Shown piece by piece: positions 1 through 39,558 of a stretch of 39,558 bases of DNA. This DNA comes from Roseicella frigidaeris. Lineage in GTDB: Bacteria; Pseudomonadota; Alphaproteobacteria; Acetobacterales; Acetobacteraceae. The stretch lies in the NCBI RefSeq assembly GCF_003258945.1, contig NZ_QLIX01000031.1, forward strand, positions 5,021-44,578. Reading direction: 5' to 3'. Within the stretch, counting starts at the first letter, position 1, and each line of letters starts with the position of its first letter. A program made the position numbers and the translations under genes. Below the pieces are notes generated by a model. That model saw only the letters and a program-made list of their open reading frames with translations. It was not told where the DNA came from and made no database searches.

Positions 1-1216
1 GCAGCCGCTGCGGCGCGAGGGCGCGGAACTCGTTCCACTCGGTCAGCAGCACCAGCGCATCCGCCCCCGCCGCGGCATCGAGCGCGCCGGTCGCGTAGCG
101 CACCGCGGCCGGCAGCAGGGGCCGCGCATGCTCCATCGCCGCCGGATCGAAGGCGCGGACCGCCGCGCCCGCCTCGACCAGGCGCGGGATGACGGCGAGC
201 GAGGCGGCGTCGCGCATGTCGTCCGTCTCCGGCTTGAAGGCGAGGCCGAGCACGGCGATGGTCCGGCCGGCGAGGCTGCCGCCGCAGGCGGCGATGACGC
301 GGTCGGCCATGGCCGCCTTGCGCGCCTCGTTCACCGCGATGGTGGTCTCGACCAGGCGCACCGGGGCGCCGTGGTCCTGCGCCGTGCGGGCCAGCGCCAG
401 CGTGTCCTTCGGGAAGCAGGAGCCGCCATAGCCCGGGCCGGCATGCAGGAATTTCCGCCCGATCCGGCCATCCAGCCCCATGCCGCGCGCCACGTCGTGC
501 ACATCGGCGCCGACCCGCTCGCAGAGATCGGCGATCTCGTTGATGAAGGTGATCTTGGTGGCGAGGAAGGCATTGGCGGCATACTTGATCAGCTCCGCCG
601 TCTCCAGCCGCGTCGCCAGGATCGGCACCTCGATCAGGTTCAGCGGCCGGTAGAGCCGCTTCAGCACGGCCAGCGCCCGCTCGCCCTCCGGCCCCTCCCG
701 CGTGCCGATCACCACCCGGTCGGGCCGCATGAAGTCGCCGATGGCGCTGCCCTCGCGGAGGAATTCCGGGTTCGACGCCACCTCGATGGCGAGCTCGGGC
801 CGCGCCCGGCGGACGATCTCCTGCACCTGCCGGCCGGTGCCGACCGGGACGGTGGATTTCGTCACCAGCACCAGCGGGCCGCGCGCCGCCCGCGCCACCT
901 GCTCGGCGGCGGCGAAGACGAAGGAGAGGTCGGCATGGCCGTCGCCCCGGCGCGAGGGGGTGCCGACGGCGAGGAAGACCGCATCCGCCCCCTCCACCGC
1001 CGCGGCGAGGTCGGTGGTGAAGTGCAGGCGGCCGTCGCGGACGGTCTCGGCCACCAGGCTGTCGAGGCCGGGCTCGTAGATCGGGATGCGGCCGGCGCGC
1101 AGCGCCTCGATCTTCGCCGCGTCGCTGTCGAGCAGGCAGACATCGACGCCGAATTCGGCGAAGCAGGCCCCCGAGACCAGGCCGACATAGCCGGCCCCCA
1201 CCATGGCAATCCGCAT
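1..1216 (-). CDS. ugd: UDP-glucose 6-dehydrogenase, C-terminus beyond window
   Basis: NAD-dependent oxidation of UDP-glucose to UDP-glucuronate in the cytoplasm, feeding polysaccharide synthesis. The N-terminus MRIAMVGAGYVGLVSGACFA is the dinucleotide-binding glycine motif. Further on are VTKSTVPVGTG and the catalytic cysteine in GPGYGGSCFPKD (plus-strand bases about 415-450), and the visible end reads ALVLLTEWNEFR, typical of the C-terminal UDP-binding domain. About 405 residues are visible of a family length near 440, so only a short tail is missing. The ATG at 1216 has GGAGAG six bases upstream. It lies downstream of galU on the same strand, which makes its substrate; 254 bp with an R1 repeat separate them, so co-transcription is uncertain. 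Confidence 0.95.
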   Translation of the reverse strand, partial: MRIAMVGAGYVGLVSGACFAEFGVDVCLLDSDAAKIEALRAGRIPIYEPGLDSLVAETVRDGRLHFTTDLAAAVEGADAVFLAVGTPSRRGDGHADLSFVFAAAEQVARAARGPLVLVTKSTVPVGTGRQVQEIVRRARPELAIEVASNPEFLREGSAIGDFMRPDRVVIGTREGPEGERALAVLKRLYRPLNLIEVPILATRLETAELIKYAANAFLATKITFINEIADLCERVGADVHDVARGMGLDGRIGRKFLHAGPGYGGSCFPKDTLALARTAQDHGAPVRLVETTIAVNEARKAAMADRVIAACGGSLAGRTIAVLGLAFKPETDDMRDAASLAVIPRLVEAGAAVRAFDPAAMEHARPLLPAAVRYATGALDAAAGADALVLLTEWNEFRALAPQRL

Positions 1217-1310
1217 CGGCACTCTCCGCCGGCGGCACGGCGCCGCTGGCTCCTCCTATAGCACCCTCGTCCTATAGCATCCCCGCCGCCGGCCGACCCG
1301 CCGCCGGGCA

Positions 1311-1350
1311 GCCACCCGTCACGGCCTGCCGCCACCCGTCACGGCCTGCC
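1311..1350. repeat. Two exact 20-bp tandem units
   Basis: The unit gccacccgtcacggcctgcc occurs twice in tandem (1311-1330, 1331-1350), and a third partial unit is the tail of the adjacent R1 element. It looks like local amplification of the R1 edge in the ugd upstream region. Confidence 0.85.
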
Positions 1351-1454
1351 GCCACCCGTTGCCCTGCCGCGGCTTCGCCGCGGCAGGCTGTGACGTGCCT
1401 GCGACCCGAGGCGAATCCCGGGGTCCCCGCGGCGGCGCGAAGCGGCGTCGTGGG
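1351..1454 (-). repeat. R1 two-hairpin 3'-end element, copy A (after galU)
   Basis: Read on the minus strand it begins CCCACGACG 16 nt after the galU stop. Hairpin I is followed by a CCCCGGGATTCG linker, CACAG, hairpin II (CCTGCCGCGGC, loop GAA, GCCGCGGCAGG; plus strand 1363-1387) and the tail GGCAACGGGTGGC. Hairpin II is a perfect 11-bp stem. It could act as a terminator or 3'-end stabiliser for galU; there is no U-tract. Confidence 0.85.
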
Positions 1455-1470
1455 AATCAGGCGTGGGGAT

Positions 1471-2346
1471 TCAGGTGTATTTCTTGAGGAAGTCCCGCAC
1501 CGCCGGCGCCATGTCCGGCCGCTCCAGCGCGAAGGCGATCTGCGCCTCCAGCCAGCCCGCCTTGTCGCCGCAATCGAAGCGCCGGCCCTGGTAGCGCAGG
1601 CCGTGGAAGGGCTGCTGGCCGATCAGCTTGGCCATGCCGTCCGTCAGCTGCACCTCGCCGCCGGCGCCGCGCTCCATCTTCGCCAGATGCCCGATCACCT
1701 CCGGCATCAGCACGTAGCGGCCGATGACGGTGAGGTTGGACGGCGCCTTCTCGACCGGCGGCTTCTCCACCAGCCCCTTCACCGAGACCAGCCGCCCCTT
1801 GTCCTCGGCGATGTCGAGCACGCCGTAGCGGTTCACCCGCTCGCGCGGCACCTCCTCGATGGCGACGACATTGCCGCCGGTCTCGCGATAGGCCTCGGCG
1901 AGCTGCGCGGTGCAGGAGGTCTCGCAGAGCATCAGGTCGTCGGGCAGCAGGATGGCGAAGGGGTCGTCGCCGATGAAGGCGCGGGCGCACCAGATGGCGT
2001 GGCCGAGGCCCATCGGCACCTGCTGGCGCACCGTGACCAGGGCGCCCGGCTCGATCTGCTGGGCGCGCAGCTCGGCCAGCTCCTTCGCCTTGCCCCGCTC
2101 CTCGAGCGTGCGCTCGAGCTCATAGGCCACGTCGAAATGCTCGACGATCGAGGTCTTGCCGCGGCCGGTGATGAGGCAGAACTGCTCGATCCCGGCGGCG
2201 CGCGCCTCGTCGATCGCGTATTGGATGAGGGGCCGGTCGACGACCGGCAGCATCTCCTTCGCCAGGGCCTTGGTGGCGGGCAGGAACCTGGTGCCCAGCC
2301 CGGCAACCGGCAGGACGGCCTTCTTCAACGGCTTCAATGCGGACAC
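1471..2346 (-). CDS. galU: UTP--glucose-1-phosphate uridylyltransferase
   Basis: Makes UDP-glucose from glucose-1-phosphate and UTP, the substrate of the downstream UDP-glucose dehydrogenase. The protein has 291 residues, normal for the family. The N-terminal signature AVLPVAGLGTRFLPATKA is complete, followed by KEMLPVVDRPLIQYAIDEA, the LPDD metal/nucleotide motif, VEKP and DCGDKAGWL near the C-terminus. The start is taken as GTG at 2346 because AGGAGAGG lies just upstream. The reading frame stays open to an alternative GTG at 2460, but the extra residues are low-complexity and unlike GalU. An R1 element follows the stop. Confidence 0.96.
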   Translation of the reverse strand: MSALKPLKKAVLPVAGLGTRFLPATKALAKEMLPVVDRPLIQYAIDEARAAGIEQFCLITGRGKTSIVEHFDVAYELERTLEERGKAKELAELRAQQIEPGALVTVRQQVPMGLGHAIWCARAFIGDDPFAILLPDDLMLCETSCTAQLAEAYRETGGNVVAIEEVPRERVNRYGVLDIAEDKGRLVSVKGLVEKPPVEKAPSNLTVIGRYVLMPEVIGHLAKMERGAGGEVQLTDGMAKLIGQQPFHGLRYQGRRFDCGDKAGWLEAQIAFALERPDMAPAVRDFLKKYT

Positions 2347-2785
2347 GTGCCTCTCCTGGCAGTGACGTCGAACGGGGACGGCCGGCGCCCGGGACGCGGG
2401 CGGCGAGGAGTGCCACGCATCCCCCGCGAGCCGCAAGCCGGGCCGGCCGGCGGTCCGCACCGGGCCCGCCCGCCGGGCGTCCGGCCTGGCCTGTGCCCTA
2501 GACCACGATCCGCTCTCTCTCCGGTTCGCGGACCCTGGTCTAGCGCGGTGTTTGGTCGCGTGAGTCGCGCCTTCGGTGCGTCACCTCCGGCGATCACGCC
2601 CTAGCAGTGACCTTTCGCATCACGGCCGACAACCCCCATTTGCCTGACAATTGCTACGACACTGTGAGCATGGCGGGGCGTGGATGCGGCGGGCGGACGC
2701 CCGACCGCCGGCCCTCTCGGGGCGCCACGGCCCCCGGCGCCCCTCCTGCCGCCCCTCCTGCCGCCCCTGCGCGCTGCCCCTGCGG
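2347..2785. other. Intergenic region upstream of galU with CTAG-ended hairpin
   Basis: No credible gene in 439 bp. It holds the hairpin at 2498-2543. Bases 2551-2575 (tggtcgcgtgagtcgcgcc) resemble 27963-27987. At about 2738-2790 there is a short C-rich tandem (cgcccctcctgc repeated, then degenerate) just after the acetyltransferase stop. Reading frames here have the Arg/Pro/Ala composition of non-coding GC-rich DNA. Confidence 0.6.
2498..2543. repeat. Imperfect hairpin with CTAG ends
   Basis: Arms CTAGACCA (2498-2505) and TGGTCTAG (2536-2543) pair perfectly. After a 3+3 internal loop, TCCGC (2509-2513) pairs with GCGGA (2528-2532). It lies upstream of galU and downstream of the acetyltransferase gene. 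It may be a repeat element or a terminator; no T-tract follows. Confidence 0.65.
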
Positions 2786-3376
2786 TCAGCGGGGCTTCGC
2801 AAGCTGCCAGTCCAGGTTCGCGCGGACCGCGGGCCATTCGGGCGCGGTGATGCTGTAGACGCAGCTGTCGCGGATCGTACCGTTCCGCAGGCGCTGGTGA
2901 TGCCGCAGCACGCCGTCGAGCCGGGCGCCGAGGCGCTCGATGGCGCGGCGGCTCGCCTGGTTCATGACATGGGTGCGGAACTCGACGGCAAGGCAGCCCA
3001 GCCGCTCGAAGGCATGCGCCAGCAGCAGCCGCTTGGCCTCGGTGTTGAGCGGCGTGCGCTGGACGCGGGCGGCGTACCAGGTGGAGCCGATCTCCAGGCG
3101 CGGCCCGCCGGCCTCGATGTTGATGTAGGAGGTCATGCCGACGGGGCGGCCGCCCGGGCCGTCCAGCACGGTGAAGGGCAGCGAGGCGCCCGCCGCCTGC
3201 AGGCCGAGGCGGCGGTCGATCTCCGCCGCCATCGCCTCCGGCGCCGGGACGGTCGTGTACCACAGCCGCCAGAGCTCGCCGTCGCGCACCGCCTCGGCCA
3301 GGGCCTCGCGATGCGCCGGCGCCAGCGGGACGAGCTCGACATGCCGTCCGGACAGGGTGACGGGCTCGATCGCCAT
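2786..3376 (-). CDS. GNAT-family N-acetyltransferase (RimJ/RimL-like)
   Basis: Cytoplasmic acetyl-CoA-dependent acyltransferase of 196 residues with the RimJ/RimL-type layout: N-terminal TLSGRHVELVPLAPAHREAL, a central strand VGMTSYINIE, a conserved RTPLNTEAKRLLLAHAFE segment at the acetyl-CoA binding region, and VEFRTHVMNQASRRAIERLG, typical of the C-terminal half. Relatives modify ribosomal protein N-termini or small molecules such as antibiotics or amino acids; the substrate cannot be read from sequence. It is a single-gene unit on the minus strand, 257 bp beyond the J-protein gene. Confidence 0.88.
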   Translation of the reverse strand: MAIEPVTLSGRHVELVPLAPAHREALAEAVRDGELWRLWYTTVPAPEAMAAEIDRRLGLQAAGASLPFTVLDGPGGRPVGMTSYINIEAGGPRLEIGSTWYAARVQRTPLNTEAKRLLLAHAFERLGCLAVEFRTHVMNQASRRAIERLGARLDGVLRHHQRLRNGTIRDSCVYSITAPEWPAVRANLDWQLAKPR

Positions 3377-3502
3377 GGCTGGTCCCTCGCAGCGCCGCGC
3401 GGACGCCCGACCGCGCCGCGCCGGCCCCCGAGTCGCCCCCGGATCGGCCTCCGCGCATCAGCCTTGGATCAGCGCCCCGAAGCAAGCCCCTGAGCGAGCC
3501 CT

Positions 3503-3513
3503 GGGGGGGGGGG
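3503..3513 (+). repeat. G11 homopolymer
   Basis: Eleven consecutive G in the intergenic region upstream of the acetyltransferase start (127 bp away) and downstream of the J-protein gene. It could be a slippage-prone tract or an assembly artefact. Confidence 0.8.
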
Positions 3514-3533
3514 AGCCGGGCAGCCCCGCGCGC

Positions 3534-3618
3534 CCCGCCCGTTGCCCTGCCGCGGCGGGCCACGCCCCGGGCCCCTTGGCGAGGCCCCCCGCGGCGGCGC
3601 GCCGGCGACGGCGTGGCG
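3534..3618 (-). repeat. R1 two-hairpin element, divergent copy E (after J-protein gene)
   Basis: On the minus strand it begins CGCCACGCCGTCGC 15 nt after the J-protein stop. It keeps the right arm of hairpin I (GCGCCGCCGCGGGG) and ends CGCGGCAGGGCAACGGGCG like copy D. Hairpin II has lost its GGCGAAGCC centre. Similarity is lower than in copies A-D. Confidence 0.6.
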
Positions 3619-3633
3619 ATCAGGGCCGGAGGA

Positions 3634-4368
3634 TCAAAGCAGGGTGTCGCGCGCCTGGTTGATCCGCGCCGCCAGCCAGTCGCTCCCCCCCTGGTCGGGA
3701 TGCGCCGCCCGCATCAGCCGGCGATGCGCGGCGCGGATCGCCGCCGCGTCCGCCCCCTCCGCCAGGCCGAGCACCGCCAGCGCCTCCTCCCGGCTCATCC
3801 GCCCGCCAGGCCCGGCGCCGGTCCCGCCACCGCCGCCCCCGCCGGCTCCCGCCCCGGGGGCCGCCTCGGCCGCCCGCCAGTCCGGCTCCACCCGGTCGAG
3901 CCAGGCCTCCAGCAGCGGCACGCTCTCCGGATCGGCGGCGCGGCATTCGGCGAGGAGGGCCAGCAGCTCGGCCAGGGTGAGCGCGGCGAGGTCGCGCCCG
4001 GCCTGCCGGCCGCGCCGCACCGTGCCGCTCATCCGCCCGCTGGCATGGTCGAGGCGCATGGCGAGGGTCGCCGTCTCCACCGCCGTCTCCCCCGGCCCGC
4101 CCGCGGCGGCGCCGGTCTCGCGGCGGAAGCGCCGGCCGGCGAGCGCCCCCTGCCCCCAGCGCCAGAGCAGCGGCGCGAAGAGGCCGATGGTCCAGAGCGC
4201 CTGCGCCCCGCGCCCGGTCAGCAGCACCAGCAGCAGCCCCGCGCCGCCGAGCGTGGCGGCGCCATAGACCGCGGCCTTGCGGATGGTCTCGACCCGCGCC
4301 GTGGCGAAGAGCCGCGCCAGCCAGAGCAGCAGCAGCAGCAGCCCGGCGCCGAGGGCGAGCCAGACCAT
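3634..4368 (-). CDS. Membrane-anchored J-domain protein
   Basis: Probable DnaJ-like co-chaperone of 244 residues. Two hydrophobic helices at the N-terminus (about residues 3-20 and 33-52) are followed by a charged middle region, an Ala/Gly-rich linker with a run of glycines, and a C-terminal J domain (about 190-244) that carries the HPD motif in RAAHPDQGGSDWLAARINQA. This layout resembles TIM14/DjlA-like membrane J-proteins that recruit DnaK to a membrane site. The ATG at 4368 has GAGGCGG upstream. The gene begins 7 bp after the stop of the VWA gene, so the two are probably co-transcribed. An R1-like element follows the stop. The client is unknown. Confidence 0.85.
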   Translation of the reverse strand: MVWLALGAGLLLLLLWLARLFATARVETIRKAAVYGAATLGGAGLLLVLLTGRGAQALWTIGLFAPLLWRWGQGALAGRRFRRETGAAAGGPGETAVETATLAMRLDHASGRMSGTVRRGRQAGRDLAALTLAELLALLAECRAADPESVPLLEAWLDRVEPDWRAAEAAPGAGAGGGGGGGTGAGPGGRMSREEALAVLGLAEGADAAAIRAAHRRLMRAAHPDQGGSDWLAARINQARDTLL

Positions 4369-4375
4369 CGCCGCC

Positions 4376-5077
4376 TCAGCGGCCCGGCGCCGGAAGCTGG
4401 CCGGCGATGCGCCGCGCCGCGCCGCCCGGCAGCCGGGCCAGCGCCTGCCGCCCGCCCGCGGCATAGACCGCGACCGCCCGCAGCAGCTCGCGCAGCGCCG
4501 CGGCGCTCGCCGCGTCGAAGGGCGCATAGGCGCCGCCCGAGAGCCGGGCGACCTGGCGCAGCGCCGCCGCCGCCTCCGGATGCCCGCCCTCGTGGAAGCA
4601 GAAGACCGGCGTGCCGTGCAGGCCGAGCTGGCCGGCGACATGGCAGAGCGGATCGACCGCCTCCTCCACCGCATCGCCGACGAAGACGAGGGCGTTCACC
4701 CGCTCGCGCCGCGTCTCCGCCAGCACGTGCTCGAGCAGGCGCTGGATCTGGGTCTGGCCGCCGAGGCATTGCACGCCGGCCATGCGCCGCGTCAGCTCGG
4801 CGGCATCGGCGAGGAAGGGCGTCGCCGCGAATTCGCGGAATCCCCGGTAATAGGCGAGCTGGATGGCGAGGCCGCCGAGGTCGCGCGTCGCCCCGAACAT
4901 CTCGCCCTGCAACTGGCAGGCGCGGTCCCAGCTCGGCTGGCGCGAGGCGGTGGCGTCGATGGCGAAGACGAGGCGGCCGCGGCGCCCGGAGGCCGGCCGC
5001 GCCTGCGGCATGGCCTCGACGCGCTGCAGGAAGGCCGCGACGGCGGCCGAGGCCGGCTTGTCGGGCAGGTTGCTCAT
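4376..5077 (-). CDS. VWA-domain protein, partner of the J-protein
   Basis: A 233-residue soluble protein with a von Willebrand factor A fold. It begins the VWA core with RLVFAIDATASRQPSW (a DxTxS MIDAS-type metal motif). Further features are GLAIQLAYYRGF, GGQTQIQRLLEHVL (contributing the MIDAS threonine region) and NALVFVGDAVEE. No signal peptide or membrane helix is seen. It is the first gene of a two-gene unit with the membrane J-protein 7 bp downstream, suggesting metal-dependent protein binding linked to chaperone recruitment. That functional link is an inference. The ATG at 5077 lacks a good ribosome binding site, so the start is moderately certain. Confidence 0.85.
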   Translation of the reverse strand: MSNLPDKPASAAVAAFLQRVEAMPQARPASGRRGRLVFAIDATASRQPSWDRACQLQGEMFGATRDLGGLAIQLAYYRGFREFAATPFLADAAELTRRMAGVQCLGGQTQIQRLLEHVLAETRRERVNALVFVGDAVEEAVDPLCHVAGQLGLHGTPVFCFHEGGHPEAAAALRQVARLSGGAYAPFDAASAAALRELLRAVAVYAAGGRQALARLPGGAARRIAGQLPAPGR

Positions 5078-5125
5078 AGGAGGGACATGGGCGCGGCTTG
5101 GCGGCAGCGCCAGGGGGCGGTCGGC

Positions 5126-5587
5126 TCACCCCCCGGGATAGGGCCGGCCATCCTTGTGGCGGAAGCGGCCATCGGCATTGGCGCTCTGCATGTCCACATC
5201 CGAGCAGGTGGTCAGGTCGTCCGGATGGCGCGAGCCGACCTCGAGATACACCGCCTCGGCCGCCGAGCGGTTGACCAGGTGGTGGCCGTTGCCGCTCGCC
5301 TTCGGGAAGGCGGCGCAGTCGCCGGCCCGCAGCGGCGTCTCGCCGCCCTCCTCGACCAGCACGAGCTCCCCGGACAGGACATAGACGAACTCGTCCTCAT
5401 GCGAGTGCCAGTGGCGCTGGCTCGACCATTGGCCGGGCGGCAGGCGCATGAGGTTGACGCCGAAATCGACGAGGCCGCCGGCCTCGCCCAGCCGTTGCCG
5501 CAGCCGGCCGGCGGAGCGGGCATCGAACTCGGCCGGATAGCCGGTGCCGCGCAGCACCGGCACGGCGGCGCGGTCGATCCGCGGCAT
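5126..5587 (-). CDS. Cupin-domain protein
   Basis: Small 153-residue single-cupin protein. The metal-binding signature is in HWHSHEDEFVYVLSGE (two His and a Glu of cupin motif 1), and GNGHHLVN supplies the motif 2 histidine region. It has no secretion signal. The ATG at 5587 is 8 bp after the maeB stop on the same strand, so it is probably translated from the maeB transcript. Relatives include small-molecule isomerases, dioxygenases and sugar-binding proteins; the substrate is not predictable here. Confidence 0.85.
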   Translation of the reverse strand: MPRIDRAAVPVLRGTGYPAEFDARSAGRLRQRLGEAGGLVDFGVNLMRLPPGQWSSQRHWHSHEDEFVYVLSGELVLVEEGGETPLRAGDCAAFPKASGNGHHLVNRSAAEAVYLEVGSRHPDDLTTCSDVDMQSANADGRFRHKDGRPYPGG

Positions 5588-5595
5588 CGCCCGCC

Positions 5596-7881
<2,286 letters not shown>

Positions 7882-8015
7882 GCCTCGCCCCCGTTCCGGT
7901 GGGGGAAGATGCGGCCGAAGCGGCGGGGCCGCAACCATCGGAACGGCGGTGTTCCGGCCGCCGGCCCCCGCCTCGCCCCGGCGGTCTCCCGCCCCCCGCG
8001 TCTCGTCCCGCCCGC

Positions 8016-10361
8016 CTACCCCTCTCGCGGCCCCCCCTCTGGCGGGTTCCCCTCTCGCGGGATCCCCTCTGGCGCGGCCGCCGGCTCGGCGGGGCGCAGC
8101 GGCATGCGCACCGTCACCCGGGTGCCCTGCCCCGGCGCGCTCTCGGTCTCGATCCGGGCGCCGAGCTGCCGGGCGAGGGAGCGGAGCAGCGTCGAGCCGA
8201 GGCCGCTCCGCCCCGCCCCCGCCGGCGCGCCCTCCGCAGCACCACTCGCCCCCGGGGCAGCCCCTTGGGCCGCCCCTGGGGCCGGCAAGCCGCGCCCGGC
8301 ATCGGTGACGCGCAGCACCACCTCCTCCCCCTCCAGCGCCAGCACCGCCTCGACCAGGCCCGGCGCGCCCTCGGGATAGGCGTGCTGCAGCGCATTGGTC
8401 AGCAGCTCGTTGGCCAGCAGGCCGAAGGGGATGCCGCGCTCGGCATCGAGCGGCAGCTCGCCGACGGCATGGCAGCGCAGGGTGAGGGCGGGCGAGAGGC
8501 TGCCGAGATGGGCGCAGAGGTCGCGCAGCACCTGGCCGAGATCGATGCTGCGCAGGTCCGGGCTGCCATGCAGGGCGCGATGCGATTCCGCGACCGCCAG
8601 CACCCGCGCCTCGGCCCGCGCCAGGGCGAGGCGCACCGCCGGCTCCTCGCTGCGGCCCTGCTGCAGGCGCAGCAGGCCGGCGGCCATCTGCAGGCTGTTC
8701 TTGATCCGGTGATCCGCCTCGCGCACCAGCATCTCGCGCACCGCCACGGCATCCTGCAGCCGCGCCTCGGTCTCCTTGCGCGCGGTGATGTCGCGGGAGA
8801 TGGCGATCACCCGCTGCACCCGCCCGGCCAGGTCGCGGACCGGGGCCACCGCCACGTCCCACCAGCGCGGCCGGCCCCGGGCGGTCGGGCACAGGGCCTC
8901 GAAGCGGTCGTTGCGGCCGGCGAGCGCCTCGGCGAGGGCGGCGCGCACCCGCGGCCGGCCCGCCTCCGGCCAGAGCGCCGCCCAGTCCTGGCCGAGCACC
9001 GCGGCCGCGTCCTCGATCTCCAGCAGGCCGAGGCCGCTGGCATTCACCACCGAGAGGCGGCCATCGAGCTCGACCAGCTTGATGCAGTCCGGCGCGGCGT
9101 CGATGGCGGCGCGCAGCACCTCCGACTCGCGGGCCAGGGTCGTCATGGCCTGGCCGAGCAGGCCGGTGACGTCGAGGTTGATGCCGCGCATGCGCCGCGG
9201 CCGGCCATCCGGCCAGGCCTCCAGCACCTGGCCGAGGCCGGCCAGCCAGCGCTCGGCGCCGTCATCGGCGCGGGCGATGCGGAACAACACCCGGTAGCGG
9301 CCCGCGCCATCCGAGAAGCCCGTGCGCAGCGCCTGGCGGAGCCGCCGCCGGTCCGCCGGATGCACCATGTCGAGCCAGGCCTCGAGGCCGGGCGCCCCCG
9401 CCGCCGGGTCGAGGCCGTGCAGGGCGAATTGCCGCGCCGACCAGACCTGCCGGCCGCTCGGCCCGTCCCAGTCCCAGAGGCCGAACTCCGCCACCTCCTC
9501 GACCAGCGCCAGCCGCGCCGCCTGTTCCGCCCGCTCCGCCTCGGCGCGGCGATGCTCGGTCAGGTCGAGGTCGAGCCCGACCAGGCGCTCCGGCCGGCCG
9601 GCGGCGTCGCGCAACACGCTGGCGCGGGAGAGCAGCCAGGCCTCGCCCGGCGCATCGGCGCGGCGGAAGGCATGGTCGAAGGAGGTCGCGCCGGCGAGCG
9701 CGGCATCGAGCGCCGCCCGCAGCCCGGCGCGGTCCTCGGCATGCGCCCGGGCGAGGAAGGCCTCGGGCGTCGCCGCCGCCTCGCCTTCCGACCAGGCGAT
9801 GCGGCCGGTGGCGATGTCCCAGTCCCAGAAGCGCATCCGCCCGGCGCCGATCGCCAGCCGGAGCTGCGCCGCCTGCCGCTCCAGCACGGCGCGGGCCTGC
9901 GCCGCCTCCCGCCGCGCCAGCACCTCGCCGGTGACGTCGCGCAGGATCAGCAGCACCGCCTCGGCGGTCTCCGGCGCCTCGGCGAGCGGCTGCGCCTCGA
10001 TGTCCCACCAGACCGGCGCCGCCTCCGGCCGCGCCCGCACCGGCCAGCCGCGGCGGCGGAGGGCGCGGCCGCTGCGCCGCGCCTCCTCGAGCAGCGCCGC
10101 GCCGCCCGCCGTGGCGAAGCCGGGCAGGCAGTCGGCCAAGGTGGCGCCGATGCTGGCGCCGATGCTGGCGGGGGCGGCGGCATCGGTGGCGGTATCGGTC
10201 GGCTCGCCGCCGGCCGACGCGGCGAGGGCCTGCCAGGCGCGGTTGGCATGCACCACCACCCAGCCGGGCGCCTGCAGCACCGCGACCGGCCCCGGCACCG
10301 CCTCGGCGATGCGGCGCAGCAGGGCGAGGGTTGCCGACGAGATCAGCGGCTGGTGGCTCAC
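8016..10361 (-). CDS. Multi-PAS sensor histidine kinase, HisKA_2 type
   Basis: Cytoplasmic sensor kinase of 781 residues with no membrane helix or signal peptide. About four PAS-like domains (roughly residues 10-110, 135-255, 260-385, 395-525) precede a HisKA_2 dimerisation/phosphoacceptor segment (DHRIKNSLQMAAGLLRLQQ, about 550) and a HATPase domain with N box ANELLTNALQHA, G1 DAGRGLPA and G2 GLGSTLLRSLA. An Ala/Gly-rich insertion sits in the ATP lid. The tail carries five-residue repeats of the EGxPx type. The start is taken as GTG 10361 because GGAG lies 7 nt upstream; another in-frame GTG is at 10406. No response regulator is adjacent. HisKA_2/HWE kinases often feed PhyR in the general stress response, but that link is only suggestive here. 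Confidence 0.9.
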   Translation of the reverse strand: MSHQPLISSATLALLRRIAEAVPGPVAVLQAPGWVVVHANRAWQALAASAGGEPTDTATDAAAPASIGASIGATLADCLPGFATAGGAALLEEARRSGRALRRRGWPVRARPEAAPVWWDIEAQPLAEAPETAEAVLLILRDVTGEVLARREAAQARAVLERQAAQLRLAIGAGRMRFWDWDIATGRIAWSEGEAAATPEAFLARAHAEDRAGLRAALDAALAGATSFDHAFRRADAPGEAWLLSRASVLRDAAGRPERLVGLDLDLTEHRRAEAERAEQAARLALVEEVAEFGLWDWDGPSGRQVWSARQFALHGLDPAAGAPGLEAWLDMVHPADRRRLRQALRTGFSDGAGRYRVLFRIARADDGAERWLAGLGQVLEAWPDGRPRRMRGINLDVTGLLGQAMTTLARESEVLRAAIDAAPDCIKLVELDGRLSVVNASGLGLLEIEDAAAVLGQDWAALWPEAGRPRVRAALAEALAGRNDRFEALCPTARGRPRWWDVAVAPVRDLAGRVQRVIAISRDITARKETEARLQDAVAVREMLVREADHRIKNSLQMAAGLLRLQQGRSEEPAVRLALARAEARVLAVAESHRALHGSPDLRSIDLGQVLRDLCAHLGSLSPALTLRCHAVGELPLDAERGIPFGLLANELLTNALQHAYPEGAPGLVEAVLALEGEEVVLRVTDAGRGLPAPGAAQGAAPGASGAAEGAPAGAGRSGLGSTLLRSLARQLGARIETESAPGQGTRVTVRMPLRPAEPAAAPEGIPREGNPPEGGPREG
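8019..8078. repeat. Degenerate 15-bp tandem repeat in the kinase 3' end
   Basis: About four units built on cccctctcgcgg or cccctctggcgg plus three variable bases, in frame with the kinase, giving the C-terminal motifs EGIPR, EGNPP, EGGPR, EG. A slippage-prone coding minisatellite directly before the stop. Confidence 0.8.
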
Positions 10362-10531
10362 GCGGCGTCTCCGAGGCGGCGCCCGCGCCGGGCGCTCACC
10401 CGGCACAGCCTGTCGGGTGCCGGCGCGGGATGCAACGACGACGGACAGACGGGGGTGTCAGGGGGGCCGGCGCGACACCGGCGGCCTCCCGGGCTATGTC
10501 CCGGCGAGGACGCGGCATGCGGGAGAGAGGA

Positions 10532-10617
10532 TGGTGCGGTCGAGAAGAGTCGAACTTCCACGGGGTTTCCCCCACCAGCACCTCAAGCTGGCGCGTCTAC
10601 CATTCCGCCACGACCGC
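10532..10617 (-). tRNA. tRNA-Leu, anticodon GAG
   Basis: An 86-nt cloverleaf on the minus strand with a long variable arm (class II). Acceptor stem GCGGTCG pairs with CGACCGC. The anticodon stem CCAGC/GCTGG encloses loop TTGAGGT with anticodon GAG, which reads CUC/CUU leucine codons. The T arm contains GTTCGACTC, and the 3' ACCA is encoded in the DNA. It lies 29 bp from the divergent lipB start. Confidence 0.97.
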
Positions 10618-10646
10618 AGAACCGGGCGAGGCGGGGCGTATAACCG

Positions 10647-11315
10647 ATGACCGGGACGGGGGCAACGGTGGCCCGGGCGGCAATCGGCGGGGCGCGACCG
10701 GAATTCCGCATCTCCGACGGGCTCACCCCCTACCCGCTGGCGCTGGAGGCGATGGCGGCGCGGGTGGCCGCCATCCGCGCCGGCACGGCGGAGGAGCTGG
10801 TCTGGTTCGTCGAGCATCCGCCGAGCTACACGGCCGGCACCTCGGCCGGCGCCGGCGACCTGCTCGATCGGCGCTTCCCGGTCTACCAGGCCGGGCGCGG
10901 CGGGCAGTGGACCTATCACGGGCCGGGGCAGCGCACCGCCTATGTCATGCTCGACCTGGCGCGGCGCGGGCGCGACGTGCGCGCCTATGTGCACGCGCTG
11001 GAGGACTGGGTGATCCGGGCGCTCGACCGCTTCAACGTCAAGGGCGAGCGGCGGGAGGGCCGCGTCGGCATCTGGGTGGCCGACCGGGCCACCGGCGCGG
11101 AGGCGAAGATCGGCGCCATCGGGGTGCGCGTGACGCGCTGGGTGAGCTGGCACGGCATCGCGCTGAACGTGGACCCGGACCTCTCGCATTTCGCCGGCAT
11201 CGTGCCCTGCGGGCTGCGCGAGTATGGCGTGACGAGCCTGCACCGGCTCGGCATCTCGGCGACGATGGAGGAGGCGGATGCGGCGCTGATGGCGGCGTGG
11301 GACGAAGTGTTCTAG
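10647..11315 (+). CDS. lipB: Lipoyl(octanoyl) transferase
   Basis: Transfers octanoyl from acyl carrier protein to lipoyl domains (pyruvate and 2-oxoglutarate dehydrogenases, GcvH), the first step of lipoate assembly in the cytoplasm. At 222 residues it matches the family. Visible motifs are [13 protein letters not shown], the [12 protein letters not shown] signature (about 84-95), KIGAIGVRV with the catalytic lysine K154, and IVPCGL with catalytic cysteine C188. LipA is not in the window. The gene stands alone, divergent from tRNA-Leu, and its stop is followed within 3 nt by an R1 element. Confidence 0.97.
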
Positions 11316-11318
11316 TGA

Positions 11319-11426
11319 CCCCACGAAGCCGCTGCGCGGCTCCGCGGGGACCCCGGGAGTCCCTCCGTACCGAAGTGACGTCACAGCCTGCCGTGGCGAA
11401 GCCACGGCAGGACACCGGGTGGCGAC
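11319..11426 (+). repeat. R1 two-hairpin 3'-end element, copy B (after lipB)
   Basis: Begins CCCCACGAAGCCGC 3 nt after the lipB stop. Hairpin I pairs this arm with GCGGCTCCGCGGGG across loop TGC (12 of 14 positions). Hairpin II is CCTGCCGTGGC, loop GAA, GCCACGGCAGG (11387-11411), a perfect 11-bp stem whose T-A pair replaces the C-G pair of copy A. The tail is accGGGTGGCGAC. It lies between convergent genes. Confidence 0.88.
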
Positions 11427-11453
11427 GGCGGAAACGATCGTCCGTCGGCCTGC

Positions 11454-12578
11454 TCAAGGACTACCTGATAAGTCGGACAAGGCCACGAGATGCAGCCTCG
11501 CTTGCAAATTCTGCGCCTCCTGAGCTGGCATACTGCTCGTAAGTCGCGGTAGGATTCCAAGCGCCGCAGCGAGGGTAAAGCTGTCGCCAGTTGGCGTGTC
11601 CTTCGCCCGAAGCTTGATCGCGATCGCGGCATGTGCGCCTGGCGGCAATGGCCGAAATGCGGCACGAGCAAGCATATAGTTCGCTATGAGGCACATTAGC
11701 TGATTGTCTGCCTCCATGGAGCGACTTCCAAGCTTTCCGCCGCAGACGGGGACGCTTGCAACTTGCGTCGCCTCATAAACCGTCCCTTCGTTATCCAGCA
11801 GCGACGGCGCCGGGCCGACCATGGCGAGGCCCACCGGGCCGGAACCGATATTCTCCACATCGAGCAGCAACTGCGCCTCCGAACCGCTCCGGCGCAGGCT
11901 GCGGACGCACACCCGCACGCCCTCCTGCTCCTCGCAGGCCAGGCCCGACTCGGCCGGACGCGGCGGCGCCTGCGCCCCGCTCGTGGACGGAGCGGCGACC
12001 GAGCGCGTTGCGGCAGCGGTCAGGCAGTTCCGGCCACGCCCGGCATCCTGGCGCAGCAGATCCGTCAACTCGCCGGTGCGCGGGATGGAGACGGCCGCCG
12101 CGGCCGTCGTCTCGCCAGTGTCGATGGCCACCAGCCGGGCATTCACCCGCACCCGATCGCCGATCACCGCATAGGTGCCGACGAGCAGCGCGCCAATGTT
12201 GAGCAACCCGCCGACGCGGCGCCGTTGCTCAGGATCGGTCATGAACTCGTTCAGACGGTTCTGCGCGACGATGGTCTCAAGCTGTTGCCGCTCGACGAGA
12301 CGGGGCCGGGGCTGGACCGAGGTGATCAATGTCGTGGTCAGCTCATCGACCACGAAGACCGACATCACCGTGCAGGACTGGTCGGCGCCGGGAAAGGGCA
12401 TGACCGACAGCGCCGGGCGCTGCGCTGCGGGAATGCCGCTCAGCAGCGATTGCGCCAGGCTCTGCAATCCCGTCTCGAGCGAGCCGGCCATTGATTGCGC
12501 CGCTGCCGGCCGCGCCAATCCTGCCATGACGGCGAGTACCCCCACCGCGCAGCCCCAGCCGCGTCCCGACCATGTCAT
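11454..12578 (-). CDS. Secreted CsgG/FlgO-like protein
   Basis: A 374-residue protein with a cleavable signal peptide (hydrophobic stretch to about residue 27, ending ARPAAAQ). The domain at about 55-165 resembles the CsgG/FlgO fold: DELTTTLITSVQ, PRLVERQQLETIVAQNRL, IGALLVGTYAVIGDRVRVNARLVAIDTGE. A second beta-rich part (about 205-330, CEEQEGVRVCVRSL, LLLDVENIGSGPVGL) may be an immunoglobulin-like domain. There is no lipobox cysteine at the cleavage site, so it is probably periplasmic or outer-membrane associated. It starts 15 bp after the stop of the anchored protein gene, likely one operon. Base composition is visibly less GC-rich than the flanks. The exact role is unknown. Confidence 0.75.
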   Translation of the reverse strand: MTWSGRGWGCAVGVLAVMAGLARPAAAQSMAGSLETGLQSLAQSLLSGIPAAQRPALSVMPFPGADQSCTVMSVFVVDELTTTLITSVQPRPRLVERQQLETIVAQNRLNEFMTDPEQRRRVGGLLNIGALLVGTYAVIGDRVRVNARLVAIDTGETTAAAAVSIPRTGELTDLLRQDAGRGRNCLTAAATRSVAAPSTSGAQAPPRPAESGLACEEQEGVRVCVRSLRRSGSEAQLLLDVENIGSGPVGLAMVGPAPSLLDNEGTVYEATQVASVPVCGGKLGSRSMEADNQLMCLIANYMLARAAFRPLPPGAHAAIAIKLRAKDTPTGDSFTLAAALGILPRLTSSMPAQEAQNLQARLHLVALSDLSGSP

Positions 12579-12593
12579 GCCACCCCTCCCCCA

Positions 12594-13166
12594 TCATTGC
12601 AGAATCTCGGCGAGCCGCAGCCCCAGCAGGTCAGCCGCGGCATTGCGCGCCCGCGCCTCAGCCTCCGCGGCAGTCGCGCCGATCCCGCGAGCGCCTCGCC
12701 GCACGACGAGCGGCGGCTCTGCCATGTCGGACCCGCGGCGCAGCCGGGCTTCGAGCGTGACCACCACGCCATAGGGGAGAGGTGCCCCCGCCGGCGCCAC
12801 CTCCGGCAGGCTGACGATAGGCGCGGCCAGCTCGATGAAAGGTGGCCCCTCCTGCGCCCCGGGCGGCAGCGACACGCCTTCCAGTACCAGCGTACGCCGG
12901 ATGCGCATGAGGAGTGCCGCCTGGTCCGGATCGGGAGACGGACGCGGCATCGGTGTCGCCATTGGCGGCACGGCTGGCCCCGAGGGCGGCGCCGTTGCGC
13001 AGAGCCCGAAGCGTTGACAGATCCGGACAGCCCGCTCGGTCGCGTCGTCAATAGACCCGAGCGCGCCAGCTATGCTCGCCAGCAGCGCAAGACCAAGGAG
13101 GGCGCGGTGCCTTAGCCGTCGCTGCCTGGATGAACCGTTTGACTTCGAAATACTTTCATCAGACAT
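12594..13166 (-). CDS. Membrane-anchored periplasmic protein, unknown function
   Basis: I do not recognise this 190-residue protein. A basic N-terminus (SSRQRRLRHR) is followed by one hydrophobic helix (ALLGLALLASIAGALG, about 23-38), then a proline-rich linker and a folded part with IELAAPIVSL, PYGVVVTLEARL and an alanine-rich C-terminal helix (AAEAEARARNAAADLLGLRL). The topology is N-in with a periplasmic domain. The ATG at 13166 is preferred; a TTG at 13196 in the same frame would add ten residues, and neither has a clear ribosome binding site. The CsgG-like gene follows 15 bp downstream, so the two probably act together at the envelope. Confidence 0.65.
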   Translation of the reverse strand: MSDESISKSNGSSRQRRLRHRALLGLALLASIAGALGSIDDATERAVRICQRFGLCATAPPSGPAVPPMATPMPRPSPDPDQAALLMRIRRTLVLEGVSLPPGAQEGPPFIELAAPIVSLPEVAPAGAPLPYGVVVTLEARLRRGSDMAEPPLVVRRGARGIGATAAEAEARARNAAADLLGLRLAEILQ

Positions 13167-13358
13167 AATATGAAAACTGTAATCGTCAGCGGACAATGCC
13201 CGCCATGACGATCATGGCGCAGGAATGATGCTCGCAAGAACGTGCAGTGGGTCACACAGGGTGCGTATCTCTCAAGCTGCCGCCCCCTGCTGACGTGAGG
13301 CGGCGCCACGCCTTTGCGCCCTTGACGCGGTGCGCACGCTCCAAGCCGAGCGCTGGTC

Positions 13359-13622
13359 CTACTTGTCCGGCTCGGCCTTGGTGATCTTGCCGGTATGCGG
13401 ATCGACGTGGAATTCGATCGGCTTTCCGTCGCGGGTGGTCTTGCCCTCCCAATGGCCGTCATCCGCCTCCATCGAGAGGATCGGCCCGTAACCTGCCTGC
13501 TTCAGGATCTCGGCGACGCGCTCGCGGCTGATCCAGTCGGCGCCGGGCTGGTCCGCCCGCGCCGGGCCGGCGAGGGCGATGGCGCCGGCCAGCAGGGCGG
13601 CGGCGAGGATGGTGCGTGGCAT
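13359..13622 (-). CDS. Secreted PepSY-domain protein
   Basis: An 87-residue exported protein. The signal peptide MPRTILAAALLAGAIALAGPARA is followed by one PepSY-type domain: WISRERVAEILKQAGYGPI, MEADDGHWEGKTTRDGKPIEFHVD and TGKI near the end. PepSY domains are small periplasmic folds proposed to bind peptides or inhibit proteases; in this short form the role is undefined. A single gene downstream of a minus-strand hypothetical. Confidence 0.85.
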   Translation of the reverse strand: MPRTILAAALLAGAIALAGPARADQPGADWISRERVAEILKQAGYGPILSMEADDGHWEGKTTRDGKPIEFHVDPHTGKITKAEPDK

Positions 13623-13701
13623 GCTGTGTCTCCTTCCCGGCATCCCGGGCCTCGGTGGCGGGATGCGGTCTCGTGGCGGGCGGCGTCGGGCGGGCCCGCC
13701 C

Positions 13702-13980
13702 TCAGCCGGACTCCGCATCGGTCTCGGTGGCCCGCAGCCCCGGCGCGCCGGTGTCGCCGGCCACCGCCCCGGGCGGCTCCGCCGGGCCGCCCGGCGGCAC
13801 CCGGTGGCCATCCGCCGTCACCTGCCAGCCCGCGTCGCCCAGTTCGGCCAGCAGCATCGCGTGCCGGTCGGTGCCGTGCTCGCCGGCCACCCGGCCCTCG
13901 CCATCGAGCAGCAGCGTGCCGGCGTCGTCGGTGCGGAGCACGCGGCGCTCGCCCGCCCGCTCCAATCTGGTCTCGCGCAT
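13702..13980 (-). CDS. Hypothetical protein, 92 residues
   Basis: An unrecognised small protein starting at ATG 13980: MRETRLERAGERRVLRTDDA, then LLLDGEGRVAGEHGTDRHAM, LLAELGDAGWQVTADGHRVP and a Pro/Gly-rich acidic tail. Its composition is balanced, with acidic and hydrophobic residues in phase, which argues for coding better than the Arg/Pro-rich alternative frames. A GTG at 14028 would add 16 arginine-rich residues and is less likely. No signal peptide or membrane helix. It lies 79 bp upstream of the PepSY gene on the same strand. Confidence 0.5.
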   Translation of the reverse strand: MRETRLERAGERRVLRTDDAGTLLLDGEGRVAGEHGTDRHAMLLAELGDAGWQVTADGHRVPPGGPAEPPGAVAGDTGAPGLRATETDAESG

Positions 13981-14044
13981 GCGCCGGCAACGCCGGGACG
14001 GCGGCGCGGTTCGGCCGCCCCCGCGCATTACCCGGCGCGCGAAG

Positions 14045-14108
14045 TCCCGACCCGCGGCCCGCGGGGCCGAGCGCCCGGATGGGCGCCGCCGCCAGCGCGG
14101 CGAAGCCA
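14045..14108 (+). repeat. R2 three-hairpin element, copy 1
   Basis: Three consecutive stems: CGGCCC-gcg-GGGCCG, GCGCCC-ggat-GGGCGC and CGCCGC-cagc-GCGGCG, followed by AAGCCA. It lies between the Bug-protein stop (14126) and the hypothetical gene, in opposite orientation to both. It aligns over about 64 bp with 39399-39461. Confidence 0.85.
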
Positions 14109-14125
14109 GGCTGCCGGGGTCGGCA

Positions 14126-15106
14126 TCACAGATCCGCCTTGATCCCCGCCCGCTTGATCAGCGAGGCCCATTTCGCCTGCTCGCGCGCCAGCAGCGCATC
14201 GCCCTCGGCCGGCGTGTTCATCACCATGTCGAAGCCGAGATCGGCGAAGCGCGGCTGCAGCGCCGGCTCGCGCGCCGCGGCGGCGAGCGCCGCGTGCAGC
14301 CGCGTCACCGGCAGGTCGGGCACCGCCTTCGGCGCCGCCAGCATCGCCCAGGTGTAGATGTCGTATTCGGCGAGGCGCGGATCGCTCTCGGCCATGGTCG
14401 GCACCTCGGGGAAGGCGGCGATGCGGTGCTGCACCAGCGAGGCGAGCGGCCGCAGCGTGCCGGCCTTGATGTGCGGCGTCGCCGCCGGGACATCGGCGAA
14501 GACCATGTCCACCTGCCCGGCCAGCAGGTCGGCCAGCGCCGGGCCGCTGCCGCGATAGGCGACATGCAGCAGGTCGGCGCCGGTCAGCAGCGCGTAGATG
14601 GCGCCGCCGAGATGCAGCGGCGTGCCGTTGCCGGCCGAGCCGTAGCTGAGCTTGCCGGGCTTGTCGGCGACCCATTTGTGGAAGCCGGCGAGGTCCCTCG
14701 GCGGCGCATCGGCGCGGACGACGAGGATGTAGGGCACGCTCGCCATGAGCGAGACGACGCGGAAGCCGGCCGCGGAATCGAAGGGCGGCGGGTCCATCGT
14801 CAGCGGCGCCATCATGAAGCTGATGCTGCCCATCAGCACCGTGGTCCCGTCCGGCTTCGCCTGCAGCACGCTGCGGGTGCCGATGGTCGAGCCGCCGCCG
14901 GCGCGGTTCTCCACCACCACCGGATGGCCGAGCGCCTCGGTCATCCTCGGCGCGACGAGGCGTGCCGCGACATCCGGCGTGCCGCCGGGGGCGAAGGGCA
15001 CCACCATGGTGACCGGCCGGTCCGGCCAAGGGGCCTGGGCGCGGGCGGAGGCGGGCAGGATGAGGGGGGCCGCGAAGGGGGCGGCGAGCAGGGAACGGCG
15101 ATGCAT
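14126..15106 (-). CDS. Bug-family (TctC-like) substrate-binding protein
   Basis: Periplasmic solute receptor of the tripartite tricarboxylate transporter type, 326 residues. The signal peptide MHRRSLLAAPFAAPLILPASARAQ carries a twin-arginine-like RR. Family motifs follow in order: PWPDRPVTMVVPFAPGG, VVVENRAGGGSTIG, KPGKLSYGSAGNGTPLHLGG, VAYRGSGPALADLLAGQVD and ASLVQHRIAAFPEVPTMAE. The ligand is probably a carboxylate. No TctA/TctB membrane genes are nearby, so this is one of the orphan Bug receptors that are common in Acetobacteraceae and Burkholderiales. Confidence 0.93.
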   Translation of the reverse strand: MHRRSLLAAPFAAPLILPASARAQAPWPDRPVTMVVPFAPGGTPDVAARLVAPRMTEALGHPVVVENRAGGGSTIGTRSVLQAKPDGTTVLMGSISFMMAPLTMDPPPFDSAAGFRVVSLMASVPYILVVRADAPPRDLAGFHKWVADKPGKLSYGSAGNGTPLHLGGAIYALLTGADLLHVAYRGSGPALADLLAGQVDMVFADVPAATPHIKAGTLRPLASLVQHRIAAFPEVPTMAESDPRLAEYDIYTWAMLAAPKAVPDLPVTRLHAALAAAAREPALQPRFADLGFDMVMNTPAEGDALLAREQAKWASLIKRAGIKADL

Positions 15107-15248
15107 GCGGTGGATCCTCCCGGGCGTTGCGCGGGAGGATGCCGGGATGCCGGCGCCGCGGCCAGGGGCCGGCGCGCAGGGAAGGCCGGCCGGCGCGCGG
15201 CGGCCTGGGGCCCGGGCGCCGCGCGGCGCCCGGGACGCGCGCGGGGGG

Positions 15249-16730
15249 TCAGCGCCCCCGCGTCAGGAAGGCCGGCGCGTTGTCGCGGAAGTCGCCGCTG
15301 CGGAAGGCGTCGCGCTCGCGGCGCGTGCCGTCCCCGCCCGCCGCCGCCGGCCGGCGCCGCGTCGCCTCGCCGCCCGGCTTGGCGCTGGCCTGGGCCGGCT
15401 GGCCGTGCCGCGGCTGGCCGCGGGTCTCGCCGCCGCCGGCCTGGCGCGGCGCGTGCTGGCCCTGGCGCGGACCGCCGCCCTGCGGGCCGCGCCCCCTGCC
15501 CTGACCGTGGCCCTGTCCGTGCCCCTGGCCGCCGCGCGGGGCGGCCGCCGGGCGCTGCAGCAGCCCGGGCTTGGCCAGCGAGCGCGTCTTGTCCTCGCGC
15601 CGGTCCTCGGCCGGGATCGCCTGGCGGATCAGCTTCTCGACCGCCCAGAGCTTGTCCAGGTCCTCGGCCGAGACGAGGGCGACGGCCTCGCCCGAGGCGC
15701 CGGCGCGGGCGGTGCGGCCGATGCGGTGCACATAGGTCTCCGGCACCTCCGGCAGGTCGTACTGCACGACATGGGTGACGCCATCGACATCGATGCCGCG
15801 GGCGGCGATGTCGGTCGCCACCAGGATCGGCGCGCTGCCGTCCTTGAAGGCGGCCAGCGCCCGCTCGCGCTGCCCCTGGCTCTTGTTGCCGTGGATGGCG
15901 TTGGCCGAGAGCCCGTCCTGGTCGAGCTGCTTCACCACGCGGTCGGCGCCGTGCTTGGTGCGGCTGAAGACCAGGGTGCGGCCAACGCCCTCGCCGCGCA
16001 GCAGCTCGGCCAGGATGCGGCGCTTGCCCGCCTGCTCGAGATGGATGGCGCGCTGCGCCACCCGCTCGGCGGTGGTGGCGACGGGCGCCACCTCGACGCG
16101 GGCCGGATCGTGCAGCAGCTCGCCGGCCAGGCGGCCGATCTCGCTCGGCATGGTGGCGGAGAAGAACAGGGTCTGCCGCCCGCCCGGGCCGCCGGCCGGC
16201 AGCACGCGCACCAGGCGGCGGATGGCCGGCAGGAAGCCCTTGTCGAGCATCTGGTCGGCCTCATCCAGCACCAGCACCTCGACGCGGTCGAGCCGCGCCG
16301 TGCCCTGGTCGAGATGGTCCTGCAGCCGGCCCGGCGTGGCGACGAGGATGTCGACGCCCTGCGCCAGGGCGCGGCGCTGCGGCCCGTGCGGCACGCCGCC
16401 GAAGACCACCGCGACCGAGAGGCCGAGATGCCCGCCATAGGTGCGGACGTTCTCGGCGATCTGGGCGCAGAGCTCGCGGGTCGGGGAGAGCACCAGGGCG
16501 CGGCAGCCGCCGCGCGGCGGCCGGCCGCCCTTGGCGTTCAGCCGGTGCAGGATGGGCAGCGAGAAGGCGGCGGTCTTGCCGGTGCCGGTCTGGGCGATGC
16601 CGAGCAGGTCGCGGCCTTCCAGCACGGTCGGGATGGCCTGGGCCTGGATGGGGGTGGGGGTGGTGTAGCCGGCCTCCTCGAGCGCGCGCAGGAGGGGCGC
16701 GGCGAGGCCGAGGGTGGTGAAGTCTGTCAC
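15249..16730 (-). CDS. DEAD-box ATP-dependent RNA helicase (RhlE-like)
   Basis: Cytoplasmic RNA helicase of 493 residues. The N-terminal motif TLGLAAPLLRALEEAGYTTPTPIQ contains the Q motif. It is followed by AQTGTGKT (46-53, motif I), PTREL, TPGR, DEAD (156-159), SAT (191-193), VATDIAARGIDVDGV and HRIGRTARAG (motif VI). The C-terminal ~100 residues form a basic Gly/Gln/Arg tail with GQGHGQGHGQGRGRG, likely RNA binding. The start is GTG 16730, where homology begins; the ribosome binding site is weak. A promoter-like site with an internal dyad lies at 16951-16979, which would give a leader of about 210 nt, as seen for cold-induced helicase genes. Gene symbol withheld because RhlE paralogues are hard to separate. 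Confidence 0.93.
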   Translation of the reverse strand: MTDFTTLGLAAPLLRALEEAGYTTPTPIQAQAIPTVLEGRDLLGIAQTGTGKTAAFSLPILHRLNAKGGRPPRGGCRALVLSPTRELCAQIAENVRTYGGHLGLSVAVVFGGVPHGPQRRALAQGVDILVATPGRLQDHLDQGTARLDRVEVLVLDEADQMLDKGFLPAIRRLVRVLPAGGPGGRQTLFFSATMPSEIGRLAGELLHDPARVEVAPVATTAERVAQRAIHLEQAGKRRILAELLRGEGVGRTLVFSRTKHGADRVVKQLDQDGLSANAIHGNKSQGQRERALAAFKDGSAPILVATDIAARGIDVDGVTHVVQYDLPEVPETYVHRIGRTARAGASGEAVALVSAEDLDKLWAVEKLIRQAIPAEDRREDKTRSLAKPGLLQRPAAAPRGGQGHGQGHGQGRGRGPQGGGPRQGQHAPRQAGGGETRGQPRHGQPAQASAKPGGEATRRRPAAAGGDGTRRERDAFRSGDFRDNAPAFLTRGR

Positions 16731-17230
16731 GAGTGGCAATCGATCCGGTCGCGCGGCGCCGGACGCGCCCGGCTGTGGGGCGGCGCGCCGCGGGTTGCAG
16801 GTGGCGACCCCGCGTGGCTGGGCCAATCCGATGGGAAGCTCTGGCGTGCGCCGGCAGTTCGGCTTGATCCGCGGGGACCCCGATGGGGCCGCGCCCGCGG
16901 GCCGCTCACGCGGCCGGGCACCGTCGGCACCGTTCCGCGCCGACGCCAGGACTATGGGGTTTCGCAGCTGCGAAAGCAAGGGAAAGCGGGGGCGGCGCGG
17001 TCGATGGCGCCGCCAGGCGGCAGGGCATGGCAGGCCGCCCCGGCCCCGCATGGCCCCAGATGGCCTCGCATGGCCCCGGCTGGCCAGGGCGTCGTCGCCC
17101 GACCGGGTTCGGGACCGGCCCCGGCGCGGGCCCGGCGGCGGATGCGGGGTGCCGGACCGGATGCGCCATCGCCGTCGCCACGACCGGCCGCGGGCGCGCC
17201 GCCCGGCACGGGGTCCGCCCGCGGCGGCCC
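16731..17230. other. 500-bp intergenic region upstream of the helicase
   Basis: No gene is supported. It contains the dyad-bearing promoter candidate at 16951-16979. Bases 17028-17095 hold irregular repeats of gcatggccc. The TRAP-binding-protein stop lies at its far end. Confidence 0.55.
16951..16979 (-). promoter_or_regulatory. Promoter candidate with palindromic operator for helicase gene
   Basis: On the minus strand, TTGCTT (16974-16979), a 17-nt spacer and CATAGT (16951-16956) resemble a sigma70 promoter (3/6 and 4/6 matches). The perfect 16-bp palindrome TTTCGCAGCTGCGAAA (16960-16975) covers the spacer and touches the -35 box, an arrangement expected for a repressor operator. Inferred from pattern only. 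Confidence 0.45.
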
Positions 17231-18313
17231 TCAGCTCCGCGCCGCGGCGGCGAAGGCGAAGGTCTCGTAGGCGTTCTCGGCCACCCGGAACCATTGGAAC
17301 TGCTCGTCGCGGAAGGCGCGGTAGCTGGTCCACATCCGGCGGAAGCGCGGGTTCTGCGCCGCGGTCTCCTCGTAGAGCTCGAGGGAGTTGCGCCAGGCGG
17401 CCTGCAGGATCTCGCGCGGCCAGGCGCGGAGCTGCGCGCCCGCCGCCACCAGCCGGCGCAGCGCCTTCGGGTTGCCCTCGTCGTAGCGGGCCATCATCTC
17501 CATCGTCGCCTCGCCGCAGGCGACCTCGAGCACCGCCCTGTAGGCCTCCGGCAGGCTGTCCCAGGCGCGCTGGTTGATCATCAGCACGCCGCGCGAGGAG
17601 CCCTCCCAGAAGCCGGGCGCGTAGTAGTAGCGGGCGATGCGCGCGAAGCCGAGCTTCTCGTCGTCATAGGGGCCGATCCACTCGGCGGCGTCGATCGTGC
17701 CGCGCTCGAGCGAGGGATAGATGTCGGGCCCGGCGATCTGCGTCGGCGCCGCGCCGAGCCGGGCGAAGAGATGGCCGGCGAAGCCGGAGATGCGGAATTT
17801 CAGCCCGCTCAGATCGTCGAGGCTGCGGATCTCCTTGCGGAACCAGCCGCCCATCTGCACGCCGGTGTCGCCGAAGGGAATGCCGACGACGTTGTAGTCG
17901 CGGTAGAGCTCGGCGGCGATCTCGTTGCCGCCGCCATGGCGCAGCCAGGCGCTCATCTGCCGCATGTTCATGCCGAAGGGGATGGCGGTGAAGGCGGCGA
18001 AGGTCGGGTCCTTGCCGACATAGTAGAGCGAGGCGGTCTGGCCGCATTCCACCGTGCCGGCCTGCAGCGCGTCCAGCACCTGCAGCGCCGGCACGACCTC
18101 GCCGGCGGCGAAGCAGCGGATCTGGAAGCGGTTGTCCGTCATCTGCGCGACGCGGCGGGCGAGCGATTCCGAGCCGCCGTAGAGGATGTCGAGATTCTTC
18201 GGGAAGCTGCTGGTCAGGCGCCAGCGGATCTCGGGGGTCTGGCTCTGGGCGAGCGCCGGCGTGGCCAGCGCCGGAGCCGCGGTGGCGGCGCCTAGCAGAA
18301 GGCGGCGATGCAT
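17231..18313 (-). CDS. TRAP transporter substrate-binding protein (DctP/TakP-like)
   Basis: Periplasmic receptor for a TRAP carboxylate transporter, 360 residues. The signal peptide MHRRLLLGAATAAPALATPALAQ is followed by EIRWRLTSSFPKNLDILYGG, RFQIRCFAAGEVVPALQVLDAL, GLKFRISGFAGHLFARLGA and the PSLERGTIDAAEWIGPYDD segment, typical of the 2-oxo-acid-binding TakP branch. The ATG at 18313 has GGGAG upstream, so the long upstream open frame is not coding. The DctQ/DctM membrane subunits are absent from the window, so the partner transporter must be elsewhere. Confidence 0.93.
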   Translation of the reverse strand: MHRRLLLGAATAAPALATPALAQSQTPEIRWRLTSSFPKNLDILYGGSESLARRVAQMTDNRFQIRCFAAGEVVPALQVLDALQAGTVECGQTASLYYVGKDPTFAAFTAIPFGMNMRQMSAWLRHGGGNEIAAELYRDYNVVGIPFGDTGVQMGGWFRKEIRSLDDLSGLKFRISGFAGHLFARLGAAPTQIAGPDIYPSLERGTIDAAEWIGPYDDEKLGFARIARYYYAPGFWEGSSRGVLMINQRAWDSLPEAYRAVLEVACGEATMEMMARYDEGNPKALRRLVAAGAQLRAWPREILQAAWRNSLELYEETAAQNPRFRRMWTSYRAFRDEQFQWFRVAENAYETFAFAAAARS

Positions 18314-18431
18314 GACGTTGGCTCCCTGTGCCTCTTGGCCGCCGGTCTCCGCCGCGGCGGGCCGAGCATGCGCGGGGCCGGCGCCGTCACGCAATCGGTT
18401 TCGCTACAACGGCGCGGGCCGAGCCAGGCCG

Positions 18432-18457
18432 GCGGACCGGTCACCCGACCGGTCCGC
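18432..18457 (-). terminator. Strong hairpin after gfa
   Basis: A perfect 11-bp stem, GCGGACCGGTC (18432-18442) and GACCGGTCCGC (18447-18457), with loop ACCC, starting 10 nt after the gfa stop. It has no T-tract on either strand. It resembles the first hairpin of R2 copy 2 (CCGGTC-GCAT-GACCGG). Likely a transcription end or 3' stabiliser. Confidence 0.6.
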
Positions 18458-18466
18458 GGCCAGGCC

Positions 18467-19042
18467 TCACGCCGGCAGCACGCCCTTCTGCTTCGCCACA
18501 TGGGTGGCGATCGCGTCCATCAGCGGCGGCGAGAGGCAGTCATAGGGCTCGAGGCCGAGCTCGCGCAGCCGGCCGCGGATGCCGTCCATGCGCTCCGGCC
18601 GCACCCCGCCCTCGATCACCGAGGAGACGAAGGCGGCGAAGCCGGGCGGCGGCGCGCCCGGCTCGGCGAAGAGCTCGGGATGCACGAAGTCGAGCCCGTA
18701 GAAGGGATGGTCCTGGTTCTCGATGCGGCCGAAGAGATGCACGCCGCAGACGCTGCAGGCATGCCGCTGGATCGCCGCCGTGGGGTCGACCACCTGCAGC
18801 TTGTCCGCGTTGCTGCCGAGCTTCAGCTTGTCGCGCGGCACCACGGCGACGACGGAGACGATGGCGCCCTCCGGCTTCCAGCACCTGGTGCAGCCGCAGG
18901 CGTGGTTGTGCGCGATGCCGCTCTCGACCTTCGCCTTCACCTGGTCGCGCTCGCAGCGGCAGGACAGGGTGCCGCCGGCGAAGCCGGCCGCGCCGGGCTT
19001 GATGCCGTCGTCGAGGAGCGGGTGCAGATGCGTCTCGGCCAT
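18467..19042 (-). CDS. gfa: S-(hydroxymethyl)glutathione synthase (Gfa)
   Basis: Glutathione-dependent formaldehyde-activating enzyme, a zinc protein that speeds condensation of formaldehyde with glutathione before dehydrogenase oxidation. Its 191 residues match the family. Zinc ligands are visible: C28 and C30 (SCRC), C49, C51 and C54 (ACGCTRC), C96 and C99 (ACSVCG, with HLFGRIE). The fold core [14 protein letters not shown] and DFVHPELF are characteristic of Gfa rather than of generic GFA-domain proteins. The ATG at 19042 is preceded by GGGAGGGAG. The next enzyme (S-hydroxymethylglutathione dehydrogenase) is not in the window. Confidence 0.94.
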
Positions 19043-19146
19043 CTCGGATCTCCCTCCCGGGTAGAGCGGCAGCGCCGCCCGCCTGGGCAGGTGGTGGGGG
19101 GCGGCCGGGTGAAACCCCCGCTCCGGCGGAGTTGAACGCGACCGCC

Positions 19147-19413
19147 TCAGCGCCGCCGGAACCCCGGCTCCACCTCCTCCTCCCAGAAGGTCTCCTCGAC
19201 CGCATCGACGCGCGCCAGCCGCGGCCCGCGCCGCAGCAGGGTGAGCAGCGCCTCGACCGCCGGCTCCGGCCCGCCGATCACCGCCTCCACCCGGCCATCG
19301 GGGCAGTTGCGCACCCAGCCGGAGAGGCCGAGCCGCCCGGCCTCGCGCTGCATCCAGTCGCGGTAGCCGACGCCCTGCACCCGGCCCGTGATCAGCAGGT
19401 GCCGCGCCTTCAT
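19147..19413 (-). CDS. Acylphosphatase
   Basis: Small cytoplasmic enzyme of 88 residues hydrolysing acyl phosphates. The signature [16 protein letters not shown] contains the catalytic arginine R18, and [15 protein letters not shown] contains the catalytic asparagine N36. Its ATG at 19413 overlaps the stop of the ATP12 gene by four bases (ATGA), so translation is probably coupled. Last gene of the rluC-asmA-atp12 run. Confidence 0.94.
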
Positions 19414-20147
19414 GCGCCCTCCCCGCGCCCATCCTCCGGCGCCTCCCGGCGGGCGAGGCGCAGCAGCCGCTCGGCCTGCGACGCCTCGGCGGCGATGCGG
19501 GCGCGGCGCGCCGCCGCCTCGGCATCGGTGCCCCAGAACGCCTCCTGCGCGCTCTCGTCGAGGGTGGCGAGGCGGTGCGCCTCCGCCGCATCCACATGCC
19601 CCTCGACCACGGCGAGGCCGAGGACGAGGCTGCCATAGGCCGGCACCAGCACGCCGAGCGCGGTGAGCTCGAGCGGCGAGAGGGCGGCCACCGCGCGCCG
19701 CACCGCGGCCAGCGAGGCCGGGTCCTGCGGTACCGGCATCAGACCGGTGGTGACGCGCAGCGGCGCCCGGTGGCGCAGCGCCAGCCAGTCGAGCAGCGGC
19801 TGCCATTCCGCCGCCTGCATCGCCGCCAGCCGCCGGTCCTCGGCGCGGTAGCAGAGCAGGTCGGTCTCGGCGTATTTCGCCAGCCCCTCGACCATCGGCG
19901 CCGGATCGGGCGCGACCCGCTCCTGCGCCGTGCCGACGAGGCGGGTGAGCGGGATGTCGGCCGGCGACATCTCGCCGCCCTTGGCGCCGCCGGCCAGCGC
20001 CCATTCCGCGGCGATCGCCTCGGCCAGCGGCGCCGCCTCGACCAGCAGCGGCGCGCCGCCCGGCAGCCGCACCGGCCGCCCGTCCAGCACCACCCGGAAG
20101 CCCTCGGCCGCCGCCTCGGTGGCGGCGCTGTCCCAGAAACGCTTCAT
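19410..20147 (-). CDS. ATP12-family F1-ATPase assembly chaperone
   Basis: A 245-residue ATP12 chaperone, which in mitochondria and alphaproteobacteria helps assemble the F1 alpha subunit. It starts [20 protein letters not shown] with [17 protein letters not shown], the conserved opening, followed by [12 protein letters not shown]-like, [21 protein letters not shown] and [20 protein letters not shown]. No signal peptide. The gene lies 67 bp after asmA and overlaps the acylphosphatase start. It is a marker of alphaproteobacteria and commonly lies near rluC. Confidence 0.92.
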
Positions 20148-20214
20148 CCGATCCCACCCGATCCACGGCCCATCCGGGCGAAGATAGGCACGCGCCGGCC
20201 GCAGCCGAAGGGCC

Positions 20215-22944
20215 TCACCGCCCGCGCAGGAGGCCGCGCAGCAGATCCTGGGCCGGCGCCTGCAGCGCTTTCGGCAGCTCCCGCAGGCCGGGGGCGGTGG
20301 CCGCCGCTCCCCCCTCGGCCGGCGCCCCCTCGGCCGGCGCGCCTGGGGCCGGGGCCTCGGCGGCCGAGGCCGGCACCGGGCCGGAGCGGCCGCCGCGCGC
20401 CGCGGCCAGCGCCGGGCCGCAGGCCGGCAGCGCCGCGCCGCCGCCGGCCGGCGCGCCCCCGAGGGCGCCACCGAGGGCGCCGAGGATCTCGCCGGCGATG
20501 TCCCCCCCCTTCTCGCGCGCCACCCCCTCGGCCAGGGCGCCGACCGCGCCGCGGGCCGTGGCGGGGCCGAAATCCGGCCGCGGCCGGGCGAAGCTGCCGG
20601 TGACCGGCAGCGGCGCCCGGATGCGGAGCTGGCTCATCCCCGGGATCGGCAGCCGCAGGTCGAGCTGCAGCCGCAGCGCCAGGCTTTCGTCGCGCAGGTC
20701 GGCGGTGCCGCCGCCGCCGACCTTGCCGAGGCTGGAATCGAGCAGCAGGGCCTCGGCGCGGGCGACGCCACCCTCCACCCGCCAGCGCGTCGCGGCGCAG
20801 GCGAGGGCGATCCGGCCCTGCGCCAGCCCGCCGAGCTGCGGCAGGGCCTGGCGCAGCTCGCCCACCGCCTGGCCGAGCAGGCTGCCCGAGCCGCTCTCGA
20901 TCTGGCCGTTGGTGACGGCGAGGCTGAGATGCCCGGCGGCGGTGGCGGCGACGGCGCGCAGGTCCGCCCCCTGCCCCCGCAGGTCCATGTCGAGCTCGAA
21001 GCGGCCGCTGGTGCCGCCCGGCGCGTGCAGCGCGGCGAGCAGCGGCGCCAGCTCGATGCCGTCGGACCGCGCCGCGAGCTGCAGCACGGGCGGCGTGGCC
21101 CTGGCATCGGCGGCGGCGCGCAGGGTGAGCTGGCCGCCCGGCAGGGTGGTGGTGAGCGGGTCGAGCCGCCCCTGCCCGTCCTGCACCACGGCCTGGAGCC
21201 TGGTGTCGCGCAGCGTCACGCCGCCCGAGCGCAGCGTGCCGATGGTCCAGTCGAGCGTGCTGTCGGTGTGGCGGAGCGCCGCGACGGGCAGCGGCAGCGG
21301 CGGGATCAGCCGGCCGTCGCGCGGCGCCGCCGCGGCCCCGGGTGAGCCCCCCGCCGCGTCCCCGGCTGCGCTCCCGGGCGCGGCCGGCGCCGGCGGCGGC
21401 CGCAGCGCGTCGAGGTCGAGGCGCTGCGAGACGAGGCTGCCCTGCACCCCCGGCCGCGGGCCGCGCAGCAGCGCCAGGTCGCCGCCCGCATCCCCGGCCG
21501 AGGAGGCGATGCGCAGCCCGTGCAGCATGGCGCCCTCGGCGAAGCCGGCGCCGCGTTCGGAGAGGCTGGCGCCGAGGGTGAGGTTGGTCACCGCCGGCAG
21601 CGGCCGCCCGGCGAGCGGCGCCAGGGCGGCGAGGTCCGGCACGCCGAGGGCGACCAGCAGCGCCACCCCCTCGAGGCGGCGGGGATCGGCGATCTCGCCC
21701 TTCACCGTCGCGGTGGCGCCGGCCGCGGTGGCGGTGAGGTCGATGGGCAGGGGCCGCGGCGGGCTCGCCTGCAGCAGCATGGGCGAGCCGATGCTGCCGC
21801 CGAGGGCGAGCGGCAGGCCGCGCAGCACCGCCCCGCCCACCAGGGTGAGCGGCGCCCCCGGCCCGGCCTGCCGCGCGGTGAGGTTGGTGAGCGCCAGGCC
21901 GGGCAGCAGGGCATCGAGCGGCGAGGCGCCGATGCCGAGGTCGAGCCGGGTCAGGGCCGGCCCGCCGGCGCCGGAATCGGCGAGGGCGAGGCTCGCCGTC
22001 ACCCCCTGCAGCGGCGGCAGCGCCAGGCCCGGCAGCAGCGGCGCCAGGCTCCGCGCATCCGGCACCGTGGCCTCGAGGCCGAGATGCCAGCCGCGCCGGG
22101 CCGCCGGATCGGCGATGCCGCCCTCCAGCACGGCGGTGGCGCCGGCGGCGGCGAGCCGCGCCCGCAGCGGCCAGGCCGGGCCGCCGGCGGCGGGCGCGAC
22201 GAGGCCGGCGAGCGGGCCGGTCTCCGCCTCCACCGCCACCGGGATGTCGTCCAGCACCACCTGCCCCTGGCCGCGCAGGGGCCCCGTCCCCCCAGCGCCG
22301 CGGGCGGCGACCGACAGCGCGGGGATGCCGAGCACCCGGCTGGCGCCGGTCGCGCCGTCGCGCCAGGCGAGCCGCCCCTGCTCGATCGAGACGGCATCGA
22401 CGGCGATGGCGAGGCGGCGGCCGCCGGCGGGCCCGGGTTCGGGCTCAGGCGCCGGGCCGGCGGGCGGATCGGCGGACGCCGCCGGGCCGGGGGGCGATCC
22501 GGCGAAGATCCAATTGGCCCGCCCGGCGGCATCGGTCTCGAGCAGGATGTCGGGCGCGACCAGGCGCAGCCGCCGCACCTCCACCCGCTGGCGGAGCAGC
22601 GGCAGCAGGGCCAGCTCCAGCTCCACCCGGCGGATGCTCGCCATCGCCGGCCGGCTGCCCGTCGGCATGTTGGCGAGCGACGCCCCCTCCACCGTCAGGG
22701 TCGGCACCAGGGCGAGCTTCAGCCCGATCGGGCCGGCGAGGGTCAGCTGCCGCCCGGTGGCCTGCTGCACCGCCGCCTCGATGCGCGGCTTCAGGCCGTT
22801 GGGGTCGAAGAGGGCCAGCCCGAGGCCGATCCCGGCGACCGGCAGGGCGAGCAGGCCGCCCGCCACCCAGGGCCAGCGCCGCCGCCGCCCCGGGGGGCGG
22901 GCCCCGCTCGGCCCGGGATCGGGGAGGCCGGTCTCGCGCGGCAT
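20215..22944 (-). CDS. AsmA-family envelope protein
   Basis: Large 909-residue protein anchored in the inner membrane by one N-terminal helix (WPWVAGGLLALPVAGIGLGLAL, about 24-45) with a long periplasmic beta-rich body. The family opening FDPNGLKPRIEAAVQQATGRQLTLAG is complete, followed by LKLALVPTLTVEGASLAN. The C-terminal AsmA-like part includes VTNGQIESGSGSLLGQAVGE and LRIRAPLPVTGSFARPRPDF. The last 100 residues are Ala/Gly/Pro-rich with APAEGAPAEGG repeats. AsmA-like proteins are linked to phospholipid transport to the outer membrane. It starts 6 bp after the rluC stop, so the two are probably co-transcribed. Confidence 0.9.
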   Translation of the reverse strand: MPRETGLPDPGPSGARPPGRRRRWPWVAGGLLALPVAGIGLGLALFDPNGLKPRIEAAVQQATGRQLTLAGPIGLKLALVPTLTVEGASLANMPTGSRPAMASIRRVELELALLPLLRQRVEVRRLRLVAPDILLETDAAGRANWIFAGSPPGPAASADPPAGPAPEPEPGPAGGRRLAIAVDAVSIEQGRLAWRDGATGASRVLGIPALSVAARGAGGTGPLRGQGQVVLDDIPVAVEAETGPLAGLVAPAAGGPAWPLRARLAAAGATAVLEGGIADPAARRGWHLGLEATVPDARSLAPLLPGLALPPLQGVTASLALADSGAGGPALTRLDLGIGASPLDALLPGLALTNLTARQAGPGAPLTLVGGAVLRGLPLALGGSIGSPMLLQASPPRPLPIDLTATAAGATATVKGEIADPRRLEGVALLVALGVPDLAALAPLAGRPLPAVTNLTLGASLSERGAGFAEGAMLHGLRIASSAGDAGGDLALLRGPRPGVQGSLVSQRLDLDALRPPPAPAAPGSAAGDAAGGSPGAAAAPRDGRLIPPLPLPVAALRHTDSTLDWTIGTLRSGGVTLRDTRLQAVVQDGQGRLDPLTTTLPGGQLTLRAAADARATPPVLQLAARSDGIELAPLLAALHAPGGTSGRFELDMDLRGQGADLRAVAATAAGHLSLAVTNGQIESGSGSLLGQAVGELRQALPQLGGLAQGRIALACAATRWRVEGGVARAEALLLDSSLGKVGGGGTADLRDESLALRLQLDLRLPIPGMSQLRIRAPLPVTGSFARPRPDFGPATARGAVGALAEGVAREKGGDIAGEILGALGGALGGAPAGGGAALPACGPALAAARGGRSGPVPASAAEAPAPGAPAEGAPAEGGAAATAPGLRELPKALQAPAQDLLRGLLRGR

Positions 22945-22950
22945 GCCGGG

Positions 22951-23949
22951 TTAGCGCCGGGAGACCGGGTCGAGATGGCGCGGCTTCGGCGGCCGCGGCG
23001 CCTCGAAGCCGAAGAAGGCGAAGGTCTCGCGCATATGCGGCGGCAGTGGCGCCGCCACCTCCAGCGTGCCGCCCTCCGGATGCGGCAGGCGGAGCGCCCG
23101 GGCATGCAGGTGGAGCTGGTTCGGCAGCCCGTCGAGATGCGCCGCGGCGCCGCCATACTTGCCGTCGCCGAGGATCGGCGTGCCGAGCCCGGCGGCGGCA
23201 TGCACCCGGAGCTGGTGGGTGCGGCCGGTGAGCGGGTTCATCTCCAGCCAGGCGACGCGGCGGCGGGCGGCGTCCAGGGTGCGGAAATCGGTGATGGCGC
23301 GGACCCCCTCCTCCCCTTCCTCCACCACCTCGGTGCGCTCGCCGCGCGGGCCGGAGAGGCGGGCCAGCGGCAGGTCGATGCGGCCGCCGGGGATCTCGGG
23401 CTGCGGCGTCACCACCGCCCAGTAGGTCTTCTCCACGTCGCGGCCGCGGAAGGCGCGGGCGAGGAAGGCGGCGGCGCCGGCGGTGCGGGCGAGAACCAGC
23501 ACGCCGGAGGTGTCGCGGTCCAGCCGGTGGACCAGGCGCGGCCGCTCCTCGGCCTCGAATTGCAGGGCGTCGAGCAGCCCGTCGAGATGCCGGGCGATGC
23601 CGGGGCCGCCCTGCACCGGCAGGCCGTGCGGCTTGTCGAGCACGATCAGGCTGGCGTCGCGGTGCAGCACCAGACGCTCCAGCGCCCGCGCCTCCTCCGG
23701 CGGGACCGGGCGGCGGCCCGCGCCCAGCGGCTCGGGCTTCGGCCCGGTGGGCAGCGGCGGGATGCGCACCTCCTGGCCGGGCGCGAGGCGGGTGTTCGCC
23801 TCCGCCCGCTTGCCGTCGACGCGGATCTGGCCGGTGCGCAGCATCTTCTGCAGCGCGCCCTGGGTGAGCTGGGGGAAGTGGCGGCGAAGCCAGCGATCGA
23901 GGCGGATATCGGCCTCGTCCTGGCTCACGGTGCGATGGGCGATGGTCAT
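22951..23949 (-). CDS. rluC: Large-subunit rRNA pseudouridine synthase (RluC/RluD family)
   Basis: Isomerises uridines of 23S rRNA. It has 332 residues: an N-terminal S4 RNA-binding domain (about 13-65, IRLDRWLRRHFPQLTQGALQ) and the RluA-type catalytic domain with RLVHRLDRDTSGVLVLAR, where D144 of HRLD is catalytic, then WLEMNPLTGRTHQLRVHAA and PILGDGKYGG. RluC versus RluD cannot be separated with certainty, but neighbouring atp12 is the usual context of alphaproteobacterial RluC. First gene of a four-gene minus-strand run. Divergent from the rlpA-like gene 156 bp away. Confidence 0.92.
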   Translation of the reverse strand: MTIAHRTVSQDEADIRLDRWLRRHFPQLTQGALQKMLRTGQIRVDGKRAEANTRLAPGQEVRIPPLPTGPKPEPLGAGRRPVPPEEARALERLVLHRDASLIVLDKPHGLPVQGGPGIARHLDGLLDALQFEAEERPRLVHRLDRDTSGVLVLARTAGAAAFLARAFRGRDVEKTYWAVVTPQPEIPGGRIDLPLARLSGPRGERTEVVEEGEEGVRAITDFRTLDAARRRVAWLEMNPLTGRTHQLRVHAAAGLGTPILGDGKYGGAAAHLDGLPNQLHLHARALRLPHPEGGTLEVAAPLPPHMRETFAFFGFEAPRPPKPRHLDPVSRR

Positions 23950-24105
23950 GGTGGCGGGGGCTTACCACCTCGGCTCGTCTGCCGCGAAACATGGCGCCGG
24001 CGCCCGGGCGGCGGCAGGGGCGCGCGCGGCCCGGCGGTTCACGAAACCCGGCGCGCCCCGGCCCCGCGGCGGAACCGGCGCCGCCCTCGGGCGTCAGGGG
24101 CCGCC

Positions 24106-24579
24106 ATGACGCGCAATGCAGGACGGTCCCTCCCCCGGCTTCTCCCCAGGGCCGCAGCTGCGGCCTGCCTCGCCCTCGCCCTCGCCGCCCCGGGCCTGGC
24201 GCCCGGGCCGGCGGCCGCCGCCGAGCGCCATGCGGCCGGCAAGCCGGCCAAGGTGGCGCCGCAGCGCGGCAAGGCGAGCTATTACGCGCCCAAATTCAAC
24301 GGCAAGAAGATGGCGAATGGCGCCCGCTTCAACCCGAACAGCAATTCGGCGGCCCACAAGACGCTGCCGCTCGGCACCACCGCGCGGGTGACGAATCTCG
24401 AGAATGGCCGGACGGCCGAGGTGAAGATCGAGGATCGCGGCCCCTACAAGCCGGGGCGGGTGATCGATGTCAGCCCGAAGACGGCCGAGCGGCTCGACAT
24501 GAAGAAGGACGGCACGGCGCCGGTGGTGGTGCAGCCGGTGCAGGTGCCGGCGCAGGACCAGCGGGTGGCGGCGCAATAG
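24106..24579 (+). CDS. Exported RlpA-like double-psi beta-barrel protein
   Basis: A 157-residue exported protein with a signal peptide (hydrophobic AAAAACLALALAAPGLAPG, cleavage near AAAAER) and a single RlpA-like double-psi beta-barrel: GKASYYAPKFNGKKMANGAR, AAHKTLPLGTTARVTNLENG, VKIEDRGPYKPGRVIDVSPK. The DRGPY segment holds the expected catalytic-type Asp. RlpA proteins cleave or bind glycan strands at the septum; here there is no SPOR domain, so septal targeting is not evident. An R1 element begins 4 nt after the stop. Confidence 0.9.
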   Translation: MTRNAGRSLPRLLPRAAAAACLALALAAPGLAPGPAAAAERHAAGKPAKVAPQRGKASYYAPKFNGKKMANGARFNPNSNSAAHKTLPLGTTARVTNLENGRTAEVKIEDRGPYKPGRVIDVSPKTAERLDMKKDGTAPVVVQPVQVPAQDQRVAAQ

Positions 24580-24583
24580 CACT

Positions 24584-24695
24584 CCCCACGATGTCGCTTC
24601 GCGCCATCGCGGAGGCTCCGGGATTCGCTCCTGCACGTTGCATGTGGCACAGCCTGCCACGGCGAAGCCGCGGCAGGGCAACGGGTGGCGACGAG
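24584..24695 (+). repeat. R1 two-hairpin 3'-end element, copy C (after rlpA-like)
   Basis: Begins CCCCACGATGTCGC 4 nt after the stop. Hairpin I closes with GCGCCATCGCGGAG (11 of 14 positions pair, including a GATG/CATC change not seen in other copies). It then has the linker TCCGGGATTCGCTCC and hairpin II CCTGCCACGGC, loop GAA, GCCGCGGCAGG with one mismatch, and the tail GGCAACGGGTGGCGAC. It lies between convergent genes. Confidence 0.87.
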
Positions 24696-24725
24696 TTGAG
24701 GCGGGTTGCCTGGTGTGGAACCAGT

Positions 24726-25115
24726 TCAGGCGAGCTTTTCCCAGGTGAGCTCGAGCTGTTGCAGGGTGCCGCGCACCCGCCGCGGCGGCGGGCGCAGCAC
24801 CAGGCGCGCGCCCTCGAAGCGGCACTCCCGCACCTGGTCGCTGCCGATGCCGATGCGGTCCGCCGGATGCGCGCCATCGACGCGGGTGCGCAGCACCTCG
24901 CCCTCGACCTGCCAGAGGCCGGTATAGGTCACCCAGTGCCGGCTCTCGCCCGCGGCCGGCGGCCTGCCGTCGCCGAGCGCCGCCATCATCCGCTCCGGCC
25001 CGAATTGCGCCGTGCCCATCGGGCAGGGGCCATATTCCGAGGGGACGACGCGGCCCTCGGGATCGCGCGCCTCCACCGCCAGCAGACGCCAGACGCCGAT
25101 GATGCGCTCGCGCAT
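24726..25115 (-). CDS. Lipocalin-like domain protein
   Basis: A 129-residue protein with the Lipocalin_5-type pattern: IIGVWRLLAVEARDPEGRVV, SEYGPCPMGTAQFGPERMMA, HWVTYTGLWQVEGEVLRTRVDGA and a final beta strand QQLELTWEKLA. No signal peptide, so it is probably cytoplasmic; the ligand is unknown. The ATG at 25115 is chosen because AGGAGGGG lies nine nt upstream; an open frame continues upstream without homology. It is convergent with the rlpA-like gene. Confidence 0.85.
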   Translation of the reverse strand: MRERIIGVWRLLAVEARDPEGRVVPSEYGPCPMGTAQFGPERMMAALGDGRPPAAGESRHWVTYTGLWQVEGEVLRTRVDGAHPADRIGIGSDQVRECRFEGARLVLRPPPRRVRGTLQQLELTWEKLA

Positions 25116-25375
25116 TTCACTGTGCCCCTCCTGCGTGACCGCATTAGGGGCCCCTCCGTCGCCGGGCGCAAACCTTCGGTTTGCCCGGCATCGGGCCGCA
25201 GGCGCCACCACGCCCCATGCGGGCAGGTCGCCCGAAGCGAGGACGGCACCCATGCGAACGGGGCCGAGAGCGTCGTCTCGCGGTGGATTTCCGCGGATAT
25301 CGGCAGCGAAGACGTGACGGCGCGAGCCACGCTGGGCAGGCGCATCGTCGGCCTGCCCAGCGCGCGTCGCGTCGG

Positions 25376-25696
25376 TCAGTTGTTGGTCAGCCGCAGCGTC
25401 GCATTCTTGTCGGTGATATCGTTGCCCTTGAAGATCTGCACGAAGTCTCGTCCCTGCGATGCAGAATAGTGGATCTCGAATTCCGCATCATTCACGCACT
25501 TGATGTTCAGCGTCTGCCTGACGCTCCGCGACGCGCCGGGAGCCAGGTTGATGACGCTTCCGCCGAGGGTCATGGTGTTCCACCCCTCCAAGCCGCCGGG
25601 GTTTTTGACCCTGTGCCCCTCGCTTGGAATGGTGATCGTGAGGCCGGTGTCGTTGACGAGGTTGATCGCCATGTCCTTGCATTGTCCGAACGCCAC
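25376..25696 (-). CDS. Unrecognised 106-residue beta-rich protein
   Basis: I do not recognise the family. It is a soluble protein without signal peptide or membrane helix, rich in Asn/Thr/Ser: DMAINLVNDTGLTITIPSEG, GGSVINLAPGASRSVRQTLN, IKCVNDAEFEIHYSASQGRD and IFKGNDITDKNATLRLTNN. Alternating hydrophobic residues suggest a small beta sandwich. The start is GTG 25696 with AGGAG 7 nt upstream, good evidence of translation. Its base composition is clearly lower in GC than its neighbours, which suggests recent acquisition. Confidence 0.75.
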   Translation of the reverse strand: MAFGQCKDMAINLVNDTGLTITIPSEGHRVKNPGGLEGWNTMTLGGSVINLAPGASRSVRQTLNIKCVNDAEFEIHYSASQGRDFVQIFKGNDITDKNATLRLTNN

Positions 25697-26077
25697 TGGA
25701 CGTCTCCTCTCGGTTATCGCCTACGCTTTTGTCATCGCGTGGCAATCGACCGTTTAGATTTTCTGTCCAGGCGCTGAATATGCCTTCGCACACATGATGG
25801 AGCATGTCCCGCGCTCACCCCATCAGCGTGCAGCAAGACGATCGGTGATCGTGTTGGCTGGATCATGATCCGTTCACTCGGGGTCACGGCTCACGGTCCA
25901 GGCCAATTGCGGTGATTCCACCTCGGGCGATCACGCTCCCGGATCGGCCGGCTGACCTCGCCGTGATAGGCATGACCGCGTGGTGGCGGGCGCCACCGGA
26001 TGCCGGGTTGGCTTCGCGGCATGAGCCGCGGGCCCCGTCCGGGGCCTCGGGCCGGTCATGCGACCGGTCGGCTGGCG
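25697..26077. other. 381-bp intergenic region, relatively AT-rich on its left side
   Basis: No gene is supported. The left half (25697-25860) is less GC-rich and probably carries the promoter of the 106-residue gene. Bases 25905-25940 (ccacctcgggcgatcacgc) resemble 2581-2600 upstream of galU. The right end is R2 copy 2. Confidence 0.5.
26009..26071 (-). repeat. R2 three-hairpin element, copy 2 (after rarA)
   Basis: On the minus strand it starts a few nt after the rarA stop. The stems are CCGGTC-gcat-GACCGG, GGCCCCG-ga-CGGGGCC and CGCGGC-tcat-GCCGCG, followed by AAGCCA. The stems differ in sequence from copies 1 and 3 but keep pairing and positions. Confidence 0.8.
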
Positions 26078-27445
26078 TCAGTCCCCTCCCCGCTTCGCCC
26101 TGAGCGCCGCCCAGTGGCGCAGTCGCTCGCCGATCGCCGCCTCGGCGCCGCGCCCGGTCGGGCGGTAGAATTGCCGGCGCGGCATCCCGTCCGGAAAGTA
26201 GTTCGCGCCGGAGAAGCCCTCCGCCTCGTCATGGTCATAGGCATAGCCGGCGCCGTAGCCGAGCTGCTGCATCAGCTTGGTCGGGGCGTTCAGGATATGC
26301 GCCGGCGGCATCAGGCTGCCGGTCTCCTTCGCCGCGCGCTGCGCCTGCCCCCAGGCGACGTAGACGGCATTCGATTTCGGCGCGGTGCCGAGATGCACGA
26401 CGAGCTGCGCCAGCGCCAACTCCCCCTCCGGGCTGCCGAGCCGCTCATAGGTCTCCCAGGCGGCGATGGCGAGCGGCAGGGCGCGCGGATCGGCCATGCC
26501 GACATCCTCGGCGGCGAAGCGCGTCAGGCGCCGCGCGAGGTAGCGCGGGTCCTCGCCGCCCTGCAGCATGCGGGCGAACCAGTAGAGCGCCGCGTCGGGG
26601 TCGGAGCCGCGCAGCGACTTATGCAGGGCCGAGATGAGGTTGTAGTGCTCCTCCCGGTCCTTGTCGTAGAGCGCGGCGCGGCGGGCCAGCAGCTCGGCCA
26701 GGGCGGCCGGGTCCATCGGCGCGGTCCCGGCCGGCAGGGCGAGCAATTGCTCGGCGAGGTTCAGCAGGTAGCGCCCGTCGCCATCGGCCATGGCGCGCAG
26801 CGTGGCGCGCGCCGCCGCGTCGAGCGGCAGGGCGCGTTCGCCTTCCGCCTCGGCGCGGGCGAGCAGCCGCTCCAGCGCCGCGTCGTCCAGCCGGCGCAGC
26901 ACCAGCACCTGGCAGCGCGAGAGCAGCGCGCCGTTGAGCGCGAAGGAGGGGTTCTCCGTCGTCGCGCCGACCAGGGTGACGGTGCCGTCCTCGACCACCG
27001 GCAGGAAGCCGTCCTGCTGCGCCCGGTTGAAGCGGTGGATCTCGTCGACGAAGAGCAGCGTGCCCTGCCCCGCCCGCCGGCGCAGCCTTGCCTCGTCGAA
27101 GGCGCGCTTGAGGTCGGCGACGCCGGAGAAGACCGCCGATAGAGAGATGAAGACGAGGCCGGCGCGCTCGGCCAGCAGCCGGGCGATGGTGGTCTTGCCG
27201 GTGCCGGGCGGGCCCCAGAGGATGAGCGAGGCGAGGCTGCCGCGGGCGAGCATGCCGGTGAGCGCGCCCTGCTCCCCGACCAGATGGTCCTGGCCCACCA
27301 CATCCTCCAACGCGCGCGGGCGCAGCCGGTCGGCGAGCGGGCGCGGCCCCTCGGGCTCGCGCGGCGGCCGCGGCGCCGGCGGGCCGCCGAAGAGATCCTC
27401 GGCGGGGGCGTCGGCGGCGGCAGGCGGGGGGCGGCGGGGCGGCAT
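26078..27445 (-). CDS. rarA: Replication-associated recombination protein A (RarA/MgsA)
   Basis: Clamp-loader-like AAA+ ATPase acting at stalled replication forks, 455 residues. Walker A ILWGPPGTGKTT (about 76-86), Walker B LLFVDEIHRFN (about 130-140), sensor 1 GATTENPSFALN, and the arginine-finger region ALLSRC. The C-terminal tetramerisation part carries HYNLISALHKSLRGSDPDAA, APKSNAVYVAWGQA and APTKLMQQLGYG. The N-terminal extension contains EDLFGG, which may be a clamp-binding DLF-type motif. The ATG at 27445 is the first start consistent with homology; the upstream open frame is Arg/Pro-rich. R2 copy 2 follows the stop. Confidence 0.95.
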   Translation of the reverse strand: MPPRRPPPAAADAPAEDLFGGPPAPRPPREPEGPRPLADRLRPRALEDVVGQDHLVGEQGALTGMLARGSLASLILWGPPGTGKTTIARLLAERAGLVFISLSAVFSGVADLKRAFDEARLRRRAGQGTLLFVDEIHRFNRAQQDGFLPVVEDGTVTLVGATTENPSFALNGALLSRCQVLVLRRLDDAALERLLARAEAEGERALPLDAAARATLRAMADGDGRYLLNLAEQLLALPAGTAPMDPAALAELLARRAALYDKDREEHYNLISALHKSLRGSDPDAALYWFARMLQGGEDPRYLARRLTRFAAEDVGMADPRALPLAIAAWETYERLGSPEGELALAQLVVHLGTAPKSNAVYVAWGQAQRAAKETGSLMPPAHILNAPTKLMQQLGYGAGYAYDHDEAEGFSGANYFPDGMPRRQFYRPTGRGAEAAIGERLRHWAALRAKRGGD

Positions 27446-27599
27446 CGGGGCGACTATAGAGCGGCCGGCGGGACCCGGCGCCCCCCCTCCCTGGCCCGAC
27501 CGGTGCCGCCGCGCCGCGGGGCCGGCGGCAGCCCCGGCCCGACCGGCGTCACGCCCCGGCGATCCGCGCAACCAGGGCAGCCTGCAACGTTCTGACGGG

Positions 27600-27851
27600 A
27601 TGCTGCCCCCCGACGCCATCGCGCAGCTTTGCGCCTTCCTCCTCCTCGCCCTGCTTGCCGGCCTGGTCTCCGCGCTCAACTACCGACGCGCCGAGCGGGC
27701 GCCGGCGGCGCCGCAGACGGTCGGCGCCGCGGTCTTCCTCGGCCAGCTTCTCGGTTTCGTCGCCCTGGCCGGGCTGGGCTGGCCCGCCGGCCTGGCGCAG
27801 GGGGCGGCGCTGACCCTCGGCACCGCCGCCGCCTGGACCGAGCCGGGGTGA
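27600..27851 (+). CDS. Small predicted membrane protein, 83 residues
   Basis: An unrecognised protein with hydrophobic segments IAQLCAFLLLALLAGLVSAL (about 7-26), a basic loop NYRRAER, then GAAVFLGQLLGFVALAGLGW (about 42-61) and a weaker third segment LAQGAALTLGTAAAW. Two or three membrane helices with a cytoplasmic basic loop are expected. Divergent from rarA. The consistent hydrophobic pattern supports coding, but there is no clear ribosome binding site. Confidence 0.5.
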   Translation: MLPPDAIAQLCAFLLLALLAGLVSALNYRRAERAPAAPQTVGAAVFLGQLLGFVALAGLGWPAGLAQGAALTLGTAAAWTEPG

Positions 27852-27939
27852 GCTGGCTGCCCGGCGCGGCCACCCGGTCCGCGTCAGGCGGCGCGGCGGA
27901 TCGCCGCGCCGGCCAGGGCCTGTCCGCTCCCCCGCCGTT

Positions 27940-27971
27940 GCGACCGATGCTCCGGCAGGGCGTTCGGTCGC
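27940..27971. repeat. Hairpin GCGACCGA / TCGGTCGC
   Basis: Eight-bp arms at 27940-27947 and 27964-27971. The right side (tcggtcgcgtgcttcgcgcc) resembles 2551-2575 upstream of galU, so this may be a diverged dispersed element. Confidence 0.5.
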
Positions 27972-27994
27972 GTGCTTCGCGCCCCAGGCTTATA

Positions 27995-28052
27995 TTTTCA
28001 GAGCAATCTTCACCCGATCAGGGGAGTCCCCCTGATCGGGATCTGCTCTAGA
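27995..28052 (+). repeat. R3 hairpin element, copy 1
   Basis: The sequence has outer arms AGAGCA and TGCTCT around CCCGATCAGGGG-agtc-CCCCTGATCGGG, a perfect 12-bp stem with loop AGTC, and ends CTAGA. It is followed after 5 bp by a second copy in the same orientation. Confidence 0.9.
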
Positions 28053-28057
28053 CTATT

Positions 28058-28115
28058 GTTTTCAGAGCATCTTCACCCGATCAGGTGAGTCCCCCTGATC
28101 GGGATCTGCTCTAGC
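28058..28115 (+). repeat. R3 hairpin element, copy 2, overlapping the oxidoreductase stop
   Basis: Same as copy 1 with stem CCCGATCAGGtG-agtc-CcCCTGATCGGG (one unpaired position) and outer arms AGAGCA/TGCTCT. The terminal CTAG supplies the TAG stop codon (28111-28113) of the oxidoreductase gene on the minus strand. Confidence 0.9.
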
Positions 28116-29268
28116 GATAGGTGCTCGGCACCACCTCCCGCACCTGCCGCGCCCGCTTCTCCAGCCAATAGGCCTGGGCCGGCGGCACCAGGGCGAAGCG
28201 CGGATCGACGCCGAGCTTCTGCGCCGCGTCCATCGGCCAGTTCGGGTTGTAGAGCAGCTCCCGCGCCAGGGCGATGAGATCGGCCCGGCCCTCCTGCAGG
28301 ATCGCCTCGGCCTGGTCGGCATGCACGATGAGGCCAACGGCCATGCTCATGATCCCCGCCTCGCGCCGCAGCCGCTCGGCATAGGGCACCTGGTAGCCAT
28401 AGGTGACCGGGCCGGCGCCGACCACCGGCGCGCCGCTCATCCCCCCCGAGGAGCAGTCGATGACATCGACGCCGAGCGGCTTCGCCCGCCGGGCCAGCGC
28501 GACGCTCTCGGCCGGGCCCCAGCCGCTGTCGTCCTCGACCGAGAGGCGGAGAAACAGCGGCTTGTCCTCCGGCCATTCGGCGCGCACCCGCTCCACCACC
28601 TCGAGGCAGAAGCGCATGCGGTTCTCGAGGCTGCCGCCATACTCGTCGTTGCGGCGGTTGGCGAAGGGCGAGAGGAATTGGTGAATCAGGTAGCCATGCG
28701 CGCCATGGATCTCGAGCACCTCGAACCCCGCCTCGCGCGCCCGCCGCGCCGCCTGGCCCCAATGCTCGATCACCGCCGGGATCTCGTCCCGGCCGAGGGC
28801 GCGCGGCAGCGGGTCGCTCTCCGGCGCCGCCAGCGCCGAGGGGGCGACGAGGTCCCAGGCGTCCCATTCCTGGGCGCCGAGCGCCTCGGCCACCGCCGCG
28901 CGGGTCAGCGGCGCCCCGCCCTCCCAGGGGCGGAAGCGCCGCGCCTTGCGGCCGGAATGGCCGAGCTGGATGCCGGGCACCGCGCCCTGGGCGCGGATGA
29001 AGCGCACGCAGCGGGCGAGGCCGGGGACATGCGCATCCTCCCAGAGGCCGAGATCGCCGAGCGTGCCGCAGCCGCGCCGCTCGACCTTGGTGCTCTCCAT
29101 GATGACGAGGCCGGCGCCGCCCGCGGCGTAGCGGCCGGCATTCATCAGGTGCCAATCGGTGGCGAAGCCGCGCTCGGCGGCATATTGGTGCATCGGCGCG
29201 ACGACGACGCGGTTCTTCAGCGTCACGCCGCGGATCGTCAGCGGCGTGAACAGCAGCGGTGCATCCAT
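28111..29268 (-). CDS. Old-yellow-enzyme family NADH:flavin oxidoreductase
   Basis: FMN-dependent TIM-barrel reductase of the YqjM/xenobiotic reductase branch, 385 residues. The opening [22 protein letters not shown] is typical, followed by [11 protein letters not shown], the substrate-binding [33 protein letters not shown] and the C-terminal FMN phosphate region [17 protein letters not shown]. It reduces activated C=C bonds such as enones or nitro compounds; the physiological substrate is unknown. The ATG at 29268 is chosen because GGAGGGGAG lies upstream; an in-frame ATG at 29298 lacks one. The stop codon lies in an R3 repeat. Divergent from the SDR gene. Confidence 0.93.
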
Positions 29269-29360
29269 CCCTGGTGGTCTCCCCTCCGGTTCGCCCATGC
29301 TACGCCGATGCGCCGGGCCGGCCAGCCCAGGGGCCGGGGGCCGGGGAGAAGGAGAGGCGC

Positions 29361-30083
29361 ATGGCGGAGGGCGGAACGGTCGCGCTGGCGAAGGTCGCGC
29401 TGGTGACGGGCGGGGCGCGCGGCATCGGCGCGGCGGTGGCGGCGCGCTTCGCCGCGGAGGGCTGGCGCGTGGTCATCGCCGACCGCGATCCCGCCCGCCC
29501 GGCGCATGCCGCGCGCTGCGTGCAGGCGGATGTGTCGGAGGAGGCGGCGGTCGCGGCGCTGCTCCAGGGCATCGCCGCCACCGAGGGGCGGCTGGATGCG
29601 CTGGTCTGCAATGCCGGCGTCATGATCCGCAAGCCGCTCGCCGCCCTCAGCCTCGCCGAGTGGAACGCCGTGCTCGCCACCAACTTGACGAGCGCCTTCC
29701 TGCTGGCGCGCGCCGGCGAGGCGATGCTGCGCCGGGCGCGCGGCGCCATCCTCACCATCGCCAGCACTCGCGCGCACCAGTCGGAGCCGGACACCGAGAG
29801 CTACAGCGCCTCCAAGGGCGGGCTGCTGGCGCTGACCCATGCGCTCGCCCGCAGCCTCGGCCCGGCGGTGCGGGTGAACTGCATCAGCCCGGGCTGGATC
29901 GACACGCGGGGCGAGGCGCTGCGGCCAGAGGACCATGCGCAGCACCCGGCCGGGCGGGTCGGGCGGCCGGCGGATGTCGCGGCGCTGGCCGCCTGGCTCT
30001 GCGGGCCGGAGAGCGGCTTCGTCACCGGCGCGGAATTCCTGGCCGATGGCGGCATGACGCGGACGATGATCTACGCGGAATAG
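29361..30083 (+). CDS. SDR-family oxidoreductase
   Basis: Classical short-chain dehydrogenase/reductase of 240 residues. The cofactor motif TGGARGIG (16-23), DADV-like ADVS, NAG (84-86), N108, catalytic S135 (TIAST), Y148 and K152 (YSASK) and SPGWIDT are all present. Asp after the second strand (VVIADRD) favours NAD(H). The ATG at 29361 has AAGGAGAGG upstream. Divergent from the oxidoreductase gene. The substrate is unknown; sugar or alcohol oxidation is typical. Confidence 0.93.
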
Positions 30084-30189
30084 GCCCGCGCTGCCCCCGC
30101 GCTTCCCCCCGCACTGCCCCTGGGGGCGGCGCGTTGCGCGGCGCGCCACGGCAGGCGATGGTCGCGCCCTCCTACAGGGGAGGACCGCC

Positions 30190-30876
30190 ATGCTCGACAA
30201 CCCGCCGCTGCTCCGCATCCATCGCGGCCACAAGCGCCCCGACCCGGCGCTGCTGGAGCGCTTCCGCGGCGCCCAGACCTCGCATCTCGCCGATGCCATG
30301 GACGGGCGCGGCGCCCTCGACTGGCAGATCAAGCCGCTCGATCCCGGCTGCGCCAGCTTCGTCGGCCCGGCGCTGACCGCCTTCGCCTATCCCGCCGACG
30401 TGGTCGCGGTGATGGGCGCGCTGGGCGAGGCCGAGGCCGGCGACGTCATCGTCGTCGCCAATGACGGCTACCGCGCCACGGCGGTGATCGGCGACCTCGT
30501 CATCGGCATGATGCGCAACAAGGGCGTCGCGGGTTTCGTCACCGATGGCCTCGCGCGCGACCGCGCCGGCATCGTGGCGACCGGCCTGCCGAGCTTCGCC
30601 GCCGGCATCGTCCCCGCCTCGCCGGCGGCGAACGGCCCGGCCGAGGTGGGCGCGCCGATCGTCTGCGGCGGCGTGCCGGTGCGCAGCGGCGACATCGTGG
30701 TGGGCGATGCGGATGGCGTCGTCGTCGTGCCCATCGAGCGGGCCGAGGCGGTGCTGCGGGCGCTCGACGCGGTGCGCGCGGCCGAGGCCAAGGCGGTCGC
30801 CGCCGTCGAGGCCGGCGCGACCGAGAGCGAGAAGGTGCGCAAGCTGCTGGCAGCGGCGACCATCGTCGAGGGGTGA
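30190..30876 (+). CDS. RraA-family protein / HMG aldolase-like
   Basis: A 228-residue member of the RraA/4-hydroxy-4-methyl-2-oxoglutarate aldolase family. SHLADAMDGRGALDW near the N-terminus, GDVIVVANDGYRATAVIGDLV, GVAGFVTDGLARDRAGI (the substrate/metal-binding Gly-Arg-Asp region) and DIVVGDADGVVVVPIERA define the fold. Some members cleave 4-carboxy-4-hydroxy-2-oxo acids from aromatic degradation, others bind RNase E; the catalytic-type Arg/Asp residues suggest an enzyme here. GGGGAGG precedes the ATG. It is 106 bp after the SDR gene on the same strand, possibly one catabolic unit. Confidence 0.88.
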   Translation: MLDNPPLLRIHRGHKRPDPALLERFRGAQTSHLADAMDGRGALDWQIKPLDPGCASFVGPALTAFAYPADVVAVMGALGEAEAGDVIVVANDGYRATAVIGDLVIGMMRNKGVAGFVTDGLARDRAGIVATGLPSFAAGIVPASPAANGPAEVGAPIVCGGVPVRSGDIVVGDADGVVVVPIERAEAVLRALDAVRAAEAKAVAAVEAGATESEKVRKLLAAATIVEG

Positions 30877-30885
30877 GCCGAGCCC

Positions 30886-32118
30886 TCAGCCACGCCGCAG
30901 CAGGAACAGCGCGCCGGCGACCGGCGCGCCCCGCTCCTGCCGCAGCACCGCGGCCTCCCGCGCCACCGGGGCGAGGCCGGCCGCCGCGGCCAGCGCCGCG
31001 ACATGCGCCGGGTCGTGGCGGTAGCGCAGCGCCTCGCCGAGGGTGAAGGGCGCCCCCTCGCCCGCCTCCCCCTGGGCCTCCCCCTGGGCCTCCACCGAGA
31101 ACAGCGCATGCCCGCCCGGCGCCAGCGCCGCGGCGATGGCCGCCAGCGCCGGGGCGAGGTCGCCGAGATAGTTCAGCACATCGGCGGCGGCGAGGAGGTC
31201 GAAGCCCGCCGGATGGCGCGGCAGCCAGTCCAGCAGGTCGGCCTCGTGCAACGCGTCGTAGAGGCCGCGGCGGCGCGCCTCGGCCAGCATGCGCGGCGAG
31301 AGGTCGAGCCCCTCCAGCCGCCGCGCGAAGGGCGCCAGGGCGGCGCCCGAGAGGCCGGTGCCGCAGCCGAGATCGAGCACGCGCAGCCGCCGCTGCGGGG
31401 CGATGCCGGCCGCCGGCAGCAGCGCCGCGAGCAGGGCCGGCGTGCGATAGGCGAGCCGCCCGGTCAGCTCGGCCTCGAAGCGCGGCGCGAACTGGTCGAA
31501 GAGGTCGCGCACATAGGCGGCCGGGGCGCGGTCGGGCGCCGGCGCGGCGCCGAGCCCGGCGAGCAGGAAGCGCGCCTGGCCGGCGAGGTCGGGCCGCGCC
31601 CCGGCGCGCTCCAGCGCCGCGCGGGCCGCCGCGGCCGCGCCACCGGCATCGCCGGCCTCGCGCCGGGCATGGGCGAGCGCCAGCAGCGGCTCCGGCGCCT
31701 CGGGCTGCAGGGCGGCGGCCTGTTCGAGCGGCGCCAGCGCCGCGGCCGGGTCGCCGAGCGCGGCCAGGGCCTGGCCGAGATTGCGCAGCGCGACGGCATC
31801 CCCCGGCCGGCGGGCGAGCGCGGCGCGCAACGCCATCACCGCCTCGGCCAGCCGCCCCGACTCGGCCAGGGCGGCGCCGCGATTGGCGAGGAAGGCCGGC
31901 TCCTCCGGCGCCACCGCCAGGGCGCGCTCGGTGTGGCGGAGCGCGCCGGCGGCGTCGCCGCGCTGGCGGGCCAGCACGCCGAGCAGGTTGTGGGCGTTGG
32001 GATCCTGCGGCCGGCGCTTCAGCACCAGCCGGTAGAGGCGCTCGGCCTCGGCCAGCGCGCCTTCGGCATGGCGGGCGGCGCCTTGCTGCAGCAGCGCGGC
32101 GGGGTCCGGTTCGGGCAT
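30886..32118 (-). CDS. TPR-repeat protein fused to a SAM methyltransferase
   Basis: A 410-residue two-domain protein. Residues about 5-190 are tetratricopeptide repeats (for example LYRLVLKRRPQDPNAHNLLG, HTERALAVAPEEPAFLANRG, LRAALARRPGDAVALRNLG). Residues about 200-410 form a class I methyltransferase with FDQFAPRFEAEL, motif I VLDLGCGTGLSG (247-258), LEGLDLSPRMLAEAR, FDLLAAADVLNYLGDL and GGHALFSVE. A short QGEAQGEAGEG repeat sits in the late loop. No signal peptide. The methyl acceptor is unknown; the TPR part probably binds a protein. Convergent with the RraA gene and divergent from nepR. Confidence 0.9.
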   Translation of the reverse strand: MPEPDPAALLQQGAARHAEGALAEAERLYRLVLKRRPQDPNAHNLLGVLARQRGDAAGALRHTERALAVAPEEPAFLANRGAALAESGRLAEAVMALRAALARRPGDAVALRNLGQALAALGDPAAALAPLEQAAALQPEAPEPLLALAHARREAGDAGGAAAAARAALERAGARPDLAGQARFLLAGLGAAPAPDRAPAAYVRDLFDQFAPRFEAELTGRLAYRTPALLAALLPAAGIAPQRRLRVLDLGCGTGLSGAALAPFARRLEGLDLSPRMLAEARRRGLYDALHEADLLDWLPRHPAGFDLLAAADVLNYLGDLAPALAAIAAALAPGGHALFSVEAQGEAQGEAGEGAPFTLGEALRYRHDPAHVAALAAAAGLAPVAREAAVLRQERGAPVAGALFLLRRG

Positions 32119-32194
32119 GGCGGCACTCTGCGCAGCGGCGCGGCGGGGGCGCAATCCGAGGCAGCCGGCAATGATCGCGTCTTGTAACTAATAC

Positions 32195-32223
32195 TTGCTT
32201 GTCATGATTGGTTTATCTACCAT
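32195..32223 (+). promoter_or_regulatory. AT-rich promoter candidate upstream of nepR-like gene
   Basis: In an unusually AT-rich patch (32170-32230), TTGCTT (32195-32200), a 17-nt spacer and TACCAT (32218-32223) resemble a weak sigma70 promoter. I found no GGAAC/CGTT pair of the EcfG type at 16-17 nt spacing here. Confidence 0.35.
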
Positions 32224-32268
32224 TACGTTCTGCTCGGCCCTCTGGCCGGCACCGGAGCCGTTGCACCG

Positions 32269-32526
32269 ATGTCCGACCCGAAGCCCCCGCCCGAGGCCGG
32301 TGCCGCCCGCCCCAGGGGTGTCTCCAAGGGCGCCTCCAGGGGCGCGGCGCGGGCCCCGGCTTCGCCCGGCCCCGCCCCCGCCCGAGCTTCGGCCCCGGCC
32401 GATTCCGCGGGGTTCGATGCCTGGCTGCGCCACCACCTCGCCGACCTGCATGCCGAGGTGCTGCTGGCGCCGCCGCCGGCCCGCTTCCTCGAGGCGCTCG
32501 GCCTGCGGCCCCGCTCGGACGGCTGA
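32269..32526 (+). CDS. NepR-like anti-sigma factor
   Basis: An 85-residue protein. The N-terminal half is a disordered Pro/Ala-rich tail; the C-terminal half FDAWLRHHLADLHAEVLLAP and PPARFLEALG matches the two-helix pattern of NepR (hydrophobic helix, acidic residue, Pro pair, then a second helix). NepR holds the EcfG sigma factor inactive until phosphorylated PhyR displaces it. Supporting this, an EcfG-like sigma gene lies 292 bp downstream on the opposite strand. The call rests on motif and neighbour; a similarity search would decide it. Confidence 0.7.
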   Translation: MSDPKPPPEAGAARPRGVSKGASRGAARAPASPGPAPARASAPADSAGFDAWLRHHLADLHAEVLLAPPPARFLEALGLRPRSDG

Positions 32527-32644
32527 TCCCGGCGGCCGGATGGGGGCCGGGTCACTGGCCGTGCCGGGTCATTGGCCGCGGTCCGCCGGCCTCCCCTTGC
32601 CTTTGGCGCCCATCGCAACCGTCGCTGCCCTGCCGCGGCAGGCC

Positions 32645-32684
32645 AGGGCGCTTCCCCTGAACAGCGGTTCAGGGGAAGCGCCCT
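32645..32684. terminator. Perfect 18-bp inverted repeat between convergent nepR and sigma genes
   Basis: AGGGCGCTTCCCCTGAAC (32645-32662), loop AGCG, and its exact complement (32667-32684). It is among the strongest hairpins in the window, between two convergent genes, and could end transcription from either side. No T-tract. The sequence CTAG at its right edge recalls the R3 elements. Confidence 0.7.
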
Positions 32685-32691
32685 AGCTCCT

Positions 32692-32749
32692 GTTTCCAGA
32701 GCATCTTCACCCGATCAGGTGAGTCCACCTGATCGGGATCTGCTCCAGG
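32692..32749 (+). repeat. R3 hairpin element, copy 3
   Basis: AGAGCA, then CCCGATCAGGTG-agtc-CACCTGATCGGG (perfect 12-bp stem), then TGCTCC. It lies between the convergent nepR-like and sigma genes, next to the 18-bp inverted repeat. The GTG/CAC stem base replaces GGG/CCC of copy 1, a compensatory change. Confidence 0.9.
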
Positions 32750-32818
32750 ATGTCCCTCGGACAGGAGCGGACGCCCCGGCTCCCCGCCCCGCCGCGACGC
32801 GGCCTCGCAGGGATATCC

Positions 32819-33349
32819 TCAGCCATCCGCCGCCTCGCCGGCCTCCCCGGCATCCAGCCCGACGCTGCGCCGCAGCGCCTCCCGGGCGCGGGAGAGGCGC
32901 GAGCGCAGCGTGCCCGCCGGCACGCCGAGCACCGTCGCCGCCTCGGCATAGTCCAGCCCCTCCACCACCACCACCCAGAGCGCCTCGCGATGGATGGGCG
33001 GCAGGCGGCGGAAGGCGGCGATGACGTCGCGCATCGCCTGCCGCTCCTCCTGCCCGCCGGAGACCGCCGCCTCCGGCATGGTGTCGGGCGAGAGGAAGGG
33101 GCTGCGGGCGGCGCGGCGCAGCGCCGCCGCGCGGGCATGCCGCAGGATGGTGAAAAGCCAGGCGCGCAGGTTGGTGCCGTCCTGGAACTGCTCCCGCGCC
33201 CCGATGGCGCGCACCAGGGTCTCCTGAACGAGGTCGTCGGCGGCATCGCCATTCTTCACCAGCACGCGCGCGAAGCGTCGCAGCCGTGGGATCTCCGCGG
33301 CAATAGCGTGTGCGAAGGCGTCCGCCTCGGGCGCCCTGTCTTCCTGCAT
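32819..33349 (-). CDS. ECF sigma factor, EcfG-like (general stress response)
   Basis: RNA polymerase sigma factor of 176 residues with only regions 2 and 4. Region 2: IPRLRRFARVLVKNGDAADDLVQETLVRAI and GTNLRAWLFTILRHARAAAL, close to EcfG/SigT proteins. Region 4: LPPIHREALWVVVVEGLDYA and EAATVLGVPAGTLRSRLSRA (helix-turn-helix). No fused C-terminal domain and no zinc-finger anti-sigma gene adjacent; the convergent NepR-like gene is the likely regulator. The ATG at 33349 is used; an in-frame ATG at 33418 would include a GATAAT -10-like sequence, making it less likely. EcfG assignment is moderate; sigma factor is certain. Confidence 0.85.
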   Translation of the reverse strand: MQEDRAPEADAFAHAIAAEIPRLRRFARVLVKNGDAADDLVQETLVRAIGAREQFQDGTNLRAWLFTILRHARAAALRRAARSPFLSPDTMPEAAVSGGQEERQAMRDVIAAFRRLPPIHREALWVVVVEGLDYAEAATVLGVPAGTLRSRLSRAREALRRSVGLDAGEAGEAADG

Positions 33350-33395
33350 GCGAAACAGCGGCCCCCTCTCGCGTAGCAACCTCGTCGGAAACGAG

Positions 33396-33401
33396 ATTAT
33401 C
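33396..33401 (-). promoter_or_regulatory. -10-like GATAAT upstream of sigma gene
   Basis: GATAAT on the minus strand (5 of 6 to TATAAT), about 47 nt upstream of the ATG at 33349. The matching -35 region is poor. It supports the shorter start of the sigma gene. Confidence 0.35.
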
Positions 33402-33646
33402 CGATGATTAAGCCGCATTGCGTAACGACCGGCACACCCTTGCGTGTGACCCGTCATATTGCGCCGCACGCTTGCGTGGGGCGGTCGCGACCCTGCGGCC
33501 ATGGCGGGCCGGGTCCTGGCGACCCCGTGCCGGCTCCTGCCGCATCGCGCGATCCGGCGCCGATCCCCCGCCGCGTCGCGTGCAGGGCCGCTGCCGTCAC
33601 AAGCCTGGCGTGTGCCGTCGCGGCCTGGCGGCCGCGCCGCCCGGCG

Positions 33647-35317
33647 TCAGAACAGCCCCTCGATCCGCCCCGCCGGGTCGAGGCCGATTCCCTCCGCCGC
33701 CGGGTGCCGCGGCAGGCCCGGCATGGTCATGATGTCGCCGCAGACCGCGACGACGAAGCCCGCCCCGGCCGAGAGCCGCACCTCGCGCACCGGCAGCACA
33801 TGGCCCGAGGGCGCGCCCATGCGGCCGGCATCGGCGCTGAAGCTGTACTGCGTCTTCGCCACGCAGACCGGCACCCGGCCGAAGCCCATCTCCTCGAAGC
33901 GGGCGAGGCGCGCGGCGATGGCGGGCGGGATCTGCACCTCGGCGGCGTGGTAGATCTCGCGCGCGATGGTGCGCAGCTTCTCGGCCAGCGGCAGCTCGGG
34001 CGCGTAGAGCGGCCGGAACCGCGCATGCCCCTCCTCGAGCAGCTGCCGCGCCCGCCGCGCCAGCGCGGCCGCGCCCGCCGCCCCGTCGCCCCAATGCGTG
34101 CAGAGGATCGCCTCGGCGCCGATGCGCGCCATGGCGTGCCGCACCGCCTCGATCTCCGCCTCGGTGTCCGAGGTGAAGTGGTTCAGCGCCACCAGCACCG
34201 GCAGGCCGAATTTCCGCATGTTCTCGACATGCCGCTCGAGATTCACCACGCCGCGCTCGACGGCCGCCACATCCTCGGCGCCGAGCGCCGATTTCGCCAC
34301 GCCGCCATGCATCTTCAGCGCCCGCACGGTCGCGACCACGACGGCGAGATCGGGCGCGAGGCCGGCGCTCGGGCATTTGATGTCGAGGAATTTCTCGGCG
34401 CCGAGATCGGCGCCGAAGCCGGCCTCGGTCACCACCACATCGGCGAGGCCGAGGCCGAGCGCGGTCGCCATGACGCTGTTGCAGCCATGCGCGATGTTGG
34501 CGAAGGGGCCGCCATGCACGAGGGCCGGCGAGCCCTCCAGCGTCTGCACCAGGTTCGGCTGCAGCGCGTCGCGCAGCAGCGCCGCCATGGCGCCGTCCGC
34601 CTTCAGGTCGCGCGCGGTGACGCTGCGGCCGTCCCGCGTCTGGCCGACGATGATGCGGCCCAGCCGCGCCTGCAGGTCGCCGAGGTCGCGGGCGAGGCAG
34701 AAGATCGCCATCACCTCGCTCGCCACCGTGATGTCGAACCCGTCCTCGCGCGGCACGCCCTGGGTCGCGCCGCCGAGGCCGAGCACCAGGTTGCGCAGGT
34801 TGCGGTCGTTCATGTCCATGGCGCGGCGCCAGGTGACGCGGCGCGGGTCGAGGCCGAGCCCGTTGCCCCAGTAGAGATGGTTGTCGACCATCGCCGCGAG
34901 CAGGTTGTTGGCGCTGGTGATGGCGTGGAAGTCGCCGGTGAAGTGGAGGTTGATCTCCTCCATCGGCGCCACCTGCGCCCGGCCGCCGCCGGTCGCCCCG
35001 CCCTTCACCCCGAAGCAGGGGCCGAGCGAGGGCTCGCGCAGGCAGATCATGGTCCGGGCGCCGAGCGCGTTCAGCGCATCGCCGAGGCCGATGGTGGTGG
35101 TGGTCTTGCCCTCCCCCGCCGCGGTCGGGCTGATGCCGGTGACGAGGACCAGCTTGCCGCGCGGCCGGCCGGCCTGGGCCGCGATGAAGTCGAAGTCGAT
35201 CTTCGCCTTGGTCCGGCCATAGGGGATCAGCGCCGCCTCCGGGATGCCGGCGCGGGCGGCGATCGCCCCGATCGGTTGCAGGGTCGCGGCGCGCGCGATC
35301 TCGAGGTCGGTGGCCAT
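33647..35317 (-). CDS. fhs: Formate--tetrahydrofolate ligase
   Basis: Makes 10-formyl-THF from formate, THF and ATP, feeding purine synthesis and one-carbon metabolism. Its 556 residues match the family. Motifs: [20 protein letters not shown] (ATP binding), [76 protein letters not shown] and a C-terminal [10 protein letters not shown]. The ATG at 35317 has GGAGGG eight nt upstream. Divergent from the DUF1289 gene across 97 bp. No other folate genes are adjacent. Confidence 0.97.
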
Positions 35318-35414
35318 CGCAATCCCTCCGGTCGAGCCCTGGCGCTTATCGTTCCCGCACCGGCCCGGCAAGCCGCCCTTGCAACCGGCCGGCCCATGCT
35401 GGCTTCTAGCCGCC

Positions 35415-35663
35415 ATGGCCAGCCCCTGCATCGATGTCTGCCGCTATGACGAGGCCACCGGCTGGTGCCTCGGCTGCGGCATGACGCGGAAGGACAAGAA
35501 GCACTGGAAGAAGGAGAAGGAGCGCCGGCCGGAGATCCGCGCCGTGCTCCCCGGCCGGCTGGCCGAGCTCGCCGCCGCCGGCGCGGCGACGGGCAAGGCG
35601 GCGGGGAAGAAGAAAAAGAAGCGGCAGCCGGACGGGCCGCCGGCGCCGGACGCGGCGCCCTGA
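35415..35663 (+). CDS. DUF1289 Cys-rich protein
   Basis: An 82-residue protein with the DUF1289 cysteine signature in [20 protein letters not shown] (C-x3-C, then C-x2-C), followed by [20 protein letters not shown] and a lysine-rich tail ([13 protein letters not shown]). The four cysteines suggest zinc or iron-sulfur binding. Typically a short single-domain protein of unknown role in proteobacteria. Divergent from fhs. Confidence 0.88.
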
Positions 35664-35830
35664 TCCGGCCGCGCCGCCCCGGGGCGGCGCGCCGCTGTTG
35701 CCGGAATGCCACAGCGTGGCCGGGCGGCCGGAAAGCCTGGCCGGATTGATCCGCCGCAAGGTCCCGCCCCTGTCCGGCGCCTAAACCCATCCGCGGCGGC
35801 AGCACCGCTGCCCTGGATGGACGAGAGACA

Positions 35831-36481
35831 ATGCGTAAGAGTTTTGCAGTTCTGGCTGGCACCCTGGCGCTGAGCGTCGCCGCGGCGACGGGCGCCGTGG
35901 CGCAGACCGCGCCGCGCGGCAAGCAGGCGGGCGATGTCGTCATCGGGCTCGGCGCCATCGGCGTGCTGCCCAGCAACGGCGGCTCGACCAGCATCGGCGG
36001 CAAGCCGGAGGCGAGCAACGCCGCGACGGCCCAGCTCGACGTCACCTACTTCCTCTCGCCGATGCTGTCGCTGAACCTGATCGCCGCCACCACGCAGCAT
36101 GACGTGAGCGCCAAGGGCACGGCGCTCGGCGACGTGAAGCTCGGCCATGTCTGGGTGCTGCCGCCGACCCTGACGGCGCAGATCCACCCCTTCCCGACGG
36201 CGCGGCTCAGCCCCTATGTCGGCGCCGGCCTGAACTGGACCTTCTTCTACGGCTATGGCGGCGACAAGACGGCGCCGGTCTCGCGGGTGCGGATCGACAA
36301 CAGCCCGGCCTTCGCGATGAATGTCGGCCTGGATTACGAGCTGGCGCCGAACTGGCTGCTCAATGTCGATGCCAAGAAGATCATGCTGCGGACCGATGTC
36401 AGCGTGAACTCCGGCACGGTGACGGCGCGCGCCAACCTCGAGCCCTGGGTGGTCGGGGCCAGCGTGCGGTACCGCTTCTGA
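35831..36481 (+). CDS. ompW: OmpW-family outer membrane protein
   Basis: An eight-stranded beta-barrel of 216 residues. The signal peptide MRKSFAVLAGTLALSVAAAT ends near GAVAQ. Barrel strands include AQLDVTYFLSPMLSLNLIAA, GDVKLGHVWVLPPTLTAQIH, PFPTARLSPYVGAGLNWTFF (the OmpW hallmark), FAMNVGLDYELAPNWLLNVD and the C-terminal GASVRYRF ending in Phe, as required for outer-membrane insertion. It is expected to form a small hydrophobic channel. GAGAG precedes the ATG. An R1 element begins 4 nt after the stop. Confidence 0.94.
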   Translation: MRKSFAVLAGTLALSVAAATGAVAQTAPRGKQAGDVVIGLGAIGVLPSNGGSTSIGGKPEASNAATAQLDVTYFLSPMLSLNLIAATTQHDVSAKGTALGDVKLGHVWVLPPTLTAQIHPFPTARLSPYVGAGLNWTFFYGYGGDKTAPVSRVRIDNSPAFAMNVGLDYELAPNWLLNVDAKKIMLRTDVSVNSGTVTARANLEPWVVGASVRYRF

Positions 36482-36485
36482 TCAT

Positions 36486-36592
36486 CCCCACGACGTCGCT
36501 GGCGCGACGCCGCGGGGGCCCCGGGATTCGCTCCTGATCGCAGGGGCGTCACAGCCTGCCGAGGCGAAGCCTCGGCAGGGCAACGGGCGGGG
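36486..36592 (+). repeat. R1 two-hairpin 3'-end element, copy D (after ompW)
   Basis: Begins 4 nt after the ompW stop. Hairpin I: CCCCACGACGTCGC, loop TGGC, GCGACGCCGCGGGG (12 of 14 pair). Linker CCCCGGGATTCGCTCCTG. Hairpin II: CCTGCCGAGGC, loop GAA, GCCTCGGCAGG, perfect, with A-T at the position that is C-G in copy A and T-A in copy B. Tail GGCAACGGGCGG. It ends at the phnW stop on the opposite strand. Confidence 0.88.
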
Positions 36593-36594
36593 GC

Positions 36595-37713
36595 TCAGAG
36601 GGCGGGGGCGCGCTCCTTGACGCCGAGCTCGTCGAGCGAGTCGCCGATCGCCGTCACCGCGCGGCGCATGTCGTCCGGCGTGATGGCGCCGATGCAGCCG
36701 ATGCGGAAGGTGGGCGTGCGGGTGTTCCAGAAATTGCTGATCAGCACCCCGCGCCGCTTCAGCGCATCGACGAAGGGCTGCAGCGCGAAGGCGGGATCGG
36801 CGGGCTGGTGCACGGTGACGATCACCGGCCCCTGGTGCCGCCAGTCCAGATAGGGCGTGAGGCCGAGGCCGCGCACCCCCTCATACAGCACCCGCATGGT
36901 CTCTCGGTAGCGGGCGAGCCGCGCCGGCTGGCCGCCCTCGGCGGCGTGGAGGTCAAGCGCCACCGCGAAGGCGGCGAGCGCCTGCACCGGCGGGGTGAAG
37001 CGGAAGCTGCCCCAGCCGGCCCGCAGCGCGTGCTGGTAGACATCGGCCAAGTCGAAGGCCCAGGAGCCGGCATTCCCCGCCGCGGCGGTGACGCTGTCGA
37101 TCCGCGCCACGGCGAAGCCGATGCCGGGCAGCCCCTCGAGGCATTTGCCGCTGGTGAAGAGCACCACGTCGCATTCCGGGTGGTCGGCCAGCGAGAAGGG
37201 CAGCGCGCCGAAGGCCGAGACGGAATCGAGGATCAGCCGCCGCCCGGCCGCCCGCACCACCGGCCCGATCGCCTCCGGGTCGTTGACGATGCCGCTGCCC
37301 GTCTCGTTGTGGACCATCGCCACATGCGAGATGGCGGGGTCGGCGGCCAGCGCCGCTTCGATCTCCTCCGGCGTCACCGGCCGCGTGTCCGGCCCGGCCA
37401 GCGCCACCACCTGCCGCCCCGCCTCGCCCGCCAGCCGCACCGCGCGGTCGGCATAGGCGCCGTTCTGCGGGATCAGCACCTTGCCCCCGGCGGGGATGAA
37501 GGTGCGGAGCGCCGCCTCCATCATGAAATGGCCGCAGCCCTGCAGCGCCAGGGTGGCGTGCGCCGCCTCGGTGCCGCCGGCGATGGCGCGCACCCGCTCG
37601 CGGATCCCGGCATAGACCGGGCGGAAATCATTGTCCCAGGGGGCGATGTCCTGCGCCATGGCGGCGCGGGTCTCGGGCCGGGTCTGCACCGGCCCGGGGA
37701 TGAGCAACAGCAT
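36595..37713 (-). CDS. phnW: 2-aminoethylphosphonate--pyruvate transaminase-like
   Basis: Class V PLP aminotransferase of 372 residues, closest by motif to PhnW, which converts 2-aminoethylphosphonate and pyruvate to phosphonoacetaldehyde and alanine. MLLLIPGPVQTRPETRAAMA, APWDNDF, ALQGCGHFMMEAAL, IPQNGAYADR, SHVAMVHNETGSGIVN, D163 in ILDSVSAFG, and the PLP lysine K190 in FTSGKCLEGLPG follow PhnW order. The ATG at 37713 is preferred (AAGGA 11 nt upstream); an ATG at 37722 is too close to it. No phnX or transport genes are adjacent, so the substrate is only moderately certain. Confidence 0.82.
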   Translation of the reverse strand: MLLLIPGPVQTRPETRAAMAQDIAPWDNDFRPVYAGIRERVRAIAGGTEAAHATLALQGCGHFMMEAALRTFIPAGGKVLIPQNGAYADRAVRLAGEAGRQVVALAGPDTRPVTPEEIEAALAADPAISHVAMVHNETGSGIVNDPEAIGPVVRAAGRRLILDSVSAFGALPFSLADHPECDVVLFTSGKCLEGLPGIGFAVARIDSVTAAAGNAGSWAFDLADVYQHALRAGWGSFRFTPPVQALAAFAVALDLHAAEGGQPARLARYRETMRVLYEGVRGLGLTPYLDWRHQGPVIVTVHQPADPAFALQPFVDALKRRGVLISNFWNTRTPTFRIGCIGAITPDDMRRAVTAIGDSLDELGVKERAPAL

Positions 37714-37770
37714 GCGGCACATGTTCCTTGCGGCGGCGCGCAACCACGCCACGCGGCACCGCTGCCCTCT

Positions 37771-38454
37771 CTACAGCGCTTCGCGGGCAAAATCGAACCT
37801 CGCGGCGAGCAGCGGCGCCCCGACCTCCCGCGCCAGCTTGGCGCGGATCGCCGCGGCGAAGGCGGCATAGTCCGGGCAGTCCATGGCGAAGCAGCCCGGC
37901 CCGCCGATCACCTCGGCCCGGTAGTGATCGAGCAGGTCCGGCTCCTCGTTCAGCACGGCGAGGCCGTTGATGGTGACGCCGGCCGCGACGCCGAGATCGC
38001 GCACCGGGCCCGGGGGCGGCCCCTGGTTGTGCCGCCCGTCGCCCGAGACGTCGAGCACCAGCCGCGCCGCCTCGGCCGGGCAGCGCGCCAGCAGGGCGAG
38101 GCCGGCCGCCATCCCCTCGCCGAGCCCGGTCGCGCCGGGCTGCGGCAGGCGCGGCGCCGCCTCGATCGCGGCCGCCAGGGCCTCGGCCGCCGCCGGCCCA
38201 TCCACCCGCATCCAGGGCACCGCCAGCTCCGGCGGCGCCGCATGCCGCATGGCGGGCCAGGTGCCGGACCAGAACAGCATGGCCACGGCGATGCCGCCGC
38301 GCGGCCCGGCGGCGCAGGCGGCGACCAGGCCGGGGTCGCGGAAGGCGGTGGCATAGCCGCCGATCATCAGGCCGAATTCGTCGAAATCGACGCTGGCCGA
38401 GACATCGACGGCGAGGCAGAGGGCGAGATCGACGGGCTGCATCGCCGCCAGCAT
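37771..38454 (-). CDS. DUF1194 (VWA-like) protein
   Basis: A 227-residue VWA-type protein of the DUF1194 family. PVDLALCLAVDVSASVDFDE supplies the DxSxS metal motif, followed by MIGGYATAFRDPGLV, GIAVAMLFWSGT, GATGLGEGMAAGLALL (MIDAS threonine) and RLVLDVSGDGRHNQGP. GYATAFRDP and DVSGDGRHN are diagnostic. Most relatives are exported, but no signal peptide is evident from ATG 38454 (GGGAGG upstream), and an in-frame TTG at 38520 does not add one. Divergent from the Nth-like gene. Confidence 0.85.
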   Translation of the reverse strand: MLAAMQPVDLALCLAVDVSASVDFDEFGLMIGGYATAFRDPGLVAACAAGPRGGIAVAMLFWSGTWPAMRHAAPPELAVPWMRVDGPAAAEALAAAIEAAPRLPQPGATGLGEGMAAGLALLARCPAEAARLVLDVSGDGRHNQGPPPGPVRDLGVAAGVTINGLAVLNEEPDLLDHYRAEVIGGPGCFAMDCPDYAAFAAAIRAKLAREVGAPLLAARFDFAREAL

Positions 38455-38519
38455 GGACCGGCGGGCCTCCCGGCCGGAAGCGGCGCCGAACCGGCGGGCG
38501 CCGGCCGAGTTGGAGCCCA

Positions 38520-39308
38520 ATGCCCCTCCCCCGCCGCGCCGCGACGCCTGCCCCGGCCGCCCTGCTGCCCGGCCTCGCCGCCGCGCCGCCGCCGCCCGCC
38601 CTGGCCGATCCGGCCCGGCGGGCCCTCGCCCTCACCGTGCATCGCCGACTCTGCGAGGAATACGGCTGCCCGATCGCCTATTTCCAGTCCCTCTCGCCGC
38701 TCGACGAGCTCGTCTCCTCGCTGCTCTCCCACCGCACCCGCAACCGCGACAGCCACCGCGCCTATGAGAGCCTGCGCGCTGGCTTCGCCGATTGGGCGGC
38801 GGTGCGGGACGCGCCGGTCGAGGCGGTCGAGCGGGCGATCGCCGGCGTCACCTGGCCGGAGGCGAAGGCGCCGGCCCTGCAGCGGGTGCTGCGGACCATC
38901 ACCGAGCGGCGCGGGGCGCTCGACCTGTCGCATCTGGCGGCGCTGCCCGAGGCGGAGGCGGCGGCCTGGCTGGCCGCCCTGCCCGGCGTCGGGCCGAAGA
39001 CGGTGGCGGCGGTGCTCTCCTTCAGCACGCTGCGGCGGCGGGCGCTGCCGGTCGACAGCCACCACCACCGGGTGGCGCAACGGCTGGGGCTGATCCCGCC
39101 CGCCTGCGCCGTCGGCCCCTCGCATGCCCTGCTGCTCGCCCTGCTGCCGGAGGAGTGGGATGCGCAGCAGGTCTATGACGACCACCAGGTGATGATGCGG
39201 CACGGCCAGCGCTGCTGCTTCTTCCGCAACCCGGCCTGCGCCCGCTGCGTGCTGCTCGATCTCTGCCCGACCGGCCGGGCGCGCACCGGCGCGGCCCCGG
39301 CGGGCTGA
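38520..39308 (+). CDS. Endonuclease III-like HhH-GPD DNA glycosylase
   Basis: Base-excision repair protein of 262 residues. The helix-hairpin-helix LPGVGPKTVAAVLSF has the lysine nucleophile position (K160), and VDSHHHRVAQRLG has the catalytic Asp D179. The C-terminal cysteines C233, C240, C243 and C249 have the C-x6-C-x2-C-x5-C spacing of a 4Fe-4S cluster. The helix that in Nth reads LLSAQATD reads LLSHRTRN here, so this is an Nth-like paralogue rather than canonical Nth. A Pro/Ala-rich N-terminal 30 residues precede the fold. GGAG precedes the ATG. Confidence 0.88.
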   Translation: MPLPRRAATPAPAALLPGLAAAPPPPALADPARRALALTVHRRLCEEYGCPIAYFQSLSPLDELVSSLLSHRTRNRDSHRAYESLRAGFADWAAVRDAPVEAVERAIAGVTWPEAKAPALQRVLRTITERRGALDLSHLAALPEAEAAAWLAALPGVGPKTVAAVLSFSTLRRRALPVDSHHHRVAQRLGLIPPACAVGPSHALLLALLPEEWDAQQVYDDHQVMMRHGQRCCFFRNPACARCVLLDLCPTGRARTGAAPAG

Positions 39309-39398
39309 GACCGGCCGCGCGCCGGCGCGGCGCCCGGCGCCGGCGGGGCAGGACGAGGCAATCATCCTGCGCTCGGCACGGTACCAGGCGCACGACGT

Positions 39399-39461
39399 TC
39401 CGACATGCGGCCCGCAGGGCCGAGCGCCCGAACGGGCGCCGCGCCCAGTGGCGCGAAGCCA
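39399..39461 (+). repeat. R2 three-hairpin element, copy 3, at the IS110 end
   Basis: Stems CGGCCC-gca-GGGCCG, GCGCCCG-aa-CGGGCGC and CGCGCC-cagt-GGCGCG, followed by AAGCCA, ending about 31 bp before the transposase stop. It lies about 90 bp downstream of the Nth-like gene. Confidence 0.88.
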
Positions 39462-39464
39462 AGC

Positions 39465-39558
39465 AACTGTCTTTTGTATGAATGTGGTGTTTTAGGCTGG
39501 GGCGTAGGGTTTGTTGTCGCGGATGAGTGCGTTGGCGAGGACGATGAGCTTTCGCATG
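39465..39558 (-). mobile_element. IS110-type insertion sequence, terminal end, cut by window
   Basis: From about 39465 the DNA becomes markedly less GC-rich and encodes the end of a transposase. The inner boundary is placed where similarity to R2 stops. Only about 27 bp separate it from the transposase stop, so this end has a short non-coding part, as in the IS110 group proper; IS1111-group elements have a longer 3' region. No inverted repeat can be checked because the other end is outside the window. Confidence 0.65.
39492..39558 (-). CDS. IS110-family transposase, C-terminal 21 residues
   Basis: Translated on the minus strand: MRKLIVLANALIRDNKPY, then APA and a TAA stop. This is the conserved C-terminus of IS110 DEDD transposases, where a helix of the RKL(I/L)xxxNA type precedes the end. 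The rest lies to the right of the window. Confidence 0.75.
   Translation of the reverse strand, partial: MRKLIVLANALIRDNKPYAPA

Follow-up and report, generated by a model that had tools for sequence, protein, structure and literature searches.

The window, a 39,558-nucleotide stretch of a Roseicella frigidaeris contig (NZ_QLIX01000031.1, positions 5,021 to 44,578), contains at 36486..36593 (+) a two-hairpin element, R1, that begins 4 nt past the TGA stop codon of a gene encoding an OmpW family outer membrane protein (35831..36481, +; PF03922, E 1.5e-39). This copy, designated E, is composed of hairpin I (HP-I; 36486..36517, +), which runs from CCCC to GGGG and was delimited by sequence and covariation, a linker, hairpin II (HP-II; 36555..36579, +), and a tail. 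HP-II has an 11-bp stem and a GAA triloop, and was identified by an exact pattern match (G000:C25:41575-41599, G000 being the R. frigidaeris genome) and by covariation. With a covariance model (CM) built from 28 R1 copies, copy E scored 107.4 bits. The first-pass annotation had listed five such stretches in the window (1351-1454 minus, 3534-3618 minus, 11319-11426, 24584-24695, and 36486-36592), and all five were found where it placed them, each starting 3-16 nt past a stop codon in the orientation of its host gene. A CM scan of the window with filters off gave four copies of 104-112 bits, the next best match reaching 24 bits. Besides copy E, these were copy A (1349..1455, -; 110.3 bits) behind a galU-type nucleotidyl transferase gene (1471-2460, minus; PF00483), copy C (11319..11425, +; 112.2 bits) located 3 nt past the stop codon of lipB (10647-11315, +; LplA/B ligase, PF21948), and copy D (24584..24691, +; 104.6 bits) located 4 nt past an RlpA/DPBB-type gene (DPBB_1, PF03330) that ends at 24579 (+). 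The fifth stretch, copy B (3534..3618, -), was matched as an 11-bit CM fragment only and is a decayed remnant, since its orthologous site in the sister species Roseicella sp. DB1501 (G024) carries a clear R1 (L183:3147-3253, 89.7 bits). Pfam matches upheld the galU-type, lipB, RlpA-type, and ompW assignments of the host genes, while the J-protein assigned to copy B (3634-4674, minus) was a weak one (DnaJ, 21.4 bits vs the 27.8-bit cut-off).

The copies are variable in their HP-I part. A piece of a second HP-I lies between the stop codon of the galU-type gene and copy A, the G024 orthologue of copy C has lost the half that contains HP-I, and the G024 site orthologous to copy E (L133, about 1330-1521) holds three HP-I units in tandem. 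Compared with shuffled sequences, the folding energies of three of the five window copies were unremarkable on this GC-rich background (z -0.51, -0.55, and -1.20), and those of the other two gave z of -2.92 and -3.55. The window also holds other repeats. At about 27950-28117 (minus side), as at L142, L184, L195, and L197 of G024, further palindromic MITE-like repeats are found at or just past stop codons; they begin with CTAGAGCAGATCCCGATC.. or AGCGTGA.., or read ACCATGATCCG..CGGATCATGGT, and at several G024 sites such a repeat is wedged between the stop codon and R1. Positions 2493-2605 match several places in G024 (C1:123643, C3:41881, C3:43015, and C47:26682) and apparently belong to another dispersed repeat.

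A covariance search of the own genome and of other Acetobacteraceae, which the first-pass annotation had proposed as a check, revealed a genome-wide family present in several genera. In the 5.82-Mb own genome, the HP-II pattern had 37 exact matches (reversed control, 0) and the CM gave at least 137 matches at E<=0.01, while at least 65 copies were found in G024. These counts are lower bounds, because the number of candidates scored per genome was limited in the model searches (150, 65, or 15, depending on the search). Three other Roseicella congeners gave 5, 1, and 0 matches, all of them weak (37.5-44.2 bits). With a wider model and 15 candidates scored per genome, 19 of 249 family genomes and six of 102 genera were positive. 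Among the best 80 of 82 matches listed, all named genomes were Roseomonas-like Acetobacteraceae, and the genera and sources among the matches listed were Roseicella sp. DB1501, Siccirubricoccus, Belnapia, Falsiroseomonas, Roseococcus, a Roseomonas mucosa MAG, and an Acetobacteraceae MAG; the relatives compared included Belnapia mucosa T6 (G036). A plasmid-borne element was rejected, as one R1 copy had no match among 72,556 plasmid records. Membership in a known Rfam family was likewise ruled out: in Rfam 15, only tRNA exceeded the threshold for the window, and a relaxed search of the copy E region returned a single match of 15.5 bits vs a gathering score of 50.

The position of R1 relative to genes was tallied for 112 of 129 own matches, picked by sequence score alone after leaving out one duplicate and 16 matches below 50 bits; two of the 112 overlap each other (L164 9811+ and 9874-), and gene ends were those called by a codon-usage gene caller made for this analysis. 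A same-strand gene was present upstream of 110 of the 112 copies. Among these sense copies, 85 start 1-8 nt past the stop codon, 16 start 9-60 nt past it (those inspected being preceded by a second HP-I unit or a piece of one), six start 61-160 nt past it (with a second tandem copy or other sequence between), and three overlap the called gene end. Each of the two antisense copies likewise lies close to the stop codon of the gene facing it, at 18 and 29 nt from the model end. Of 100 copies in G024 and other genomes, 93 were same-strand, two were opposite, and five could not be assigned (100 of 116 matches, the three duplicates and 13 weakest being left out). The genome-wide randomness of orientation and position that the first-pass annotation had named as speaking against its reading was therefore not seen. 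Among the gaps between genes at loci chosen for carrying R1, R1 occupied 60 of the 108 that were convergent and 45 of the 329 in tandem, and none of the 96 divergent ones. At L063, each gene of a convergent pair has its own facing R1 copy. At another convergent junction, shared by the own genome (L069:3065-3171) and G024 (L141:1788-1895), R1 lies in opposite orientations in the two species, each copy being sense to a different gene. R1-bearing genes end in TAG in 35 of 87 cases and in TAA in 15 of 87, vs 97 and 16 of 461 other genes. We also observed weaker folding towards the stop codon of own R1-bearing genes: windows of 34 nt with starts 28 to 12 nt ahead of it reached -6.6 to -8.7 kcal/mol, vs about -9.3 to -13 kcal/mol for the same windows at the ends of other genes.

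Structure conservation was analyzed using alignment A5, which holds 128 of 144 reference copies from several genera (the 11 lowest-scoring own and five foreign copies were left out by hand); the window copies, L106, and own copies scoring 80 bits or less had been excluded from the 144 references. Fourteen pairs of HP-I, 11 of HP-II, and four of a tested closing helix were scored. Double-change cells numbered 199 vs 61.9 ± 7.1 in shuffled alignments and 14-44 in slid controls, the 128 sequences being counted with their relatedness ignored. The covarying stems described by the first-pass annotation were thus borne out across several genera, and the lack of compensatory excess that it had listed as contrary evidence was not observed. 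At 32 orthologous sites of G000 and G024, divergence amounted to 4.8% in the gene, 8.5% in HP-II, 13% in the tail, 16% in HP-I, and 23% in the linker. Changes within pairs were counted at these sites after three of the 32 site pairs had been dropped (one L122 row with a MITE inside and two L008 rows). HP-II (29 pairs) showed four double changes that kept the base pair and one that broke it, and all 11 of its single-sided changes broke the pair, while HP-I (27 pairs) showed 13 kept double changes and six that lost the pair. As nine of the 13 kept HP-I changes fall at one base pair, the paired changes of this hairpin may partly reflect switching between two HP-I types, and tandem HP-I duplications are perhaps the route of such switching. 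Tandem HP-I units, up to three in number, were observed in L133 of G024, L044:2901-3097, L043, and L077, with HP-II staying single.

Two further structures were considered. A conserved middle hairpin in the linker was rejected, since its folding was about that of shuffled sequence (mean z -0.15, 127 copies, all genera). The linkers of L099, L039, and L082 (Roseococcus, G044, and Falsiroseomonas) do contain a strong third hairpin, unlike most Roseicella copies. The closing helix CCCG/CGGG was pairable in 87% of cells yet had no paired changes, and is therefore neither supported nor opposed.

The comparison of the two Roseicella species also revealed that R1 is a mobile, MITE-like repeat, a conclusion that rests on empty sites, with a target duplication being visible in a minority of copies. 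The full-length element is about 130 bp and has the ends GAAC[GT]CC...GGCGCTC; its terminal repeats are short and match imperfectly (some left ends read GAACGCC, vs GAGCGCC for the reverse complement of the right end). All seven young or nested copies checked had no counterpart at the orthologous G024 site. At L008, the sequence ..TAA|GAAC-[R1]-GGCGCTC|TAA.. precedes an older R1 in the own genome, and G024 has the older copy alone. Five others (L060, L070, L076, L048, and L021) were hand-picked from a ranking of copies by how intact the right end is (L057 and L181, ranked as high, lie outside the seven); their G024 sites hold a stop codon and the sequence following it in three cases, an older R1 in one, and another MITE-like repeat in one. 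The seventh, L168:4781, is antisense and adjoins the TGA of the facing gene, and its flanking triplets do not match. Among ten copies with both ends recognized, four had identical flanking triplets (TAA, TGA, TGA, and CTA; shuffles gave 1.4 on average, and 140 of 5000 reached 4) and six, including L168, did not; L191 was judged by eye to be a fifth identical case. In the CTA case, the first base of R1 completes a TAG stop codon.

These insertion footprints explain the spacing as well: the stretch of 1-8 nt, variable in length, that separates the stop codon from CCCC is most probably the left end of R1 itself, GAAC[GT], in many cases decayed, and the distance from stop codons is fixed because R1 inserts at the stop triplet. 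Since the position comes from mobile insertion, it is by itself no evidence of an RNA function. The first-pass annotation had concluded from the paired changes that the fold is selected, and had argued from the fixed place to a role at mRNA 3' ends; this interpretation is partly supported. Its implied picture of a vertically inherited, non-mobile RNA element selected at mRNA 3' ends would account for the strong covariation, for the sites common to the two Roseicella species, and for the five of 48 other-genus copies that lie behind orthologues of own R1-bearing genes, a rate that, like all sharing rates between species here, is biased because loci were selected for R1 presence. We regard it as very improbable, given that copies are cleanly missing in the sister species, that four of ten have identical flanking triplets, and that the element is nearly absent from three congeners.

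A search for the R1 right end in the own genome gave 21 places (nine with at most one mismatch and 12 with two; reversed control, 4), and one of the two-mismatch places is the outer end of an IS5-type insertion sequence (IS) in G000:C34. This IS has the ends GAGCGCCTAAC...GTTAGGCGCTC, also given as GAGCGCCT/AGGCGCTC, which match those of R1 over 7-8 bp, and its product matches DDE_Tnp_1 above the cut-off and DUF4096 (IS4/5 type) below it. A Siccirubricoccus relative of the IS has similar ends and TTA on both flanks, and a Belnapia relative starts with GAACGCC, like R1. Some IS5 groups make 3-bp TNA duplications. On the basis of these similar ends, the IS is possibly the mobilizer of R1. R1 resembles the IS5 family and its MITEs in the outer 7-8 bp and the triplet flanks, and differs in having no transposase, in hairpins without counterpart in the IS ends seen, and in that the presence of the IS does not track that of R1. 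Across 11 genomes, IS relatives were absent from the R1-bearing G044, G114, and G015 and present in the nearly R1-free G060 and G061; the R1-rich G024 holds short fragments similar to the IS but no full-length relative.

HP-I is better paired on the strand opposite to the gene. Read on the gene strand of alignment A5, it contains 140 A.C or C.A mismatches vs 21 G.T or T.G pairs, three pairs driving the excess, and these A.C cells are wobble pairs on the opposite strand. Accordingly, stability favored the antisense RNA of HP-I in 107 of 128 copies and the sense RNA in five; when HP-I was cut slightly longer, the antisense strand was favored in 75 of 94 own copies and the sense strand in 19. Single changes in HP-I at orthologous sites involved A.C in 25 cases vs eight that kept the pair. 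HP-II showed no strand preference (15 vs 11), nor did ordinary gene-end hairpins of the own genome have a significant asymmetry. A simple sense-RNA element fits poorly with these data, because HP-I pairs better on the antisense strand. An antisense-RNA role tied to convergent neighbors was rejected, as the asymmetry was similar at convergent and tandem sites (p = 0.06). The wobble asymmetry, its like trend at orthologous sites, and the HP-I loop, which is mostly TNC and thus GNA on the other strand, would suit a single-stranded-DNA mobile repeat of the REP/RAYT type whose HP-I is recognized on the bottom strand. This, too, we hold to be highly improbable: PF01797 (Y1_Tnp) was not found in G000 by a search that was positive in five of 14 control genomes, 33 of 39 relatives screened, a set that includes G000 but not G036 and G044, had none (the congener G062 has two), and triplet duplications together with IS5-like ends suit a DDE transposase better.

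We then considered what ordinary gene ends look like. At the loci chosen for carrying R1, average folding stability at 89 convergent ends without the element, and at 78 such tandem ends whose gaps exceed 120 nt, peaks about 4 nt past the stop codon (-14.6 and -15.4 kcal/mol, respectively, vs roughly -10 to -13 at other offsets), while operon-internal ends have no such peak (-10.1 kcal/mol). Inspection of the ompW site by eye revealed an unrelated GC hairpin right past the same stop codon in two congeners; in G232 the facing gene follows directly. The ompW orthologue in G082 (L213), a Siccirubricoccus, carries a MITE-like repeat beginning with TAGAGCGTGA exactly at the stop codon. G082 and G156 (Siccirubricoccus soli) belong to the same genus, g79. 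Since ordinary ends peak at the same slot, we infer that R1 replaces the ordinary gene-end hairpin with its own, and this replacement would be what lets it persist at the stop codon. As R1 sits in the ordinary stop-proximal hairpin slot, a role at the 3' end stays plausible, the most likely one being protection from trimming or assisted termination.

Two further explanations were considered. According to the first, R1 is a purely selfish MITE that prefers stop-like triplets and is purged elsewhere, and its hairpins serve transposition only or do nothing at mRNA 3' ends. Copies missing in the sister species, the patchy distribution among genomes, other MITE-like repeats at stop codons in related genomes, and the lack of a U-tract all agree with it. 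We nevertheless find it rather unlikely, for the following reasons: (i) retention is almost exclusively sense (110/112) and spares divergent gaps entirely (0/96); (ii) target-like triplets were available within up to 100 nt past 148 gene ends without R1 (on average 1.04 sense and 0.85 antisense) yet are hardly used, and since this availability would place about a third to half of the copies at the stop codon, target choice alone fails to explain the siting; and (iii) at orthologous sites, HP-II has diverged less than the linker has. According to the second explanation, R1 acts in translation, a hairpin 1-8 nt past the stop codon slowing terminating ribosomes. By analogy with Escherichia coli REPs within 15 nt of the stop codon, for which ribosome stalling is reported (PMC12306157), the 85 closely placed sense copies might be read in this way. 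Given that mismatches weaken HP-I on the sense strand and that a hairpin occupies the same position at ordinary gene ends, we consider such control improbable.

The absence of a U-tract, stated by the first-pass annotation, was confirmed within 220 nt of the stop codon: six or more T in 8 nt occurred at 2.3% of 87 R1 ends vs 2.9% of 448 others, and TTTTT at 2.3% of R1 ends vs 1.1% of other ends, so that T-rich stretches are no commoner behind R1 than at other gene ends. An intrinsic (Rho-independent) terminator was ruled out on this ground. Structured RNA 3' ends of such a kind are reported from Streptomyces clavuligerus, in which 353 lacked U vs 182 that were U-rich, and that study ascribes the former to terminators lacking U or to transcripts ended by Rho and guarded by a stem (PMC8269248). 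R1 is like them in being a GC-rich hairpin structure without a U-tract. The Streptomyces ends are individual hairpins at mapped RNA 3' ends, whereas R1 is one dispersed family known from its sequence.

The first-pass annotation knew no named element of this form. The Rfam result agrees with that, and among the papers listed from the open-licence literature on Roseomonas and Acetobacteraceae repeats, no title or abstract opening describes such a family; the kind of element, however, is known, as REP, ERIC, and other small repeats occur at gene 3' ends. RIME1 of Rhizobium is an intergenic repeat of about 108 bp with two palindromes, and resembles R1, by description, in size and palindrome number. 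ERIC has the structure of one long inverted repeat. Compared with it by description rather than by sequence, R1 differs in its two separate hairpins, its location at stop triplets, and its sense orientation; both are small, non-coding mobile repeats with copies at gene 3' ends. A length of 127 bp is given for RU-1 (PMC2759123), and the orientation of ERIC is reported to matter for its effect on mRNA and its stability (PMC2229807, PMC10969869). REPs are described as palindromic, often less than 20 bp from ORF 3' ends, and located between convergent and unidirectional genes (PMC3733652). Their CGTC families are reported to have no dedicated transposase, to be missing from Acetobacteraceae, and to have 8-9 bp stems starting with AT, 4-5 nt loops, a CGTC tag at the stem foot, and a CCA-like tail (PMC3733652). 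R1 is composite, about 130 bp long, and strictly oriented, with stems of 11 and up to 14 bp and mostly 3-nt loops. Membership in the CGTC REPs was rejected because of these stem and loop sizes and because CGTC is present, in most own copies, only 4 nt before HP-II. Lichenicola cladoniae belongs to the Acetobacteraceae. As 1,369 REPs were counted in this species (PMC12306157), palindromic repeats of this family of bacteria had been counted before. What is unusual about R1 is that it combines insertion at the stop triplet with retention almost only in sense orientation and with two hairpins of conserved structure in the slot at the gene end.

Taken together, these findings led us to propose that R1 is, with fair probability, a non-autonomous MITE of about 130 bp that inserts at stop-like triplets and is retained as a replacement two-hairpin gene ending. 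The element, whose short ends are inverted (GAAC[GT]CC ... GGCGCTC) and for which an IS5-family transposase is a candidate mobilizer, would insert at TGA, TAA, or CTA, leaving a 3-bp duplication that is visible in some copies. The host gene would keep or regain its stop codon, and R1 would become the start of the 3' untranslated region, its two hairpins probably standing in for the displaced native one. There it may block 3'-to-5' decay and/or aid the ending of transcription where T-rich stretches past genes are rare, which would make insertion at a stop codon tolerated or even useful. A bolder version, which we put forward tentatively and as less probable, sees R1 as a portable gene ending that targets the stop codon, keeps or rebuilds it, and replaces the displaced hairpin with its own two-hairpin 3' end, HP-I being adapted to the antisense strand and HP-II to either strand, such that the element might insulate genes on both sides and might be retained even behind housekeeping genes.

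The R1 family carries a caution: covarying stems at a set distance from stop codons can stem from a mobile repeat, and since such a repeat gives the same pattern, covariation and a fixed place alone prove no RNA regulator. It also suggests concretely how mobile DNA could come to lie behind housekeeping genes, namely by landing on the stop codon and supplying a replacement 3' structure. The copies, at least 137 here and at least 65 in the sister species, some of them present on one side only, amount to natural experiments that can show which features a gene ending requires in a GC-rich bacterium.
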